Both the position numbers and the translations under genes were made by a program. 64,000 bases of DNA from a bacterium SCSIO 12741. Lineage in GTDB: Bacteria; Bacteroidota; Bacteroidia; Flavobacteriales_G; Salibacteraceae. Shown piece after piece: positions 1 to 64,000 of the stretch. The stretch spans positions 3,534,594-3,598,593 of the forward strand of contig CP073749.1 in the NCBI GenBank assembly GCA_024398055.1, given 5' to 3'. Numbering within the stretch: the first letter of the stretch is position 1; each line of letters starts with the position of its first letter. A model generated the notes under the pieces. That model ran no database searches, had not been told where the DNA came from, and saw only the letters and a program-made list of their open reading frames with translations.

Positions 1-117
1 TTGGAACGAAGAGTGATCGATTACAGCAAGGCCAAATGGAGTATAGATGCCTTCAATTTGAACGCAACCAAGCTCAATGCTCTAATCGATTACTTAAAGG
101 AGATAAACGCCCTCTGA
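1..117 (+). CDS. 3' end of an unidentified protein (partial)
   Basis: An open frame runs from the first base to a TGA at 115-117 and encodes 38 residues ending in YLKEINAL. The start lies outside the window. The tail is polar and helical-looking, with no motif I can assign. It converges on the phosphoribosyltransferase gene and overlaps its 3' end by 24 nt. I do not recognise the family. Confidence 0.5.
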   Translation: MERRVIDYSKAKWSIDAFNLNATKLNALIDYLKEINAL

Positions 118-603
118 TTTCTTGGAGAAATCCACAGAGATGTGTTCTTGCATAGTGGTGGCCAGGTTCAAGCCTACAAAATCTGCGGTAACCGGGTAAC
201 GGTGATGTTCGCGGTTTACAAGAATCACTGTTTTCAAAGATTTGACGGGAAAACCCAAAATATGTCTTACAGCGTAGGCCAGGGTGTGCCCGGAGTTTAA
301 CACGTCATCCACTAACAGCACTGGTTGATTGACCCAAGTTTCATCATCCAAGTCGGTATGAATGGGATGATCAAGCGGAGCATCCTTATCAATGGTCATC
401 TGACCAAAGGTGATTTCAAATTCCGCAATTTGAGAAAGAATGTCCTTCAAGCGATTGGCAAACTCATAACCGCGGTGAGCGATCCCTACCAAAACGATTT
501 TCTTTTCCTGATGGTAGTTTTCGTAAATCTCATGAGCGATTCGTTGAATCTTTTGTTCGATCTGCTGGGCGGTAAGTACCTTTATCTTTTCTGCTGTTGC
601 CAT
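94..603 (-). CDS. PyrR-like phosphoribosyltransferase
   Basis: This is a type I phosphoribosyltransferase of 169 residues. The PRPP-binding loop is visible as VLLVDDVLNSGHTLAYAVR near residues 95-113, with two acidic residues followed by a small-residue loop. The N-terminal LTAQQIEQKIQRIAHEI and the later VILVNREHHRYPVTADFVG match the layout of PyrR (uracil phosphoribosyltransferase / pyr operon regulator). PyrR proteins are usually about 180 residues, so the length fits. No pyrimidine genes are nearby, so a regulatory role is not supported by context and it may be a salvage enzyme or an orphan family member. A TATTTTTG promoter box lies 20 nt upstream of the ATG. The 3' end overlaps the convergent partial gene by 24 nt. 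Confidence 0.85.
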   Translation of the reverse strand: MATAEKIKVLTAQQIEQKIQRIAHEIYENYHQEKKIVLVGIAHRGYEFANRLKDILSQIAEFEITFGQMTIDKDAPLDHPIHTDLDDETWVNQPVLLVDDVLNSGHTLAYAVRHILGFPVKSLKTVILVNREHHRYPVTADFVGLNLATTMQEHISVDFSKKSEGVYLL

Positions 604-623
604 CCTGGAGGATTTAGTGCTTT

Positions 624-631
624 CAAAAATA
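624..631 (-). promoter_or_regulatory. Bacteroidota -7 promoter box for the phosphoribosyltransferase
   Basis: The minus strand reads TATTTTTG, an exact match to TAnnTTTG, ending 20 nt before the ATG at 603. No clear -33 element was seen. It lies between this gene and the upstream methyltransferase stop. Confidence 0.5.
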
Positions 632-639
632 ATACAAGC

Positions 640-1227
640 TTACTTGCGAACGAGATTAATAAAGAGCTCGTTTCCCTGCCGAGGCTCAATGGAGTTGTGC
701 GCGGTTTCCATTACCTGAATGTTGAAGTGGGGGGAGAAGAGGGGTTCATACATCTCTTTGTTACCACCAAATGGCGGATGATCTTCAAACAAGGGAATTT
801 GAAAGAGGAGTCCAACTAACTTTCCTCCGGGTTTAATAATCTGAGCGGTTTGAGCTACATAATGTTCTCGTTCAGAAGGGTGTAAGGCGCAAAAAAAGGT
901 CTGTTCAATCATCATGTCGAAGGACTCTTCCATCTCGAAGAAATTGACATGAAGCAAGTGCTCCTTGGGAAAAGTGGGAACACGCTCTGCAAATTTCTGG
1001 ATGGCACTGGCAGAAATATCGGCCACCCAAACGTTGGTAAATCCTTGTTGGTGCAAATATTCAGCCTCATAAGCGTTTCCGGCACCTGGAATCAAGATTC
1101 TAAGGGATTTGTCCTCAAGCTGATCGAAGTAAGTTTTTAGTGGAGTAGAGGGGAAGCCAATGTCCCAACCGGTATCCTCCGTATTATAGCGCTCGTCCCA
1201 GTAGTTTTGATCAAAGGTCAATTCCAT
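640..1227 (-). CDS. TPMT-family SAM-dependent methyltransferase
   Basis: This 195-residue class I methyltransferase resembles the thiopurine S-methyltransferase (TPMT)-like family of small bacterial proteins. The opening FDQNYWDERYNTEDTGWDIG is the family's usual N-terminus. The SAM-binding glycine motif is ILIPGAGNAYEAEYL around residues 44-58, followed by an acidic residue in VWVADISASAI. The motif TFFCALHPSEREHYV is also typical. The natural substrate is unknown; relatives methylate thiols, halides or tellurite. The start overlaps the 3' end of rlmD by 17 nt, so the two are probably co-transcribed. Confidence 0.85.
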   Translation of the reverse strand: MELTFDQNYWDERYNTEDTGWDIGFPSTPLKTYFDQLEDKSLRILIPGAGNAYEAEYLHQQGFTNVWVADISASAIQKFAERVPTFPKEHLLHVNFFEMEESFDMMIEQTFFCALHPSEREHYVAQTAQIIKPGGKLVGLLFQIPLFEDHPPFGGNKEMYEPLFSPHFNIQVMETAHNSIEPRQGNELFINLVRK

Positions 1228-2635
1228 TTCTTCTTTCCAGTTTTACCACGTTTTCTACGTGATGGGTGTGAGGAAACATATCTACCGGTTGAACAGCTTT
1301 TATCTCGTAGTGTTCACTCAGCAATTGTAAGTCCCGAGCCTGAGTTGCTGGGTTACAGCTTACATAGACAATTCGACGAGGAGCACAGTAGAGTAAACTT
1401 TCCACCACATCTGCATGCATACCAGCTCGAGGAGGATCCGTAATTACAATATCGGGTCTTCCGTGCTCGTCAATAAAGGATTTGCTCAGCAAATCTTTCA
1501 TGTCACCAGCGTAGAAGTCTACGTTTTCAATTTCATTTACACTTGAATTGATCCAAGCGTCTTCAATCGCTTCAGGAACGGATTCAATTCCAATCACCTT
1601 TTTGGCCTGGCGGGCCACGAAATTGGCTATGGTACCGGTACCTGTATAGAGGTCATACACTAAGTCATTTTCAGTAATCTCAGCATAATCCCGGGTTACC
1701 TTATACAATTCATAAGCCTGCTTGGAATTGGTTTGGAAAAAGGACTTTGGACCAATTTTAAACGTCAGGCCTTCCATTTCCTCTTCGATGTATTCCTGTC
1801 CATCAAAGCAGATAATTTCCTGATCGTAAATCGTGTCATTCATTTTGGTATTGATCACGTAAAGCAGACTGGTCAAGTCAGGAAAATTCTCTTTCAGGTA
1901 GTTCATCACCAACGGAATATTTTCAGGCTGATCTTCACCGAAGCTCACCAAAACCATCCATTCGTTGGTCGAGGTACTGCGGATCATAACGTTGCGCAAT
2001 AAACCGCTGTGCTCATGAACATTGTAAAAGCTTAGGTCTTGAGAAATAGCAAATTCCTTTAAGCCTAATCGAATCGCATTCGAGGGATCTGCTTGTAGAT
2101 GGCAATGATCTACGTCCAGAATTTTATCGTATCGACCAGGAATGTGGAAACCCAATCCTCTACGTTCGCCAAAATCATCGCCCGAGTTAATTTGCTCTTG
2201 GGTGATCCACTTTCGATCGGAGAAGGTAAATTCCAGTTTGTTTCGGTAGTATTCCGTTTCACCTGATCCCATGATAGGACTAACCTCTGGAAGCTCCAGT
2301 TTACCTAAGCGAACCAAGGTTTCAATGACCTGCTTTTCCTTAAACTTCAGCTGATCCTCATAACCCAGGTTTTGCCATTTACATCCACCACACGTTCCGA
2401 AGTGATCGCATACAGGATCCACTCGTTTATCCGAATATTGAATGATTTCGGTTGCTACTGCTTCCAGGTATTTTTTTCGTTTTCGGGTAACGCGGGCATT
2501 CACCACATCGCCAGGTACCACATAGGGTATAAATACAACCCGATCATCCCATCTCGCTACTGCCTTACCTTCCGATCCGGCATCGATAATTTCCAGAGCC
2601 TCAAGCACCTGGTTCTTATTCCTCTTTCGTCCCAT
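1211..2635 (-). CDS. rlmD: 23S rRNA (uracil-C5)-methyltransferase RlmD/TrmA family
   Basis: This 474-residue enzyme methylates a uracil in RNA at C5 using SAM. An N-terminal TRAM RNA-binding domain spans about residues 8-65. Cysteines C76, C82 and C85 (CDHFGTCGGC) and a fourth near residue 178 (DHCHLQAD) form the expected [4Fe-4S] site. The SAM motif is DLYTGTGTIANFVA and the catalytic nucleophile lies in VYVSCNPATQARDL near the C-terminus. Bacteroidota usually carry one or two paralogs of this family (RlmD / RlmCD-like), so the exact target uridine (1939 or 747) is inferred only from similarity. The TATTTTTG box ends 8 nt before the ATG. It is divergent from rocD and overlaps the TPMT-like gene downstream. 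Confidence 0.9.
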   Translation of the reverse strand: MGRKRNKNQVLEALEIIDAGSEGKAVARWDDRVVFIPYVVPGDVVNARVTRKRKKYLEAVATEIIQYSDKRVDPVCDHFGTCGGCKWQNLGYEDQLKFKEKQVIETLVRLGKLELPEVSPIMGSGETEYYRNKLEFTFSDRKWITQEQINSGDDFGERRGLGFHIPGRYDKILDVDHCHLQADPSNAIRLGLKEFAISQDLSFYNVHEHSGLLRNVMIRSTSTNEWMVLVSFGEDQPENIPLVMNYLKENFPDLTSLLYVINTKMNDTIYDQEIICFDGQEYIEEEMEGLTFKIGPKSFFQTNSKQAYELYKVTRDYAEITENDLVYDLYTGTGTIANFVARQAKKVIGIESVPEAIEDAWINSSVNEIENVDFYAGDMKDLLSKSFIDEHGRPDIVITDPPRAGMHADVVESLLYCAPRRIVYVSCNPATQARDLQLLSEHYEIKAVQPVDMFPHTHHVENVVKLERRNGIDL

Positions 2636-2643
2636 TTTCGGGG

Positions 2644-2651
2644 CAAAAATA
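2644..2651 (-). promoter_or_regulatory. -7 promoter box of rlmD
   Basis: The minus strand reads TATTTTTG, matching TAnnTTTG. Only 8 nt separate it from the rlmD ATG, so the transcript would have almost no leader. It is 2 nt from the opposing rocD box. Confidence 0.6.
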
Positions 2652-2653
2652 GG

Positions 2654-2661
2654 TATATTTG
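2654..2661 (+). promoter_or_regulatory. -7 promoter box of rocD
   Basis: TATATTTG matches TAnnTTTG. It overlaps an in-frame alternative start at 2659 (an ATT/TTG-type codon), which argues that translation starts at the ATG at 2686, 24 nt downstream of the box. Confidence 0.65.
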
Positions 2662-2685
2662 CCGCACAAAAATTTTGAAGAAACC

Positions 2686-3939
2686 ATGATTAATACAAGC
2701 GATACTGCGAGCAAATTGACCTCTAAGGAGGCGATGGAACTGGAAGACAAGTACGGAGCCCACAACTACCATCCACTCCCTGTTGTATTGGATCGTGGGC
2801 AAGGAGTTTTTGTGTGGGACCTGGAAGGTAAGCGTTACTACGACTTTTTGAGCGCCTATAGTGCCGTAAATCAAGGGCATGCCCATCCAGATATTAATTT
2901 CGCCTTGGCCGAGCAATCTCGCAATCTGGCGTTGACCTCTCGGGCTTTCTACAGCAGTTCCTTGGGACAGTATGAAAAGTTTATGTCTGAGTACTTCGGA
3001 TACGACAAAGTACTTCCTATGAATACTGGTGCTGAGGCTGTGGAAACTGCCATTAAGCTTTGTCGCCGTTGGGGTTATGACAAGAAAGGAATTCCGATGA
3101 ACGAAGCCAAGATTGTGGTTTGTGACGGAAACTTCCATGGACGTACCACTACTATTATTTCATTTAGCAACGATCCCGATTCCTATACTGGATTTGGGCC
3201 TTATACTCCAGGATTCATTAAGATTCCTTACAACGATGCTGATGCATTGAAGGAGGCTTTGAAAGATGAAAAAGTTGCTGGATTCTTGGTTGAGCCTATC
3301 CAGGGTGAAGCAGGCGTAATGGTTCCAGATGATGGATACCTGGCAGCTTGTAAAGAGATTTGTGCGGAGAACAATGTGCTGTTCATTGCTGATGAGGTTC
3401 AAACTGGAATCGCACGTACCGGAAAAATGTTGGCTTCCGATCACGAAGGCATTCGCCCTGATATTGTGATTTTGGGCAAAGCTCTTTCGGGTGGTGTATA
3501 TCCGGTTTCAGCTGTTTTGGCCGATGATGAAGTAATGCTTTGTATCAAACCAGGTGAGCACGGGTCAACTTACGGTGGTAACCCATTGGCTTGTCGAGTA
3601 GCAATGGCTGCCTTGGGTGTTGTGAAAGAGGAAAAACTGGAAAGTAATGCTGAGCGTTTAGGAGCTATTTTCCGCAGCGAGTTACAAGCTTTTGGAGAAG
3701 GAAATAAGTGGATCAACCTGGTAAGGGGTAAAGGATTGTTGAATGCGATTGTCATCAACGATACTCCGGAAAGCTCTACCGCTTGGGAAATTTGTTTGGC
3801 TTTGAAAGAAAATGGTTTGTTGGCTAAGCCTACCCATGGAAACATCATTCGTTTCGCTCCACCGTTGGTAATGAACGACGAGCAGATGGCTGAGTGTTTG
3901 GACATCATCAAAAAGACGCTGACTGAATATAAAGCCTAA
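2686..3939 (+). CDS. rocD: Ornithine-oxo-acid transaminase
   Basis: This class III PLP-dependent aminotransferase of 417 residues converts ornithine and 2-oxoglutarate to glutamate semialdehyde and glutamate. Visible features are the N-terminal [14 protein letters not shown] typical of ornithine aminotransferases, [14 protein letters not shown] (cofactor phosphate binding), [13 protein letters not shown] (the aspartate that contacts the pyridine nitrogen) and [16 protein letters not shown] with the Schiff-base lysine. The start at 2686 ([11 protein letters not shown]) is preferred because the longer frame would begin inside the promoter box. It is a single-gene unit, divergent from rlmD and closed by a clear terminator at 3999-4029. 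Confidence 0.93.
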
Positions 3940-3998
3940 TTCTACAGCTTAAGAAAAGGATCGGCTAAGTCTGATTCCCTGAATAAGAAATAATGGAA

Positions 3999-4029
3999 GC
4001 CCTGAAGGATTACCCTTTGGGGCTTTTTT
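3999..4029 (+). terminator. Rho-independent terminator after rocD
   Basis: A GCCC...GGGC stem with an inner AGG/CCT stem is followed by TTTTTT, 60 nt past the rocD stop. It reads only in the plus direction. Confidence 0.75.
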
Positions 4030-4051
4030 ATTCCCTCCTCTCATTCTTGAA

Positions 4052-4185
4052 CTCTTTCGGATATGTTATCCGAAAGTCGGAGCTGCGGATTTGAAACTAA
4101 GCTTGCGACCTCATGAACGAAGTGAGTAATCCGCGACTCAAGCATTCGGATTGCAAATCCGAATGAGTTAGGAAATCCGAAAGAG
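4052..4185. repeat. Hairpin cluster (REP-like) between rocD and the subtilase gene
   Basis: Two 23-nt hairpins share the same design, a 10-bp perfect stem with a 3-nt loop: CTTTCGGATA-TGT-TATCCGAAAG at 4054-4076 and CATTCGGATT-GCA-AATCCGAATG at 4143-4165. Between them GCGGATT and AATCCGC can pair, enclosing a smaller CTCAT/GTGAG stem. CTCTTTCGGAT at 4052-4062 can alternatively pair with ATCCGAAAGAG at 4175-4185, closing the whole element. All stems carry a CGGAT core. The region is non-coding on both strands and resembles clustered REP palindromes; no transposase is near. Confidence 0.7.
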
Positions 4186-4221
4186 CAAGAGTAAAGACAA
4201 CGCAATAAAAGGGCAAAAATC

Positions 4222-5904
4222 CTAACGCCCCACAACCGACAATTTCCGAACGGAGCGTTCCTCGCCTCGGAAAAATTCAGTGACGTAGGTGCCGGTCTCC
4301 AAATGAAGGATAGACCAGGAATTATGATTATATCCCTCAGTTGCTGTCCATTTCTCATCCAACACTGTTCGACCTTGCGTATCGGTCACTTTAAAGCGGA
4401 TAGTTTCAGAAGAAACGGTGCTAATGAAATCCAAATGCAACTCATTTGTCGCTGGATTGGGGTACATGACAAAGCTGGAGAGAAGCGTAGAATTGTCCTT
4501 AACCGGATAGCTGTTATCCTTAAGAATTTGCAAGGCTTTCGCAAAATCAGGAATTCCATATCCATAAAGGGTATCCGGACTATCGTATTGATGCGCGCTG
4601 CTTCTCACTGCCAAGGCTACAGAGTAATTCGAAGCCTGAGGATAAGCCTGCCACAAGGAGGCACAAGCCCCTGCTGTAATGGGGGAGGAGAAGGAGGTTC
4701 CACTGCTAATACCGTGTGAACTGTCCTGTGTGGCTACAATTGCATTCCACCCTAAAGCGCAAACATCGGGTTTGGTTTGCCCGGCCGAGTTAGGACCTCT
4801 TGAAGAGAAGGGTGCCACTTGTTGATCAATTCCAATGGCACCGATCGCCATTACGTACTTTCCATCTGCTGGAGCGGTTATGTAATACCAATCTCGATTG
4901 CCCGAATTTCCAGCCGAATTCACCACCAATATTCCCTTCTTAAAGGCTCTGTTGGCGGCTTTGGTTATCACCGTGGAATCGCCGTTCATATCCGCGTAAG
5001 TGTGATTTTGAGCAGGATCATCAAATCGGCTGTAACCCAAGGAGGAGTTAATAATATCGATACCCACGCTATCGGCAAATTCGGCTGCGGCAGCCCAGTG
5101 GTATTCCTCGATCAACGTTTCAGAGGCGCTTACTTCAGTACGAAAGAGGTAGTAGGAAGCATCAGGAGCTGTTCCTATCATACTTCCCGGACGAGTTACG
5201 GCCATTGTACTCATAACTGCCGTTCCGTGGGTTCCTCCGTGTAAGGCGTTCTGATCTCCATCTACCATATCTTGCTGGCCAATGATTTGACCATTGGTCC
5301 AAAGACTTTCAAAGTAGGGGAGTACATCCACCCGGGAGAATCCATTGTCAAAAACACCAATCCAGATTCCCTTTCCGGTATAGCCATCTTTGTGCAGCGA
5401 ATTCACACCAATCATTCCGACTTGAGGCCAGGCATCACCATAGTCGGTTAAAAAGGAGTTAATGCTTACGTTTTCCCGTATCAAATCTTTTTCTTCGTCT
5501 AGCTTATCCACGTATCCCTGTCGACCTACGGGAACCTGACTAATCCATTTCACGTCTTGTACAAAACTCCAGGAGTTAAGGGTATCCAATACACTTTCGT
5601 CCTTTGTTTTGATGGTGACCGCATTCATCCATTTGAGGCGATGACCCTGTGACAATCCGGAAAGGCTATTAACCTTCTGAAGATAGGCAGATGACAGAGG
5701 GAGGTCTTCTTCGCTGATTTCAATATGGGATCTTGATCGACGATCCAAGGCACGTTGCGACAAGAATTTTTCGGGAGTACTTAAGAGTTCGGTGGGTTTG
5801 TCTGTGAAGGTAACGAGGTACCAAGATTCTTGTTGAGCCAGGGCAGGGGAGAGTAATCCTGCCCAGAGAAGCGTTCCGAGTATAAAGTGCTTAATAAACC
5901 TCAA
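4222..5904 (-). CDS. Secreted S8 subtilisin-like peptidase with T9SS sorting domain
   Basis: This 560-residue exported serine protease starts with a signal peptide (cleavage after about ALAQ, residue 24). The catalytic triad is D186 (GVFDNGF), H226 (GGTHGTAVM) and S404 (SGTSFSSPIT), with the oxyanion asparagine in NSAGNSG near 333. After the protease domain (about 165-455) comes a C-terminal type A T9SS sorting domain, beginning FVMYPNPATNELHLDF and ending in the usual basic VRKLSVVGR. It is therefore predicted to cross the outer membrane through the type IX system and be surface-bound or released. It is the last gene of an operon; its start overlaps the lipoprotein stop by 14 nt. Confidence 0.92.
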   Translation of the reverse strand: MRFIKHFILGTLLWAGLLSPALAQQESWYLVTFTDKPTELLSTPEKFLSQRALDRRSRSHIEISEEDLPLSSAYLQKVNSLSGLSQGHRLKWMNAVTIKTKDESVLDTLNSWSFVQDVKWISQVPVGRQGYVDKLDEEKDLIRENVSINSFLTDYGDAWPQVGMIGVNSLHKDGYTGKGIWIGVFDNGFSRVDVLPYFESLWTNGQIIGQQDMVDGDQNALHGGTHGTAVMSTMAVTRPGSMIGTAPDASYYLFRTEVSASETLIEEYHWAAAAEFADSVGIDIINSSLGYSRFDDPAQNHTYADMNGDSTVITKAANRAFKKGILVVNSAGNSGNRDWYYITAPADGKYVMAIGAIGIDQQVAPFSSRGPNSAGQTKPDVCALGWNAIVATQDSSHGISSGTSFSSPITAGACASLWQAYPQASNYSVALAVRSSAHQYDSPDTLYGYGIPDFAKALQILKDNSYPVKDNSTLLSSFVMYPNPATNELHLDFISTVSSETIRFKVTDTQGRTVLDEKWTATEGYNHNSWSILHLETGTYVTEFFRGEERSVRKLSVVGR

Positions 5905-6571
5905 AGGATTTTATTTTCATTTCCATAACCAACCCGCTGTCGATGGGTACATCATCGGGTTCACCAGTGGTAAATCGTTTGATGATTTTTTCATAGCGGT
6001 GAACCAGTCCCACCTTCCGGGCATATTTTTCCGTCGCGATGTGCGTATAAAGTTGCAGGGGATCGGTTTGGTGGTATTGATCAATGAGAGCCACTTCACT
6101 AAAGGATTGTCCAAAGAGGGTTTCGGATTGAATACTTACACATTCAAATTCCTCTTTTTCTCTCACATTTCGAGCATTTCCATCCCACCGAACTCCAGGC
6201 GCCAAAGCGAAGTTAAGCTTCACTACACGTAGGTTTTGGTCTTGTTCTTCAACGGAGAAATTATCGCGGTGAGCGGTATACACTCGTTGAATCTTCCAAT
6301 CCTGGCCAGTTTGCCGGGCATAGCGATTGATCTTTACGATAGCACGGCCACCATCATCCACCGTCGATTCCATGATAACTTCTTTTACCTCATATTGGTA
6401 AGTATCCTGGGTGAGGGTAAAGTCGTTGAACACAATGCTGTCCACATCGTAAATTCTAACCGACTCTACGCCGATGGGGTAAAAGTCTGTGCCCAGGTCA
6501 ATGGGCTCTGGGTCGTCCTTTTTACAGGAAGTCAGGCTTAGAAACAATATGCCTATTATCCACCACTTCAT
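5891..6571 (-). CDS. Predicted lipoprotein of unknown function
   Basis: A 226-residue protein with a lipoprotein signal peptide: a hydrophobic stretch, then the lipobox SLTSC with the lipidated Cys at about residue 16, followed by KKDDPEP. The acidic residues after the Cys may favour surface export in Bacteroidota. The rest is beta-rich and polar, without a recognised domain. The start overlaps the 3' end of the repeat-protein gene by 4 nt and its own 3' end overlaps the subtilase start by 14 nt, so all three are translationally coupled. Confidence 0.75.
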   Translation of the reverse strand: MKWWIIGILFLSLTSCKKDDPEPIDLGTDFYPIGVESVRIYDVDSIVFNDFTLTQDTYQYEVKEVIMESTVDDGGRAIVKINRYARQTGQDWKIQRVYTAHRDNFSVEEQDQNLRVVKLNFALAPGVRWDGNARNVREKEEFECVSIQSETLFGQSFSEVALIDQYHQTDPLQLYTHIATEKYARKVGLVHRYEKIIKRFTTGEPDDVPIDSGLVMEMKIKSFEVY

Positions 6572-7359
6572 GGTTTCACTTTTACCGAGTCACTGGGAGC
6601 TGTTTTATTGGCTTTCTTTTCTTTTTGAAATTCTTTCATTTCCTCGGGAGACTTACGCCACTTCAGAAAACCTTCTTTGTAAAACTCATAACGCTCGGGA
6701 AGGCTGTTTCGATCAAAGTAAGTCCAGGTGCCATTCTGAACTGCGAATCGGTAATAGCCTAAGATACGAATGGCGCCATTGGGGTGAAAATACTCCACTT
6801 TCCCATCTGGGTTGCCATCTACGTAATCGGCTCTGAATTTCACTTTTCCATTTTGGAAATAATCGGTCAGTTTACCGTGTTCCAATCCATTTCTGTGATT
6901 GAAGTCTCGAGCTATTTGGCCATCCTTGTAGTAGATCCGGGCCGGGCCATTTTTTACACCATTTAGGTAAAATTCCTGACTGGAAATGGCTTCCTCCGCA
7001 TCATAAAATTTCCACTTGCCCGTACGTTTTTGTTGGTAGTACATGCCTTCGGCCATTTTCTTGCCGTTCTTATGATAAAACACAACCTGAGCCGAATCGT
7101 TGGTTGTATGGCGAACTTCCGACATTTTAACGGAGTTCCAATCGAAGTACACAAAGGTACCTACTGGACGATCGTCCTTAAATTGACCGGTGTAGCGGAC
7201 TTTGCCGTTTTCGTATTTCTTCTCCCATTTACCCTGTTTACGGCCCTTACCGTCAACCACGTTGAGGGTGTCGGAGCTTTGTCCGAAACTGGTGAGAGCA
7301 CAGGCCATCAAAACCAGAAGGCTCCCTATTCGAATGGATTGAATCAAATGACTTTGCAT
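6568..7359 (-). CDS. Exported YwqK/MORN-type repeat protein
   Basis: A 263-residue protein with a signal peptide (cleavage near SFGQ, about residue 27) followed by repeats of the form G.W..YY.NG.....G.Y.....G.W..Y (for example GKWEKKYENGKVRYTGQF, GTFVYFDWNSVKMSEV, GKWKFYDAEEAISSQEF, GKLTDYFQNGKVKFRADY). Families like this are labelled toxin-antitoxin YwqK antitoxin by automatic annotation. The repeat is MORN-like and nothing here suggests a toxin, so I treat the role as unknown. It overlaps the next gene by 4 nt and the FAH-family gene by 16 nt. Confidence 0.82.
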   Translation of the reverse strand: MQSHLIQSIRIGSLLVLMACALTSFGQSSDTLNVVDGKGRKQGKWEKKYENGKVRYTGQFKDDRPVGTFVYFDWNSVKMSEVRHTTNDSAQVVFYHKNGKKMAEGMYYQQKRTGKWKFYDAEEAISSQEFYLNGVKNGPARIYYKDGQIARDFNHRNGLEHGKLTDYFQNGKVKFRADYVDGNPDGKVEYFHPNGAIRILGYYRFAVQNGTWTYFDRNSLPERYEFYKEGFLKWRKSPEEMKEFQKEKKANKTAPSDSVKVKP

Positions 7360-7955
7360 GAAATTAGTTCTTCCTCTTCCAATTTTCCTACCAAAATATC
7401 TCCTCCTTTCACCGGTCCTACTCCAGCTGGAGTTCCCGTATAAATGAGGTCACCAATTTTCAAGGTGAAAAAACGACTGATATAGGCGATCAATTCATCA
7501 ATCGGAAAAATCATGTCTTTCGTATTTCCTTGCTGCACGGTTTCACCGTTTTTAGCTAAGCTAAAAGTAAGGTTATTCAGGTCCTTGAATTGACTTTTTG
7601 GAACAAACTTTCCCACAGGAGCGCTTCCATCAAAGGCCTTCGCAATTTCCCAGGGATGACCTTTTTCCTTGCATCGCTGCTGTATGTCACGAGCGGTAAA
7701 ATCCAGGCCGAGTGTAATCTCTTCAAAGTATTTATGGGCAAAGCGAGGAGCGATGTGTTTCCCAATTCGATTGATGCGAATCACCAATTCCAACTCGTGG
7801 TGCACATCCTGGCTGTGCTCCGGAATGAAGAAGGGGCCATTCTTGCGAATGAGTGCCGTATCCGGCTTCAGAAAAAATAGAGGAACCTCCGGTAGGGGAT
7901 TATTCAATTCCTTGGCGTGGTCGGCGTAGTTTCTTCCAATACAAATGATTTTCAT
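7344..7955 (-). CDS. Fumarylacetoacetate hydrolase (FAH) family protein
   Basis: This protein of about 203 residues matches the small single-domain FAH family (YcgM/YisK/FAHD1-type: acylpyruvate hydrolase or oxaloacetate decarboxylase). It opens MKIICIGRNYADHAKELNN. HHELELVIRI supplies metal-binding acidic residues, GLDFTARDIQ follows, and WEIAKAFDGSAPVG and IYTGTPAGVGPVKGGD are family signatures. I place the start at 7955 rather than 7973 because that ATG overlaps the upstream stop as ATGA and begins directly with the conserved MKIICIGRNY. It is coupled to the exonuclease gene upstream and the repeat-protein gene downstream. The physiological substrate is not determined by sequence. Confidence 0.88.
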   Translation of the reverse strand: MKIICIGRNYADHAKELNNPLPEVPLFFLKPDTALIRKNGPFFIPEHSQDVHHELELVIRINRIGKHIAPRFAHKYFEEITLGLDFTARDIQQRCKEKGHPWEIAKAFDGSAPVGKFVPKSQFKDLNNLTFSLAKNGETVQQGNTKDMIFPIDELIAYISRFFTLKIGDLIYTGTPAGVGPVKGGDILVGKLEEEELISCKVI

Positions 7956-8716
7956 GCTTTCATTTTTTCCCAAACATCTTTGAGAATTTCTTTGGTATAA
8001 AGAGGGAAATCTCCGTTCATCATCCAGTTGTAGTACGAAGGCTCCCGGGTAAATACATCAACGAGTCTTTTTCCTTTGTGTTTGCCAAAATTGAAGACTT
8101 CCTGTTCTTCCTCATCGTAGGCAACCCGCCCGGCCAAATCGGCAAAATTCTGCCTTTTGGAATATTCGTGCAAGAAGTTCATATCGTTCTCCAGGTCATC
8201 GTATCTATCGATCTGAGCCTCGAGTACTTCATAAGTAGCTTCAATATCCGCCTCGGCAGAGTGGGCGTTTTCCAGGTCTTTGTCGCAGTAAAATTTGTAG
8301 GCCGCTTCCAGGGTCCGTTTTTCTTGTTTGTGAAAGATGTTTTGAACGTCAACAAGGTTCTTGTCCTTCACATCTAAACGAATACCGGCACGTAGGAATT
8401 CCTCTACTAAAAGAGGAATGTCAAAACGATTGGAATTAAATCCGGCGAGGTCGCAGTCGTTTAAGAATATGAAAAGAGACTTGGCTACTTGCACGAAGGT
8501 GGGCATATCAGCTACATCTTCGTCTTTGATGCCGTGTACGGCCGAAGCTTCTTCTGGAATAGGAATAGTAGGATTGATACGACGAACTTTCATATCCTTG
8601 TTCCCATCCGGGTGTACCTTAAGCACAGCGATTTCTACAATACGATCTTTGGATACATCGATTCCCGTTGTTTCCAGATCAAAAAATGCGATCGGTTTTT
8701 CCAGTTTTAGTTTCAT
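7952..8716 (-). CDS. DnaQ-like 3'-5' exonuclease (DEDDh)
   Basis: A 254-residue protein with an N-terminal DEDDh exonuclease domain. Exo I is FFDLETTG (D13, E15), Exo II is GFNSNRFDIPLL, and Exo III is HSAEADIEATYEVL with the histidine and aspartate. A C-terminal region (about 205-254), VFNFGKHKGKRLVDVF...YYNWMMNGDFP, resembles the extra domain seen in many Bacteroidota exonucleases and ExoX-like proteins. Separate from the exonuclease fused to DnaE in this window, it could act in repair or nucleic acid turnover. It is the first gene of the 8716-to-4222 operon. Confidence 0.88.
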   Translation of the reverse strand: MKLKLEKPIAFFDLETTGIDVSKDRIVEIAVLKVHPDGNKDMKVRRINPTIPIPEEASAVHGIKDEDVADMPTFVQVAKSLFIFLNDCDLAGFNSNRFDIPLLVEEFLRAGIRLDVKDKNLVDVQNIFHKQEKRTLEAAYKFYCDKDLENAHSAEADIEATYEVLEAQIDRYDDLENDMNFLHEYSKRQNFADLAGRVAYDEEEQEVFNFGKHKGKRLVDVFTREPSYYNWMMNGDFPLYTKEILKDVWEKMKA

Positions 8717-8723
8717 GTGAGGT

Positions 8724-8762
8724 AAAAAAAAGAGCCTCTTTACGCAATTGGTAAGAGGCTCC
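8724..8762 (-). terminator. Terminator of the TPR-PD40-OmpA gene
   Basis: On the minus strand GAGCCTCTT and AAGAGGCTC form a 9-bp stem followed by eight T residues. It follows the 8789-11206 gene and sits just before the exonuclease gene, separating the two transcripts. Confidence 0.85.
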
Positions 8763-8788
8763 GATTATGGTGAATGATAATTATCAAA

Positions 8789-11206
8789 TTAGTTTACCCG
8801 AATCTCTACACGTCTGTTCATGCCTCGGAACTTGTCTGAGGAGTTAGGTGCAGTAGGCTTCTCTTCTCCAAAGAAGTTGGTAGTAATTCGATTAGAAGCT
8901 ACACCGTATCCCTGCAACTCTTCTGAGGCGGATTTAACTCGTTTTTCAGAAAGAGCCCGGTTGTAAGCGGCGTTACCTGTTTTGTCAGCAAAACCGCTCA
9001 ACACAACTGTAGTGGAAGGGTTTTGTTTCATGAAGTCGGCCACTTCTTTAAGGGTAACCTCTCCGTCATTGGAGATCGCATAAGAGTCAAATCCAAACGG
9101 TACGTAGCGGAACATTTTGTTTTCTTCCAGTTGGAATTCTACACGACGGTTAAGTCGACGTCCTTCCGGGTTGTCACTTCCATCAGCATTTTGTCCTTGA
9201 GCAATTGGCTTTTCCTCCCCGTAGTAATCAAAGGTAACTTGGTAAGGATTAGCTCCATCGTTAACCAACTCGTTGAATACAACCAAAGCACGTTGTTTGG
9301 AAACTTCCATGTTGATGCTATCGGTACCTAAGTAATCCGCGTGACCAGAAAGGTTAATTACGGTGTTAGGATTATCGTTCAAGTATTGAGCGATGGCCTT
9401 AACTTGATCTTCACTTTCAGCAGCAATGGAGTTACCATTAAATCCAAACAGGATGTTGCGGAACATGTCATCCAAATCTTTTTGAGACTTGATAACTGGC
9501 TTGCCTCCTTTAACCGGAGTTTCTGAAGTAGCTGAACCCGCCTGGGCTACCGTTTGATTTTTGTCTTCCTTGTCACCAGCAGCAACGGCTACAGCACCTG
9601 CACCCGCTCCAATGGTAGTCGTTCCAGCACCAGTACCGGTTCCGGTCCCGCTACCCGTTTCTGAGCCTGTTCCGGTTTCACTTCCGGTACCCGTTTCAGG
9701 AGAACCACCTTCAGCCATAGCCGTAGAATCTGCTTTTGCCTGAGCCAGTTGTTCCATTCTTAAGCTATCAGACATCAAACCACCCATGGCAATATCGGGT
9801 AAGGTGTCTTTTACTCTGAATTCATAGTGGGTAGTAATGCGGTAAATGTCTTTGTAACCGTATCCGTCAATTCGGGAAGAGGCGTAGTAGGCAATGGTGT
9901 CCACCTTAGCACTCTTGCGGTAGGAAATTTCATCCGCAGGCGTGTTAATTGGAATACCTAAACTCTTTGGAGTAATCCAGTTTCCATTTTCCTGGTACGA
10001 GTAAAATACGTCAAAACCACCGATACTTGAGTGTCCGGCTGAGGAGAAGTACATGTTGTCATCCTTATCAATGAATGGACAATCTTCGTCAAACTCCGTA
10101 TTAATAACCGGACCCAGGTTTGTAGGTTCGGTCCATGTTCCGTCAGCGTTCTTCTCGCATACATAAATGTCTAATCCACCATAACCACCTTTGCGATCAG
10201 ATGTGATGTACATTTTGTTTCCATCAGGAGAAAGAGCAGCCGAGCTTTGGCGCGCTTTTTTGTAATTGATAGAAGAGCTTAGCAATTTGGGCTCCGTCCA
10301 CAGTTTGTTTTCAATGTGGGTGGAGTAGATCTTACCGTCTTTATAGAGGTAAACCGTTTTGTTTTCTTCCGAAAGTGAAATGGTAGCCAGGTGACTGCGA
10401 ATTTCTACAAAGCCTTCAGGAAACATTTGGTAGTTGTTTACCAAGTAAGCTTCTTTCCACTCCTGATTCTGAATCTTGGAAACATAAATCTGCTCAAATG
10501 GCTTACCATCAGAGGAGTAATTGGTACTTCCAAAAGGATTTCTACGTGAGGTAAAGAGAATCTCATTTTCCTTATCAAAGAAGATAGGGGCGTACTCATC
10601 AGACTTCGAGTTAATCTTCTCACCCATATTTTCCATGATCACAAAGTCCGTTGAATTCAGGAAGTACTTCTTCACATCGTTCAATGGCTTCTTCTTGTTC
10701 TCCAATGGATTCTTGGTGTTCAGTTTAACATGGTACTCACCATGCTGACAAGTTTTGATCAACCAATTTACTTCGGCCAACAATTCACGACCGGCTTTAT
10801 TGGTTTTGATATTAGGCTTGAAGTTTTCGTAACACTCCTTAGCCTCTTTAAACTTGTGGTTGTATTGATAAGACTTACCTAAGTAGTAATACATTTCTGG
10901 AATCGTGTCGCCTTGTGAATAGGCTAGTGCACGTTCAAAGTAATTTTCGGCCTTATCGTAATCGTTAGGCGAACGCAGGTAGGCAATACCAATTTCAAAA
11001 TTGTAATCCGGGCTATTTGGATTGATTTCCAAAAGACGATGATAGTCCTTAATGGCATCTTCATAGCGCTCCATTGCAAGCAGTTCAGAAGCCTGCTGGT
11101 GGAGGTTTTTTTCGGCTTTGGAACCGGTTTGACTAAAAGCGGTGGTGGCTGAAAGACATAAAATGCCGGCAACAACCAAGTAACGAACGGTGAGTGAGCG
11201 TATCAT
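8789..11206 (-). CDS. TPR-PD40 (WD40-like)-double OmpA outer-membrane/periplasmic protein
   Basis: An 805-residue exported protein. After a signal peptide (about residues 1-25) come TPR units (about 30-150), then a propeller region with PD40 signatures such as AALSPDGNKMYITSDRKGGYGGLDIYV and CPFIDKDDNMYFSSAGHSSIGGFDVFYS, then a low-complexity Gly/Thr linker (about residues 500-540). Two OmpA-like peptidoglycan-binding domains end the protein, marked by GHADYLGTDSIN and GFADKTGNAAYN and each ending in NRRVE. The layout recalls PorE of the type IX secretion system, but PorE has one OmpA domain and a carboxypeptidase-like domain that is absent here. It may anchor an envelope complex. Monocistronic, with its own terminator. 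A truncated relative begins at 63069. Confidence 0.88.
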   Translation of the reverse strand: MIRSLTVRYLVVAGILCLSATTAFSQTGSKAEKNLHQQASELLAMERYEDAIKDYHRLLEINPNSPDYNFEIGIAYLRSPNDYDKAENYFERALAYSQGDTIPEMYYYLGKSYQYNHKFKEAKECYENFKPNIKTNKAGRELLAEVNWLIKTCQHGEYHVKLNTKNPLENKKKPLNDVKKYFLNSTDFVIMENMGEKINSKSDEYAPIFFDKENEILFTSRRNPFGSTNYSSDGKPFEQIYVSKIQNQEWKEAYLVNNYQMFPEGFVEIRSHLATISLSEENKTVYLYKDGKIYSTHIENKLWTEPKLLSSSINYKKARQSSAALSPDGNKMYITSDRKGGYGGLDIYVCEKNADGTWTEPTNLGPVINTEFDEDCPFIDKDDNMYFSSAGHSSIGGFDVFYSYQENGNWITPKSLGIPINTPADEISYRKSAKVDTIAYYASSRIDGYGYKDIYRITTHYEFRVKDTLPDIAMGGLMSDSLRMEQLAQAKADSTAMAEGGSPETGTGSETGTGSETGSGTGTGTGAGTTTIGAGAGAVAVAAGDKEDKNQTVAQAGSATSETPVKGGKPVIKSQKDLDDMFRNILFGFNGNSIAAESEDQVKAIAQYLNDNPNTVINLSGHADYLGTDSINMEVSKQRALVVFNELVNDGANPYQVTFDYYGEEKPIAQGQNADGSDNPEGRRLNRRVEFQLEENKMFRYVPFGFDSYAISNDGEVTLKEVADFMKQNPSTTVVLSGFADKTGNAAYNRALSEKRVKSASEELQGYGVASNRITTNFFGEEKPTAPNSSDKFRGMNRRVEIRVN

Positions 11207-11320
11207 TTACTGAATAGGTCTAATATCTATCATTTACAATGATACAAATTATGTCTTTATTGGTAATGAAGAACCGCTGATGTGCCCGGAATTATAGATA
11301 TTCCGTTGTTAATAACTGTC

Positions 11321-12652
11321 TTAGAACTCCCGATTAATATCGAATTGTTCCAAGTAATCAGCTACACGTCTAACGAACATTCCTCCGAGTGATCCATCTA
11401 CTACTCGGTGGTCGTATGAGTGCGACAAGAACATCTTGTGGCGGATAGCAATCACGTCTCCATGTTCGGTCTCCAATACAGCCGGTTTCTTCTGAATCGT
11501 ACCTACGGCCAGAATACCTACTTGAGGCTGATTAATAATTGGAGTTCCCATAACGTTTCCGAAGGAACCTACATTAGAGATGGTGTATGTGCCACCGCTG
11601 ATTTCGTCTGGTTTCAACTGATTGTTACGTGCACGGGTAGCCAGGTCGTTTACCGCTTTGGAAATTCCAACCAGGTTGAGCGTGTCTGCATTGCGAATAA
11701 CCGGAACGATAAGGTTTCCACTTGGCAGAGCGGTAGCCATTCCGATATTGATGTCTTTTTTGCGAATGATGTGATCCCCGTCAATCGAGATGTTGATCAT
11801 TGGGAAATCTTTGATCGCCTTCACCACGGCTTCTATAAATAGAGGAGTAAAGGTGAGTTTTTGACCTTCTCGCTTCAGGTAAGCATCCTTTACCTTGTTT
11901 CTCCAATTTACAATCGTGGTAACGTCGGCTTCTACAAAAGAAGTAACGTGGGCACTGGTCGACTTGGATTCAACCATGTGGTGAGCGATCAATTTACGCA
12001 TACGATCCATTTCGATGATCTCTACGTTGTCGCCATGGTTTTTAGGAGCGGCTGCCTTAGCTGCAGGAGCAGGTTTGGCGGCTGGAGCTGCTGGTGCAGC
12101 AGCAGGTGCTGCCGGAGCAGGAGTAGCTGCAGGAGCTGCACTTCTATTTTCTAAGTAAGCTAAAATGTCTTTTTTGGTAACGCGACCGTTTTGTCCCGTT
12201 CCGGCAATAGTGTCTAATTCAGCACCGGATAATCCCTCTTTTTTGGCAATGTTTTTAACCAAGGGAGAGTAGAAGCGATCGGATTCGATAGCTACAGGAG
12301 CTGGAGTAGCATCTGCTTGGACAGCAGGGGCACTGGCTGCAGCAGGTGCAGGAGCTGTTTCAACTGGAGCGGCGGCAGCGGCTGGAGTTCCGTTACTGGA
12401 AGGAGCTTCACCATCAGAGCTAATCAAGGCTATTGCCTGACCTACTTGAGCTACTTCACCTTCTTGAACCAAAATTTCGGTAATGACTCCGTCACCTGGA
12501 GAAGGAACTTCTGAATCCACCTTATCGGTAGCAATCTCTACCAGGGATTCTTCAGATTCTACGGTGTCACCTACGTTTTTCAACCAGGTAGTAATGGTTG
12601 CTTCCGCTACACTTTCTCCCATCTTGGGGAGAATAACTTCAACTATTGCCAT
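11321..12652 (-). CDS. 2-oxoacid dehydrogenase E2 (dihydrolipoamide acyltransferase)
   Basis: This 443-residue acyltransferase subunit has the lipoyl domain at residues 1-78 (lipoyl lysine K44 in EIATDKVDSEV), an Ala/Pro linker, the peripheral-subunit-binding domain near 128-167 (YSPLVKNIAKKEGL...NGRVTKKDILAYL), a second Ala/Pro linker, and a catalytic domain ending in SYDHRVVDGSLGG with the active-site histidine. The stretch HMVESKSTSAHVTSFVEADV is more like branched-chain or general 2-oxoacid dehydrogenases than pyruvate-specific ones. E1 and E3 genes are not adjacent, so the substrate (branched-chain 2-oxoacids versus 2-oxoglutarate or pyruvate) is inference. A TATTTTTG box lies 24 nt upstream. 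Confidence 0.92.
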   Translation of the reverse strand: MAIVEVILPKMGESVAEATITTWLKNVGDTVESEESLVEIATDKVDSEVPSPGDGVITEILVQEGEVAQVGQAIALISSDGEAPSSNGTPAAAAAPVETAPAPAAASAPAVQADATPAPVAIESDRFYSPLVKNIAKKEGLSGAELDTIAGTGQNGRVTKKDILAYLENRSAAPAATPAPAAPAAAPAAPAAKPAPAAKAAAPKNHGDNVEIIEMDRMRKLIAHHMVESKSTSAHVTSFVEADVTTIVNWRNKVKDAYLKREGQKLTFTPLFIEAVVKAIKDFPMINISIDGDHIIRKKDINIGMATALPSGNLIVPVIRNADTLNLVGISKAVNDLATRARNNQLKPDEISGGTYTISNVGSFGNVMGTPIINQPQVGILAVGTIQKKPAVLETEHGDVIAIRHKMFLSHSYDHRVVDGSLGGMFVRRVADYLEQFDINREF

Positions 12653-12676
12653 AAAAACGCTCTAATTTTAAGCGGG

Positions 12677-12684
12677 CAAAAATA
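12677..12684 (-). promoter_or_regulatory. -7 promoter box of the E2 gene
   Basis: The minus strand reads TATTTTTG, 24 nt before the E2 ATG, a normal leader length. Confidence 0.55.
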
Positions 12685-12777
12685 ATAAAAATGACGGCCT
12701 TTAAGTTCGATTTTAGCTATAATTAATCAACTTATGTTTATTATTGACCTTCGGCATAAAGAGAAGTAATTTCCCCT

Positions 12778-12785
12778 TATTTTTG
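12778..12785 (+). promoter_or_regulatory. -7 promoter box of the Crp/Fnr regulator gene
   Basis: TATTTTTG on the plus strand, 23 nt before the ATG at 12809. It probably also serves the universal stress protein gene, which starts 21 nt after the regulator stop. Confidence 0.6.
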
Positions 12786-12808
12786 TCGAGAGATCAGAAA
12801 AACAGAAC

Positions 12809-13513
12809 ATGAAGCGCTTGGAGTTTAATTGTGATGAGTGTGGTGTAAAAGATCGATCTTTTTTTAGTCAGTTGTGTGGGAAAAGTGTGCACGAATTAGC
12901 GCGAAACAAAACCTGCACTATATATAAAAAGAACCAGGTCATATTTCATGAGGGAACGCGTCCTTTGGGCGTATTTTGCATCAACTCAGGAAAAGTAAAG
13001 ATTTACAAAACCGGAAGTGAAGGTAAGGATCAGATTATCCGCATTATGAAAGGCGGTGATTTGATGGGGTATCGTGCTATGCTTAGTGAAGAACCCTACC
13101 CGGTAAGTGCCGAAACGTTGGAAGAAACCAGTATCTGCTTTGTTCCCAAAAGCGACTTTCTGGATGTACTCAAAGAAGATTCAGAACTCAATGCGAATCT
13201 GCTTCGAAGCATGTCTAAGGAAATGGGATTGATGGCCGATTCGATTACCAATTTGGCACAAAAGCCCGTTCGTGAGCGTTTGGCTGGTGCTCTGCTCATG
13301 TTGCAAGAAACGTATAGTAAAGATACGGACGATCACGATCCTATTGAAATTAACCTAACCCGTGAAGACCTCGCAAATATCGTAGGAACCGCTACTGAGA
13401 CCTTGATTCGATTGCTGCACGACTTCAAAGCCGAAAACCTGATCGAAACTCAGGGGCGGAAGATTCGTGTCATTGAACCCAAGAAACTCTTAAAAGTGGC
13501 TAACCTCTATTAA
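12809..13513 (+). CDS. Crp/Fnr-family transcriptional regulator with N-terminal cysteines
   Basis: A 234-residue one-component regulator. The cyclic-nucleotide-like beta-roll spans about residues 38-150 (NQVIFHEGTRPLGVFCINSGKVKIYK) and a helix-turn-helix lies near 183-212 (LTREDLANIVGTATETLIRLL). Four cysteines sit before the effector domain: C8, C11, C23 and C36. An N-terminal cluster like this is the hallmark of FNR-type oxygen sensors that bind [4Fe-4S], though the spacing differs from E. coli FNR and its internal Cys at 122 has no obvious equivalent. Two universal stress proteins follow immediately, a pairing that fits redox or low-oxygen control. The target genes are not shown by the sequence. 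Confidence 0.9.
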   Translation: MKRLEFNCDECGVKDRSFFSQLCGKSVHELARNKTCTIYKKNQVIFHEGTRPLGVFCINSGKVKIYKTGSEGKDQIIRIMKGGDLMGYRAMLSEEPYPVSAETLEETSICFVPKSDFLDVLKEDSELNANLLRSMSKEMGLMADSITNLAQKPVRERLAGALLMLQETYSKDTDDHDPIEINLTREDLANIVGTATETLIRLLHDFKAENLIETQGRKIRVIEPKKLLKVANLY

Positions 13514-13534
13514 CATACATTACACCCAATATTT

Positions 13535-14404
13535 ATGAACGCTATATTAGTACCTACTGATTTTTCAAAACACGCTGCTTATGCCGCTGAGGTGGCTGCT
13601 CAAATTGCCAAAAGAACGGGAGCAGAAGTGGTGTTGCTACACGTGATTAACCTTCCTAATTATGAGGAAAACGCATTTAGCAACTACGAAGAAGAAGGAA
13701 CGCATGAAAGCATGATGATCATGCAATTGGTCAAGCAAAAATTTAAAAACCTTCGCACCCTGAAATTCTGGGAAGGAGTGAAAGTACACGAGGTGGTTAA
13801 ATTCGGTTCTGTACACAAAGCAGTAGTTGCCGAAAACCGGGAAAGAAATGTGAGCCTTGTTGTAGCTGGTGCTCACGGTATGTCTGGCTCTTCTACTGAA
13901 TTTGCGGGTTCTACGATTGAGAAATTGGTTCGCGTATGTATCGTACCTGTACTCACTATCAAAAGGCGTTTTGAAAACTTTGAGTTAAATAATATCGTGT
14001 TTAGCTCCACTTTCTTTGGAGAAAATCACAAACCTCTTCAGGCGGTTAAAGAAATTGCAGAACGCAATGAATCTAACTTGCACCTGCTTAAGGTAATTAC
14101 ACCCGATAATTTTGAGCCTACATCGTTGTCTCGCAAGTTGATTTACGACATGGCTGAGAAGAATGAAATCAAGAATTTTACGGGCTACATCATCAACGAT
14201 TACAACATTGAGACGGGAATCTACGCCTACGCAAAACACATTAATGCTGATTTGGTTTGCTTAGCTACTCACGGTCGTACGGGATGGGCACGTTTGTTTG
14301 GAAAGAGCATTGCTGAGGAAGTTTCCAGTCATGCCGACATTCCAATTTTGAGTATCCGCTTGACTGAAGCTCAAGAGAAAACCGGGGTTATTTTTCCCGA
14401 ATAG
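13535..14404 (+). CDS. Tandem-domain universal stress protein (UspA family)
   Basis: A 289-residue protein with two Usp domains. The first (1-145) starts MNAILVPTDFSKHAAYAAEVA and carries the nucleotide-binding pattern VAGAHGMSGSS...GSTIEKLV. The second (about 152-280) has LVCLATHGRTGWARLFGKS. Both halves keep G-x2-G-x9-G-S/T-like motifs, so ATP binding is plausible. It begins 21 nt after the Crp/Fnr gene stop and is probably co-transcribed with it. The cytoplasmic role is stress survival in a broad sense; the exact function is unknown. Confidence 0.9.
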   Translation: MNAILVPTDFSKHAAYAAEVAAQIAKRTGAEVVLLHVINLPNYEENAFSNYEEEGTHESMMIMQLVKQKFKNLRTLKFWEGVKVHEVVKFGSVHKAVVAENRERNVSLVVAGAHGMSGSSTEFAGSTIEKLVRVCIVPVLTIKRRFENFELNNIVFSSTFFGENHKPLQAVKEIAERNESNLHLLKVITPDNFEPTSLSRKLIYDMAEKNEIKNFTGYIINDYNIETGIYAYAKHINADLVCLATHGRTGWARLFGKSIAEEVSSHADIPILSIRLTEAQEKTGVIFPE

Positions 14405-14548
14405 TTGAATTGTAGATTCGACCCAAACAGGTAGTTCAGAACCCTGTTTCGCAACCTTTCGTTTAAGTGCATTTGCTGAGTATTATTTCTGCCCAATAGG
14501 GTGTGGATTAAATTTACTAAAAGGCAGTGCTTACTTGAAAGGATTAAA

Positions 14549-14556
14549 TAAATTTG
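14549..14556 (+). promoter_or_regulatory. Possible -7 box upstream of the small membrane protein
   Basis: TAAATTTG, 28 nt before the ATG at 14585, in an otherwise gene-free stretch (14405-14584). AT-rich context makes a chance match possible. Confidence 0.4.
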
Positions 14557-14584
14557 AAATCTGATTTGTGTTAAATAAGCTTTG

Positions 14585-14761
14585 ATGGACAAGAAAAAAT
14601 TAACGGCCCTAATTATCATTTCGGTCACCTTCTTCTTAACGTTTTATTTTGCCTTTTTGAACTTCTCATTGAGCACCCAGTTTACCAGTTTGTTCGCTTT
14701 CCTTATTTTGTTGGCAGGCACCGTGACTTCGTTGGTTATCGGTAATGCTGGAGAACGATAA
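14585..14761 (+). CDS. Small two-helix membrane protein (58 residues)
   Basis: A short frame with an ATG start and TAA stop encodes 58 residues: MDKKKL, a hydrophobic helix (about 7-28), a short polar link (NFSLSTQFTS), a second hydrophobic helix (about 36-53) and a short NAGER tail. A positive N-terminus and two membrane segments suggest an inner-membrane hairpin. It lies between two universal stress protein genes on the same strand and ends 10 nt before the second one starts. No family recognised. A possible TAAATTTG promoter box precedes it. Coding status is inferred from position, spacing and hydropathy. Confidence 0.6.
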   Translation: MDKKKLTALIIISVTFFLTFYFAFLNFSLSTQFTSLFAFLILLAGTVTSLVIGNAGER

Positions 14762-14771
14762 ATCGCATATT

Positions 14772-15611
14772 ATGGAGAAAAGGACCGTATTAATTGCTAC
14801 CGATTTTTCGGAAGCATCTCGCAATGCCATCCGCTATGGATTGGGACTCTACCAAGGACGTGGGTATCACTACATTCTACTCAATACGGTTGAACCCAAT
14901 ACGGCTTCAAGTAATGCTGGAATGATCGTAAACGTTAGTGAGATCATGGCCAAGGATTCACTTGAAGGCCTGAAAAAGGAAAAGGCTTGGGTTGAATCCC
15001 TTCCTGAGAACGAAGGCAATACCTTGGAAACGGTTCAAATGTTTGGTGAGTTCGTAAGCTGCGTTCGCCAGATTATTAAGGACAAGAATATCGATATGGT
15101 AATCATCGGTACCACAGGTGCCAGCGGATTAAAAGAGTTTTTTGTGGGAAGTAATGCGGCTTCTGTCATTCAGGAGATCAGTATTCCCGTACTCACCGTT
15201 CCTTTTCAGGCTGATTTCAATTCGATCAAAAACATCTTGTATGCGACTGATTTGAAGAAATTGAAAAATCGGTCGATATTGGATTTCTTGAAAAACTTGA
15301 TGGAGCGCCGTGGGGCAAGTATGACTTTACTCAACGTAGTTAAAACCCAGAGTAAGGTTTCAGCTTCTGACAAGGAAGAGGAGAAACAAGCTCTTTTGGA
15401 CTACCTGGGAAGTGAAGTGGGTTTTGAAACGGTTTCTAACGAAGATACGGTGGAAGGAATCAATGCTTACATCGAAGAGCGCGGTAACGTAGATATCATT
15501 GCTATGGTTCCTCGTAAGAAAAACTTCTTTGAGAAAATCTTCTCCAAGAGCATCGCCAAAAAGGTAGCTTATCACTCTCGTATACCGATGCTGACCCTTC
15601 AGGACGGTTAG
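14772..15611 (+). CDS. Universal stress protein (UspA family), second copy
   Basis: A 279-residue Usp protein starting at MEKRTVLIATDFSEASRNAI. I prefer this ATG over one at 14745, which would overlap the small membrane-protein gene. The first domain keeps the nucleotide loop MVIIGTTGASGLKEFFVGSNAASVI. The second domain (about 150-279) is shorter and its loop (AMVPRKKNFFEKIFSKSIAKKV) lacks the glycine pattern, so only the first half is likely to bind nucleotide. A paralog of the 13535 gene, probably in the same stress regulon. Confidence 0.88.
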   Translation: MEKRTVLIATDFSEASRNAIRYGLGLYQGRGYHYILLNTVEPNTASSNAGMIVNVSEIMAKDSLEGLKKEKAWVESLPENEGNTLETVQMFGEFVSCVRQIIKDKNIDMVIIGTTGASGLKEFFVGSNAASVIQEISIPVLTVPFQADFNSIKNILYATDLKKLKNRSILDFLKNLMERRGASMTLLNVVKTQSKVSASDKEEEKQALLDYLGSEVGFETVSNEDTVEGINAYIEERGNVDIIAMVPRKKNFFEKIFSKSIAKKVAYHSRIPMLTLQDG

Positions 15612-15688
15612 AATTCGACGATTGTATTTTTCCAGACGGAATTTATCCAACCATTCGTTATAAATTCGTGTAATCCTGTATAGGGAAT

Positions 15689-16309
15689 ATGTCACGATTT
15701 ACTACAGATACTGGTGGAGATTTGCTGATGGTGTTTGCCAAGAACCCGGAGTACGGGAAGGTAAAGACTCGTCTGGCTAAGACTATTGGCCATAAAAAGG
15801 CGCTGGAAGTCTATCAAAAACTTCTGGAGCATACCCGTGATATTTGCCTTCAGGTAGGTTGTTTCCGAATCGTATACTACTCCGATTTCATCGACTTCGA
15901 TGATCTGTTCGACAACCAGTACTTTCTCAAAGACGAGCAGGTAAAAGGTGATTTGGGCGAACGCATGGCTATGGCCTTTGGCGAAAGCTTTAAGGAAGGT
16001 TATCAGCGCATTGTTTGCATCGGTAGTGATTGCTACGAGCTCTCTTCAGACTTGATCAAAAAGGCCTTTGTTGCCTTGGATGATAACGATGTGGTCATTG
16101 GCCCTGCTAAGGATGGTGGCTACTACCTCATTGGTATGAAAGACAACTATGAGCACCTTTTTATGAATAAGGAGTGGAGTACCAACAATCTGTTACTCGA
16201 TACCCTGATTGACTTGAAATCGGCCGAGTTGAAGTATCACCTACTACCTACCTTATCTGATGTTGATCAGGAAGAGGATTTGGTCGGGGCGCTTAAATCG
16301 ATTATCTGA
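15689..16309 (+). CDS. TIGR04282-family (arsenosugar-associated) glycosyltransferase
   Basis: A 206-residue nucleotidyl/glycosyltransferase-fold protein. It contains LLMVFAKNPEYGKVKTRLAKTIG, the nucleotide-binding loop characteristic of the TIGR04282 and CofC-like group, and VIGPAKDGGYYLIGMK, another group signature. The next gene is the partner family TIGR04283, and the two start/stop codons are separated by 4 nt. These paired families were named from their co-occurrence with arsenosugar biosynthesis genes; biochemical proof for this pair is limited. No arsM or radical SAM arsS gene is in the window. Confidence 0.85.
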   Translation: MSRFTTDTGGDLLMVFAKNPEYGKVKTRLAKTIGHKKALEVYQKLLEHTRDICLQVGCFRIVYYSDFIDFDDLFDNQYFLKDEQVKGDLGERMAMAFGESFKEGYQRIVCIGSDCYELSSDLIKKAFVALDDNDVVIGPAKDGGYYLIGMKDNYEHLFMNKEWSTNNLLLDTLIDLKSAELKYHLLPTLSDVDQEEDLVGALKSII

Positions 16310-16313
16310 ATCG

Positions 16314-17018
16314 GTGAGAATAAGCGTAATCATTCCCACATTTAACGAAGAAGAAAACATCCGTAAGCTAATTCCCTGGCTTGAGGCTAATTCATCCCCT
16401 GAAAATCTTTTGGAAATTGTAGTGGTGGATGGAGGTAGTAGGGACAATACAGTTGATATAGCCGAAGAGGTAGGGGCTCAAGTTCATCGATCCACCAAAT
16501 CAGGTCGAGCGGTTCAATTGGCGCTGGGTGGGAAAAAGGCCAAGGGAGAGATTCTCTATTTTCTTCATGCAGATACCTTTCCTCCACCTCGATTTGATGA
16601 AATAATACTGAATGCCGTTCGAAAGCAAAACCCCGCTGGATGCTTTCAAATTCAATTTGATCCTTCCTCCTGGGCACTCCGCTTGTTCGAAGCCTTTGTT
16701 CGGTTTCCCTGGATGATTTGTCGGGGTGGGGATCAGTCCTTGTATGTTACCCGGGAGTTATATTCCCGTATTGGCGGTTTTAACCCGGGATTAAAAATCA
16801 TGGAAGACTTAGAAATCATCCGCCAAATTCGCAGAGAATCGCCTTTCCATATACTTTCGCAACGCGTTATTACGTCCAGTCGGAAGTATCAGAATAAAGG
16901 CACCTGGCGTCTTCAAATGCTCTATGCCTGGGTTCATTTTCAGTACTGGACCGGTGTACCCAACGAGCGCATATTCGAAAACAGTAAAAAATGGGTTCAA
17001 AAAGATGAATATGAATAA
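16314..17018 (+). CDS. TIGR04283-family (arsenosugar-associated) glycosyltransferase 2
   Basis: A 234-residue GT-A fold enzyme. It opens VRISVIIPTFNEEENI, followed by VVVDGGSRDNTVDIAEE and the metal-binding acidic motif FLHADTFPP, and ends with FQYWTGVPNERI. I place the start at the GTG at 16314, 4 nt after the upstream stop, because it begins directly with the conserved IIPTFNEEEN strand; an upstream in-frame ATG would lie deep in the previous gene. The 3' end overlaps the nucleoside phosphorylase start by 14 nt, so the three genes form a coupled unit. Confidence 0.85.
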   Translation: MRISVIIPTFNEEENIRKLIPWLEANSSPENLLEIVVVDGGSRDNTVDIAEEVGAQVHRSTKSGRAVQLALGGKKAKGEILYFLHADTFPPPRFDEIILNAVRKQNPAGCFQIQFDPSSWALRLFEAFVRFPWMICRGGDQSLYVTRELYSRIGGFNPGLKIMEDLEIIRQIRRESPFHILSQRVITSSRKYQNKGTWRLQMLYAWVHFQYWTGVPNERIFENSKKWVQKDEYE

Positions 17019-17820
17019 TTGGAATGAAACTGCTGATTTCCTCAAGGAGAAGGGAATGATAAACCCGGAGATTGGAATTGTATTAGGTACCGGCCTCGGA
17101 AAATTGATTGATCACATCGATCAGGAAGTGGTATTGGAATACGAAAACATTCCAAATTTTCCAGTGTCTACTGTAGAGTTTCACAAAGGGAAGCTCATTT
17201 ATGGTACACTAAGAGGAAAAAAGGTGTTGGCCATGCAAGGCCGTTTTCACTACTACGAGGGATACACGGCCAAGGAAATTACTTTCCCCATTCGTGTGAT
17301 GAAAGTCCTTGGGGTAAAGAACCTAATCCTTTCTAATGCTGCAGGTGGAATGAACCTGAATTACCGACCTGGTGATATCATGGTGATTGATGATCACATT
17401 AATCTATTGCCTGATAATCCATTGTTCGGCAAAAACAATGATGATCTCGGCCCTCGATTCCCAGATATGAGTCGCCCGTATCACCCGAAAATGAACGAAC
17501 TTATTCACTCGATTGCTAGCGAAAAAAACATTCCGATTCACGAAGGAGTATACGTAGCTGTTGGTGGTCCAAACTTGGAAACCCGTGCCGAATACCGTTT
17601 TCTTCGAACTATTGGAGCAGATGTGGTGGGTATGTCTACCGTGCCTGAGGTTATCGTAGCCAATCACATGAGCATGCCTTGTTGCGCCTTATCTGTGGTA
17701 ACGGATATGTGTGATCCGGATAACCTGGAAGTAGCCAAGATTGAAAACATTCTCAAATATGCAGCCGAAGGAGAAGAGCGTCTTCTTCAGATCGTACCCG
17801 AGCTGGTGGAAAAGCTGTAA
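17005..17820 (+). CDS. Purine-nucleoside phosphorylase
   Basis: A 271-residue enzyme of the trimeric PNP family (PunA/MTAP-like), which cleaves purine nucleosides with phosphate to base and ribose-1-phosphate. Visible motifs are IGIVLGTGLGKLI (phosphate-binding loop), QGRFHYYEGYT, LILSNAAGGMN, YVAVGGPNLETRAEYRF (base and ribose contacts) and VGMSTVPEVIVANH. The family is usually 270-290 residues, so length fits. Two in-frame ATGs (17005 and 17011) overlap the previous stop; either could be used. Being coupled to two arsenosugar-type glycosyltransferases suggests it may cleave an adenosine-like intermediate, but plain purine salvage is equally possible. Confidence 0.92.
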   Translation: MNMNNWNETADFLKEKGMINPEIGIVLGTGLGKLIDHIDQEVVLEYENIPNFPVSTVEFHKGKLIYGTLRGKKVLAMQGRFHYYEGYTAKEITFPIRVMKVLGVKNLILSNAAGGMNLNYRPGDIMVIDDHINLLPDNPLFGKNNDDLGPRFPDMSRPYHPKMNELIHSIASEKNIPIHEGVYVAVGGPNLETRAEYRFLRTIGADVVGMSTVPEVIVANHMSMPCCALSVVTDMCDPDNLEVAKIENILKYAAEGEERLLQIVPELVEKL

Positions 17821-17865
17821 CACGAAAAACAATTGGGGTAGGGGAGCCAGACCCGAATAAGGGTT

Positions 17866-20454
17866 TTATTTGGCTTCCTTAATCCCGATCAGTCGGGTTT
17901 TGATAAAGGCTTCAATTGGGAAGAGTACAAAACCCAGAAGGGCATTCAAAGCAACCTTGATAAATGCAATACTACCAATCTGAGCCTCTACGTTGTCCTC
18001 CACGTAGTTGATACCATACTCAAAGATGATAATGATGGCGATGGAAGCCAGGATAGTCGCTGTTCTGGAACCACCCGTTTTTCTTCCGTAGAATACCGCC
18101 AGGAATAGCATAATGCTAATCATTAGGATCTGGAAGGAGTAGAACCAATAACTGTTGTAGAAAGGTACCTTGATTTCAAAGTCGTAGGTAAACATTTCAC
18201 TGCCCACGTTATCGGCATTAAAGGCCTGAAGCATGAAGGTATAGTTACGGGCTTTTAGACTGGTGTAAACCGCTTTACGTTCGGTGGTTTCAGTCCATAC
18301 CGTATCATTCTTCATTTTGTACTTGTAGTACACTTTGCTCGGGCTATTCAAGCTAATTCCAGTAAACAGGAAGGTCAGGTTGTTTTGTGCCGAACTAAAG
18401 GTGTTGTTAAACGGGTAATCAGACGGAGTCTGGTTGATGATTACCGTAGGCTCGGTTTCAATTTTCGGCTTAACCTCGTTTTTGTAGTGTACGTTAGGAT
18501 TGTACTTCACGGCACCTAAAATGGTTCCAAACCACAGGTTGCCATTGTCATCCATACAGGTGGAGTTGGGGTTAACCTCTACACCGAGAAATCCTTCTGT
18601 TTTTCCAAAGTGGTGAAACTTCTGCTCATCACGGTCAAACTTCTCAATTCCGTAGGTCGTTCCAAACCATATGTTGTTCTCATTATCGGCAACGATACAA
18701 TAGGGAGTTTCGGAATTCATTCCGTCTTCCTTGTTGTAGTTGGTAAAGGATTTACCGTCATACATGTACAATCCACCGGTATAGCAACCCAGCCAGATGT
18801 TTCCAGTCTTGTCAAGAGCCAGGGACAAGACCAACTGATGGTTCAATCCGTCTTCTTTGGTATAAACCCGGAAGCCATTCTGATCGTAGCTCGTAAGGCT
18901 TCCTCCGAGAACGGCAAACCACATGCGGCCGTCGTTGTCTTTTACGATTTTGTAAATGCTATTTCCACCCAATCCATCTTCTTCTGTAAAGAGGGTAAGC
19001 TTGTGAGAAGACTTATTGATACGAGCAGCACCGGAGCGGGTTCCCAACCAAATGTTGTTGCTATCATCTTCACAAATACTGTAGATTACATCCTGCAGGT
19101 GGGCCTCGATATTGATTCGTTCGTAGGTTCCGGTTTTGGTTCGTTTAAACAGGTTACCATTCGCAGATCCGAACCAAATAGTTCCTTCAGAATCCTGGTA
19201 GATGGACATAACAGGAGCATCACTCAACCCAGCAATACGATACTTCCCTACACTCAGGGAGTCGTTGTTGATGTTGTCGGCGTTGATCAACTGGGATACG
19301 CCCCGATTCGTTCCCAACCAGATGTTTCCTTCATTGTCTGGGATAACCGACCAAATGATGTTGTTGGTAATTCCTACGCTTTCGTCATAAAGGGTGAAGA
19401 AGTCAGAGATGTATTGGTTTAGCCCAACATCCGTTCCAATCCAAATGGAATTTTCACGGTCCATAAACAGGGCCTTGATGTTGTAGAAACTCAAGCCTTG
19501 TTCAACGCTGTAGTGTCTAAAGCCCATTTCACCGTTTTGGGGAACGGCCTTTACTACTCCGCGGTTGGCGGTTCCTATCCAAAGGTTTCCGTGGTTATCC
19601 GCTATCAATTTGGTGATGTAGTTTGTGCTTAGCTCACCTTCTTCGTTGTAGACTTTTGGAGTGACCGAAGTACCTCCCTTTCTTAAGCTTTCTTGCTGAC
19701 TGCTGCTCAGTACATTTACACCGCCATTCGTAGCAATCCAGAACTTATTCTGGTAAATAGCCATGTCATTAATGCGGTTACTGGTTAGCCCTGTTTCTGT
19801 GTTAATCTGAATGGAAGCTGCTGGATTGTTGGTGTCCGCGGCCAGAAGTTGCTCCAGGCTAACCAGGAAAATTCCGTCGTTTTCTGTCCCTACCCATAGG
19901 TTACGATCATCGTCCAAAAAGAGGGTATTGATAAATCGCGATCCGCTTACACTCGAAGAAACTTCGTAGCGTTTAACCTGATTATCTTGGGTATTGAGGA
20001 TAAACACGCCACTACCTTTGGTAGAGAAGATGATGTTTTGTCCAACCGTATCCTCTACAAAGTCGCTTACTTCCTGATAGGAGCTAAAGCGTTCAATATG
20101 AGTACTTTCAAAGGATCTGTTAATCGCATCGCGACGGGTAATGGATCCACCCCAGTGGCCAAACCAGAGGTTGCCCTTGCTGTCTTTGAAAGAAGCGGTG
20201 ATCCAATCTTCTGCTAAACTGTCTTTCTTGGAATAGTTGGTAAAGCTGATTCCGTCGTAAGCGGATAATCCAGATACGGTACCAACCCATAAATGTCCAT
20301 CATCACTTTGGCAAACCGTGTTTACCTGAGATTGTGGTAGACCGTGTTCCACACCATACTGCACAAAATTTACTATTTGCGCATAGGAAATGCTTGAAGT
20401 AATACTTATAATACAGATTAGTAAAGCTCTGATTGTTAGTAAAGAATCTCGCAT
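17866..20454 (-). CDS. Two-component-type beta-propeller sensor lacking a kinase domain
   Basis: An 862-residue exported protein. After a signal peptide (about 1-25) comes a long propeller made of Reg_prop repeats of the type GNLWFGT..G....D (for example GHLWVGTVSGLSAYDG, NSIWIGTDVGLNQY, GNIWLGCYTGGLYMYDG) to about residue 670, then a Y_Y_Y-like Ig domain (NNLTFLFTGISLNSPSKVYYKYKM). These are the sensor parts of Bacteroidota hybrid two-component systems. Here a membrane helix follows (about 760-785), then two more helices (TATILASIAIIIIFEYGIN and IAFIKVALNALLGFVLFPI), and the protein ends. No histidine kinase, receiver or DNA-binding domain is present. It may signal through a partner, or be a scaffold. 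Confidence 0.85.
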   Translation of the reverse strand: MRDSLLTIRALLICIISITSSISYAQIVNFVQYGVEHGLPQSQVNTVCQSDDGHLWVGTVSGLSAYDGISFTNYSKKDSLAEDWITASFKDSKGNLWFGHWGGSITRRDAINRSFESTHIERFSSYQEVSDFVEDTVGQNIIFSTKGSGVFILNTQDNQVKRYEVSSSVSGSRFINTLFLDDDRNLWVGTENDGIFLVSLEQLLAADTNNPAASIQINTETGLTSNRINDMAIYQNKFWIATNGGVNVLSSSQQESLRKGGTSVTPKVYNEEGELSTNYITKLIADNHGNLWIGTANRGVVKAVPQNGEMGFRHYSVEQGLSFYNIKALFMDRENSIWIGTDVGLNQYISDFFTLYDESVGITNNIIWSVIPDNEGNIWLGTNRGVSQLINADNINNDSLSVGKYRIAGLSDAPVMSIYQDSEGTIWFGSANGNLFKRTKTGTYERINIEAHLQDVIYSICEDDSNNIWLGTRSGAARINKSSHKLTLFTEEDGLGGNSIYKIVKDNDGRMWFAVLGGSLTSYDQNGFRVYTKEDGLNHQLVLSLALDKTGNIWLGCYTGGLYMYDGKSFTNYNKEDGMNSETPYCIVADNENNIWFGTTYGIEKFDRDEQKFHHFGKTEGFLGVEVNPNSTCMDDNGNLWFGTILGAVKYNPNVHYKNEVKPKIETEPTVIINQTPSDYPFNNTFSSAQNNLTFLFTGISLNSPSKVYYKYKMKNDTVWTETTERKAVYTSLKARNYTFMLQAFNADNVGSEMFTYDFEIKVPFYNSYWFYSFQILMISIMLFLAVFYGRKTGGSRTATILASIAIIIIFEYGINYVEDNVEAQIGSIAFIKVALNALLGFVLFPIEAFIKTRLIGIKEAK

Positions 20455-20551
20455 GTATAGCCAAATGGTGTTAATGATTGTAAAGCTATAATAATTTTCA
20501 AATAAGACAACTATAGCGAAGATAAGGGAAAGCGGGGCAAAACTTATGGGT

Positions 20552-20640
20552 GAATTCTGAATTCTGAATTTTGAAATCGAATTTCAACATCCAACATCCA
20601 ACATCCAACATTCAGGATTGAAGATTGAAGATTGAGAATT
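20552..20640. repeat. Degenerate 7-bp word array R1
   Basis: Starting with TGAATTC copies, the array changes to CAACATC (three copies, then CAACATT) and finally GAAGATT units, all with a 7-nt period. The first and later words are roughly inverted to each other. It abuts the stop codon of the DUF1684 gene at 20640. The rest of the 20455-20551 gap shows nothing else. Confidence 0.75.
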
Positions 20641-21245
20641 CAATGATACTTCTTCTCTCCAGCCAAAAGGTGAACCACCAATTGATTATCCTGTGGAGGA
20701 ACGGGACAGGAGTAGCGGTCGTTGTAGGCACAATACGGATTGTAACTCTTATTAAAGTCGAGTGTTAAGGAATCACCTTCGGGAATGGAAACATCCAGAT
20801 ATCGACCGGTGGCGTAGGAGCCATTTCCATTGGTTAGATCGGTAAAAGGAACAAACAAGCCTTCTTCTTCATGATCCAGGGCTTTGTAAGCAAATAGGGT
20901 ACAAGCAGTATCTCCAATTAGAAAGTCCATCCGGGCATATTTCTGGTAGCGTGGACGGCGATCGGTATTGGTTTCAAAGGTGATGACTTCTCCATTAAAC
21001 AGGACATCGAACTTAGCTCGAACGGCAAATTGCGGGTTGCCAGGATAATAGTTCAGACCCAAAAAGTTCTTTCGTTCCTCCTCAGGAATGGGTGACTTAT
21101 CGGAGAGCATGTGTTCGTGAGTTTCCTTGCGATGTTCCGCCAAATCGCCTTTGGGCTTTTGTTTTTCAGAGCAGCTGGCTAAAACCAGTAGGCCTATGAC
21201 CAATAAGAGGGAGTACTTAACAGGTTTCAAAATTTGACCGTCCAT
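20640..21245 (-). CDS. DUF1684 lipoprotein
   Basis: A 201-residue protein of the DUF1684 family. A lipoprotein signal ends in VLASC (lipid Cys near residue 25). The family signatures LFVPFTDLTNGNGSYATGRYLD and LDFNKSYNPYCAYNDRYSCP are clear, with conserved Asn, Tyr and Cys residues. Function is unknown in the family. The ATG at 21245 overlaps the upstream TonB receptor gene by 19 nt; an in-frame TTG at 21230 would give a 4-nt overlap and a shorter leader, so the start is uncertain. Probably co-transcribed with the receptor. Confidence 0.85.
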   Translation of the reverse strand: MDGQILKPVKYSLLLVIGLLVLASCSEKQKPKGDLAEHRKETHEHMLSDKSPIPEEERKNFLGLNYYPGNPQFAVRAKFDVLFNGEVITFETNTDRRPRYQKYARMDFLIGDTACTLFAYKALDHEEEGLFVPFTDLTNGNGSYATGRYLDVSIPEGDSLTLDFNKSYNPYCAYNDRYSCPVPPQDNQLVVHLLAGEKKYH

Positions 21246-23803
21246 TTCAGATTAATCCTTCGATTCGTGAGGTAATTAGGAATTCCGTACATCCTGTCGG
21301 ATATGTCGCGGACCCAAAGGTAGGAAATGGTGTTGTTGATTCCGAATAGGTTGAAGATCTCTAAACTCAACCAGGAGTTATTCACGTATCGAATAGGATT
21401 ATTGGCTTTTCGTTTTCGGTCAGACTTAAGCAGTTGGTAGGAAAACCCAATGTCTACCCGGCGATAAGGAGGCATGCGTAAGGTGTCTTTGTAACGCTCA
21501 TAAGTAGGAGGTCCAAAAGGAAGTCCGGAAGCGTAAACGAAGTTGAGATTGACTTTGAGCGAAGGGATTTTGGGTACGTAATCCTGGAAGAAGAAACCCA
21601 ATTGAAAACGCTGGTCGGTGGGGCGTGGAATGGCTCCAGGCTCAAATCGTTGAGAATCTACAGCTACCTGATCGTAAGTGAAACCAGGAATGATCTCTTC
21701 TCCAGCAGCATTGTAATACTCCCAATAGAAATCGTCCACAATGTCTTCCTCGGTTTTCATCACACTCAGACTAAACCAGGAATCAATCCCTTTTACAAAC
21801 TCCCCGAACAGTTTGAGATCTACACCGGTAGCATAGCCGTTGGAATTGTTGGTAGCATAGTAGCGGAGCCTTACATTGTCGATTTCGTAGGGAATTAGGT
21901 TTTTGTAGTTTTTGTAGTACACTTCAGCAGTCAACTTAAAGGGACTACGCTCTTTAAAGAGCTTAAACTGATAATCGGCCCCAAGCACATAGTGGATAGA
22001 TTGCTGAGCTTTGATATCGGAATTTACATGCCCGTTCAGGTCACGCATTTCACGGTAGAAGGGAGGCTGATAGTAGTAACCCCAAGCCGCTCTGAAATTC
22101 CAACGTTTTTTCCAATTCGGTTGAAACCCGATGGATGCTCGAGGAGAGAATACGGCCTCGTTGTTGAAGTCCCAATAGTTGAAGCGAACACCGACCACGG
22201 CAGCCAATTTATGAGAGTCTAAATCCCAGGCTTTTTCCCCTTGTAAATAACCCATTACCCGATTAGAGCTAATGTCATTTCGAGCCACGATAAGCTCATT
22301 CATTTCAATCTTGTCACGAGGACTTATGGGCGTAGGACGGGTTAAATTGGTGTCGTTTTCAGCATAAGACCAACCGGTAATTCCAGGTGATTGAGGTACG
22401 GAGTATCCGGTTGAATCCAGGTAATCCCATTCCTTCAATTCATCCTTGATCTGTTCATGCTGGTAACGTCCTCCCCAGCGAATGGTCATCCAATCGTGGG
22501 TATACACTCCTTTGTGCTGAATATTGAATACGTTGGCTTCCAGGTAGTTTCTTGCGTGATTGATAAAACCTCCAACCCCACGGTTAAATTTTACTTCGCC
22601 AAAGTTCTCGCTTCCAGGATCTTTTTCCAACTCGGCCAGGCGATAGGCGCCTTGAATATCAAAAGTTTCTTGCTCCAAGGTGCGGAAACCTGAAGCGATA
22701 AATTTCAAATTGGTTTTGCGATTGGGTTTGTAGGTAGCTGTGAATGCTCCCATTCCCGTTTCGTACTCATCAATCTCTTGTCCGTCGAAAAACACGGTAA
22801 GCTGCAAGGCTTCGTTAACCGTTCCGAATTCAGTCTCTCGGGTTTCCGGGATAAATCGGTATTGGTTATTTGAGTAGTTAAGCAGCAAACCAATTTCCCA
22901 TTCTGTAGTGAGATCGTAGGTGAAGTAGCCCTGGTAGTCATAAAAGCGAGGTCGATAATCTCCCTGGGTTTGCAATCCGTTAAGCAGGTATTGATTGGAA
23001 CGATACCGAAATCCTTGAATGTGGGTAAAACGGTGGTCCTTGTTGCTTCCCTCTAAATGAACCGAGGCTCCCAATAAACTAATGGAGGCTGATCCACTGA
23101 ATTTACGGGGTTCAGCATACCGGATGTCCAATACGGAAGACATCTTATCTCCATATCGAGCTTCAAATCCACCGGCCGAAAACAGAATGGAGCTCACCAT
23201 GTCTGAATTGATAAAACTCAACCCTTCCTGTTGACCTGATCGAACCAAAAAAGGGCGATAAATCTCTACATCATTGACGTAAATGAGGTTTTCGTCAAAG
23301 TTTCCGCCTCGCACATTATAGGAGGAACTTAATTCATTGGTCGAACTTACTCCGGGTAAGGTAAACAGCAAATCCTCAAAGTTGCCTGACGCCGAAGTCA
23401 TGTTTTCCCGAAACTTGGGATCCATACGGGTAAGGGTGGTGGCTTTACTGATTTCATCGACCACTTCTACGCCTCCAAGCTTTACCGATTTATTTCTCAA
23501 AATCGGAGATACTTCTTTAGATTCGCCGGGCTTCAGATTCACCTTAACGATTTGAGTTTTGTAGCCCACATAAGAAAATTGAACCTTAACCTCTTGATTC
23601 GTAGGAACCTTTACACTAAAACGGCCATTGCCATCACTCGAAACGGCGAGGGAATCAATGGACACCAAAATACTTACACCAGGGATGGTCAGTCCAGTAG
23701 AGTCGCGAACAATCCCGTATACAGTCGCTTTTTTCTGGGCACTAAGCTGGACTGCGGTACCAAGGATGAGAATTATAAAGGCTACTAAGAAGCGCTTAAG
23801 CAT
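21227..23803 (-). CDS. TonB-dependent outer-membrane receptor
   Basis: An 858-residue receptor. After a signal peptide (about 1-22) comes a carboxypeptidase-regulatory-like beta domain (ATVYGIVRDSTGLTIPGVSILV...GYKTQIVKVNL), then a plug domain (FEDLLFTLPGVSSTNELSSSYNVRGGNFDENLIYVNDVEIYRPF) and a 22-strand-type barrel to the C-terminus, which ends in an aromatic (WTVKF) as expected for outer-membrane insertion. No SusD gene is next to it, so it is not a classic glycan locus; the cargo is unknown. The gene's TATTTTTG box is 7 nt before the ATG, implying a leaderless or nearly leaderless transcript. Confidence 0.92.
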   Translation of the reverse strand: MLKRFLVAFIILILGTAVQLSAQKKATVYGIVRDSTGLTIPGVSILVSIDSLAVSSDGNGRFSVKVPTNQEVKVQFSYVGYKTQIVKVNLKPGESKEVSPILRNKSVKLGGVEVVDEISKATTLTRMDPKFRENMTSASGNFEDLLFTLPGVSSTNELSSSYNVRGGNFDENLIYVNDVEIYRPFLVRSGQQEGLSFINSDMVSSILFSAGGFEARYGDKMSSVLDIRYAEPRKFSGSASISLLGASVHLEGSNKDHRFTHIQGFRYRSNQYLLNGLQTQGDYRPRFYDYQGYFTYDLTTEWEIGLLLNYSNNQYRFIPETRETEFGTVNEALQLTVFFDGQEIDEYETGMGAFTATYKPNRKTNLKFIASGFRTLEQETFDIQGAYRLAELEKDPGSENFGEVKFNRGVGGFINHARNYLEANVFNIQHKGVYTHDWMTIRWGGRYQHEQIKDELKEWDYLDSTGYSVPQSPGITGWSYAENDTNLTRPTPISPRDKIEMNELIVARNDISSNRVMGYLQGEKAWDLDSHKLAAVVGVRFNYWDFNNEAVFSPRASIGFQPNWKKRWNFRAAWGYYYQPPFYREMRDLNGHVNSDIKAQQSIHYVLGADYQFKLFKERSPFKLTAEVYYKNYKNLIPYEIDNVRLRYYATNNSNGYATGVDLKLFGEFVKGIDSWFSLSVMKTEEDIVDDFYWEYYNAAGEEIIPGFTYDQVAVDSQRFEPGAIPRPTDQRFQLGFFFQDYVPKIPSLKVNLNFVYASGLPFGPPTYERYKDTLRMPPYRRVDIGFSYQLLKSDRKRKANNPIRYVNNSWLSLEIFNLFGINNTISYLWVRDISDRMYGIPNYLTNRRINLKWTVKF

Positions 23804-23810
23804 AAGCCGC

Positions 23811-23818
23811 CAAAAATA
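23811..23818 (-). promoter_or_regulatory. -7 promoter box of the TonB receptor gene
   Basis: TATTTTTG on the minus strand, with 7 nt between its last base and the ATG at 23803. Confidence 0.6.
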
Positions 23819-23895
23819 TCATTTATCAGGCACTTCAACGAGGTGCAATAAGAGATATTGTTGAACTCCTTTTTGACTTGATAAAAGGCGGGTTT

Positions 23896-24021
23896 AATGT
23901 TGAATTCTGAATGTTGAATTTCGAATTCTGAATTTTTAGCATTCATACGTACTCCTTCTTACAGGGATTCCCAAACACCTCAAAATTCAGAATTCAACAT
24001 TCGAGATTCAATATTCAATTA
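23896..24021. repeat. Inverted-arm 7-bp word array R2
   Basis: The left arm (23898-23938) is a run of 7-nt words of the type TTCTGAA and TGTTGAA. The right arm (about 23980-24020) has their inverted form, CAGAATT, CAACATT and CAATATT. The arms flank a unique core of about 40 nt. It lies between the divergent TonB receptor and phosphoesterase genes. A single-stranded form could fold into a long imperfect hairpin. Confidence 0.75.
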
Positions 24022-24035
24022 GGTATTTTCGCCAA

Positions 24036-24533
24036 GTGAAAAAAATTGGACTACTCTCCGATACGCATTCTTACCTGGATGAAGCGGTTTTCCGCCATTT
24101 TGAGAAGTGCGATGAAATATGGCATGCCGGCGATATTGGAAACCTAAAGGTGTTGGAAGATCTCGAAGCCTTTAAACCTACTCGTGCAGTGTTTGGAAAC
24201 ATTGATGACGCCAAGGTGAGAAGAGCCTGTCCGGAGAATCAACGCTTTTTTTGTGAGGGAGTGGATGTTTGGATTACCCATATCGGTGGTTATCCGGGAC
24301 GGTATGCGCCCATCATTCGGGAACAGATGTACAAGCATCCTCCGAAACTATTTATCTGCGGACACTCCCATATTCTTAAAGTAGTTCGAGATCCTCGTTT
24401 GGGATTACTACACATGAATCCGGGAGCTATTGGTATTAGCGGATTTCACAAGGTGCGAACCATGCTACGATTTGCCATTGATGGCGATCGTATTCAGGAT
24501 TTAGATGTGATTGAGTTTCCTCGGAAAGCTTAG
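24036..24533 (+). CDS. YfcE/MJ0936-type metallophosphoesterase
   Basis: A 165-residue calcineurin-like phosphoesterase. Metal ligands are visible: GLLSDTHSYLDE (D-x-H), WHAGDIGN (GD), VFGNIDD (GN) and HIGGYPG with FICGHSHILKV (GHSH). Family members hydrolyse phosphodiesters and act in the cytoplasm. The start is a GTG; an imperfect -7 box (TATTTTCG) ends only 5 nt before it, so the mRNA may be leaderless. The 3' end shares its stop region with the convergent DUF4293 gene through TTAG. Confidence 0.9.
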   Translation: MKKIGLLSDTHSYLDEAVFRHFEKCDEIWHAGDIGNLKVLEDLEAFKPTRAVFGNIDDAKVRRACPENQRFFCEGVDVWITHIGGYPGRYAPIIREQMYKHPPKLFICGHSHILKVVRDPRLGLLHMNPGAIGISGFHKVRTMLRFAIDGDRIQDLDVIEFPRKA

Positions 24534-25003
24534 CGAATGCGATCCATGCTTTTGATCAGGTCCTCATCTTTCTGAATGCCTTTGCGAGCCAGGAAGACCA
24601 AAAGCAAAGAAATCAAAGGAATCATTACCCAATACTCATACTGAGTGGTCAATTCAGAGCTCTCGGTGATTTTTTCAGGTAAATCGTAGGAAACGATGAA
24701 CTGAAGTCCCATAATGATCAGCAGCAAAATCATATCCAGGTTGACCAAGCGGAGCTGTCGACCTCGATTTTTGAATTGAAAAATAGCTGCCAGGGTGAGC
24801 AAAACGTGAAAAATTAAAACGATTCCCAAGGCCAAAACTGGCGTCTCGTACGTCCATTCTCCACCTTCTTGAAAGAAGATTCCCAAAGGCTTAACCAAGT
24901 AGCTGTTTCCGTTAACCGTAAAAAGGGCAATGGGCATAAACGAATACGCGATGCTTACGATAACTGCACCGAGTAAATAAAGGGACTGTACACGTTGAAT
25001 CAT
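24530..25003 (-). CDS. DUF4293 membrane protein
   Basis: A 157-residue inner-membrane protein beginning MIQRVQSLYLLGAVIVSIAYS, the conserved opening of DUF4293, with four predicted membrane helices (about 7-25, 52-74, 85-103, 121-139) and a charged C-terminus. Function unknown. I start it at 25003, where this conserved N-terminus begins; a longer frame to 25108 adds an unlikely sequence overlapping the upstream gene. It is last in the minus-strand run from 33415. Confidence 0.85.
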   Translation of the reverse strand: MIQRVQSLYLLGAVIVSIAYSFMPIALFTVNGNSYLVKPLGIFFQEGGEWTYETPVLALGIVLIFHVLLTLAAIFQFKNRGRQLRLVNLDMILLLIIMGLQFIVSYDLPEKITESSELTTQYEYWVMIPLISLLLVFLARKGIQKDEDLIKSMDRIR

Positions 25004-25025
25004 GCTGCAAAGAAAAGAAATACTT

Positions 25026-26255
25026 TCAAGCCTGAATGATATTTCTAAAGGGGTATTTATTGATGTAGGCGGCGATTCTCCAGAGTAACAATACCAGGAT
25101 GAATACATAGCTGTTATGCAGGTCCTGAGGTAGTGTGAACCAGGAAATTAGCAGACCCAATTCTACCCACCAAACCACGACCAGGAACTTCTTAAACCAG
25201 GCAAACTTTCGTTTGAACAAAAACAGAAAGGATAGGGGAAAGAAAAATGGAAGGGCCCAAATAATGTTCAAGTTGTTTTGTGTGGTGTTGTGATCGGTAA
25301 AAAACCAAAGAAATACAATGAGCCAGCCAGCAATACCAACTACGGTAAAAATGAGAAAGTCCATGATTCGCATCGGAAGTGTAGTTCCTGGTATTTGATC
25401 AATCATGAGGGTAAACAGCAAGACGGCTATAAAGGTGAGTAGGGGACGAAACCAAACAAATCCTTCCTCCACGGGTTTGGCTTCCACAATGCGATGGTGT
25501 TTTTTCACCAGGGGCTCCATCTTGTTACCTCGGGATACGACGGCGTTATCAAATCCGCGCATTAAGTAGTCCGGAAGATACATTTTCTGTCTTTCGTCAG
25601 CCGTGCGATCAGCGGGTAGTCCTAAACCCAAGTCGATGCCGGCATCAGACCAGCGCATGTTTTTGAGGTACAAATCGGTGAGGTCGCGAAAGGAGGAATC
25701 GGGAAGATCGGTAGGAAATTGGTAGTCCAGGTTTTCACCCAATACTTGCTCAAATACATCCCTTGGACGGGTGGAGCAGTTGTCGTAAAAGAAGTCGTAG
25801 AGGTAGAATCGATTTTCAGGTTTTTGGTTTTCCAATAGAAAATCGAATACCTTCTGTTTTTCTTCTGGAGTTAGGTTGAGCACTTGTTCGTCTACCCAGC
25901 GATTTTCATAAATGTATCCCGCCTGAAAATTGGCAAAAGGTTCAATGGATAATTTGTAGTTGAGCTTGCCTTGGGTAAACTCGTAGTAAAAGTCGTCGGT
26001 AAAACTGAAGGTGCCGTAGTTAAAAACCACATCAGCTTTGTTTTGAGGGTCGAACACCCGAATAGCCGTGTGACCGAAAATGGAATACAAGTCACCACCT
26101 GATCCGCAGGTAAGCAGACTAATTTCCGCTTCCGAACTCAAGGTTCGCTGATTTTGAGCGGAGAGAGTGGAAGAAAGAAGAAGGAGGCTTACAACCAGTA
26201 AAAAACTACATCTGTTCCAAAATGAGTACCACTTTGTTGAAGTCTGCTGCTGCAT
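25026..26255 (-). CDS. DUF4105 (Lnb N-terminal-like) exported membrane protein
   Basis: A protein of about 409 residues. A signal peptide (to about SAQNQ) is followed by the DUF4105 domain, with its conserved histidine in YSIFGHTAIRVFDP and cysteine in YDFFYDNCSTRPRDVFEQ, which look like a papain-like Cys/His pair. The C-terminal third has about five membrane helices (from RPLLTFIAVLLFTLMI onward). The start at 26255 (MQQQTSTKWYSFW) overlaps the upstream gene by 50 nt; a longer version to 26321 has no better support. Function in Bacteroidota is unknown. A surface or periplasmic hydrolase or transferase is inference from the Cys/His pair. Confidence 0.85.
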   Translation of the reverse strand: MQQQTSTKWYSFWNRCSFLLVVSLLLLSSTLSAQNQRTLSSEAEISLLTCGSGGDLYSIFGHTAIRVFDPQNKADVVFNYGTFSFTDDFYYEFTQGKLNYKLSIEPFANFQAGYIYENRWVDEQVLNLTPEEKQKVFDFLLENQKPENRFYLYDFFYDNCSTRPRDVFEQVLGENLDYQFPTDLPDSSFRDLTDLYLKNMRWSDAGIDLGLGLPADRTADERQKMYLPDYLMRGFDNAVVSRGNKMEPLVKKHHRIVEAKPVEEGFVWFRPLLTFIAVLLFTLMIDQIPGTTLPMRIMDFLIFTVVGIAGWLIVFLWFFTDHNTTQNNLNIIWALPFFFPLSFLFLFKRKFAWFKKFLVVVWWVELGLLISWFTLPQDLHNSYVFILVLLLWRIAAYINKYPFRNIIQA

Positions 26256-27423
26256 TGATAACGGCTTTAAAGGATTCGAAATCTTCCCGAGGAAGTTCAA
26301 TTTGGTCGTAAAATTCGTCAATATCTATGATCAAATCATTACCCTCCAACCGATATTTTGAGACAAATTGCATGATTGACTTACCATCTTTTTCTATTAC
26401 CTCATTAAATTCCACGGCTTCAGGATTTTTTACGCGATAGCCCTCGGGTATGTGAAAGACTATTTGACGAAGATAGGTCCGGTTGTAATCATTTTCAACC
26501 CCAAGAGTACGTTGTTCTTCCTGATACAGTTCAGATTGGGGCCCAATCACCTTTCCAATCTTTACCAAATATTTGTTTCCAGCCTGTTGCAACAGGTTGG
26601 GGTAGTTTAAAGTTCCCTTAATCAAGAAGGGCTTGGTGCCAATGTCTTCCTGAGCGGTATTGAGAATTTCAAATTGCTCTACCTCTTCCTCATCGTTGAT
26701 GAACTTGATCAAAGCATTAGCCACTTGTTGCTGATCATCTGGTGGTAAGGATTCATATGCCGGCTGAAAGAAAATGGCATTTTGCCCACTCATGGTGCGG
26801 CTAAAAATGACTTGAGGAGCGGATAAATCACTTCCCAATTGAACTTCTACTTGCAAATCATCCTGATTCTTTTTGGCTGGAGAAGGGGCTATCCATTTTA
26901 CCTGAGCCAGCCCAGTGGTAAAGTTGCCAATGGTGATAGGTTTGATAAACAGACCATAATTGTTCTCCCATCCGGGTGGCTTGCTGCCCAATCTGTATCC
27001 GGGATATTCATAAGCAATGTAGGCGTCAAGCTCTGGGAAATAAAAGAAGTAGTCATCCAGGCAGCTATAGGTTTCAAAGTCTTTTTCAAACCGGCGTTCG
27101 TCCCGTTGCGAAGTTATCCCCAATTCGAAAGGAATGCCTTCCAGATCAAACCAGTAAGAGTAGAGGCGAAGCAATCCCAGGTTACTACAAATACGGTCGT
27201 TTAGAATGTTGTCAATATCGGCTAACTCGGCACTGTTCTGATCCAGCATTTGAAAGCTATTCTTGACATAGTTCTCCATTCGCCTAACTTTTTCCCGGGT
27301 ATCTAATTTCGACAACTTAAGTTGCTTGGACAGTCCTCCCAGTTTTTTATCGTATTGCTTCTTGTAGTCCTCTGGGTAAATCATGGCATAGAGGTCTTGA
27401 GCAAATTCGGTATAACTCACCAA
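26206..27423 (-). CDS. DUF3857-transglutaminase protein, C-terminal half (split by frameshift)
   Basis: A 405-residue frame that has no signal peptide and starts with a TTG in mid-protein. It is the continuation of the frame at 27417-28190: inserting one G into the G5 run on the coding strand (27433-27437) joins them as ...AGGTSHLVSYTEFAQDL. It covers a transglutaminase-like domain (about 45-150) and a C-terminal beta domain. The cysteine is kept (RICSNLGLL), but the His and Asp positions of the catalytic triad appear replaced (CLDDYFFYFPELDAY aligns with the VDNHMICVFD of the neighbour). So this paralog may be catalytically inactive. Confidence 0.8.
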   Translation of the reverse strand: MVSYTEFAQDLYAMIYPEDYKKQYDKKLGGLSKQLKLSKLDTREKVRRMENYVKNSFQMLDQNSAELADIDNILNDRICSNLGLLRLYSYWFDLEGIPFELGITSQRDERRFEKDFETYSCLDDYFFYFPELDAYIAYEYPGYRLGSKPPGWENNYGLFIKPITIGNFTTGLAQVKWIAPSPAKKNQDDLQVEVQLGSDLSAPQVIFSRTMSGQNAIFFQPAYESLPPDDQQQVANALIKFINDEEEVEQFEILNTAQEDIGTKPFLIKGTLNYPNLLQQAGNKYLVKIGKVIGPQSELYQEEQRTLGVENDYNRTYLRQIVFHIPEGYRVKNPEAVEFNEVIEKDGKSIMQFVSKYRLEGNDLIIDIDEFYDQIELPREDFESFKAVINAAADFNKVVLILEQM

Positions 27424-28190
27424 ATGAGAGGTCCCCCGGCACTGTTTTCTTCGATTTTGAATTGAATTCCCTGCAAGCTCGGTTCGTAAGAACTGTAGGG
27501 CTCATTAAACCGAGGCGGGATTTTTTCTGTCTGAGCTACCCAAACGTTTCGGGTAGTATCGGTTGTGTCTTGTTGAATTTCAGGAAATCCGTTGTCACTC
27601 TGAAAGGCGAAGATCAAGTTGTTGGGGGCCAGCAAGCGAAACTCAACCTTGTGGTGCGGTAAATCCGACTGAAAGGCATAGCTGGAACCATCCAGATAAG
27701 GAGCTTTGAGTACAGTGTAGGTATATTCAATATCCGACCCGATTTCAATTCCTTCTAAAGCAAAGTATTTGAACCGGCCATATTCTTCAAAGTTCTTAGC
27801 CTCGAGAATATCTTCCTTTTTGAGGTAGACCACCTCGCCATTGGGTTTGATTACCCGGGCCCGGGCATCCACAAGATCCACAGCATTGTTGAGGTTCATG
27901 TAGATCTGGTTAAAGGAATTAACTGCTTTTTCGGTATGTACTCGTACCAACTTATGGAAGGTCCGGTATTCCACCAAATTATAATCGTAAGTCGGGGAGT
28001 AGTAATACTCAATCACCATCTTGTCTATGCCATATTCTGCCTGGTGGATGGAATCGTTGGCGCACCAGTCACAGCGGCTACCATCGTCGTTCCATTCCAG
28101 GGTTTGGTAATAGGGTTTAAGGCTGTCTTCCTGGGCCTGCATGGCCATTAGGACGAAAAGGAAAAGGGCAGTTAGAATACTATTTTTCAT
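27417..28190 (-). CDS. DUF3857 protein, N-terminal half (split by frameshift)
   Basis: A 257-residue frame with a signal peptide (cleavage near MQAQ, residue 20) and a DUF3857 domain: MVIEYYYSPTYDYNLVEYRTFHKLVRVHTEKAV, RARVIKPNGEVVYLKKEDI and the conserved EGIEIGSDIEYTYTV. It ends abruptly at GGPLIW just before the transglutaminase part, which lies in the -1 frame downstream. One extra G in the G5 run fuses the two into a protein of about 660 residues, matching the length of the intact neighbour (28187-30133). Read alone it would be a truncated periplasmic protein. The start overlaps the neighbour's stop by 4 nt. Confidence 0.82.
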   Translation of the reverse strand: MKNSILTALFLFVLMAMQAQEDSLKPYYQTLEWNDDGSRCDWCANDSIHQAEYGIDKMVIEYYYSPTYDYNLVEYRTFHKLVRVHTEKAVNSFNQIYMNLNNAVDLVDARARVIKPNGEVVYLKKEDILEAKNFEEYGRFKYFALEGIEIGSDIEYTYTVLKAPYLDGSSYAFQSDLPHHKVEFRLLAPNNLIFAFQSDNGFPEIQQDTTDTTRNVWVAQTEKIPPRFNEPYSSYEPSLQGIQFKIEENSAGGPLIW

Positions 28191-30133
28191 GGTTTAGCAG
28201 TGTTCTTTTTCAATACCAGGGTCTTGTTGTAGGCCTTGTTCAGTGTTTTTACCATAAGATTCCAGTCAGCAAAGTTTTCTGTTGGGAATCGGGTGTAATC
28301 CACATACACGGTTCTAATGAGCTGCAATTGATTGGACTCATTCTGGCTATAGGTCATTTCATAGCCGTATTCTTCGGCTTCCAATTGAGTGTTTTCAGGC
28401 GTGTAATTCAATTCGTAACCTTCGGGTAGGGTAAGTCGGTTAACCTCTCGATCGTAAAACCTAAAATCTCCATCAAAGTCATAGATGAAAACAGTAGTGT
28501 CTATTTCACCCGATTTTAGCCGTTTAATAAGATTAAGGTTGACGTAGTACTCATCCTCATAATTCTGAATGTAGTCATCCAACTTAAAAGAATAGGTAAC
28601 CACCATAGGCTGATCCCGGTCTTCATGACCGCTGATTTTATAGTCGGTCAGGCTAAACTTGTTGGACCCTTTTTCCAGAATGTCTCGGATGTATTTTTCT
28701 TTTTTATCCGCTCTAATGTTGTTGTAATTCCGACGAACGGTATTGGCTCTGAATCCTGTATAGGTGCACTCGCAATCACCGATCAAGGAGCTGCCTTCAA
28801 TTCTCAATTCACAGGAATCCACTTTTCCGGTAAAGTCATAGGGGAGTTCTGGAACCGTGTGTACAATGTATTTATCCTTGCCATATTCGGTTAACACCTG
28901 TTTGCCTTGTATGTGTTCTGGCGGTACGCCAAAGGGAATAGGGTGGGCCGTAGCATCCAGAAAGTAGGTAGAGTCCCCATAATCGAAAACGCAGATCATG
29001 TGGTTATCAACCAGTGGAGAAGGAGTCTCGGTGTATTTAAAAGGAATATCCCGTGTACCTAACCAACCCAAATGAGCTTCCAATCCAGCATAGCGAAACA
29101 TCCGATGGGTAAGGCAAGACATGTCCTTGCAATCGCCAAACCGACGATCAAATACCAATCCCGATGGGCGAGGAACAATTCCCCCTTCTCCGTTTTCAAA
29201 AGCCACGTATCTAATGTTGTCTTGCACCCAGTAGTAGATGGCTTTGGCCTTATCCAGGTCCTCGGTGTATGGAGCAGTAATGGAATCTACCAGCAAACGA
29301 AGCGTATCGTTGTCATCGGCTACCGATTTTTCGATGTTGGAGTAGTACCAGGCATAAAGATGATCCAGGCTTGGGAATACCTCGCTTGTTTCGCCTTTTA
29401 CGGTGTAAGACTTTACTTGATAGGCTACCACCGGCATGACATAAGAAAATGATACGGCCCGGCCTACTGGTTTTTTCGAAGGAATGTTCTGATAGGTCCA
29501 CGTCAGGGTATTTCCCTTTTTACTTTCCCTCTTGGTGAATTTAAAATCGTACTGATCCAGGTTGTATTCCTGGTAGTTTAACTCCATTCCAGCCGGATAG
29601 TCAATCACCAGCTTCCCTTTTAAAATAGGAAGGTAACTTCCCAGGTAGTCCATGCCAACGAAGTGGATATCCTGTTCGGTTTCGGTATATCTCAAAATGG
29701 TCTTAGCCCCGGGCTGCAATCCTTTGTAGTAGAACCGAATTTTCTTTACATCATCATAAAAAATGGAGGCTGAAAAATTATTCAGGGTATCGAATTCTGT
29801 CACCTTGATCTTTTCGTACTTCTTCTCACCGGGAACCAGGGTATACGTGTCCAGATCTTCTATGGTATTGTGGTAGCTGTACCAAACGTTGTCTTCGGCA
29901 TACTGCATGGCATTTTGGTTAAAAAACTGCCGATCTTCCACATGTTCAATTACAGCAAAGGGCTTATTCTCCTTATCGTATTGAATGGTTACGTGGATGG
30001 AATAATCCAGAAAAACGCCATTATCAGCTGGATACTGAGCTTGCAGTGTCTTCCAATCCTCGGTCGATTGAGCCCAGATCGGAGTTTGAGTCCATGCAGT
30101 TAATACCGCCGTTACGAGGAGAAGAAGCCTCAT
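28187..30133 (-). CDS. DUF3857 and transglutaminase-like domain protein (intact)
   Basis: An exported protein of 648 residues. A signal peptide ends near PIWAQ. The DUF3857 domain (about 30-240) has DTYTLVPGEKKYEKIKV and GLQPGAKTILRYTET. The transglutaminase core holds the full triad: Cys in RRFGDCKDMSCL, His in VDNHMICVFD, and Asp in YFLDATAHPIPFG. A C-terminal beta domain (DUF2569-type position unknown) follows. The start at 30133 comes 1 nt after the upstream stop (TAAaATG) and begins with a clean signal peptide; an ATG at 30163 would overlap the upstream gene by 29 nt. Such proteins probably hydrolyse or cross-link peptide bonds at the cell surface; the substrate is unknown. Confidence 0.88.
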   Translation of the reverse strand: MRLLLLVTAVLTAWTQTPIWAQSTEDWKTLQAQYPADNGVFLDYSIHVTIQYDKENKPFAVIEHVEDRQFFNQNAMQYAEDNVWYSYHNTIEDLDTYTLVPGEKKYEKIKVTEFDTLNNFSASIFYDDVKKIRFYYKGLQPGAKTILRYTETEQDIHFVGMDYLGSYLPILKGKLVIDYPAGMELNYQEYNLDQYDFKFTKRESKKGNTLTWTYQNIPSKKPVGRAVSFSYVMPVVAYQVKSYTVKGETSEVFPSLDHLYAWYYSNIEKSVADDNDTLRLLVDSITAPYTEDLDKAKAIYYWVQDNIRYVAFENGEGGIVPRPSGLVFDRRFGDCKDMSCLTHRMFRYAGLEAHLGWLGTRDIPFKYTETPSPLVDNHMICVFDYGDSTYFLDATAHPIPFGVPPEHIQGKQVLTEYGKDKYIVHTVPELPYDFTGKVDSCELRIEGSSLIGDCECTYTGFRANTVRRNYNNIRADKKEKYIRDILEKGSNKFSLTDYKISGHEDRDQPMVVTYSFKLDDYIQNYEDEYYVNLNLIKRLKSGEIDTTVFIYDFDGDFRFYDREVNRLTLPEGYELNYTPENTQLEAEEYGYEMTYSQNESNQLQLIRTVYVDYTRFPTENFADWNLMVKTLNKAYNKTLVLKKNTAKP

Positions 30134-30134
30134 T

Positions 30135-31745
30135 TTATTTTTCAAGATGCAATTCATCTTCATAGTACCATTGTTCTACCGTTGGGTTACCGTTTTCATC
30201 AAAATGCTGAGTCTTGCCATGGCGCTTATCATGTAGGAAGGTAGCGGTTTCTTTCAGCTTGCCATTTTCCCAGAAATACTGTGCTTCCCCTTCCAAATCA
30301 CCATCGCTGTAGTTCTCTTCCGTTTTTGGACTTCCATTTGGGTAATATTCTTTCCAGGCACCCTGGCGCTGTCCGTGAACGTATTCTCCCGTTTTCCAGA
30401 GTTGCCCATTGGGGTAGTTTACAGAAAGGGTGCCGTGATAAAATCCGTTTTCATAGTGAGCAGTCATGGCTTCTTGTCCATTGGAGTAGGTGGTCTTTAC
30501 ATCTCCGGTGCCTTTTTCAATTGGGATATAGGGTTTCATCTGGCCTGAATTGTCCATATAGCTGTAGCCCTGAACATTGCCCTTGTAGTAGTCTTTAACC
30601 AGGTAAACTTCTCCGCCGGGCTCATGGTAGGTCCCCGGGCCGTAGAGCGATCCGTCAATGTAGGTGAAGTGGTTGTACACCGCTCCTGATTCAAAGAAGG
30701 AGGAATCATATCCTTTGGATACACCTTTATCCTTCATTACTTTTCTTCTCAGTTCACCGTTGCTATGGTAGTATTTCCATTCTCCGTCTTTTTCGCCGTA
30801 GAAGTAGTTCCCTTCAGCACTTAAATTTCCTTTTGGGTGATACCAGCTCCAGTAGCCCACTCGAGTTCCGTCAAACAGGAAACCTCTGGATGTGACACGT
30901 CCCATGCCATCGAAAAAATGAAGGGAGTCGACCAGATTGGCGTTTTTGTATTGACGGGTGCTTAGGCTTTTTCCGTCTGGAAAATGAAGTTCCATTTTTC
31001 CTTGACCTGCTTCCAGGTTTTGTACACTCAATACATTTTCGGCCGTATCATATTCGATTATTCCCAGCAGGTAACCGTCATCATAGCGACTCACCCGTTT
31101 TAGCTTTCCGGAAATGTCGTAGTAGTAGTTTTTGCCATGGAGTACATCGTTGAGGTAGTACTCTTCTGAGATAACTGTACCGTCTTTGTGGTAATTGATC
31201 CAGGGACCCTGGGCCAATCCATCAACGTAGTTTCCTTGAGTAGCCAACTGGCCGCCTAAATAGTAGCTGATGTAGAGTCCGTTTTTCGATCCGTCGGTGT
31301 AGTTGATATACGCAGAGGTATCTCCATTGGAAAAGAATTCAATGTCCAGTCCGCTTTGTACCCCATCAGAATAGCTGGTTTCTTCTTCAAGTACTTCGGC
31401 TGAATCGAAAAATTTCCAAATACCGTCTCGGCCTTCTTTTACAAAACGGCCTTCTACATACTTGACTCCATTAGGCAAAAAGCCTTCAAAATCCAGGGTG
31501 TTTTTAACCTTGTTGTACTCTTTAGCCAGCTTGCCTTCTTTGTCGTAGTAGCGGTAGGCCATTATTACTCCTTTGCGGTAGTCATACTCTTCATGAAGTT
31601 TTCCATCGCGATCAAAGAGTTGGGCTTTACCGTTGTATTTTCCTGACTCATCCAAAAAACGGATAGACTTCAAATTGCCATTTTCATGGTATTCCTTCCA
31701 TTCTCCGCTTTCGGTATTGTTTACGAAATCTCCGGTTTTCATCAC
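30135..31745 (-). CDS. YwqK/MORN-type repeat protein, C-terminal part (split by frameshift)
   Basis: A 536-residue frame made almost wholly of repeats of about 23 residues of the type NG.....G.Y..G...G.W..YY.NG (for example SGEWKEYHENGNLKSIRFL, DGEWKYYHSNGELRRKV, QGAWKEYYPNGSPKTEENY). It lacks a signal peptide and starts in mid-repeat. The upstream gene at 31742-33415 runs into the same repeat series, then shifts frame. Adding one G to the G4 run (plus strand C4 at 31861-31864) gives a continuous series: ...GGWFNGSYRSFYRGGQLY...GTWVYYHRNGAVMKTGDF. The full protein would be about 1100 residues. Confidence 0.82.
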   Translation of the reverse strand: MMKTGDFVNNTESGEWKEYHENGNLKSIRFLDESGKYNGKAQLFDRDGKLHEEYDYRKGVIMAYRYYDKEGKLAKEYNKVKNTLDFEGFLPNGVKYVEGRFVKEGRDGIWKFFDSAEVLEEETSYSDGVQSGLDIEFFSNGDTSAYINYTDGSKNGLYISYYLGGQLATQGNYVDGLAQGPWINYHKDGTVISEEYYLNDVLHGKNYYYDISGKLKRVSRYDDGYLLGIIEYDTAENVLSVQNLEAGQGKMELHFPDGKSLSTRQYKNANLVDSLHFFDGMGRVTSRGFLFDGTRVGYWSWYHPKGNLSAEGNYFYGEKDGEWKYYHSNGELRRKVMKDKGVSKGYDSSFFESGAVYNHFTYIDGSLYGPGTYHEPGGEVYLVKDYYKGNVQGYSYMDNSGQMKPYIPIEKGTGDVKTTYSNGQEAMTAHYENGFYHGTLSVNYPNGQLWKTGEYVHGQRQGAWKEYYPNGSPKTEENYSDGDLEGEAQYFWENGKLKETATFLHDKRHGKTQHFDENGNPTVEQWYYEDELHLEK

Positions 31746-33415
31746 CGCTCCATTTCGGTGATAGTATACCCAGGTTCCGGCTTGCTCGCCCTCTTTGTAT
31801 GTTCCGGTGGTGTATAGCTGTCCTCCGCGGTAAAAAGAGCGATAGGAACCATTGAACCAGCCCCTTCAAAAATGGCCACCTCTGCGGTGTCGCCGTTGTC
31901 GTAAAACTCAACATAGGGACCGTAGGGCAAACCTTTTTTATAGGATATTGTGTTGTAGAGCTGTCCGTTGGAATGATAGGTTTTATTCGTTCCCACACGT
32001 TTACCCTTGGCAGAATACAAGCTGTCTTTTACACCGCCAAATTGATAAAAGGTCTCGACCAATCCTTCTATGCTTCCGTCTTTGGCATAGGTGTAAGATT
32101 CGGTTAAGATGCCCTGTTCATTGTAAGCTTTGTAGGGACCATTTAAGGTACCATTTACAAAAACGGCTTCTTCCTTTATTTCACCACTTGGGTAATACCA
32201 CTTCCAGGCACCGTGTTGCTCCCCGTCAGAGTTATGGGGTCCGGTTCCAGACACTCGGGTATTGCTGTGAAAATACTGCCAGGTACCAATTTCCAATCCC
32301 TTTTCTTCGTCGTAAGGCCCAATGCCATAAATGCTCATGTCATCGTAGTAAATATCTCGGGTAATTCCTCCTTTTCCATCGGGATGACTCCCCAGCAGAA
32401 TCAGGCCGTCGTTTGCGTACCATTCGCTGAATTGAAGGAAATCATTTTTACTTTTTACAATAGCTGCCTGTACTTCTTCACTTTGCACACTCTGAAAAAG
32501 GTAAGACACGTATCCGGAGAAGCGATTTTCCTTATAGATGGCATTGAAGTATTTAACCAATTGCTGATTCCAGAAGCCAGTATCCTGGGCTTCGTATTGG
32601 AGTTTTTCCAGCATTACTTGGGTTTGTCTTACCACATGAAAATCCAGAGCCGATTGGCATTCGTAGCGTTTGTTCAGGGCGATTCGGCTTTTTAAGATCC
32701 AGTCAATTTCCTTAAACCAGGCAGGGATTTCCTCATCCACAATATTGTAATTGGTATCGGGCACCGTTTCGTTTTTGCTTAAGGCTTCCATGCGGATGAT
32801 GGTCATCAAGGCGTTGTCAGAATAGGCACTGTTCAGTAATTTCATGTTCATGCACATGAAGGCCGCTGTAAGTTGGTCAGACCCTTCGAGTAGATAGGCC
32901 ATTTGACCATAAGCATTGGCATAAAGCGGATTGATTCTGACGCAACTCTTGAAATAGTCATAGCTCTTCTGGTACTCGTCCATGAGCATGTAGGTATTGG
33001 CCAGATTGAAATGGAAGAGATGATTTCTTGGAAATTTGCCAATAGCCTCCAGAAAGACTTTTTCCGCTTTTTCGTATTGTTCGGTGTTTTTGTAGCATAA
33101 CCCTTTGAGGTTATACAACCGGGTTTCATAGGCATCTCTTATTTCCAATCCACGATCACAAACTTCTACGGAAGCGGTGTATTGACTATCCAGGTACAGA
33201 ACGTAGGCCAATTCACTTAAAGCATATTCATAATTGGTATCGTTTTCATGAATACTCTCCAGCAGTTCCCGGGCCTCCTGATATTGACCATCCCGGTAAA
33301 GTTCTTCAGCCTTGGTGGTTCGTTCACCAGAATTGATCAGTTCAATTCTATCCTGACTGCTGGCGAGCGAAACGATTCCTGTGAATAGGAGTAGAAGGGT
33401 GATTTTTTGAAACAT
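31742..33415 (-). CDS. TPR plus YwqK/MORN repeat protein, N-terminal part (split by frameshift)
   Basis: A 557-residue frame. A signal peptide (cleavage near LASSQ, residue 20) precedes a TPR solenoid (about 30-200: KAEELYRDGQYQEARELLESI, YENAEQYEKAEKVFLEAIG, NLANTYMLMDEYQKSYDYFKS), a helical middle region, and MORN-like repeats from about 370. The last 45 residues (from about AIFEGAGSMVPIALF) look unlike the repeat and are out of frame, caused by a missing base in a G4 run at 31861-31864. It leads the operon running to 24530. It probably acts as a surface-exposed or periplasmic scaffold; function unknown. Confidence 0.83.
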   Translation of the reverse strand: MFQKITLLLLFTGIVSLASSQDRIELINSGERTTKAEELYRDGQYQEARELLESIHENDTNYEYALSELAYVLYLDSQYTASVEVCDRGLEIRDAYETRLYNLKGLCYKNTEQYEKAEKVFLEAIGKFPRNHLFHFNLANTYMLMDEYQKSYDYFKSCVRINPLYANAYGQMAYLLEGSDQLTAAFMCMNMKLLNSAYSDNALMTIIRMEALSKNETVPDTNYNIVDEEIPAWFKEIDWILKSRIALNKRYECQSALDFHVVRQTQVMLEKLQYEAQDTGFWNQQLVKYFNAIYKENRFSGYVSYLFQSVQSEEVQAAIVKSKNDFLQFSEWYANDGLILLGSHPDGKGGITRDIYYDDMSIYGIGPYDEEKGLEIGTWQYFHSNTRVSGTGPHNSDGEQHGAWKWYYPSGEIKEEAVFVNGTLNGPYKAYNEQGILTESYTYAKDGSIEGLVETFYQFGGVKDSLYSAKGKRVGTNKTYHSNGQLYNTISYKKGLPYGPYVEFYDNGDTAEVAIFEGAGSMVPIALFTAEDSYTPPEHTKRASKPEPGYTITEMER

Positions 33416-33642
33416 CGGTTTAACTATTTGCGAATTTTATTCCCGAGAAGATGGTAGGGTAGCTCCCCATTTTTTGGTTGAATACAAATGCAAGAAATGG
33501 GGTTTGGTTTACTGTCAATCGTCGGGGTTTACTTATCATACTTTCCTCTGACCTCTCAGGGTGAGCGAAAGATACAATTTTTGGGCCATGGTCAACGGAT
33601 GCCGGGTTTGGGCCTTTCTGGTCTTAACGCAAATTAACGGGG

Positions 33643-35139
33643 CTATTCTGCAGCCGCCTCAAAGGCCCGGAATATGTGAACCAGACCTTCCGCATCGCGA
33701 CGGCAATATGCCTTGAGGTCATTCATCCGATTTTCGTTTTCAGGATGGTTGAGGTTTTCCTGAATAACCTGAAACATGTACGCGGCTGCTCTTCCGGTCA
33801 TAATTTCGAGATCCTGGTAGTGCTTGTGCGGTTTAATGGCGGGCAACACTTGTTTCATTGAGTGGTAGCCTTTCATCTCAGGCAGGTAAAAATCTTTCCG
33901 GCGAATGGGTAATGACAGGTCCACAATTCGAGAACGGATGTCGTTGATTTCATCTGCATGCTCGGGGAAGGTCTGTGCCAGTTTTTTGAGCACATTTTGC
34001 TCAGTCAAGGGATCGTAAACCAAGAGCGTTTTGGCAGATCGGGCTGCGTTTAGAAAAGCTTCACAGAATTCCCTTCTTGGATCCTGCCCCGGCGTACAAA
34101 GAAACTCAACCAATTTGGCCTTTCCCTTGGGAGATTCCATGAGGTATCCTGCGAAAAGGAAGGGAATAAGATCAAAGGGTCGCAATCCGTCAAAAGGGGG
34201 GAGGGAAGGGAGGTAACCTTCAAAGTCGATGAAAAGCGCTGGGTACTGAACACTATCTATAAAGTGCTGTACACCCTTTTTCTCAACTCTTCGGTGTCCA
34301 TCCATCTGAATTTTCTGAGAAAAACTAATCTCCTCGTCGCGGGGAATATCAGCTATCTTTTTAACGCCGTCCTTCCAATACTCAAACATGCGATCCTTAG
34401 GCAATCCGACCAATTCAAATATGGAATTCTCCGGAACATCTTTCCAACAAACCGATTTAAAATCACAAGGCAAGGGTTCGGTACACTGATTTCCAATTTT
34501 TCGCCGGGGTACTTTTTCCTGCTTCAATACCTTTCGAAACAGGGCGACCTTTTTATCTATTTCGGGAATGAGTTTTTCAATTCGATGAGAAACCGATCGT
34601 ATTTTAAACAGCTTCTGCGGGTCGATGGCACCTTGGCGTTCATAATGACGATCGATCAGGGCGAATCGTACATCCACAATCGGAATTTCCTTTTGCAATA
34701 CGTAGTACTGAAAGGCGGCATTGCGTACACTTCGATCGCTCAATCGACTGGCAATTTTTACCAGGTAAATCACCCATCCCTCTTTTTCCTTGACAAGGCA
34801 ATGCACATCACACATCAAGTCGTCCACCAAAAAGCTGGGATAAAACAGTGCCTTTTCTCCTTGGTCCAGAAGTTGGCGTGTTAGTTCAATGGAGCCCAAC
34901 CAGTCCTTTTCTTCATCACGTTCGCCAAACTTTCCACAAGATTTTCCTTCGGGATACCGTTTTTTGAACCATTCGAAAACTGGATTGCCTAATTCCTTAA
35001 GGATCTTGCCCTCAGGGCTATCACGTTCTTCTTTTAACTCGGATTGGTACTTATGGAGCCACAAAAACTTTTCACACTGCCAGCCTCTTGCAAAAGAGGT
35101 CTTGCTTATTACACGGGTGAAATCCAATTTTGTGTCCAT
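33643..35139 (-). CDS. DUF2779 nuclease-like protein with Cas4-type Fe-S cysteines
   Basis: A protein of 498 residues. The N-terminal half resembles Cas4/AddB-type PD-(D/E)XK nucleases: SFARGWQCEKFLWLHKYQ at the start, an acidic centre near DDLMCDVHCLVKEKEGW..YLVKIA, and clustered cysteines in NQCTEPLPCDFKSVCW (C-x5-C-x5-C), which with the early Cys could bind [4Fe-4S]. The C-terminal half is the DUF2779 domain, with ALFIDFEGYLPSLPPFDGLRPF and a late DAEGLV, suggesting an RNase H-fold exonuclease. The start at 35139 (MDTKLDFTRVISK) is preferred because a TAAGTTTG box lies 9 nt upstream and would sit inside a longer frame. No CRISPR or other DNA-repair partner is adjacent. Confidence 0.85.
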   Translation of the reverse strand: MDTKLDFTRVISKTSFARGWQCEKFLWLHKYQSELKEERDSPEGKILKELGNPVFEWFKKRYPEGKSCGKFGERDEEKDWLGSIELTRQLLDQGEKALFYPSFLVDDLMCDVHCLVKEKEGWVIYLVKIASRLSDRSVRNAAFQYYVLQKEIPIVDVRFALIDRHYERQGAIDPQKLFKIRSVSHRIEKLIPEIDKKVALFRKVLKQEKVPRRKIGNQCTEPLPCDFKSVCWKDVPENSIFELVGLPKDRMFEYWKDGVKKIADIPRDEEISFSQKIQMDGHRRVEKKGVQHFIDSVQYPALFIDFEGYLPSLPPFDGLRPFDLIPFLFAGYLMESPKGKAKLVEFLCTPGQDPRREFCEAFLNAARSAKTLLVYDPLTEQNVLKKLAQTFPEHADEINDIRSRIVDLSLPIRRKDFYLPEMKGYHSMKQVLPAIKPHKHYQDLEIMTGRAAAYMFQVIQENLNHPENENRMNDLKAYCRRDAEGLVHIFRAFEAAAE

Positions 35140-35148
35140 TCGAAGCCA

Positions 35149-35156
35149 CAAACTTA
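35149..35156 (-). promoter_or_regulatory. -7 promoter box of the DUF2779 gene
   Basis: TAAGTTTG on the minus strand, ending 9 nt before the ATG at 35139. It lies in the 41-nt space shared with the divergent HDAC-like gene. Confidence 0.55.
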
Positions 35157-35180
35157 ACAAAAGCTACACTCGAAAAAGAG

Positions 35181-36080
35181 ATGCATATTGCCTATCATCC
35201 CATCTATGTTCATCCAGTGCCCACAGGGCATCGATTTCCCATGGAAAAATATGAGCTCATTCAGCAGCAATTACTGCGAGAAGGCGTGGTTTCAGAGGAT
35301 CAGTTTTTTGAACCTGGAATACTTCATCGGGAGGATGCCATACGGGTGCATACTCCTGAATATTGGGAAACCCTAACGGGACTCCAACTGAGTAAAGCGG
35401 CCCAACGTAAAACAGGGTTCATCCATAACGAGGTGTTAATCGAACGGGAAAGAACGATTATGCAAGGAACCTTGGAAGCGGCATCCTGGGCACTAAAAGA
35501 CGGGGTGTCATTTAACATTGCCGGAGGTACCCACCACGCTTATTCTGATCGAGGTGAAGGATTCTGCCTGCTCAATGATTTTGCCATTGCTGCCGCCTGG
35601 CTGCTGGAGCAAGAATTGGTTTCCCGGGTTTTGATTGTCGATTTGGATGTACATCAGGGAAACGGTACGGCCGAGATTTTTAGGAACGATCCTCGGGTAT
35701 TCACCTTTAGCATGCATGGCAAAAACAACTACCCCTTAAAAAAGGAACGATCGGATTTGGACATTGCCCTGGAAGACCAAACTACGGATCGCGAATTTTT
35801 GGATCAGCTTAATCAATCGTTGGAAGTAATATCGGAGGTATTTCAGCCGGAGTTTGTATTCTACCAGAGTGGGGTAGATGTATTGGAAAGCGACAAATTG
35901 GGCCGATTAAACTTAAGTATGGAAGGTTGCCGTCAACGAGATGATGCGGTAATTCGATGGTGTTATAGCCACGATCTTCCCCTGGTTGTTTCCATGGGAG
36001 GAGGGTATTCTGAAAAGGTTTCTGATATTGTTAATGCCCACATCCAGGTATACCGACTGGCCCGGGATATTTACACTTAG
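35181..36080 (+). CDS. Histone deacetylase/AcuC-family amidohydrolase
   Basis: A 299-residue arginase-fold zinc deacetylase-like protein. Key motifs are the general-base pair in GGTHHAYSDRGEGFCLLND, the metal site in VLIVDLDVHQGNG (D-x-H) and the second aspartate in FYQSGVDVLESDKLGRLNLS, plus SMGGGYS near the end. The family removes acetyl groups from acetyl-lysine or acetylpolyamines in bacteria, or acts as acetoin-utilisation protein. The start at 35181 (MHIAYHPIYVHPVP) fits the family N-terminus. The gene is divergent from the DUF2779 gene and converges on 36077 with overlapping stop codons (TTAG). Confidence 0.9.
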   Translation: MHIAYHPIYVHPVPTGHRFPMEKYELIQQQLLREGVVSEDQFFEPGILHREDAIRVHTPEYWETLTGLQLSKAAQRKTGFIHNEVLIERERTIMQGTLEAASWALKDGVSFNIAGGTHHAYSDRGEGFCLLNDFAIAAAWLLEQELVSRVLIVDLDVHQGNGTAEIFRNDPRVFTFSMHGKNNYPLKKERSDLDIALEDQTTDREFLDQLNQSLEVISEVFQPEFVFYQSGVDVLESDKLGRLNLSMEGCRQRDDAVIRWCYSHDLPLVVSMGGGYSEKVSDIVNAHIQVYRLARDIYT

Positions 36081-37588
36081 GAGTCTTCTTCTTCCTGAAT
36101 TTGAAGGTCAAACACATGACCGCTGGCTCGTAGACTGGCCAGTTCTTTTTCGTACTCTTCAGAAGAGATTTTTTCGTTGTTCCGGTAGTAAGAATCAAAC
36201 AACCACCAGTCAACTTCTTTAACGTACTCTACCACTTCTCCCGGACGGTATACTTTGTCTCGGTACACCAGATAAACACCCAGTCCTTCTTCAGAGTGAT
36301 AAATCCGAGCACGACTATGAAGGTTGAAGGTACTATCTAAAGAAACTGGTTCCACATCTCCACGTTTCAGTCCGAGTCCGGCCACAATTTCGCTAAGCAA
36401 CTGACGATTCTCTACAGCACTTAGCATGCTTTCATCCAGTTCAGAATTTTGGCTGCTGGTTACTTCATAACCCGTGTTCAAAATGTTTTCCAGAGCCAGA
36501 TTCACATCTTTCAAACTTCTTCTTGGGCCTACGTTCAAGCCGGCAAGAGCCGTGTGAAAATCACCCATTACCGCATTCTTAGCAGCCTGGCTTTTGTTCT
36601 GTTTTCTTTTTTCTACGGCTTCGTTGCTTTCGGTTACTCCAATCTTAAGTTCGTCACTCAATCCTTTTTCTCCGGTTTCAACTACTACAGCAACTTCCTC
36701 GGTGGTTAGCTGAACTTCTTTTTTCTTTTCTTCTTCGATAAAGAGTTCGGCCATAAACTCATCTCTAACCGACTTTACTTCAATAAATTCATCCTTGCGT
36801 TGGTCATAAGCATAACGAGCATAAGGGCGGCTTAGGGTAGGGCTGTTCACATTTTGAACATCGTCATTCACCAACAGAAGATTTAATCCCTTAATCTTTT
36901 TACCCACCAATCTTTCATTATTGGTAGCCGTTTGGGTACTTATGGCCACATAAGAACTTTTGTAACCGTCTTTTTGAACAGAAAACTTGTAGGATTTCTG
37001 GTAGTCAAGAGAAAGTTCGTAACGCCCTTTTTTATCGGTAAATACTGTGTCTACCGGACTTCCGTTTTCCAGAACCACCACTCGTGCATCGGAGATGTTT
37101 TTGTTTTTCGTATCCCGGGCACGACCTTCTACGGCAATTAAGCGATAATCTGGAATGATGTTGAGTGTCGCTTTAAATTCATCCGCCGCTGCTGGGTCAA
37201 CCAAGAAGTTTCCTTGTTCGTAATCATATACCTGGTAAGGCTTTTTGAAAGCTTCAGGGTTCGCATCAGGATCATTGATACTGAAAGCCGGAATTGCTGC
37301 AATAGAAAGCGTATCCGCGTTTGGATCCGTTCCTTCAGGCAACATGGTGTTCAATTCAATAAAAGTGGGGTGCAGGGTATCGTTGTTTACCTGAACCGTT
37401 AGCGCTTCTTTCATAAAGGGAAGGCTCAAAGCATAGTTACCATTAGGATCGGTAGTATCGGCCTCCAGTCTTTTTCCCTTTTCCATCAATACGATGGGCA
37501 CACCAGCCATAGCTTGGTTCGACTTGTTTACCAATTGACCTTCTAATCTCAATTCTTGTGGCCCAGTCTCTATAGGAGTTTCCGCCAA
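36077..37588 (-). CDS. Carboxypeptidase-regulatory-like repeat protein, C-terminal part (split by frameshift)
   Basis: A 503-residue frame starting with a TTG in mid-protein. It contains two or more beta-sandwich units of the form LEGQLVNKSNQAMAGVPIVLMEKG...DPNGNYALSLPF and VEGRARDTKNKNISDARVVVLENGSPVDTVFTDKKGRYELSLDY, which match CarboxypepD_reg-like (Ig-like) repeats, and a C-terminal helical/beta region. It has no signal peptide. Adding one C to the C4 run (plus strand G4 at 37614-37617) joins it to the upstream frame as AAYKPPPPPDTTQAQPLAETPIETG. Together with a second frameshift near the 5' end, the true gene would span 36077-39428. Convergent with the HDAC-like gene, sharing TTAG at 36077-36080. 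Confidence 0.8.
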   Translation of the reverse strand: MAETPIETGPQELRLEGQLVNKSNQAMAGVPIVLMEKGKRLEADTTDPNGNYALSLPFMKEALTVQVNNDTLHPTFIELNTMLPEGTDPNADTLSIAAIPAFSINDPDANPEAFKKPYQVYDYEQGNFLVDPAAADEFKATLNIIPDYRLIAVEGRARDTKNKNISDARVVVLENGSPVDTVFTDKKGRYELSLDYQKSYKFSVQKDGYKSSYVAISTQTATNNERLVGKKIKGLNLLLVNDDVQNVNSPTLSRPYARYAYDQRKDEFIEVKSVRDEFMAELFIEEEKKKEVQLTTEEVAVVVETGEKGLSDELKIGVTESNEAVEKRKQNKSQAAKNAVMGDFHTALAGLNVGPRRSLKDVNLALENILNTGYEVTSSQNSELDESMLSAVENRQLLSEIVAGLGLKRGDVEPVSLDSTFNLHSRARIYHSEEGLGVYLVYRDKVYRPGEVVEYVKEVDWWLFDSYYRNNEKISSEEYEKELASLRASGHVFDLQIQEEEDS

Positions 37589-39396
37589 AGGCTGAGCTTG
37601 AGTGGTATCGGGTGGGGAGGTGGTTTGTAAGCCGCAATTTGATTTTCAAAACTCTTGTAAGAAGCTGAATCTAAAACAAAGAATTCTTCCCGCTCATCGT
37701 AATAAAAACCCATGCAAATGGTGTGTTCAACCACTTGTGGTGGGAAGGTTTTAGACGAACCGAAATAGGTGGTTTCCTTATGGATAATTGGGAGGCCTTC
37801 CAAGTTGGCCTGAGGAAAATCTTGATCTGAATTGTAACTATCCGGCATACGGGCATCGATGAAGTGCTCCGTGGTAAAATAGTCGTCCTTTTTCAGTTTG
37901 ATATAGTAGCGTCTACCCAAGGGTAGCTCCAAGGAATAGCGCCCTTTTTTGTCTGTTGTATCGCTAATGATGGTGTGTTCCTTGTGCTCATCCATCACCA
38001 TGTAGTGAACGTCTGGCACTGGAAATCCTTCAGCCATATCGCGCACCGTACCTTTTTTGATGATGAGCTTCCCTTTAGGTAGGGAATCGGTGCGGGCTTC
38101 ACGAATTTCGCGGAGCATCTGGAAGAATTGCTTTTCTACAACGGTATCTTTTTTGAATCCCTTTTCCTCGGCATCGTATGAATACTTAGCCATGGGCAGG
38201 GTTCTGAACGTTCTTGGATTAATGTCGGTTCGAGCGGTATCGTATAATTCAACATCCGTGGCAAACTGAGAAGCATTTGGCATTTCCTCGTCTTCCATGT
38301 AGGTGCTAAATGAAATGAATCCGCTGTGATAACCTTCTGACTCAAAATTCACCTTAACGATCGATTGGTAAGGAATCTCAATTTCAAAATCACTGGAATC
38401 GACCACCATTTCGTCAATCAGTGTATTACCATCCTTAATTTGAACCTTGGTGGGCTTAAATGGCTTACCTTCTTGATTTTCAAGGTTTCCTCTAACCGTA
38501 ATTCGCTTACGATTCAGGAAGATTTTTTCTTTAAACGTACTGGCTGCCAATTCGTCGGAACCAAAATTCCCTTCTTCTGGGATGTACTCAATCTTCTCAA
38601 CAGGTAGGGCCGTAGCTCGCATGTTAATAGGCTCTTCGCTGCTTACCAATTCAATGTCTTGTTTTACGGAGAAGTCACCTTCTTTTAAGCTATCTGGTAC
38701 CACCGTGGAAATCTCAGCAAACACAGGATGTACATTATCTCCTTCGAAGTAAACCTTCGTTTCTGGTTGCATCATATCCATTTGGATGGAGTAGTTGCCA
38801 TTCGAGTCGCTGTACGATTCAGAGATGATTTGATCGTTGGAGTCCAGTACAAAAACGTGGACCGGCAAAGAATCATTGAATAATCCTTTAAGTGATCCGC
38901 GAACGGTCATTCGTCCAATGTTTGGACGCTCCAATTCGGAGATGAAGTTTCCTGGATTAGCAATTTCATCAAACAGGTCAAAGGCGGGGTTGAAGTAAAC
39001 TTTTCGCGCAGGTCTTTCGGCTACAGCCCGTCGGTTAAACTTGGTGGAATCGTCAATCAGCGTAAGCGTACCAGCGTGTGTGTAGGGTTTGTAAACCTTA
39101 CTGGATGGGACATCGGTGTCAAATAACATGAAGATTCCGACATAGCTTTCTTTCTCAAAATACACGCGGTATTGACGTTCGTATTCCAGCTTGAAAATAA
39201 CCTTACCCTTGGAGTTGGTGTAGAAGGTGTCAATCGGTTGCGTACCGGTGCTATCGGTAATTCTTACCTGAACACTATCGAGCGAGTTACCGGCGTCGTT
39301 CTTTAGCTTGAAGTTAACCGTAAGCTTGCTGTACTTAATGGGGGAGTGGAAAAGGCATAGATTACCGCGATTAATCCCGGTAGGACCACTGCCCAC
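37570..39396 (-). CDS. Carboxypeptidase-regulatory-like repeat protein, middle part (frameshifted at both ends)
   Basis: A 608-residue frame with at least four Ig-like units, each with a form such as LTVNFKLKNDAGNSLDSVQVRITDSTG...FYTNSKGKVIFKLEY. It has no signal peptide of its own. In another frame an ATG at 39428, preceded by AGGAG (39434-39438) and a TATTTTTG box (39445-39452), starts a membrane-anchor or signal sequence (WAVVLPGLIAVIYAF...) that joins this frame if one C is added to the C5 run (plus strand G5 at 39340-39344). The full, repaired protein would be about 1115 residues. It is likely exported and cell-surface or periplasmic. The paralog at 39660 has one such unit only. Confidence 0.8.
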   Translation of the reverse strand: MGSGPTGINRGNLCLFHSPIKYSKLTVNFKLKNDAGNSLDSVQVRITDSTGTQPIDTFYTNSKGKVIFKLEYERQYRVYFEKESYVGIFMLFDTDVPSSKVYKPYTHAGTLTLIDDSTKFNRRAVAERPARKVYFNPAFDLFDEIANPGNFISELERPNIGRMTVRGSLKGLFNDSLPVHVFVLDSNDQIISESYSDSNGNYSIQMDMMQPETKVYFEGDNVHPVFAEISTVVPDSLKEGDFSVKQDIELVSSEEPINMRATALPVEKIEYIPEEGNFGSDELAASTFKEKIFLNRKRITVRGNLENQEGKPFKPTKVQIKDGNTLIDEMVVDSSDFEIEIPYQSIVKVNFESEGYHSGFISFSTYMEDEEMPNASQFATDVELYDTARTDINPRTFRTLPMAKYSYDAEEKGFKKDTVVEKQFFQMLREIREARTDSLPKGKLIIKKGTVRDMAEGFPVPDVHYMVMDEHKEHTIISDTTDKKGRYSLELPLGRRYYIKLKKDDYFTTEHFIDARMPDSYNSDQDFPQANLEGLPIIHKETTYFGSSKTFPPQVVEHTICMGFYYDEREEFFVLDSASYKSFENQIAAYKPPPHPIPLKLSLWRKLL

Positions 39397-39444
39397 ATCA
39401 TCAAATTTTTCAAGTACTGTTGCACCATAAGTCTCCTAAGGACC

Positions 39445-39452
39445 CAAAAATA
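39445..39452 (-). promoter_or_regulatory. -7 promoter box upstream of the frameshifted repeat-protein gene
   Basis: TATTTTTG on the minus strand, 16 nt before the ATG at 39428, with a rare Shine-Dalgarno-like AGGAG between them. It supports the N-terminal start lying in the other frame. Confidence 0.6.
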
Positions 39453-39659
39453 AAAATTAAAGCGTAAGGATACTTAGCTACTGCAAGAAGATATGAGGAT
39501 ACAGATAACTATTGCTCCGTAAGCTCCCCATTGAAGCTGAAAAGAAGTAAGTCAGGTTAATGGGAATACGAAATCAGAGAAATGTAGTGAGCTGGTAATG
39601 AGTGGTTTGTGTTTTGTTCGATTTCGAATTAAGCGGGTTTTACCTTCCTGTTTAATAAC

Positions 39660-40196
39660 CTACTTGCGATTTTTCTTACTTCGGTCTATTTCCTTGATCA
39701 ATTCTCCCACAGCCCTTCCATTCAAATTTTGATAGAATACACGTTGTCTCCGGTCAAACTCCACCGTTGACATCAGAATGGGTTTAATCGATCGCGTGGG
39801 ATCAGATTCGGTATTGGACAAGGTGGTGATCGTAAACTGAAAGCTTCGAATTTTATGCACCTGCGATTCGGGAACCTCGGTATCTATGATCAAAAAGATG
39901 TCCGTTACACCGCCACCACCTGTATAGTAAATCTGATATTTCTTTTGATACTCCAGTTGCAGGGCATACTTACCTTTTTCGTCCGTGTAAATGGAGTCCA
40001 GAATTTCAACTCCGGTGCTGTCGGTGAGTAGAAGCAGAAGATCGTTTAATGGGCGCTTATCTTCACCTCTTACCGTACCCTTCAGATCCAAATAACCTTC
40101 AGTCTTTAAGGTGTCTTTCGCTGGAGTAAAATCCATAGAATGGGCCGAGGAGTAACTCAGTCCTAAGATTAAGAGGAGAGAAAAGAATCTTAGCAT
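39660..40196 (-). CDS. Small exported protein with one carboxypeptidase-regulatory-like domain
   Basis: A 178-residue protein with a signal peptide (cleavage near SSAHS, about residue 20) and one Ig-like unit, LDLKGTVRGEDKRPLNDLLLLLTDSTGVEILDSIYTDEKGKYALQLEY, closely paralleling the first unit of the large neighbouring protein (both have TDSTG and a final GKY/GKV strand followed by VPESQVHK/VPSSKVYK). It appears to be a short paralog and ends in a basic tail (IDRSKKNRK). The TAACTTTG box is 7 nt from the ATG. Function unknown; possibly an accessory of the same surface structure. Confidence 0.8.
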   Translation of the reverse strand: MLRFFSLLLILGLSYSSAHSMDFTPAKDTLKTEGYLDLKGTVRGEDKRPLNDLLLLLTDSTGVEILDSIYTDEKGKYALQLEYQKKYQIYYTGGGGVTDIFLIIDTEVPESQVHKIRSFQFTITTLSNTESDPTRSIKPILMSTVEFDRRQRVFYQNLNGRAVGELIKEIDRSKKNRK

Positions 40197-40203
40197 CGTG
40201 CTG

Positions 40204-40211
40204 CAAAGTTA
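40204..40211 (-). promoter_or_regulatory. -7 promoter box of the small carboxypeptidase-regulatory-like gene
   Basis: TAACTTTG on the minus strand, 7 nt before the ATG at 40196, so the mRNA would be nearly leaderless. Confidence 0.55.
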
Positions 40212-40286
40212 GTGAACCTTGAGGAGTTGGATTTCTGATTTGGGATTCTAATTGGAATCGAATGAAATCTGAAGGATCATTTTGGA

Positions 40287-41738
40287 TTAGTCGTCAGATT
40301 CCTTCTTTGGGGCTTTTTTTGGAGCATTTTTCCAATCCCACACCTCAGGAGTTTTCTTTTGGGAAGAATCGAACAGGTATTCAAAGTAGGCTTTCACACC
40401 ATGGCCCGGAGATAGAGCAGGGTACTGCATGATTTTTCCTTCGGGATCAATCAGGCAATAGGTTGGCATGGCCACCACTTCATAGTCTTCCTTGATAGGA
40501 GCATCGTCTCCGGCATAGAGAAACAGCCATGGATACTCATGGGAATCCACGAAATGTTCGTACCGTTTGATACGCTGATCCACCGAAATACTAATAACAA
40601 CCAGGGAATCTCCGTATAAGGTATGAACTTCATTCAAAGCAGGCATAGCCTTAATGCAGGGGGAGCACCAAGTAGCCCAAAAATCCAGGTAAACGTATTT
40701 GCCGCGGTAGTCTTCTAAGCTGTGCTCATTCCCTTGGCGATCTTTGAGTACAAAGGAGGGAGCAGGGTTACCCGGAGCAAGACGCTTGAGTTTGCGTAAA
40801 TAGTAGCGGGCAATTTCACGGATTTCCACAGAGGTAGTGCGAGCTTCCAGTTTTCCAATCATTCGGGTGATTGCTGGTACCGTGTAACCTTCGGTGCTTT
40901 GCGATAGGCGGTGTAGCTCCATGATGGTTATGAGCTCAGCGTTCTCCACATTGGCAATGAAATCGTGATTTTGGATCAACTGCATAAGACTGTCCGCATC
41001 GCCGGTTTCTTCTATGTATCTCTTAATTCGCTCCTTTTCACCACTCAAATTGTAGCGGTTAAACCACTTGTTGTAGTAGCTTTCGTAGAAATCCGCAAAA
41101 GCCGGATTTTGAAAATGTATTTCTCCGGAAGACAGGTATTGTTGAAATAGGGTGTCTTTGTGAATCCGCGCATTGTATTCCTGCCGGGCAATTTTATACT
41201 TCAGGTAATCTTTTAGAAAATCATTTTCCACAGAGGCAAACTCTTCGGAAATATTGGTTTTGAGCTTGGCTACGGTTTTTTTTGCATTTCCCCGGATAAA
41301 TTGCATGTAGTTCTTCTGCTGAAAATCTTCCAGGTAAAAATTGATCTGGCTTACCCTTGGGTTCACACTGTCAGGGTCTTGAGCCAATAGAGTAGCTGGT
41401 AGGTATTTATCTGGACTAAGAGGCGCATCGGATTGAGCGTACCAAGCTTCTAAACTCAAGGAATATTCTCCATTTGGAGCTACATAAAAATTGCTTCGGT
41501 GCTCTCCAATTCGCAAAGTAATCAGGCGAACCTGTCCAGGATCAAAGTCAAACGAAAACTGCCCGGATTCATCAATAATTTGATGCGCAATGTCATTTTG
41601 CGTAAGGGTGAAAAGGTCATTGAATACCTGCAATTTGATTTCCCGGCCAGCATAAGATTTGGCCGTACCGCTAATGCGGGTAGCCCAGGCAGGAATGCTC
41701 AGAAGTAAAAGGAACAGGTATGGAATCAGTCGAATCAT
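40287..41738 (-). CDS. TlpA-like thioredoxin-domain protein
   Basis: A 483-residue exported protein. A signal peptide (cleavage near AWAT, residue 19) is followed by a DUF4369-like beta domain (about 20-110), a long helical linker, and a C-terminal thioredoxin fold with the redox pair in FWATWCSPCIKAMPALNEV (WCSPC, residues about 359-363). The cis-proline segment is AMPTYCLIDPEGKIM. Periplasmic disulfide reduction is the expected role, for example in cytochrome maturation or maintaining surface-protein thiols. It starts 4 nt inside the coaD stop (translational coupling). Confidence 0.88.
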   Translation of the reverse strand: MIRLIPYLFLLLLSIPAWATRISGTAKSYAGREIKLQVFNDLFTLTQNDIAHQIIDESGQFSFDFDPGQVRLITLRIGEHRSNFYVAPNGEYSLSLEAWYAQSDAPLSPDKYLPATLLAQDPDSVNPRVSQINFYLEDFQQKNYMQFIRGNAKKTVAKLKTNISEEFASVENDFLKDYLKYKIARQEYNARIHKDTLFQQYLSSGEIHFQNPAFADFYESYYNKWFNRYNLSGEKERIKRYIEETGDADSLMQLIQNHDFIANVENAELITIMELHRLSQSTEGYTVPAITRMIGKLEARTTSVEIREIARYYLRKLKRLAPGNPAPSFVLKDRQGNEHSLEDYRGKYVYLDFWATWCSPCIKAMPALNEVHTLYGDSLVVISISVDQRIKRYEHFVDSHEYPWLFLYAGDDAPIKEDYEVVAMPTYCLIDPEGKIMQYPALSPGHGVKAYFEYLFDSSQKKTPEVWDWKNAPKKAPKKESDD

Positions 41739-42193
41739 TTAAAGGGAAAAGATTCTGGTACAAATTGACTTATATCTCCGCCATTGCGCAAAATATCTCT
41801 TACAACGGTTGAGGTGATGGCTGAGTATTCAGGTTGGCTGATCAAAAAGAGTGTTTCAACCTGATCATTCATACTTCGATTCATCAGCGCAATGTTTCTT
41901 TCGTATTCGAAGTCAGCCGCAATTCTAAGGCCACGAAGAATGTATTGGGCGTTAATTTTTTTGCAGTACTCAATGGTCAATCCTTCGTACTGGTCTACCA
42001 CCACATGGTCATAATCCTTGAAGCAGGCTTGCAAAGCTTCCATGCGTTGCTCCAGGGTAAACATGTATTTCTTACTGGAGTTTACTCCAATGGCCAATAT
42101 AATTTTATCGAAAAGAGGAGCGGCTCGTTTTACAATCGCTTCATGACCAACTGTGATTGGGTCAAAACTTCCGGGAAATACAGCAACTTTCAT
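41735..42193 (-). CDS. coaD: Phosphopantetheine adenylyltransferase
   Basis: A 152-residue enzyme of coenzyme A synthesis: 4'-phosphopantetheine + ATP to dephospho-CoA + pyrophosphate. The N-terminal FPGSFDPITVGHEAIVKRA is the nucleotidyltransferase signature with the T/HxGH motif, and YILRGLRIAADFEYERNIA and YSAITSTVVRDI are CoaD-specific. Length is normal. It has a TAATTTTG box 13 nt upstream, so it can be transcribed separately from rsmD, whose stop lies 26 nt upstream. Confidence 0.95.
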   Translation of the reverse strand: MKVAVFPGSFDPITVGHEAIVKRAAPLFDKIILAIGVNSSKKYMFTLEQRMEALQACFKDYDHVVVDQYEGLTIEYCKKINAQYILRGLRIAADFEYERNIALMNRSMNDQVETLFLISQPEYSAITSTVVRDILRNGGDISQFVPESFPFK

Positions 42194-42206
42194 GGGGTCT
42201 TTTGAG

Positions 42207-42214
42207 CAAAATTA
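42207..42214 (-). promoter_or_regulatory. -7 promoter box of coaD
   Basis: TAATTTTG on the minus strand, 13 nt before the coaD ATG and just downstream of rsmD. Confidence 0.5.
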
Positions 42215-42219
42215 TCAAA

Positions 42220-42762
42220 TCAGTCTTTGCCGACCTGGAAAAAACTGAAACGAACGTGTCCATATTTTCTTGTGTTCTGAAGGAGAGGGTGGTCATCAAA
42301 TTGATGCTCAGGTCCATGCTCGAGAACTGCCCAGCCATTGGGTGCCAGGTTTTTGGCATCGGTCATGAGTTCGGGTAATTTTTCCAAATTCGGATGGTCA
42401 TAGGGCGGATCCGCAAAAATGAGGTCAAAGGGTTTGGGGAGTCCTTTATTGAGAAGTCTAAACACATCCGAGCGATACACCTTCATGGGCAAGTCGAGCT
42501 CTTTGGCGGTGCGATCAATAAATCGAATGCACTTCATATTTTGTTCCACCGTCCATACTTCCGGACATCCACGTGAAGCCAATTCAAAGCTGATATTTCC
42601 CGTCCCGGCAAATAAATCAATGGCACGAATTTCTTCCAGATCCATCAGGTTGTTCAATATGTTGAACAGCGATTCTTTGGCAAAATTGGTGGTAGGCCTA
42701 ACGGGAAGGTTACCCGGTGTTTTTAAGGTCTTTCCTCGGTATTTTCCGCTTATTATTCGCAC
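42220..42762 (-). CDS. rsmD: 16S rRNA (guanine(966)-N2)-methyltransferase
   Basis: A 180-residue class I methyltransferase. The start MRIISGKYRGKTLKTPG and the catalytic motif LIFADPPYDHPNLEKL (DPPY) identify RsmD, with SAM-binding AIDLFAGTGNISFELASRG. The family methylates G966 of 16S rRNA. The 3' end precedes coaD, the usual Bacteroidota order rsmD-coaD; its start overlaps the DUF3822 gene's 3' end by 10 nt. Confidence 0.94.
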   Translation of the reverse strand: MRIISGKYRGKTLKTPGNLPVRPTTNFAKESLFNILNNLMDLEEIRAIDLFAGTGNISFELASRGCPEVWTVEQNMKCIRFIDRTAKELDLPMKVYRSDVFRLLNKGLPKPFDLIFADPPYDHPNLEKLPELMTDAKNLAPNGWAVLEHGPEHQFDDHPLLQNTRKYGHVRFSFFQVGKD

Positions 42763-43544
42763 AAAAACAAGTTTAACAGACTTAGGTTTCGGTTGGCCAC
42801 AGGATCGTGAATGAGCGATACAGAAAGACTGGGATCAACTGCTTCATGTTCTACCCGAGGCAGATATTCCTTGAGCATATCCAGATTAAGGGATAGGGCT
42901 TCCTGATGACCGCTGATCATAACCACCACATCGTCCCGGTTAATTTCCAATTGCTCCAAAGCAAAAAAGAGGTAATACAATACATCTTCTGTTACCCGGG
43001 CCAAAAAGCGATTGCAGAAAAGCAACTTACCCTGATCCAAAAGGATTACATGAACTGAATCGGGCTGAATGATCAATCGAGCGAGAATGTCGCTTTGCTT
43101 TTTACTCACAAACAATCCTTCTTCAATCGCAGCTCCTGTATAATGACGAAAGGACGCATCCGGAAAATTTTGACTTAAAAAATCAAAGACAGATTCGGAG
43201 GCTTTGGCCACTACTTGAGATTGGATCCGAGGTAGGGGATGGTAGAGCCACTTGCTTTCTTCCTGATTTGGATTTTCTTCTTTAAAAAGAGTTTGAGCCG
43301 TTTCTTCATCACAAGCAGGAAGGAGTGAACTCGATTCCGTAAAGATTAAGAAAGATGTCCGGCCATAATCGGCTCCGTAAAGTGGACTTTTTTGAAGTTC
43401 ACGACGAAGCGTTCGGGCATCCCATTTGTCGAGAGAAAATGGAATTTCATGAAGGCCAAGCAGGGTGCATTGTTCTTCATCTATAACCGCAAGGGTCAAT
43501 TTTCCAGGCAACCAGGATCCCCACAGGGAATAGTTGCCGGCCAA
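42753..43544 (-). CDS. DUF3822 family protein
   Basis: A protein of at least 263 residues, placed next to rsmD as usual in Bacteroidota. It has an ASKHA-like look, with LTLAVIDEEQCTLLGLHEIPF at the N-terminus and HVILLDQGKLLFCNRFL and EQLEINRDDVVVMISGHQEAL later, consistent with an actin-fold protein of unknown function. The start is a problem. The only standard start codon is the TTG at 43544, but the frame stays open upstream to a stop at 43614 and the natural N-terminus (VADQYDPQLAGNYSLW) includes residues before it. A CTG at 43604-43602 is a candidate. No ATG or GTG is present in that stretch. Confidence 0.82.
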   Translation of the reverse strand: MAGNYSLWGSWLPGKLTLAVIDEEQCTLLGLHEIPFSLDKWDARTLRRELQKSPLYGADYGRTSFLIFTESSSLLPACDEETAQTLFKEENPNQEESKWLYHPLPRIQSQVVAKASESVFDFLSQNFPDASFRHYTGAAIEEGLFVSKKQSDILARLIIQPDSVHVILLDQGKLLFCNRFLARVTEDVLYYLFFALEQLEINRDDVVVMISGHQEALSLNLDMLKEYLPRVEHEAVDPSLSVSLIHDPVANRNLSLLNLFLCE

Positions 43545-43613
43545 TTGCGGGTCGTACTGATCTGCAACCCGTAGATACGTGGTGTCCGATTTTGTAGTGC
43601 TCAGCGTACTGGA

Positions 43614-44360
43614 TTATTCTCCCCAGTTTCCAGATGTCGTTGGATCAGTCATTGATCCTACCATCAGCACTTTGTATTTATCAAAGGGGCTGGCATCGGT
43701 AATCTGGAATACCGGAACCTTAACTTTTCCTCTTTCAATAAATCCACTTTCCATCTCAAATACGGTAGATGTAAAGGGAACATAGGGTAGAGAGTCGATA
43801 ACCAAAGGAATCTTTCTTCCATCCATGTATTTGGAATTGAAGATAGCTTCGTGAGCTGGCACCTCAGTGGTATCCAAAACAAGAATACCTTGTTCGATAG
43901 CTTGCTGGCGGGTCAAGGTATCAGGTACATTACCAATGGATTTAATTTGAGGGAAGGATTCGTTTTTGATAAAGAAAACCAATGAATCCATATCGTTAGC
44001 AAACTTGCCGTTAACGATTTTATATTTCAATTGTGCTTCGCGAAGATCTTTTAGATTCTGAATTACGTATGCATATCGACGATCTCTTTCATTTTTAAAG
44101 TCAACTGGATCTTTAATGGATTTGTACACCATAAAAGAACCTCCAAACACCATAACAGCCAAAAGGATGATCACGATCATTCTTGATCCCTTGTTCAGCA
44201 TGTTGAGTGCACTCATGTATGAAATGGCACCAATCAGGATTAAGCCGACGGCCGAAAGAATGAAGAATTGGTTTTGTCCGGTGGCAAAAGCGAAGGATAA
44301 AAAGCCGATTCCCGTCAGTGTCAATAGGGTGGGAACGATAATTTTCTTTAGAAGATTCAT
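43614..44360 (-). CDS. Predicted membrane protein of unknown function
   Basis: A 248-residue protein with three N-terminal membrane helices (about 7-27, 33-51, 60-79) and a C-terminal domain outside the membrane (about 85-248) containing DLREAQLKYKIVNGKFANDMDSLVFFIKN, similar to pilin-like/PulG-like domains seen in other Bacteroidota hypothetical proteins. No catalytic motif. It has a TAAGTTTG box 37 nt upstream and is followed by the DUF3822, rsmD, coaD and TlpA-like genes on the same strand, forming a likely operon. Confidence 0.78.
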   Translation of the reverse strand: MNLLKKIIVPTLLTLTGIGFLSFAFATGQNQFFILSAVGLILIGAISYMSALNMLNKGSRMIVIILLAVMVFGGSFMVYKSIKDPVDFKNERDRRYAYVIQNLKDLREAQLKYKIVNGKFANDMDSLVFFIKNESFPQIKSIGNVPDTLTRQQAIEQGILVLDTTEVPAHEAIFNSKYMDGRKIPLVIDSLPYVPFTSTVFEMESGFIERGKVKVPVFQITDASPFDKYKVLMVGSMTDPTTSGNWGE

Positions 44361-44397
44361 GTTCTGTTTTTAATGATACATGCCATTCAAGCGGGCA

Positions 44398-44405
44398 CAA
44401 ACTTA
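44398..44405 (-). promoter_or_regulatory. -7 promoter box of the 43614-44360 gene
   Basis: TAAGTTTG on the minus strand, 37 nt before the ATG at 44360. Confidence 0.5.
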
Positions 44406-44497
44406 CTATTTTTTTTCAATCACAAAGTGATTTTATTGTTAAGTACAATCCCTTTGATATCACGGGTTTTAAGCCATTTTTAACCGACATTTTTCTC

Positions 44498-44505
44498 TAA
44501 TTTTG
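44498..44505 (+). promoter_or_regulatory. -7 promoter box of the helicase gene
   Basis: TAATTTTG on the plus strand, ending 5 nt before the GTG start at 44511. The expected transcription start would fall at or next to the start codon. Confidence 0.6.
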
Positions 44506-44510
44506 GGCCC

Positions 44511-45944
44511 GTGGATAAAACTTTTGCCAGGGACCAAATCCTAAAGAATTTAAACCTGAAACCCACCCAGGACCAGTTTCGGTTCATTAAACAATTTGCC
44601 GAATTTCTTACTGAGCGGCCTGAGCGCATTTTCGTTCTCCGGGGTTATGCCGGTACGGGGAAAACCACTTTGGTACGGTCACTTGCAAAAGCCTTGCCAG
44701 CTTTAAAGATGAAATCTTTGCTGATGGCACCCACTGGAAGGGCGGCCAAAGTGCTCTCCAAATATTCCAGGAGAAGGGCTTCAACGGTGCACCGTGTAAT
44801 TTATTCTTTGGATACCGCTGGTGGGGCAGTTTTGACCTTTCGTTTGGGAAGAAATAAGTCCAAGGATACCTTATTTATAGTGGATGAGTCTTCCATGATT
44901 AGTGGAAGTACCCAAGCTGCGGATCAGTTGTTTTCGGGGTCCAATTTGTTGGATGATTTAATTCGGTATGTGGACGACGGTGAAAATTGTTCTATCCTAT
45001 TTATTGGAGACGTGGCGCAGCTCCCACCGGTCAACGAGCGGGTGAGTCCAGCCCTTAGTCCCAAATTACTGAGCGACAAATACCTGAAACGAGCGGTCAT
45101 GTTTGAAATGAAGGAGGTAGTTCGTCAAGAGCAGGAATCGGGTATTTTGTTCAATGCCACCCAAACTCGGCATCGATTATTAAACCAAGAACTACTGCCT
45201 CAATTTAATGCGGATTTTCCAGATGTAAAGGCTATTTCAGGAGTCGATTTTCAAGATCAGCTTGAGAGTTGCTATTCCCAAGGAAGCATTGAAGATAGCA
45301 TTGTTATTTGCCGGTCAAACAAACAAGCGAATCGCTACAACCAAACTATTCGTAATCGAGTACTCTATAAAGAAGAGGAATTAGAGTCTGGCGATTTGCT
45401 CATGGTGGTACGCAACAACTATCATTGGCTCGATGCTACTTCGCAGGCTGGGTTTATTGCCAACGGAGATATTGTTGAGTTGCTCAGTATCTCAAAGATG
45501 GAAGAGAAATGGGGCTTCCGATTTGCCCATGCTGAAGTGCGTATGCTCGACTATCCTGACCAGGACCCGATCAGTGTTGTGCTCAACATCAATGCGCTTT
45601 GTTCCGATTCACCGGCCATGACTCGGGATGAAAATGATAAACTTTACGAAGCCATTCAAAAACGCCATTCCGACATTAAGGATAAGACGATTCGCAGAAT
45701 GAAAATCAAAAACGATCCTTATTTCCAGGCCTTACAGGTAAAGTTTTCCTATGCCATTACTTGCCACAAAGCTCAGGGTGGACAGTGGAAAAACGTATTT
45801 GTGGATCAGGGCTACCTCACCCCAGAAATGCAAGGAGTGGATTTAATGCGGTGGATGTATACGGCCATTACCCGAGCCACAGATAGCCTCTACCTACTCA
45901 ACTTTGACGAACAATTCATCAGTGACGGTGAAGAGTCCGAATAG
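44511..45944 (+). CDS. RecD-like/Pif1-like SF1 DNA helicase (AAA ATPase)
   Basis: A 477-residue superfamily 1B helicase. Walker A is GYAGTGKTT (residues 45-53), Walker B is DTLFIVDESSMIS, motif III is ILFIGDVAQLPPV, and the C-terminal motif is VKFSYAITCHKAQGGQWKNVFV, followed by the UvrD_C_2-type RWMYTAITRATDSLYLL. It lacks the N-terminal extension of RecD2, so it is a short form. It may act in replication-fork repair or with dnaE next to it. The start is GTG, with no ATG nearby and a -7 box only 5 nt upstream. Confidence 0.9.
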   Translation: MDKTFARDQILKNLNLKPTQDQFRFIKQFAEFLTERPERIFVLRGYAGTGKTTLVRSLAKALPALKMKSLLMAPTGRAAKVLSKYSRRRASTVHRVIYSLDTAGGAVLTFRLGRNKSKDTLFIVDESSMISGSTQAADQLFSGSNLLDDLIRYVDDGENCSILFIGDVAQLPPVNERVSPALSPKLLSDKYLKRAVMFEMKEVVRQEQESGILFNATQTRHRLLNQELLPQFNADFPDVKAISGVDFQDQLESCYSQGSIEDSIVICRSNKQANRYNQTIRNRVLYKEEELESGDLLMVVRNNYHWLDATSQAGFIANGDIVELLSISKMEEKWGFRFAHAEVRMLDYPDQDPISVVLNINALCSDSPAMTRDENDKLYEAIQKRHSDIKDKTIRRMKIKNDPYFQALQVKFSYAITCHKAQGGQWKNVFVDQGYLTPEMQGVDLMRWMYTAITRATDSLYLLNFDEQFISDGEESE

Positions 45945-46144
45945 CTAAACGGCCGCTTTACTTTAGAAAATTTAGGCTTGAATTCGAACTCAATTTATTG
46001 ACTTTGGACTGTTAATATGTCGTTCAAAATTCCGACCCAAATGGGGCGCTGAGCGAGCCTTTAAAAAGTCTAATTTAGAACTGGTTTTTCCACCTTCCCA
46101 AAAGGTTTTATTCATTTTATGTAACCGTCTTATAGACAAGGTAT

Positions 46145-49100
46145 ATGTATTTAATTTTTGATACCGAGACTACCGGACTTCCGAAACGTTTCGACGCCCC
46201 ACTTACCGATTTTGACAACTGGCCGAGAATGGTTCAGCTCGCCTGGCAGTTGCATGATTCGGAAGGACAACTGGTGGAAGTCAAAAATTTCATCATCAAA
46301 CCCGATGGGTATACCATTCCCTACAACGCTGAAAAGATTCACGGAATTTCCACTCAGCGAGCCAAGGAACAAGGGGTGGATCTGGCCTTTGCTCTGGAAG
46401 AATTTAATCAAGCTCTGGAGCGTGCCAATTACAACGTGGGGCACAATATTGAGTTTGATATCAACATTGTGGGCTGCGAGTACCTCCGTGCCGGATTGGA
46501 AACCTCCCTGCACGATAAGGCTCCCTTGGATACCAAATCTGAGGCTACCGCATTTCACGTGGCTATTCCCGGTGGACGTGGAGGTAAGTTCAAATGGCCC
46601 ACGCTGACTGAGCTACACGAAAAACTTTTTGGCGAGGCCTTTGGAGAAGCACACAACGCTTCCGCCGACGTTGAGGCGACTGCCCGTTGTTTCCTGGAAT
46701 TGATTCGTATTGAAGTTGTAAGTCCTGATGAAGTTGGACTGAGCGACGATGAATACGCGGCCTTTTTGCTGGCCAATCCCGAGCGAATCGAGGCCATTGG
46801 CTTGAACATTGAACCCTATGATCCCAGGGAATTAGGCGAAGAACAGGAAGAGGAAGAAGTTCAAACGGCGGTTTCGGATGGATTGAGGGTGGATCCGAAG
46901 TATGATCTTCCCTTAGATGAAATACAATTTACCCAACTCCATAACCACTCACAGTACTCCGTTCTTCAGGCTACCACCAACATCAATAACCTGTGTAAAC
47001 GGGCCGCCGAATACGGCATGCCTGCCGTTGCGGTAACGGATTTAGGGAACATGTATGCGGCCTTTCAGTTTACTCGGGCTGCTATGGGAGCAGGAATTAA
47101 ACCCATTGTGGGTTCTGAGGTATTCGTAGCCGAGCAGTACAAAAGACTTCAATTTACCAAGGACGATCCGGACCGTAGACGACCGATTGTTCTTATTGCC
47201 AAGGATAAGGATGCCTACCACAACCTATCCAAAATTGTTTCAGAAGGATTTATCAATGGTTTCTATGCGGGTATTCCCCGGGTAGGTAAAGAAGTAATTG
47301 AAGAATTTAAAGAAGGATTGATCTGCCTGTCCGGAGGTATTAATTCTGAAGTGGCTCACCTGGTACTGAACGTAGGTGAGGAGCAAGCCGAAGAAGCCGT
47401 AAAATACTGGCATGGACTATTTGGTGAGGACTATTACCTGGAATTGACTGATCACGGACTGGATGAAGAAAAACACTTGAATTCCGTCCTGATTCACTTT
47501 GCCGAGAAATATGGAATTAAGGTAGTTGCCGCTAACAATACGTATTACCTGAATCAAGCGGATGCCAATGCCCACGATATCTTGATGTGTATCAAAGAAG
47601 GGGAGCGGCAGAGTACACCCATTGGGCGAGGTCGTGGATTTCGTCCGGGTATGCCTAACCAGGAATTTTACTTCAAGTCTCAGGATGAGATGAAGCGCAT
47701 CTTCAAAGATGTACCACAAGCCCTGGCCAATACCATGGAAATTGTGGACAAAATTGAGCCCTTCAAACTCGATTCTGAATCCCTGCTTCCTGAGTTTGCT
47801 TTGCCTGAAGGCTTTACCGATCAGAATGATTACCTCAGACACCTGACTTACGAAGGGGCTAAAACGCATTACCCGGAAATCACCGACGAGATTCGAGAAC
47901 GACTCGATTACGAGTTGAAGATCATTAAGGAAATGGGGTTCCCGGGTTACTTCCTCATTGTACAGGATTTTACCTCCCAAGCTCGGTTAATGGGTGTGTC
48001 GGTAGGACCGGGACGGGGATCGGCAGCCGGATCTGCTGTCGCCTTCTGTGTGGGGATTACCAACATTGACCCAATAAAGTACAAGCTACTCTTCGAGCGA
48101 TTCCTAAACCCGGAGCGTGTAACCATGCCCGATATCGATATCGACTTTGATGATGAAGGTCGTGGAGCCATTATCGACTGGGTAGTAGAGAAGTACGGCT
48201 ACAAACAGGTGGCCCAAATTGTGACCTATGGTACCATGGCGGCCAAAAGTTCGCTCCGGGATGTAGGTCGGGTTTTGGATATGCCACTCAACGATGTAAA
48301 TACCATCACCAAGTCCTTTCCCGATCACCTAAGTGCTACACTGAATAAAGTATTGGCCGATGGTGGGGTTCAGGATAAGCTGAAATCCAAATTCAACTCC
48401 GATCAGAGCAGGCAGGCTGAGGAATTCAGAACCATGTCTGAAGGGGATGACTTTGCCGCCAAGGTGATTAACCAGGCCAAGATTCTGGAAGGTTCGGTTC
48501 GAAGCACGGGTACACACGCCTGTGGGGTAATTATCGCACCCGATGACCTGACCAAATACATTCCGGTATCCACCTCCAAGGATGCCGACCTGCTCATTAC
48601 GCAGTTTGATAACAAGGTAGTTGAGGATGCGGGTCTGCTTAAGATGGACTTCCTCGGACTGAAAACCTTGACCATTATCAAGCACGCCATCCGCATGATC
48701 AAGGAGCGGCATGGTGTGGAAATCGATCCGGATGAAATTCCGCTGGACGATGAAAAGACTTTTGAACTGTATCAACGCGGAGAAACAAACGGAACCTTCC
48801 AGTTTGAGTCCGGTGGGATGCAGAAATACCTCCGCAAGCTCAAGCCCACCGATATTGAGGATTTGATTGCGATGAACGCCCTGTATCGTCCGGGGCCCCT
48901 CCAGTTTATTGATACCTTCATCGATCGGAAGCACGGTCGGGAAAAGGTGGAGTACCCTCACCAGTTGATTGAGGGGATTCTAAAAGATACCAATGGTATC
49001 ATGGTTTACCAGGAGCAGATTATGCAGACTGCTCAGATCATTGGAGGATTTACACTCGGTGGAGCGGATTTGCTTCGACGGGCGATGGGTAAGAAGAAAA

Positions 49101-50461
49101 TGGATGTAATGCAGCAACAGAAAGCTGTATTTGCCGAAGGTGCCGAGCGACTGCACGGAATTGAGGTAGAAAAATCCAACGAGATCTTTGAGGTGATGGA
49201 GAAGTTTGCCGAGTATGGATTTAACCGATCCCACTCTGCAGCTTATACTTTGGTAGCCTTTCAAACCGCCTACCTCAAAGCCAATTACCCAGCCGAATTT
49301 ATGGCGTCCGTATTGACCAACAACATGAACGACATCAAAAAGGTGACTTTCTTTATGGAAGAATGTCGTCGGATGGAGATTCCTGTATTAGGTCCGGATG
49401 TCAACGAATCCCAATACCGATTTGCGGTAAACGACAAAGGGGAGATTCGATTTGGAATGGGAGCTATTAAAGGAGTAGGGGAAGGTGCTGTAGAAGCCAT
49501 CGTTGCCTGCCGAACTGAGAACGGTAAGTTCCATTCTATTTTCCAATTCACCAAAAACATTGATCACAAATCGGTGAACAAACGTACCATGGAATCCCTG
49601 GCCTTGGCTGGAGCATTTGATTCCTTTGGGGGGACTCACCGAGCTCAATATTTTTACTCAGAGGGAACCGGGCCTACTTTCCTCGAAAACGCAGTAAAGT
49701 TTGGAATCAACCACCAGGCCTCTAAAAACAGTTCCCAGGTTTCTCTTTTTGGAGAATCTTCAGCGGTACAAATTCCGGAACCTCAGCCTCCCGTTTGTGA
49801 GGAGTGGGGAACCTTGGAGAAACTATCCAAGGAAAGGGATTTGGTAGGGATCTTTATCTCGGGACACCCTTTGGATGACTACCGCCTGGAAATTCAACAT
49901 TTCTGTACCCGCAACTTTAACCTCGGTATTCTCGCTGAAAACATGGAAGCCCTCATGGGTAAAAATGAGCTGCGTTTTGCTGGAATCGTCACAGAGGCAA
50001 CACACCTGACCACCAAGTCGGGTAAACCCTTTGGAAAGGTACGCATCGAGGACTACAAAGGCGATTTTGAAATTGTACTCTTCGGCGAGGATTACCTCAA
50101 CAACAAAGCATACCTGACCAACAATTATTACCTGTTTGTTCAGGGTAGGGTAGTTATGTCTCGATTCAGAAATGAGCCCGAATTCAAGGTTACTAAGATG
50201 AGTTTGCTCACCGACCTGAGGGAAAAGATTGCTCAGGAAATTACTTTGAACATCGAATTGAGCCGAATTGACGATGAATTCATCAATGAACTAACAGAAA
50301 TCATTGAGGGAAATGAAGGCAATTGTCGGGTCAAAATGAAGTTTGTGGACGAAAAAGAGCGAATTGACGCCAGTGGACTCGCTCGAGGTAAAAAAGTTTC
50401 TATCACCGACGAACTGATTAAACAGCTTGATATTCTTGATGTTAAATTCGACATGAATTAG
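46145..50461 (+). CDS. dnaE: DNA polymerase III alpha subunit with fused N-terminal 3'-5' exonuclease
   Basis: A 1438-residue replicative polymerase. Residues 1-185 form a DEDDh exonuclease domain: IFDTETTGLP (D6, E8), GHNIEFDINIVG, and HNASADVEATARC. A linker of about 75 residues follows, then the PHP domain starting TQLHNHSQYSVLQA, the DnaE palm with PDIDIDFDDEGRG, and the fingers and tau-binding regions; an OB-fold near residue 1265 (LRFAGIVTEATHLTTKSGKPFGKVRIED) and a C-terminal domain end the protein. The common DnaE is about 1160 residues and uses a separate DnaQ. This fused form is known in Bacteroidota. A G6 run near 49630 stays in frame. Confidence 0.95.
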   Translation: MYLIFDTETTGLPKRFDAPLTDFDNWPRMVQLAWQLHDSEGQLVEVKNFIIKPDGYTIPYNAEKIHGISTQRAKEQGVDLAFALEEFNQALERANYNVGHNIEFDINIVGCEYLRAGLETSLHDKAPLDTKSEATAFHVAIPGGRGGKFKWPTLTELHEKLFGEAFGEAHNASADVEATARCFLELIRIEVVSPDEVGLSDDEYAAFLLANPERIEAIGLNIEPYDPRELGEEQEEEEVQTAVSDGLRVDPKYDLPLDEIQFTQLHNHSQYSVLQATTNINNLCKRAAEYGMPAVAVTDLGNMYAAFQFTRAAMGAGIKPIVGSEVFVAEQYKRLQFTKDDPDRRRPIVLIAKDKDAYHNLSKIVSEGFINGFYAGIPRVGKEVIEEFKEGLICLSGGINSEVAHLVLNVGEEQAEEAVKYWHGLFGEDYYLELTDHGLDEEKHLNSVLIHFAEKYGIKVVAANNTYYLNQADANAHDILMCIKEGERQSTPIGRGRGFRPGMPNQEFYFKSQDEMKRIFKDVPQALANTMEIVDKIEPFKLDSESLLPEFALPEGFTDQNDYLRHLTYEGAKTHYPEITDEIRERLDYELKIIKEMGFPGYFLIVQDFTSQARLMGVSVGPGRGSAAGSAVAFCVGITNIDPIKYKLLFERFLNPERVTMPDIDIDFDDEGRGAIIDWVVEKYGYKQVAQIVTYGTMAAKSSLRDVGRVLDMPLNDVNTITKSFPDHLSATLNKVLADGGVQDKLKSKFNSDQSRQAEEFRTMSEGDDFAAKVINQAKILEGSVRSTGTHACGVIIAPDDLTKYIPVSTSKDADLLITQFDNKVVEDAGLLKMDFLGLKTLTIIKHAIRMIKERHGVEIDPDEIPLDDEKTFELYQRGETNGTFQFESGGMQKYLRKLKPTDIEDLIAMNALYRPGPLQFIDTFIDRKHGREKVEYPHQLIEGILKDTNGIMVYQEQIMQTAQIIGGFTLGGADLLRRAMGKKKMDVMQQQKAVFAEGAERLHGIEVEKSNEIFEVMEKFAEYGFNRSHSAAYTLVAFQTAYLKANYPAEFMASVLTNNMNDIKKVTFFMEECRRMEIPVLGPDVNESQYRFAVNDKGEIRFGMGAIKGVGEGAVEAIVACRTENGKFHSIFQFTKNIDHKSVNKRTMESLALAGAFDSFGGTHRAQYFYSEGTGPTFLENAVKFGINHQASKNSSQVSLFGESSAVQIPEPQPPVCEEWGTLEKLSKERDLVGIFISGHPLDDYRLEIQHFCTRNFNLGILAENMEALMGKNELRFAGIVTEATHLTTKSGKPFGKVRIEDYKGDFEIVLFGEDYLNNKAYLTNNYYLFVQGRVVMSRFRNEPEFKVTKMSLLTDLREKIAQEITLNIELSRIDDEFINELTEIIEGNEGNCRVKMKFVDEKERIDASGLARGKKVSITDELIKQLDILDVKFDMN

Positions 50462-50521
50462 TTCATTTAACATCCCCATAAATTTTTTTTAACGAGCTCT
50501 TTTCTGGAAAAGGAGAAATAC

Positions 50522-50529
50522 TACTTTTG
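50522..50529 (+). promoter_or_regulatory. -7 promoter box of tRNA-Ser
   Basis: TACTTTTG, ending 4 nt before the first base of the tRNA, a good position for direct transcription of a stable RNA. Confidence 0.65.
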
Positions 50530-50533
50530 CAGC

Positions 50534-50623
50534 GGAGAGTTGGCAGAGTGGTCGAATGCACCGGTCTTGAAAACCGGCATATCCGAGAGGGTATCGAGGG
50601 TTCGAATCCCTCACTCTCCGCCA
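50534..50623 (+). tRNA. tRNA-Ser(UGA)
   Basis: A 90-nt class II tRNA. The acceptor stem pairs GGAGAGT with ACTCTCC, the discriminator is G, and CCA is encoded. The anticodon stem CCGGT/ACCGG holds the loop CTTGAAA, giving anticodon UGA. The long variable arm and the TTCGAATCC T-loop segment are typical of tRNA-Ser. A terminator follows directly. Confidence 0.96.
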
Positions 50624-50629
50624 CAAAAA

Positions 50630-50658
50630 GCCTCGAACGGTTCGTTCGGGGCTTTTTT
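50630..50658 (+). terminator. Rho-independent terminator of tRNA-Ser
   Basis: GCCTCGAACG pairs with CGTTCGGGGC (one G-T pair) over a 3-nt loop, followed by six T residues. It begins 6 nt after the tRNA. Confidence 0.88.
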
Positions 50659-50975
50659 AGTTTAGAGCACTGAACGAACAAGTTCGTTCATGTGCGAAGA
50701 ACTAAAAAAGGATCGACCATCGGTCGAGCTTTTTGTGGTAGGTCCCCCACAGGATCACCGGCCGAAATGAAATATCCTCAAACCTCAAACCTCAAACCTC
50801 GACTCTCAAACCTCGACTCTCGACTCTGATTTAGAAACCCTAGCTACCGATTCAAAAAACGAGGAAAACCCTTCCTGAATTGGACCACCATTGGACCTTC
50901 ATTTAGGCTATTTTTCGTTTTATCGAAAATTCCTCAGTCCCGTTAAACTATCTATTCACCTAATCAAACATTTTT
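50659..50975. other. Intergenic stretch with imperfect hairpins and no gene
   Basis: This 317-nt gap between the tRNA terminator and the next gene holds a second GAACGAAC...GTTCGTTC inverted pair, an imperfect TCGACC...GGTCGA hairpin flanked by AAAAAG and CTTTTT (a second possible terminator, about 50705-50735), and the 7-bp array listed separately. A plain promoter match (TAnnTTTG) was not found before 50976. Confidence 0.5.
50776..50828 (+). repeat. Degenerate 7-bp word array R4
   Basis: A direct array with a 7-nt period. CCTCAAA appears three times, then CCTCGAC, TCTCAAA, CCTCGAC, TCTCGAC and a final TCTGATT. The words differ from the AT-rich words at R1-R3 but the period and the way variants mix are the same. 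Confidence 0.8.
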
Positions 50976-53072
50976 ATGTCAATGAGAACGTTATTGATTG
51001 CCTGGCTTTGCCTTGCATTCACTCCATTCACTTATGCCCAAATTGAGCGGTTCCAAAAATTTGAGCATACCATTAACCCCAGTAGTATTCCAGGCCCTTA
51101 TCAGCCCTTGTACAGTACCAAAAATCCTTTTGATAAGCGGGAGGTTATCCTTAGGGCCACGGTATATGCACCTAGCGGAACGACTCATAACGTAGAAGGT
51201 TTCTTTTACGGAAACTACACCATCAACACACTGAACAATTCACCTCATGCCATGTGGCCATTTATGCCCGGGCAATCGATGTCTAACCAAATTTCTAATT
51301 CCTGGAAAGTTCGATTTACACCCGAAGAGGTGGGGAATTATGTAATTAAACTGGGTTTCTATTTCCCCAATGAAAACTTATATGTTCCTATTCCAAACGT
51401 TAGCTTTTCTTCCCTTACTGAATCAAAACCCAATTCCAGCTTTATTCGGCTGAATAACGGATTTGATTACAGCTATGACAACGGGCAAGTTTATCACCCG
51501 ATCGGACTAAACGTACCAGGCAATCCGGCGTGGGGACAAAGCAGTGGACCGAAAGTCAATTTCTTTGAGACCATCTTTCAGCGCTTTGATGAAAACGGTG
51601 TTAATCACGCTCGGATATGGATGAATTATGCTGGAACAATGGCCATTCAAGGAATTGGTTATACCTATGGTTGCGAACCCTATCTCTATCGATTCAACCT
51701 GGCCGATGCTTATGCCTTCGACCAGGTTTTTGAGTTAGCCGAGCAATACAACATAACTCTGAAAATCAGTTTCTTCAATGCCAACAATTTTACCCAAGGA
51801 GATTTCTGGAATAAATACAATGCTTACAATGCCAATGTAGCGCCACCTGGCCCTGGAGTTTGCCAAACGCCTGTAGGTGGCCCTTGTAATTCAGAAATCG
51901 ACTTCTTTACCAATACCGAAGCCTTCGCCTTGCAGAGCAATGTGGTGCGCTACATTATCGATCGCTATGGATATAGCACTCAGGTCATTCAATGGGAAAT
52001 TTTCAATGAAATCGATCAAATTTGGAATGAGGGACATATTACTTCCGCCGATATTCCTCATTTGGTGACTTGGCACAATGCTATGGCTTCGATTGTTCGT
52101 GATCACGATGTGTATAATCGTGCTTTAGGAACCAGCTATATTGGTTTTGAGGATGAGGTAGGAGCCCATCAGTTGGGAATGGACCCATCCATGGATTTGG
52201 TTTCCTTACATGTGTACTTGAACCAATGGGAAAACCGGTCACCCGACCAGATTTTCTATTCTCCAGCCAACTTTAGCACCAAGATTTCTCTTCTTCGTCA
52301 GAAGTTTCCAGGTAAACCCGTTTGCCTCAATGAAATGGGCTCCTTGCAAATGAATGGAATGCCCTTTAGTATGAATTATACGGAATACGATCCTCATGGA
52401 TTTAGTATTCATACCGATATCTGGACCAGTTTTTTTGACGCCGATCTCGGTGCAGGAATGAATTGGACGGTAGAGCATTTTATAAGTCGAACCAGTTCGT
52501 TTCATGGTGCATTAAACAACTTGGTTCAGTTTAGGGGGCTTCGATCCTTTGTAGATCAGGTTCCGGCCAAAAAAGGAGTTAAGCGTGAGGTGGTTCACGA
52601 AGAGAATTACTTCTTAAGGTGGTTAACCACGCCCGAAAATCAAATCTTTGGTTGGTACCAGGATAAGGCAGGAACGATTAATAACCTTATTCGATCCGGT
52701 AGTACGGGATTAAATGCATCATCCGCTCCCGTGATGGAACCTTATGTTCATACGCCCAATTCCGCGAACAGACCAAGTTTCAAGGCCAACGGTTACTTTT
52801 CGGTGAGCATCCCAATTCCATACGCCAATTACGAAATCAAGTGGTATGACACCCGTACTGGTAATTTGATTCAAACCGATCGTCAGGTAGGAGGATGCAA
52901 TGAACTTAACTTGAGTCTGCCATGGTTGATCAAACAAACCTCCCGATACATGGATGCCGCTTTTGTTATTGAACCTATTTCCATGTCAGAGGATTGGCAA
53001 AAGGTATGGACCAATCACGCTACAGGTAATCTGGGGGATTCACTCAAATCAAAGATTCCGACAAGTTTTTGA
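50976..53072 (+). CDS. Secreted glycosidase-like protein (DUF5060 + GH5-like), N-terminal part (split by frameshift)
   Basis: A 698-residue frame. A signal peptide (cleavage after TYAQ, residue 22) is followed by a DUF5060-like beta domain (about 28-150: YSTKNPFDKREVILRATVYAPSG) and a TIM-barrel glycosidase-like domain. Likely catalytic acid is in IQWEIFNEIDQIW (NE motif) and the nucleophile in PVCLNEMGSLQMNG. The C-terminal part ends abruptly at SLKSKIPTSF. Adding one G to the G5 run at 53033-53037 gives NLGGFTQIKDSDKFLTGDFNRNG and joins the frame at 53069. The full protein would be about 1130 residues. Glycan substrate unknown. Confidence 0.82.
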   Translation: MSMRTLLIAWLCLAFTPFTYAQIERFQKFEHTINPSSIPGPYQPLYSTKNPFDKREVILRATVYAPSGTTHNVEGFFYGNYTINTLNNSPHAMWPFMPGQSMSNQISNSWKVRFTPEEVGNYVIKLGFYFPNENLYVPIPNVSFSSLTESKPNSSFIRLNNGFDYSYDNGQVYHPIGLNVPGNPAWGQSSGPKVNFFETIFQRFDENGVNHARIWMNYAGTMAIQGIGYTYGCEPYLYRFNLADAYAFDQVFELAEQYNITLKISFFNANNFTQGDFWNKYNAYNANVAPPGPGVCQTPVGGPCNSEIDFFTNTEAFALQSNVVRYIIDRYGYSTQVIQWEIFNEIDQIWNEGHITSADIPHLVTWHNAMASIVRDHDVYNRALGTSYIGFEDEVGAHQLGMDPSMDLVSLHVYLNQWENRSPDQIFYSPANFSTKISLLRQKFPGKPVCLNEMGSLQMNGMPFSMNYTEYDPHGFSIHTDIWTSFFDADLGAGMNWTVEHFISRTSSFHGALNNLVQFRGLRSFVDQVPAKKGVKREVVHEENYFLRWLTTPENQIFGWYQDKAGTINNLIRSGSTGLNASSAPVMEPYVHTPNSANRPSFKANGYFSVSIPIPYANYEIKWYDTRTGNLIQTDRQVGGCNELNLSLPWLIKQTSRYMDAAFVIEPISMSEDWQKVWTNHATGNLGDSLKSKIPTSF

Positions 53073-54370
53073 CCGGTGATTTTAACCGAAACGGAAGAGA
53101 AGAACTATTGTGGATTAGAACCGATCAGAACGCAGGAATGAATACCCATGCTACTTTCGAATACATTAGCGGAAACTGGAGTCCGGTTTGGTCCAATTTA
53201 GGTGGATCCCATGTGGTGAATTCCTCTTTTGATGCGGTCTACTCAGGCACCCGATTGATCGTTGGTGATTTTGATGGAGATGGAGGTGATGATATCCTGG
53301 CTGTCCCTCAATCCGGTTTGATCAAAATGTACAAATACGACAATGGAGATTTTGTGCTGCATCATACCATTCCTTCTGGTCATGCTGTTTATCCCTACCG
53401 AGAAGGATTGGCCGCCGGAAATCTGGATGGTGGATCTGAAGACGAGTTATTGGGGCATATTGAAAATGGCTGGACTACTATTTTCAAATACCTGAACGGA
53501 AACTTCGTATGGTTCGATTCCGACCAGGGGACAAGCTCCGTTAAACCTTATCCAACGGGAAGTATTCGTATGGCGGATGTAGATGACGATGGAAAAGATG
53601 AAATGATTGCTCTTGGAAACTGGGGAACCCTGTTTAATTACGACAATGGAAACTTTTCCTGGGCTTGGTCTACCAATGGTTCCAACAGCTTTGGCGGCTG
53701 GAATTATCCCTTGGTAAGCGGAGATGTTATGCTCTTTGGTCAGTTAGATTCGGATACCAGGGAAGAGGTGATGTTTATTCAGCGAGGAGCGGCCGCTTAT
53801 TGGGCTGCAACTTTGGATTTACAGATTCATCCGGTAACAGGGGCTCATTCCTGGAACTGGAATTGGACGGCCAACAATGCGAATGCTGGGGTACATCCTT
53901 ATATTAATGACTGGCCCATCAATGCCGGTACTTCGCCAACGAGCTATGTAATGATTCAGGCTGAGAAGTGGCAACCTCATTATTTGCTTTGTTTCCGAAG
54001 AGGCACCTGTGCACCGAACACGAAGTACCTGGTGAGCATGTACCGTTCTGAGCCAGGAGCCAATCGTTCGGCCGATGCTGAAGCCATGATAACGGCTACA
54101 GAAGAATCTGAAGTGAAAGAGCCATCTTCCTGGAAAATCTACCCGAATCCGGCAAAAGATCAAGTATTCATCGAATGGAGCGATCCTTCTGAGGAAACTA
54201 CCATTCGGGTATACAATGCCTCCGGAGCTCTGGTTCTACAGGAAGCCATTTCTATAGAATCGGGAAGAGCGTATAAACTCGATGTGTCTTCCTATCCTAC
54301 AGGAGTATACCAGGTAGTTAGTTCCTCTTCGGCGGGAACTCAAACCAAGCAATTGATTATTACCAAATAA
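53069..54370 (+). CDS. FG-GAP/VCBS repeat and T9SS sorting domain, C-terminal part of the glycosidase-like protein
   Basis: A 433-residue frame without its own signal peptide and starting within a repeat. It contains FG-GAP-like calcium-binding repeats, DFNRNGREELLW, VGDFDGDGGDDILAV and MADVDDDGKDEMIAL, typical of a beta-propeller. It ends with a T9SS type A sorting domain, SWKIYPNPAKDQVFIEW...GVYQVVSSSSAGTQTKQLIITK. On its own it cannot be exported; it needs the signal peptide from the frame upstream, which supports the two being one gene broken by a missing G. Confidence 0.85.
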   Translation: MTGDFNRNGREELLWIRTDQNAGMNTHATFEYISGNWSPVWSNLGGSHVVNSSFDAVYSGTRLIVGDFDGDGGDDILAVPQSGLIKMYKYDNGDFVLHHTIPSGHAVYPYREGLAAGNLDGGSEDELLGHIENGWTTIFKYLNGNFVWFDSDQGTSSVKPYPTGSIRMADVDDDGKDEMIALGNWGTLFNYDNGNFSWAWSTNGSNSFGGWNYPLVSGDVMLFGQLDSDTREEVMFIQRGAAAYWAATLDLQIHPVTGAHSWNWNWTANNANAGVHPYINDWPINAGTSPTSYVMIQAEKWQPHYLLCFRRGTCAPNTKYLVSMYRSEPGANRSADAEAMITATEESEVKEPSSWKIYPNPAKDQVFIEWSDPSEETTIRVYNASGALVLQEAISIESGRAYKLDVSSYPTGVYQVVSSSSAGTQTKQLIITK

Positions 54371-54392
54371 GTCGAGTAACTATTAATGCAAA

Positions 54393-54426
54393 GCCCACTG
54401 AGATATCGATCCAGTGGGCTTTTTTT
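54393..54426 (+). terminator. Rho-independent terminator after the glycosidase-like gene
   Basis: GCCCACTG pairs with CAGTGGGC over a loop of 11 nt and is followed by seven T residues. It begins 22 nt past the stop codon. Confidence 0.88.
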
Positions 54427-54434
54427 ATGGGTTT

Positions 54435-55457
54435 TTAGAAAGTCTGGTGCCAGGTCGTTATGGCTGTCATCACCTCCGTCCAATGAGGACCTTGCTTATA
54501 ATCGGGGCGACCCTCTTTAAGTTCAAAGAAATTGTGGTTCCAACCTTCGAAGGGCTTTAGGGTAAAATTGGTTTTCCCTTGTTCAATCAGTTTGAGCGGG
54601 ATTAGATCGCAGTTTTCGGCGCCGATATCTTCGGTTCCATATCCAATGTACATCGGAGCTTCTATTTTCAATAAATACGGTGTATAATCAATGGAGAAAG
54701 AGGTCCAGCTTAGGTGTCCTTTTTCCACATTGTCGGGATCCTGGTGTATGGCTCTCCATTGCTCGTAATATTCTTCAAGCTGTTTCTGGTATTGTTCACC
54801 GTTAATTTGTCCAGATCTCAGCTTTACCCGAGCCTTTCGAATAAATTCATCAAAGCGTCCAAAGGCATTAAAACCGAGGAGGGAAACCGAAGTAATCTGT
54901 TCATTCTCGGCGGCGACCACAGCGGCGATTTTTGCACCTTGAGAATGTCCCACCAAATGGATTTCCTGAGCATTAACCCAAGGCTTGTTTCTTAAATCCT
55001 GAATGACCTGTTGGGTTCGCTGTACAAATTGATCCAAGTGATTGTCCTCAAGATAGGATCGACTGAATGATTTGGGCTGGGAAGCATCGGGAACGTAACA
55101 GTATTGTCGGTTGAGGTGTGTTTTGTCCACGACCAATGGAGTGTGGGGCATGGAAATGACTACGATTTGATAGTCCTTCGTGAGTTTGCGGTAGTCAAAA
55201 GGAAGGTTGATATGATAGAAGCTATCCAGATCGAAAACGAGCGGAACAGGAAGGGAACCCTGTAAAAAGAGTAGGGTAGGTTTGGTAGTTTGCTTGTCTG
55301 CCTTTCCAACGACCAAATAGTTAATCGTATCGGACTTTGAGGTAATCTGGAAGGACTGAGCATCCGTGCCGGGAATGGGGTTTTGAGCTAGAAGGGGACC
55401 GATAGAAAATAGGAGAAGCAAGGCTAGCACGGTGGAAAGCGTAGATGTATTCATCAA
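54435..55457 (-). CDS. Exported alpha/beta hydrolase
   Basis: A 340-residue protein with a signal peptide (cleavage after LLAQ, residue 25). The nucleophile elbow is HLVGHSQGAKIAA (G-H-S-Q-G, Ser near 172), a candidate acid lies in MYIGYGTEDIGAENCDLI and the histidine in EGWNHNFFEL near residue 310. This order fits a serine hydrolase acting in the periplasm or outside the cell. The substrate (ester, peptide or glycan acyl group) is unknown. Confidence 0.85.
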   Translation of the reverse strand: MMNTSTLSTVLALLLLFSIGPLLAQNPIPGTDAQSFQITSKSDTINYLVVGKADKQTTKPTLLFLQGSLPVPLVFDLDSFYHINLPFDYRKLTKDYQIVVISMPHTPLVVDKTHLNRQYCYVPDASQPKSFSRSYLEDNHLDQFVQRTQQVIQDLRNKPWVNAQEIHLVGHSQGAKIAAVVAAENEQITSVSLLGFNAFGRFDEFIRKARVKLRSGQINGEQYQKQLEEYYEQWRAIHQDPDNVEKGHLSWTSFSIDYTPYLLKIEAPMYIGYGTEDIGAENCDLIPLKLIEQGKTNFTLKPFEGWNHNFFELKEGRPDYKQGPHWTEVMTAITTWHQTF

Positions 55458-55509
55458 TGGATGGGGGTATTAAATAATAAGACTGTTTGAACAGGGCGTA
55501 AAACCCGAA

Positions 55510-56457
55510 TTACAAAAAGTTCACAGCAGCCTGCCTTTCCCGGTTAACGATCAACTTGGTTACATCAGGCCGGGAGTAGTGTCCAACCGGGTCAAAATTC
55601 TGGCGTTCTTCCAATACCCGATTAAAATCCAAGTTGGCGGTAAACAATCCTTCCTCGTTTACCACTGGTGCAACAATCCACTCGCCATTGGGAGCGGCTA
55701 TACAAGAACCGCCATCCACCAAAACATCGGGAGCGTCGGCTATGATTTTATCGTAATGTGGAATGTCCTCCGGGATGTCTTCTTTTCGGAGTACCCCGCT
55801 TACGGATACCGAAAAGGAGCGCCCTTCTTTAGCCAGAAAGGGAGTGATATCTTCCGTATTTCTAAGACAGCCTGGCCACACGGCTATGTGCAAATTCTCG
55901 CCTTGTCCATACAGAGCAGTGCGGCTCAAAGGCATCCAATTTTCCCAGCAGTTTAACCCGCCAACCCGGAAAGGACCTATATCATGAACTTGCAGGCCAT
56001 GACCATCACCGGGGGACCAAGACAGTCGTTCTTCGTAGGTGGGTTGAAGTTTACGATGGACCGATCGAATACTTCCCTCAGCATCGATGTAAACCAGGGA
56101 ACAGTATAAGCTGTGACCTCCGCGATTTTGAGCCCGCTCAATGATTCCCAGATAAATGGCAATTTGTTCCGTTCGTGCTAATTCGCAGATTTCATCCAAA
56201 TCACCGGATTCAATTTGAACCGCATTTCGAATATAGTGGGCATGGATCTCCTTTTGGATGATGGAATTGAACTCAGAAGCATGGGTCAAGGACAGCCAGA
56301 ATGGATATCCAGGAACCATAGCTTCTCCAAATACGACAAGTCCACATTCCTCCTGGCTCGCCTTAAGGACGTATTCCTTCACCTTGTCCAGGGTTTTGTT
56401 GCGATCCAACAAAACAGGGGCAATCTGCGCCATTCCGATTTTAAGAAGATTTTCCAT
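55510..56457 (-). CDS. Nitrilase-type carbon-nitrogen hydrolase
   Basis: A 315-residue enzyme of the nitrilase superfamily. The catalytic triad is visible: E45 in FGEAMVPGYPFW, K136 in VHRKLQPTYEE and C170 in GGLNCWENWMP. The CWENWMP segment and the FGE.MVPGYPFW segment are typical of true nitrilases and cyanide hydratases, rather than amidases or NAD synthetase glutaminase domains. Length matches (310-360). It would hydrolyse organic nitriles to acids plus ammonia; natural substrate unknown. No neighbouring aldoxime or nitrile pathway gene was seen. Confidence 0.9.
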   Translation of the reverse strand: MENLLKIGMAQIAPVLLDRNKTLDKVKEYVLKASQEECGLVVFGEAMVPGYPFWLSLTHASEFNSIIQKEIHAHYIRNAVQIESGDLDEICELARTEQIAIYLGIIERAQNRGGHSLYCSLVYIDAEGSIRSVHRKLQPTYEERLSWSPGDGHGLQVHDIGPFRVGGLNCWENWMPLSRTALYGQGENLHIAVWPGCLRNTEDITPFLAKEGRSFSVSVSGVLRKEDIPEDIPHYDKIIADAPDVLVDGGSCIAAPNGEWIVAPVVNEEGLFTANLDFNRVLEERQNFDPVGHYSRPDVTKLIVNRERQAAVNFL

Positions 56458-56505
56458 ACCAGGTGTTTTAGGATAAGACCACTAAGATGCAAAATGATCT
56501 GCATT

Positions 56506-56552
56506 CCCAGGTGCGCGTTTAACCAGGTGCGCGTTTAAACGCGTACCTGGTC
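56506..56552. repeat. 47-bp palindromic repeat, copy A
   Basis: Built from a 16-nt word (CCAGGTGCGCGTTTAA) twice in direct orientation, then its inverse (TTTAAACGCGTACCTGG), giving a near-perfect palindrome around TTTAAA. It matches copy B (57229-57275) at 46 of 47 positions in the same orientation. The last codons and stop of the 56535-57188 gene lie inside it. Confidence 0.9.
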
Positions 56553-57188
56553 ATTTGAAATGTATTTATCAATGATCTTCGAATCGATTTTGAACTTATA
56601 CATTAAGCCACTTGAGATGATTAAAATCGAACCTAAAAATCCAAAGTAGACAAAGAACTCAGAATAATTTTCTGGGTAAATCCACTTTACGGAGTATTTT
56701 ACGGAAAGGATTAGAAAACCAGTAACTCCCAACCCTACAGCTATTCGGTTTTTTATTTTCCAATTACAGATTTTCAGAATGATCTCGTACATGTCCGCAT
56801 TTTGAGGAGCCTCAAGATCTTGCAAGTGTTTAAAAATGGGTTTGGCTTTAGCAAATTGTTTCTGTTCCATAAGAGAATATCCCTTACTCCAGCAGGCTTG
56901 ATTATATGAAACTTCTTGAGTTAAATCGATGTCCATTTGATTATGATTGGTTTCATAAAGATTTATTACCCGATTAAGGATGGCTATAGCAGTTTTGTGT
57001 TTTCCCGAGAACGAATAAGTTTGACCAATTTCAGATAGCATACTCAGGTATCTTTTTAACTCGTTTGGATGGACAGGTTGAAAGGAGATGAAAAAGGACT
57101 TGTTCATTTCATAAAATGGAAGAAGTTGATCAGTATCAAATGGGGTAATGTTCAGGTATTCTTTTTCTAAGGATTGGAAGGTGGACAT
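56535..57188 (-). CDS. Membrane protein with TPR-like helices inside a repeat-bounded cassette
   Basis: A 217-residue protein. The N-terminal two-thirds is helical and TPR-like (LKRYLSMLSEIGQTYSFSGKHKTAIAIL, YNQACWSKGYSLMEQKQFAKAKPIFK), and the C-terminal part has two membrane helices (about 150-168 and 180-198). No signal peptide. The last residues DQVRV and the stop are supplied by the 47-bp repeat. The gene is flanked by direct copies of this repeat and has AT-richer, less regular codon choice than its neighbours by eye. No family recognised; possibly an imported cassette gene. Confidence 0.72.
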   Translation of the reverse strand: MSTFQSLEKEYLNITPFDTDQLLPFYEMNKSFFISFQPVHPNELKRYLSMLSEIGQTYSFSGKHKTAIAILNRVINLYETNHNQMDIDLTQEVSYNQACWSKGYSLMEQKQFAKAKPIFKHLQDLEAPQNADMYEIILKICNWKIKNRIAVGLGVTGFLILSVKYSVKWIYPENYSEFFVYFGFLGSILIISSGLMYKFKIDSKIIDKYISNDQVRV

Positions 57189-57228
57189 TGATTCAAATTT
57201 CCTAACGAATATAATTTGTTTCGGCCGA

Positions 57229-57275
57229 CCCAGGTGCGCGTTTGACCAGGTGCGCGTTTAAACGCGTACCTGGTC
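57229..57275. repeat. 47-bp palindromic repeat, copy B
   Basis: The second copy lies 41 nt upstream of the cassette gene start. It is identical to copy A except for one A/G difference at position 16. Between the copies lies the single gene and little else. Confidence 0.9.
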
Positions 57276-57297
57276 CTAAATCCGAATGAGACTTGGA

Positions 57298-58746
57298 TTA
57301 GCTTTTCCAAATGACGCGTCGTGCCTCCAGTAAAAGCGATTTACTAAGAATTCCAGAAAATAGCACCAGCAACAAATAGCCGACCAAACTGGTTCCAAAG
57401 AGCATCCAAAAAGGCACGGTCCATACTTCCAGGGTATCGATCAAAATGTAGGCTGCAAGCATGACGGGGATAAACCGAATCCAAAGCTTACCGAAATGGG
57501 GAATGTAGCCCTTGTAAACGCAATAGATAAATGTTCCAAGACCGCAACTGGCCTGGGCGATCAGGGTAGCCAAGGCAGCGCCTTCGGCTTGGTAATCGGG
57601 AATGGCGAAAAGGTTGAAAACAAAATTCAGAACAAAGGATATTCCGGTAATCACCATCATGGCTTTTAGCTCCCCAGCTGCGGTAAGTACGGTGCCAAAT
57701 AAAGACGCCATCACCAAAAACAACCAGGAAGTCATTAACCAGGAAAAGGCCGTAAAACTTTGAGCATCAGGATCGCTGTACAACATGTGAATGATGTCTT
57801 CCCGAAAAAACCAACCACCCAGTAGAACGAAGCCCGCTGGAATAAACAACAACCTGATAGATAGTTGAATGAGGTCCAAAATAGGCTCTTTTTGAAACAG
57901 CATTCGGGAGAGTAGGGGAAAGAGTATGGCGGTGAACAGGAAGGTAAAGTTGTTCAGCATATCGAGTATCCGATAACCATGGGCATAAACCCCTGAATAG
58001 AATTTACCGTCGGATAGCAAACGCTCGAGCATGATGGCATCCAGCCGGCTATACATGCTCATAAAAAGAATAATAAAGGCGAAAGGAAGGCTGTTTTTAA
58101 GCAGTGTTATCACATAGTCCCGGCTAAGGGAAAAGGATAACCCGGAGCCCATGCTATGGGCAATGACGCCAATGAGAATTGTGGCTATTAACAGGGATGC
58201 CGTTTGAGAATACACCAACCATTCAATTTGAAAACGATCATCTATTCCCCATATTAAATAGGCGCAAATCCCTATAAGCAATAAGCGATCAAAAACCGAG
58301 GCAATACTATCCCAGGTAAATCGCTGGAGGCCGGATATATTGGACCGGAAAAAGAGCAGAAGGGATGTAAGGAATTGATTGATGGTGAGAAAAAAGAGTA
58401 GTTGAAATTCGGTGCCGTCATAACCCAGAAACCAGCCAACGGAAAGGGTAACAATCAAGTAAAGACCGCCCAAGCCTATTTTGATTCCAGTAAGTTTGGT
58501 CAGGTTGTCTTTCAAAAAATCCGCTTCCCGAGCTACCGAGCGATTGTTGTAATTCGTTATGCCTAAATCCAACAGGGAATTGAACAGGTAGGAGAAATTG
58601 AACAAGGCAAAATACAGCCCGTAATTTTCCGAACCTACCTCGTTTTGAACGGTCCGGTCAATCCCAAAAATCCAAAAGGGTTTGACCAGCAAATTGAGAA
58701 ACAGCAGCAAGAGGACATCAAACAGAAAGCGTCGATTGGTACTCAT
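57298..58746 (-). CDS. Polysaccharide flippase-like membrane protein (Wzx/MATE-like)
   Basis: A 482-residue protein with about 12-14 membrane helices and the opening FDVLLLLFLNLLVKPFWIFGIDRTVQNEVGSENYGLYFALFNFSYLFNSLLDLGITNYNNR, typical of the oligosaccharide flippase (polysaccharide_synt) family. Such proteins move lipid-linked sugars across the inner membrane. No glycosyltransferase cluster lies next to it in the window, so the cargo is unknown. It is on the same strand as the beta-barrel and lipoprotein genes, with 11 nt to the next. Confidence 0.85.
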   Translation of the reverse strand: MSTNRRFLFDVLLLLFLNLLVKPFWIFGIDRTVQNEVGSENYGLYFALFNFSYLFNSLLDLGITNYNNRSVAREADFLKDNLTKLTGIKIGLGGLYLIVTLSVGWFLGYDGTEFQLLFFLTINQFLTSLLLFFRSNISGLQRFTWDSIASVFDRLLLIGICAYLIWGIDDRFQIEWLVYSQTASLLIATILIGVIAHSMGSGLSFSLSRDYVITLLKNSLPFAFIILFMSMYSRLDAIMLERLLSDGKFYSGVYAHGYRILDMLNNFTFLFTAILFPLLSRMLFQKEPILDLIQLSIRLLFIPAGFVLLGGWFFREDIIHMLYSDPDAQSFTAFSWLMTSWLFLVMASLFGTVLTAAGELKAMMVITGISFVLNFVFNLFAIPDYQAEGAALATLIAQASCGLGTFIYCVYKGYIPHFGKLWIRFIPVMLAAYILIDTLEVWTVPFWMLFGTSLVGYLLLVLFSGILSKSLLLEARRVIWKS

Positions 58747-58757
58747 GGCAAAAGGGC

Positions 58758-60047
58758 TTACCTAAATTTCCAATGGAATCCGAAATGAACGTTGGATCCG
58801 CTCAGGTAATCCGGACTCATCATGGCGATTAGGTTTCGCGATCCGATCAAAAAGTTGAATTTTTCGTGATCAATTCCAAATCCTAAACCGAGGCCCACGA
58901 ATCCGTAACCCGCCACACTTTCATAGAAATTCATGGTGTAGTTCCAGGCGCCCGGATCTTTGTTGATACGAACAAACTGACTGGAGGCGATGTAGGGTAA
59001 TTGATGGGCGTTGAACCGGTAATCAATCATGTTTTTTAGCAATACCCGATCGTTAAGCTGCTCAATGTGGTAGATGGCAATACGAGGATTGAGCATACGG
59101 GTAAAAGAACCACCTTTTCTTTCTTTTACAAACTTGCCTTCAAGGTCATCAGGCACTTGATCGTTGAAGAGTGAGTCTGAAATATCGAAGAGGTTAGGAG
59201 CATCAATTCCCGTCCAAGTGTATTCACCGTCAACGGTATACTCAACACTCCGATCGTTCCAGGAGATAAATCCGAGATCATTGACTTCAAAACGGATTTC
59301 ACCGGCACCGTCGTGTTTTTTGAAAAGATCCAGTCGCTTGGCCAAGAAGAGGTCAATCGAAGCTCCATATCCGTTAATGTCGAAAATGTTGCGTGAATTG
59401 GTATCGCTACTGTAAATGCTTCCTTTGGCAAATCCATGCAGGGTATCGCCAATAGAGGAGGTGTACACACCACTTTTTTCACTGCTGATATCCAGGTAAC
59501 GGTTACCCATCAAAAAGCCAACAGCGGCTCCGTAAGTCCAGTTAGGAGTTTGGCGAATGACTCCGTATTGAACCTGCATATACTGCATCAATTCAACCTC
59601 CAGGTAGTCGAGATCTGCAGTAGTTCCTGCAAATTGTTTGTTACCCAAAGCGGTAAGTAGAAATACATCTCTTCCAAAACCTGAAACCACCGATCGACGA
59701 ACTCCAGCGGTTACAAAATGGGTTAAGCCGGTAGAATCCGTACTATTTTTTCCCTTGTAAGAAGCGTAAATTCTTTCGGTTTCCTGATTACCTGCGCGGT
59801 TTCGTTTAAACAGCCGTCCTTTCATACTCTCCTGAGACGATCGCGAAAGGGTCGTCTTAAAGAGTTGATTGTAGTACATGCTGTTGCTAATCACATTGGA
59901 GTTAAAATGGTTTTCAAACCATACCCCCACTTTGATCTGAGACGAATCATCCAGGGAGTAGTCGCCCAGGGAAAAGTCGCTTTGAGCTTGAATGCCGGAT
60001 CCCAATAACAAACCGGCGAACACTAGAAGTAGAATACTCTTTTTCAT
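58758..60047 (-). CDS. Outer-membrane beta-barrel protein (DUF5723-like)
   Basis: A 429-residue exported protein with a signal peptide (cleavage near GIQAQ, residue 22). The rest is a beta-rich sequence with alternating hydrophobic residues and aromatic girdles, a conserved glycine-rich centre (YGFVGLGLGFGIDHEKFNFLIGSRN) and an aromatic C-terminus (HFGFHWKFR). It resembles the DUF5723/PorV-like outer-membrane group of Bacteroidota, but the exact family is inference. It overlaps the upstream lipoprotein gene by 4 nt. Confidence 0.75.
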   Translation of the reverse strand: MKKSILLLVFAGLLLGSGIQAQSDFSLGDYSLDDSSQIKVGVWFENHFNSNVISNSMYYNQLFKTTLSRSSQESMKGRLFKRNRAGNQETERIYASYKGKNSTDSTGLTHFVTAGVRRSVVSGFGRDVFLLTALGNKQFAGTTADLDYLEVELMQYMQVQYGVIRQTPNWTYGAAVGFLMGNRYLDISSEKSGVYTSSIGDTLHGFAKGSIYSSDTNSRNIFDINGYGASIDLFLAKRLDLFKKHDGAGEIRFEVNDLGFISWNDRSVEYTVDGEYTWTGIDAPNLFDISDSLFNDQVPDDLEGKFVKERKGGSFTRMLNPRIAIYHIEQLNDRVLLKNMIDYRFNAHQLPYIASSQFVRINKDPGAWNYTMNFYESVAGYGFVGLGLGFGIDHEKFNFLIGSRNLIAMMSPDYLSGSNVHFGFHWKFR

Positions 60048-61672
60048 CGCAAACTGGTGTTGTATTTGAAATCTCCGACAACCTTGACTTCACAATCATA
60101 ATCGGCATAAATTTTGGCATGTTGATCTCCCGATTTCGTATCCAGGGTTAACCGGATAATGGCTCGCTCCGCCCGAAAGAACGCATCAATCGCTTCTGGG
60201 GTGGCCGGAGCCTTGATCAAGGAATGGATCGGCGCTGTTGTTCGGCCATTGGCGTCAGGAACGGCACCTTCAATTTTTGCACCTTCTTCCAAAAGATCGA
60301 TCAGTTTTCTGCCACTGGCATCAATCAAAGTCATTTGTAACTTGGCATCGAAGGGATAGCGATTGTAGCAATGCACGTTGAGGTAGCCTCCCACGATGTT
60401 GTTGAGATTATCATCTCGATCTCCGGGCATAAAATCCGCGGTATCTACCAGGGCCAGTTCATTGGCAATCAAACACAACGGAATGTCTGCATCGAGCATG
60501 GCCGTTATACCGGTTCCCGCAAAAATGTAATCGTTACTACCTGAAATGTTTCCTCTGGGATTAATGGTAAATTCAATGTCGTAAGCAATGCTGTCCAAAA
60601 AGGACTCGATCATTTTATCCACATTCGAATTCGAGGTGTTCATGTTGTATTCATACCGGGTAGCCACAGTGTGTGGAAAGGGGATGGAATAATCTTCCCG
60701 GGCCCGGTTGATGTTGAGCGATGTACCGATTAAGTCACCTTGTAAATCAACACTTTCATTGGTTTTGCTATTAATGCCTGTTAAGGAATTAACCCGTGCA
60801 GTTATGTCAGCTCCCACTTCATTGATCAGGGTAAAGTTGAGGTTCACTTCTTCCAAATCCATGGTACCCGAGGTAATTCGGTCAAAAAGGTCCAATCGTT
60901 GATCGGTTGAAGAGGCTTCTGACACCACTTGGGTAAAGAAGTAGCCTTTACCGTAGTCTGGAACAATATCACGGAAACCAATTTCGAAATTCACATAATC
61001 ACTTGGTCCATAGGGGTAGGTCGTAGATGGATTCAACGGATCGGTAAATTCTACTACGAAATAGGAAAAGATGGTGTTGTAGTCTTTTTTGTCCACTCCG
61101 GTAAGGTCCATTTCATAACCGCTAAGGTCTATGTTCACCGATACTACGGTGGGATTGGTCAATGACGGAGAGGCGGGTATGATCGTTTTAACGGATAGGA
61201 ATTGTCCACCTTTTTGGGCCGAAGGCATAATGAAGGTTACTTCCGTTTCTTCCGTGATGGAGGAAATAACATTAAAATCTATGGAACCCGATTTGATTCG
61301 GGCCGTAGTCAGGTCCATTACATCGATTCGGAAGGAATTATCACTCGTATCCGAAATCAAGGGAACCGTCTTGTCCCAATTGATGGTTACTGCTGGACCG
61401 CGGTTTACTTGCGTTACGGTAGTATCAGGAAAGTCCAGATCATCGTCCACCTTAAAGGTGGTGATGGTGTCTTCGTAAACTACATGCAACACGTTGTCCG
61501 TTCCCGGCACTAAAAGGGAATCAGCAAAAATATTTTCCAGGTTCAAATTGGAGTGGACCAGAGGCACCAAAGCGTCTATAGTCCAGCCGTCTCGTTGTCT
61601 ATTGCAGCCTAAAACCAGCAGCGCAGCAACCAGGAAATAGACCAATGACCATTTTTTACGTCCTAAAATCAT
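60044..61672 (-). CDS. Large lipoprotein of unknown function
   Basis: A 542-residue protein with a lipoprotein signal: LVYFLVAALLVLGC, with the lipidated Cys near residue 23. The rest is mainly beta-strand (DISVP-type repeats not obvious), with no recognised catalytic motif. It begins the minus-strand unit with the beta-barrel protein, whose start overlaps its stop by 4 nt, suggesting the two form one outer-membrane complex. Confidence 0.78.
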   Translation of the reverse strand: MILGRKKWSLVYFLVAALLVLGCNRQRDGWTIDALVPLVHSNLNLENIFADSLLVPGTDNVLHVVYEDTITTFKVDDDLDFPDTTVTQVNRGPAVTINWDKTVPLISDTSDNSFRIDVMDLTTARIKSGSIDFNVISSITEETEVTFIMPSAQKGGQFLSVKTIIPASPSLTNPTVVSVNIDLSGYEMDLTGVDKKDYNTIFSYFVVEFTDPLNPSTTYPYGPSDYVNFEIGFRDIVPDYGKGYFFTQVVSEASSTDQRLDLFDRITSGTMDLEEVNLNFTLINEVGADITARVNSLTGINSKTNESVDLQGDLIGTSLNINRAREDYSIPFPHTVATRYEYNMNTSNSNVDKMIESFLDSIAYDIEFTINPRGNISGSNDYIFAGTGITAMLDADIPLCLIANELALVDTADFMPGDRDDNLNNIVGGYLNVHCYNRYPFDAKLQMTLIDASGRKLIDLLEEGAKIEGAVPDANGRTTAPIHSLIKAPATPEAIDAFFRAERAIIRLTLDTKSGDQHAKIYADYDCEVKVVGDFKYNTSLR

Positions 61673-61762
61673 AGAAGGAGGTAAAAATAGAAATTATACT
61701 TTTCAAGTATTGTTTATTTTTGAACGCAGAGAATTTCCGTAGGGAGGGAGAGACTCAAACAG

Positions 61763-62230
61763 ATGAGTAAAACAAGTGCGAATAGTTCTGACATTAGGAC
61801 CCGTTTTAAACTGGACCTAAGTTTTTTTCCGGCTTGGTTGATTACGTTTATATCTACCTATGCCATTTCCTATGTCTGGCACGGCATTCTTCTCAACGAT
61901 CTTACCCGAATAGCCTATCCTAAAGACCTGTTTTTGCTCATGGTAGCGGTGGTCTATTTTGTGATATCTTTTGTAATCACCTTCCTGATTAAAGTGATGA
62001 CTTCTCCGGATAAAGGAGTTCTACGTGGAATTTGGATCGGTGGGTCTGTTGGGGCATTTATCTATCTGATAGCCTTTGTATTCGGAATTTCTTTCTACGC
62101 CAACCCTTCATTGGAGCACATTCTTCTGGATGCCTGCTGGCAAGTAGTGGAGCAGAGCTTTGGAGCTATTGTAGCAGCTTCGGTTTTAACCCTGGCTACT
62201 TCCATGTCGAAGGTGAAAACCTTGGATTGA
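61763..62230 (+). CDS. Four-helix membrane protein (DUF1761-like)
   Basis: A 155-residue protein with four membrane helices (about 24-43, 53-76, 88-112, 120-145) and a short polar N-terminus. The segment SYVWHGILLNDLTRIAYPK between the first two helices is recognisable from flavobacterial hypothetical proteins and DUF1761-like families. A purine-rich AGGGAGGGAG precedes the ATG by about 15 nt. Function unknown. It starts 91 nt from the divergent lipoprotein gene. Confidence 0.72.
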   Translation: MSKTSANSSDIRTRFKLDLSFFPAWLITFISTYAISYVWHGILLNDLTRIAYPKDLFLLMVAVVYFVISFVITFLIKVMTSPDKGVLRGIWIGGSVGAFIYLIAFVFGISFYANPSLEHILLDACWQVVEQSFGAIVAASVLTLATSMSKVKTLD

Positions 62231-62265
62231 TCCGTAAAATCCCTTTTCCTTTTTTTAATTGAGTG

Positions 62266-62273
62266 TACTTTTG
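62266..62273 (+). promoter_or_regulatory. -7 promoter box of queE
   Basis: TACTTTTG, ending 10 nt before the ATG at 62284. It would lie inside a longer frame that starts at 62263, supporting the shorter start. Confidence 0.6.
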
Positions 62274-62283
62274 CCGCGTTTCT

Positions 62284-62892
62284 ATGACAACGCATCTACA
62301 TGAGTTTCCGGTGATGGAACATTTCCACACCATTCAGGGTGAAGGACACCATGCTGGTAAAGCTGCCTATTTTATTCGCATTGCCGGATGCGATGTGGGC
62401 TGTCCCTGGTGCGATGTAAAAGAAAGCTGGGACGATCAATACCCCAAAGCTTCCGTCCAAACCATGATCGAATGGGTAAAGGAAAGCGGAGCAAAAAACG
62501 TGGTGATCACCGGTGGAGAACCCAGTTTGTACGACCTTTCTGAATTGACTCAACAATTTAGAACGGCAGGATTTAATCTTTGGCTTGAAACCTCCGGAGC
62601 TTACGAACTGACTGGTGAATGGGATTGGGTTGTATTGTCGCCCAAGCGAAGAAAACAGCCGCATCCAAGCAATTGGAACAAGGTCGATGAATTTAAAGTA
62701 GTAGTCGTGCGTCCTCCCGATTTGGAATGGGCATCGAATTTGGCAGAAAACCTTCCCGATTCAGCGGCCTGGTATTTGCAACCTGAATGGAGTAGGGAAG
62801 AAGAGGTGCTGCCCAGAATTATCAACTTCGTTAAAGAAAATCCCGATTGGAGTATTTCTCTCCAGACGCATAAGTATATGCGGATTCCTTGA
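62284..62892 (+). CDS. queE: 7-carboxy-7-deazaguanine synthase
   Basis: A 202-residue radical SAM enzyme of queuosine synthesis, converting 6-carboxytetrahydropterin to 7-carboxy-7-deazaguanine. The [4Fe-4S]-binding motif is C-x3-C-x2-C in AGCDVGCPWCDVKESW. HTIQGEGHHAGKAAYFIR and VVITGGEPSLYDLSEL are the other family signatures, and VLSPKRRKQP is typical of QueE in Bacteroidota. I choose the start at 62284 (MTTHLHEFPVMEHFH) because the -7 box lies just before it. No other queuosine genes are in the window. Confidence 0.94.
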   Translation: MTTHLHEFPVMEHFHTIQGEGHHAGKAAYFIRIAGCDVGCPWCDVKESWDDQYPKASVQTMIEWVKESGAKNVVITGGEPSLYDLSELTQQFRTAGFNLWLETSGAYELTGEWDWVVLSPKRRKQPHPSNWNKVDEFKVVVVRPPDLEWASNLAENLPDSAAWYLQPEWSREEEVLPRIINFVKENPDWSISLQTHKYMRIP

Positions 62893-62900
62893 AATCGTTT

Positions 62901-63009
62901 GAATTTTGAATTCTGAATTCTGAAATTCGAAATCTGAGGGTGCTTTTGGTGTGTTTGTGCCTTGTTTACCACAAAATTCAATATTCAACATTCAAAATTC
63001 AGAATTTCG
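62901..63009. repeat. Inverted-arm 7-bp word array R3
   Basis: The left arm (about 62901-62937) is a run of words such as TTTTGAA and TTCTGAA; the right arm (about 62972-63009) has the inverted forms CAATATT, CAACATT and CAAAATT. The unique core between them is about 35 nt. The array begins 8 nt after the queE stop and lies upstream of the next gene. Confidence 0.75.
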
Positions 63010-63068
63010 CCAGATTGAAGTTGGTAAGGGTTTTGTATCATTGTCGTTTACCGGTAATGGATTTGTAT

Positions 63069-64000
63069 ATGGATAAAATCTGGAAGTATACGTGTAGTTT
63101 GATTGTGTTGATGCTGATGGCAGGAAGTCTTTCAGCCCAATACACCAGTAGAGATAAGAAAGCCGTGAAAATCTTTGAAGAAGGCCGCATCCACTATTCC
63201 CGGATGGAAATGACGGAAGCTGCTGAGTTTTTTAAGCTGGCTTTGGAGCGCGATCCTGCCTTTATTGAACCTGCATTGGCGCTGGGGGATATCTATTACC
63301 GCAGCAAGCAATATGAGCTGTGTATCGAATACTTTGGTAAGGCCCTTGAAATTGATCCTTATTTCAAGCCTATGCTCTACATGCGATTGGCGGATGCAGA
63401 GCGCAAACTAAGTCGGTTTGATGCAGCGAAAGCTCATTTGGAAACATTTGCCTCATTGGGAAATATGCCTCCCGAAATTCGGGCGTCATTCGATCCCATG
63501 TACCGCAGCGTAAAATTTGCGGCCAAGGCGGTAAAAAATCCCGTTCCCTTTGACCCTAAAAACATGGGGCCTTCCATCAACACGGCAGAAGAGGATTACC
63601 ACCCATCGTTAACGGTGGACAAGAGATTGTTTGTGTTTTCCCGCAAGACGCCTATACGAGCTAATGATGGCCGTGTTCGCTATCAGGAAGACTTGTATTA
63701 CAGTACCGGCGATGGGACCGGAAAATGGAACCCTGCTAAGAATTTTAGAGGACCCATTAACACGACCCAAGCCAATGAAGGAGCCTCAAGTATTTCTCAT
63801 GATGGGAAGTATTTGTTTTTTACCATTTGCCCTCCGATGGAACATTGCAACATCCATATTTCCTGGTTGGGAGCTAAAGGATGGGAACGTCCTGTAAAAA
63901 TGCCACCTCCTGTAAATTCATCAGCTTGGGATGCTCACCCCAGTTTTTCACCTGATGGTAAGACGCTCTACTTTTCCAGCGCCCGAAAGGGGGGAAGAGG
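63069..64000 (+). CDS. TPR-PD40 exported protein (5' part; truncated by window end)
   Basis: An open frame from the ATG at 63069 to the last base. A signal peptide (cleavage near LSAQ, about residue 24) is followed by TPR units (KAVKIFEEGRIHYSRMEMTEAAEFFKLALE, YRSKQYELCIEYFGKALEIDP) and PD40 propeller segments (HPSLTVDKRLFVFSRKTP, SSISHDGKYLFFTIC, HPSFSPDGKTLYFSSARKGG). It follows the same order as 8789-11206 and is likely to continue into an OmpA domain outside the window. It is the closest candidate in the window to a PorE-like T9SS component. Confidence 0.85.
   Translation, partial: MDKIWKYTCSLIVLMLMAGSLSAQYTSRDKKAVKIFEEGRIHYSRMEMTEAAEFFKLALERDPAFIEPALALGDIYYRSKQYELCIEYFGKALEIDPYFKPMLYMRLADAERKLSRFDAAKAHLETFASLGNMPPEIRASFDPMYRSVKFAAKAVKNPVPFDPKNMGPSINTAEEDYHPSLTVDKRLFVFSRKTPIRANDGRVRYQEDLYYSTGDGTGKWNPAKNFRGPINTTQANEGASSISHDGKYLFFTICPPMEHCNIHISWLGAKGWERPVKMPPPVNSSAWDAHPSFSPDGKTLYFSSARKGGR

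Follow-up and report, generated by a model that had tools for sequence, protein, structure and literature searches.

RAYTs are widespread proteins whose role is, to our knowledge, unknown, and we know of little description of the Bacteroidota type, which is associated with atypical hairpins. Subclass 2.6 (group 5) RAYTs occur mainly in Bacteroidetes, consist of about 179 amino acid residues, carry the motifs NH[LIV]H, WQ, and YIH[QN]NP, and are accompanied by atypical secondary structures or hairpins, copies of which are found elsewhere in the genome (PMC6006769). The placement of REPs at gene 3′ ends, with some of them supplying the stop codon, has been described for other REP types (PMC3733652). 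The 64-kb stretch analyzed here (the window; C1:3534594-3598593 of a genome consisting of a single contig, C1, of 5,103,034 bp) contains two members of a small REP family with a likely RAYT, one on each side of a probably acquired gene. An arrangement of this kind, a REP family with a likely RAYT, is known; its composite hairpins, low copy number, and repeated bracketing of single genes are noteworthy. The positions of all features are listed in Table 1.

The two direct repeats are 47 nt long, lie in the same orientation with a spacing of 723 nt, and are 46/47 identical (98%), the sole difference being A/G at position 16. Each copy, CCCAGGTGCGCGTTT(A/G)A followed by CCAGGTGCGCGTTTAAACGCGTACCTGGTC, is composed of an arm, a second arm, and an inverted arm (16-nt words) and is centered on TTTAAA. 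Pairing with the third arm is open to either of the other two, the predicted partner being the first arm for copy 1 and the second for copy 2. Single-strand folding of the two copies surpassed that of shuffled sequences (z values of −4.4 to −5.4), with none of 200 shuffles being equally good; in the fold test overall, z ranged from −4.4 to −6.8. The hairpin contains a G·T wobble on the plus strand and an A·C mismatch on the minus strand. Beyond the 47-bp edges, the flanks of the two copies share chance matches only, and the closest relative of each window copy is the other window copy. No third 47-bp copy was found in the window. These results agree with the initial annotation, which had described two near-identical hairpin-forming palindromic repeats in the same orientation around one ORF, with no further identical copies in 64 kb.

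The bracketed ORF, which had been called a small membrane-protein gene, encodes, according to Pfam and its sequence, a TPR protein with two C-terminal hydrophobic segments. Its 3′ end reads CAG GTA CGC GTT TAA (...NDQVRV-stop), in which QVRV-stop is wholly repeat sequence; the last residues of the protein are supplied by the left repeat copy, as had been noted for its last codons and stop. The composition of the inter-repeat stretch is foreign to the window: its GC content of 34.3% is the minimum of 1267 sliding windows of 676 bp across the 64 kb, which average 44.2% (sd 2.2). Among 395 genomes of the class, including its own, a good homologue of the TPR gene was found in one other genome (44% identity, 212 aa), and four further matches were all weak. 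Based on the lowest GC content in the window and the single good homologue, the gene is rare and was probably acquired, and the presence of REPs beside an acquired gene is well supported. No REP-like hairpin was found near the good homologue, which has a different C-terminus; therefore, the repeat looks to have been added to the TPR gene. The flippase and nitrilase genes were adjacent in 0 of 29 relative loci inspected, and because they are not neighbors in relatives, no empty site for the window was found. The TPR gene had no match on plasmids. Its assignment as a defence-system gene was rejected, as PADLOC gave no match.

The repeats are not a private cassette boundary, as members of the same family are present elsewhere in the genome. 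We named the family with the core palindrome CAGGTRCGCGTTTAAACGCGYACCTG REP-A and searched for it allowing up to 3 mismatches. The core was found at 11 places genome-wide, compared with 0 for a reversed control pattern, and was not found in 59 relatives; the search of the genome and its relatives suggested in the initial annotation thus yielded 11 sites, not the hundreds that would mark an ordinary REP-type palindrome. REP-A palindromes are short, lie mostly between genes, and can fold as single strands; in 5 of the 11 copies, an additional half-arm makes the unit a composite. In 10 of the 11 copies, the arms have a mismatch at a fixed position, with G opposite T. The feet of the aligned copies are mostly CTCAGG or CCAGG, and the guide tetranucleotide GT[AG]G is absent from the hairpin foot. 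Seven of the 11 copies overlap a stop codon or are no more than about 25 bp away from one, and the M90 peptidase gene is the second gene that ends in QVRV within a REP. A REP behind a gene and another behind its upstream neighbor can leave the gene bracketed by 3′-end placement alone. Five pairs within 2 kb were observed, while our own arithmetic gives about 0.04 for 11 random sites. This clustering in pairs, together with the nearest kinship of the window copies, indicates that independent insertion alone is inadequate to explain the placement. Downstream of tRNA-Asp, we also observed a worn unit resembling REP-A, with another palindrome (TCCCGATACCTATCGGGA) in its loop.

A Y1_Tnp gene, RAYT-1, is located 374 kb from the window pair. 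Its product of 182 aa matches NCBIfam NF047646 (REP-associated tyrosine transposase) at a score of 102.6 bits, above the cut-off of 80. The gene starts 84 and 263 bp after the starts of two REP-A palindromes, the nearest of which ends 58 bp before it. No REP was found downstream of RAYT-1; therefore, the REPtron is one-sided. RAYT-1 contains NHIH and YIHLNP, and no WQ was seen; no solved structure matched it by sequence. The spacing between the HUH motif and the tyrosine is longer than in the IS200 type (compared with IS608), in keeping with the insertion present in subclass 2.6. A paralogue, RAYT-2, at about 949 kb (176 aa, 48% identity to RAYT-1, with NHLH and YIHQNP), adjoins a different palindrome family, GCGGATTTNAAATCCGC, with about 20 sites. 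A partial second copy of the start of RAYT-2 lies upstream. Hairpins with a similar layout (CTGGTGCGCGTCTGCGACGCGTGCCAG, CTGGCGCGCGTTTGTAACGCGTGCCAA, and CTGGAGCGCGTTTGCAACGCGTTCCAG) flank relatives of RAYT-1 in other Bacteroidota (48–57% identity); one to seven copies were found in these genomes, mostly around the RAYT. CGCG-armed hairpins occur near the gene in some members of the RAYT family, and a simple scan detected no clear hairpin at many other related RAYT loci. In two distant Bacteroidota genomes, an ORF for a serine hydrolase, beta-lactamase-like by eye, adjoins the RAYT, which may be due to chance.

Table 1. Positions of the repeats, genes, and related features. Unprefixed positions are those of the window; C1 is the contig.
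Feature	Position	Strand	Remark
REP-A composite copy 1 (half-arm and full hairpin)	56506..56552	+	contains last codons and stop of TPR ORF
Inner palindrome of copy 1	56522-56551
REP-A composite copy 2	57229..57275	+	same orientation, 1 difference; 22 bp past flippase stop
Inner palindrome of copy 2	57244-57275
TPR protein ORF (217 aa)	56535..57188	-	two C-terminal hydrophobic segments; interval 34% GC
Polysaccharide flippase-like gene	57298..58746	-	upstream neighbor of TPR ORF
Carbon-nitrogen hydrolase (nitrilase) gene	55510..56457	-	downstream neighbor of TPR ORF
Abutting ORFs (698 and 433 aa)	50976-54370	+	4-base overlap
REP-A sites in window	C1:3591117, C1:3591840
infB-SPOR locus	C1:1143627-1145299
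REP-A sites at infB-SPOR locus	C1:1143657, C1:1145248		1145248 is a worn copy
REP-A single site	C1:3436747
REP-A sites	C1:3920319, C1:3921582
REP-A sites just upstream of RAYT-1	C1:3965201, C1:3965380
REP-A sites at M90 peptidase gene locus	C1:4735560, C1:4735762
Stop-codon-associated copies, window			TPR ORF and flippase gene
Stop-codon-associated copies, locus L062			SPOR gene and 473-aa gene
Stop-codon-associated copy, locus L063			181-aa gene
Stop-codon-associated copy, locus L064			229-aa ORF
Stop-codon-associated copy, locus L066			M90 peptidase gene; ends in QVRV inside repeat
129-bp duplication	C1:4735559-4735889
RAYT-1	C1:3965464-3966012
RAYT-2 region	C1:949132-950099
Partial second copy of RAYT-2 start	C1:949805-949927
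Serine hydrolase ORFs adjoining RAYT	L065:3600-4925, L197:4816-5946
Worn REP-A-like unit	L064:3160-3230		downstream of tRNA-Asp

RAYT-1 agrees with subclass 2.6 (PMC6006769) in its length (182 aa), its HUH motif (NHIH), the taxon in which it occurs, and the type of its hairpins, which are found next to the gene as well as at other sites in the genome; a YIHxNP motif is present, and the GT[AG]G tag is absent. It differs in having YIHLNP instead of YIH[QN]NP, in that WQ was not seen, and in having REPs only upstream; composites of a half-arm and a hairpin and pairs bracketing single genes are further differences. Because of YIHLNP and the WQ not seen, RAYT-1 is placed provisionally as closest to subclass 2.6 (group 5) and not as a proven member. 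With the GTAG REPs, BIMEs, and REPINs of Enterobacteria and Pseudomonas (PMC3733652, PMC8266576), REP-A shares short palindromes located at gene 3′ ends, sometimes supplying the stop codon, and a likely cognate RAYT, whereas it lacks the GTAG tag, has about 11 copies compared with hundreds, and forms pairs whose members are separated by hundreds of bases and are not inverted in every case. With IS200/IS605, it shares a related HUH/Y1 enzyme and hairpins at the two ends of a one-strand segment, but only the TPR ORF, and no tnpA or tnpB, lies between the window repeats, and the enzyme is not carried by the segment.

The 47-bp units are probably low-copy REP elements of a Bacteroidota RAYT encoded on the same chromosome, as suggested by the palindrome family at 11 places, the RAYT beside two of its copies, and the similar hairpins beside related RAYTs. 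Eleven copies are few for REPs, and the lack of GT[AG]G, the YIHLNP motif, the WQ not seen, the one-sided REPtron, and the many related RAYT loci with no clear hairpin also weigh against this reading. RAYT-1 would be a domesticated IS200-like HUH/Y1 single-strand nuclease that recognizes the hairpin folded on one strand, perhaps choosing the strand with the G·T wobble over that with the A·C mismatch. It would cut beside the hairpin and join it to DNA at another site, for the most part shortly after a stop codon. Of the two window REPs, one follows the flippase gene and the other lies within the 3′ end of the probably acquired, AT-rich TPR gene, where it supplies the last codons and the stop; together, the two REPs would mimic a cassette. 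We infer this action of RAYT-1 on REP-A, the choice of strand, and the order of events.

A different reading is that the TPR gene arrived as a unit with its REPs. Two routes are conceivable: a RAYT acting in trans could cut two same-strand REPs and move the single strand between them, as at the ends of IS200/IS605, or the gene could enter at a resident REP as part of a circle that bears a single REP. The AT-rich segment (34.3% GC) that terminates at the REPs and the direct, nearly identical window copies are consistent with such transport, but the good TPR homologue (44% identity) lacks REPs and has a different C-terminus, and there is no empty site for the window. At the infB-SPOR locus, a 473-aa FG-GAP gene with a T9SS sorting tail lies between two inverted REP-A composites, and infB and SPOR are adjacent without this gene in 18 relatives; this case would also fit, although the REPs are inverted and the gene, with 45.7% GC, is not AT-rich. 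A 268-aa ORF (35.7% GC) between two REP-like hairpins near a RAYT in another genome, that of a RAYT relative, is a further example in its favor. A 129-bp block composed of REP-A and the 3′ end of the M90 peptidase gene is duplicated with 92% identity; starting from the edge of the REP, it extends over about 100 bp of the gene, indicating that neighboring DNA can be copied with a REP. On the other hand, the REPs lie nearer to the 3′ ends of the upstream genes (13–22 bp) than to the starts of the supposed cargo (40–128 bp). Overall, gene transport via REPs is possible but rather unlikely. The cassette reading of the initial annotation is partly supported: the repeats are of a mobile type, the same genome encodes a transposase likely to be cognate to their family, and the gene between them looks acquired; recombination or excision of this gene through the repeats is unsupported, because most copies are at the 3′ ends of unrelated genes, the good homologue lacks the repeats, and no empty site was found. 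Conservation of the gene in place, which had been named as an argument against mobility, was not observed.

A tandem duplication or gene conversion, in which slippage or recombination of the host copied one REP locally and the gene in between is incidental, could account for the window copies being each other's nearest and has a parallel in the 129-bp duplication with a REP elsewhere in the genome. This is quite unlikely, as the similarity stops exactly at the 47-bp edges and the flank is not shared. A REP-B double hairpin was observed at the junction of the 129-bp duplication. The position of the hairpins at gene 3′ ends would also suit ordinary transcription terminators or regulatory hairpins, but a T-run after the hairpin is absent and the near-identical sequence is limited to 11 places and to 0 of 59 relatives, which makes this function very improbable. 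A gene flanked by two direct palindromic repeats resembles a cassette of a tyrosine-recombinase or integron-like system, in which the repeats are attachment sites. We rejected this integrase-type mechanism as having next to no likelihood, since a Pfam scan covering 44 window ORFs revealed no recombinase or integrase, as had been annotated, and the repeats are common to the RAYT locus, with diverse neighbors; such repeats would be expected to be served by a RAYT (HUH/Y1 single-strand nuclease) rather than by an integrase.

The set of hairpins in this genome, 11 in number, is small enough to be listed in full and is accompanied by one likely cognate enzyme. Other species contain related enzymes that have related hairpins, and two or three genes that look acquired are bracketed by such hairpins. 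Should pairs of REPs carry genes, REPs would provide a means of capturing genes and would not be only passive or regulatory hairpins. No papers on REP cargo or passenger genes were found in the literature searched. It is doubtful that, in Bacteroidota, a domesticated RAYT mobilizes REP-bracketed single accessory genes in trans, with REP pairs being the ends of small non-autonomous gene-carrying elements.

Elsewhere in the window, two abutting plus-strand ORFs of 698 and 433 aa were observed. The pair encodes a secreted DUF5060 glycosidase-like part followed by FG-GAP and a T9SS sorting tail, and a frameshift may have divided a single gene into the two ORFs.
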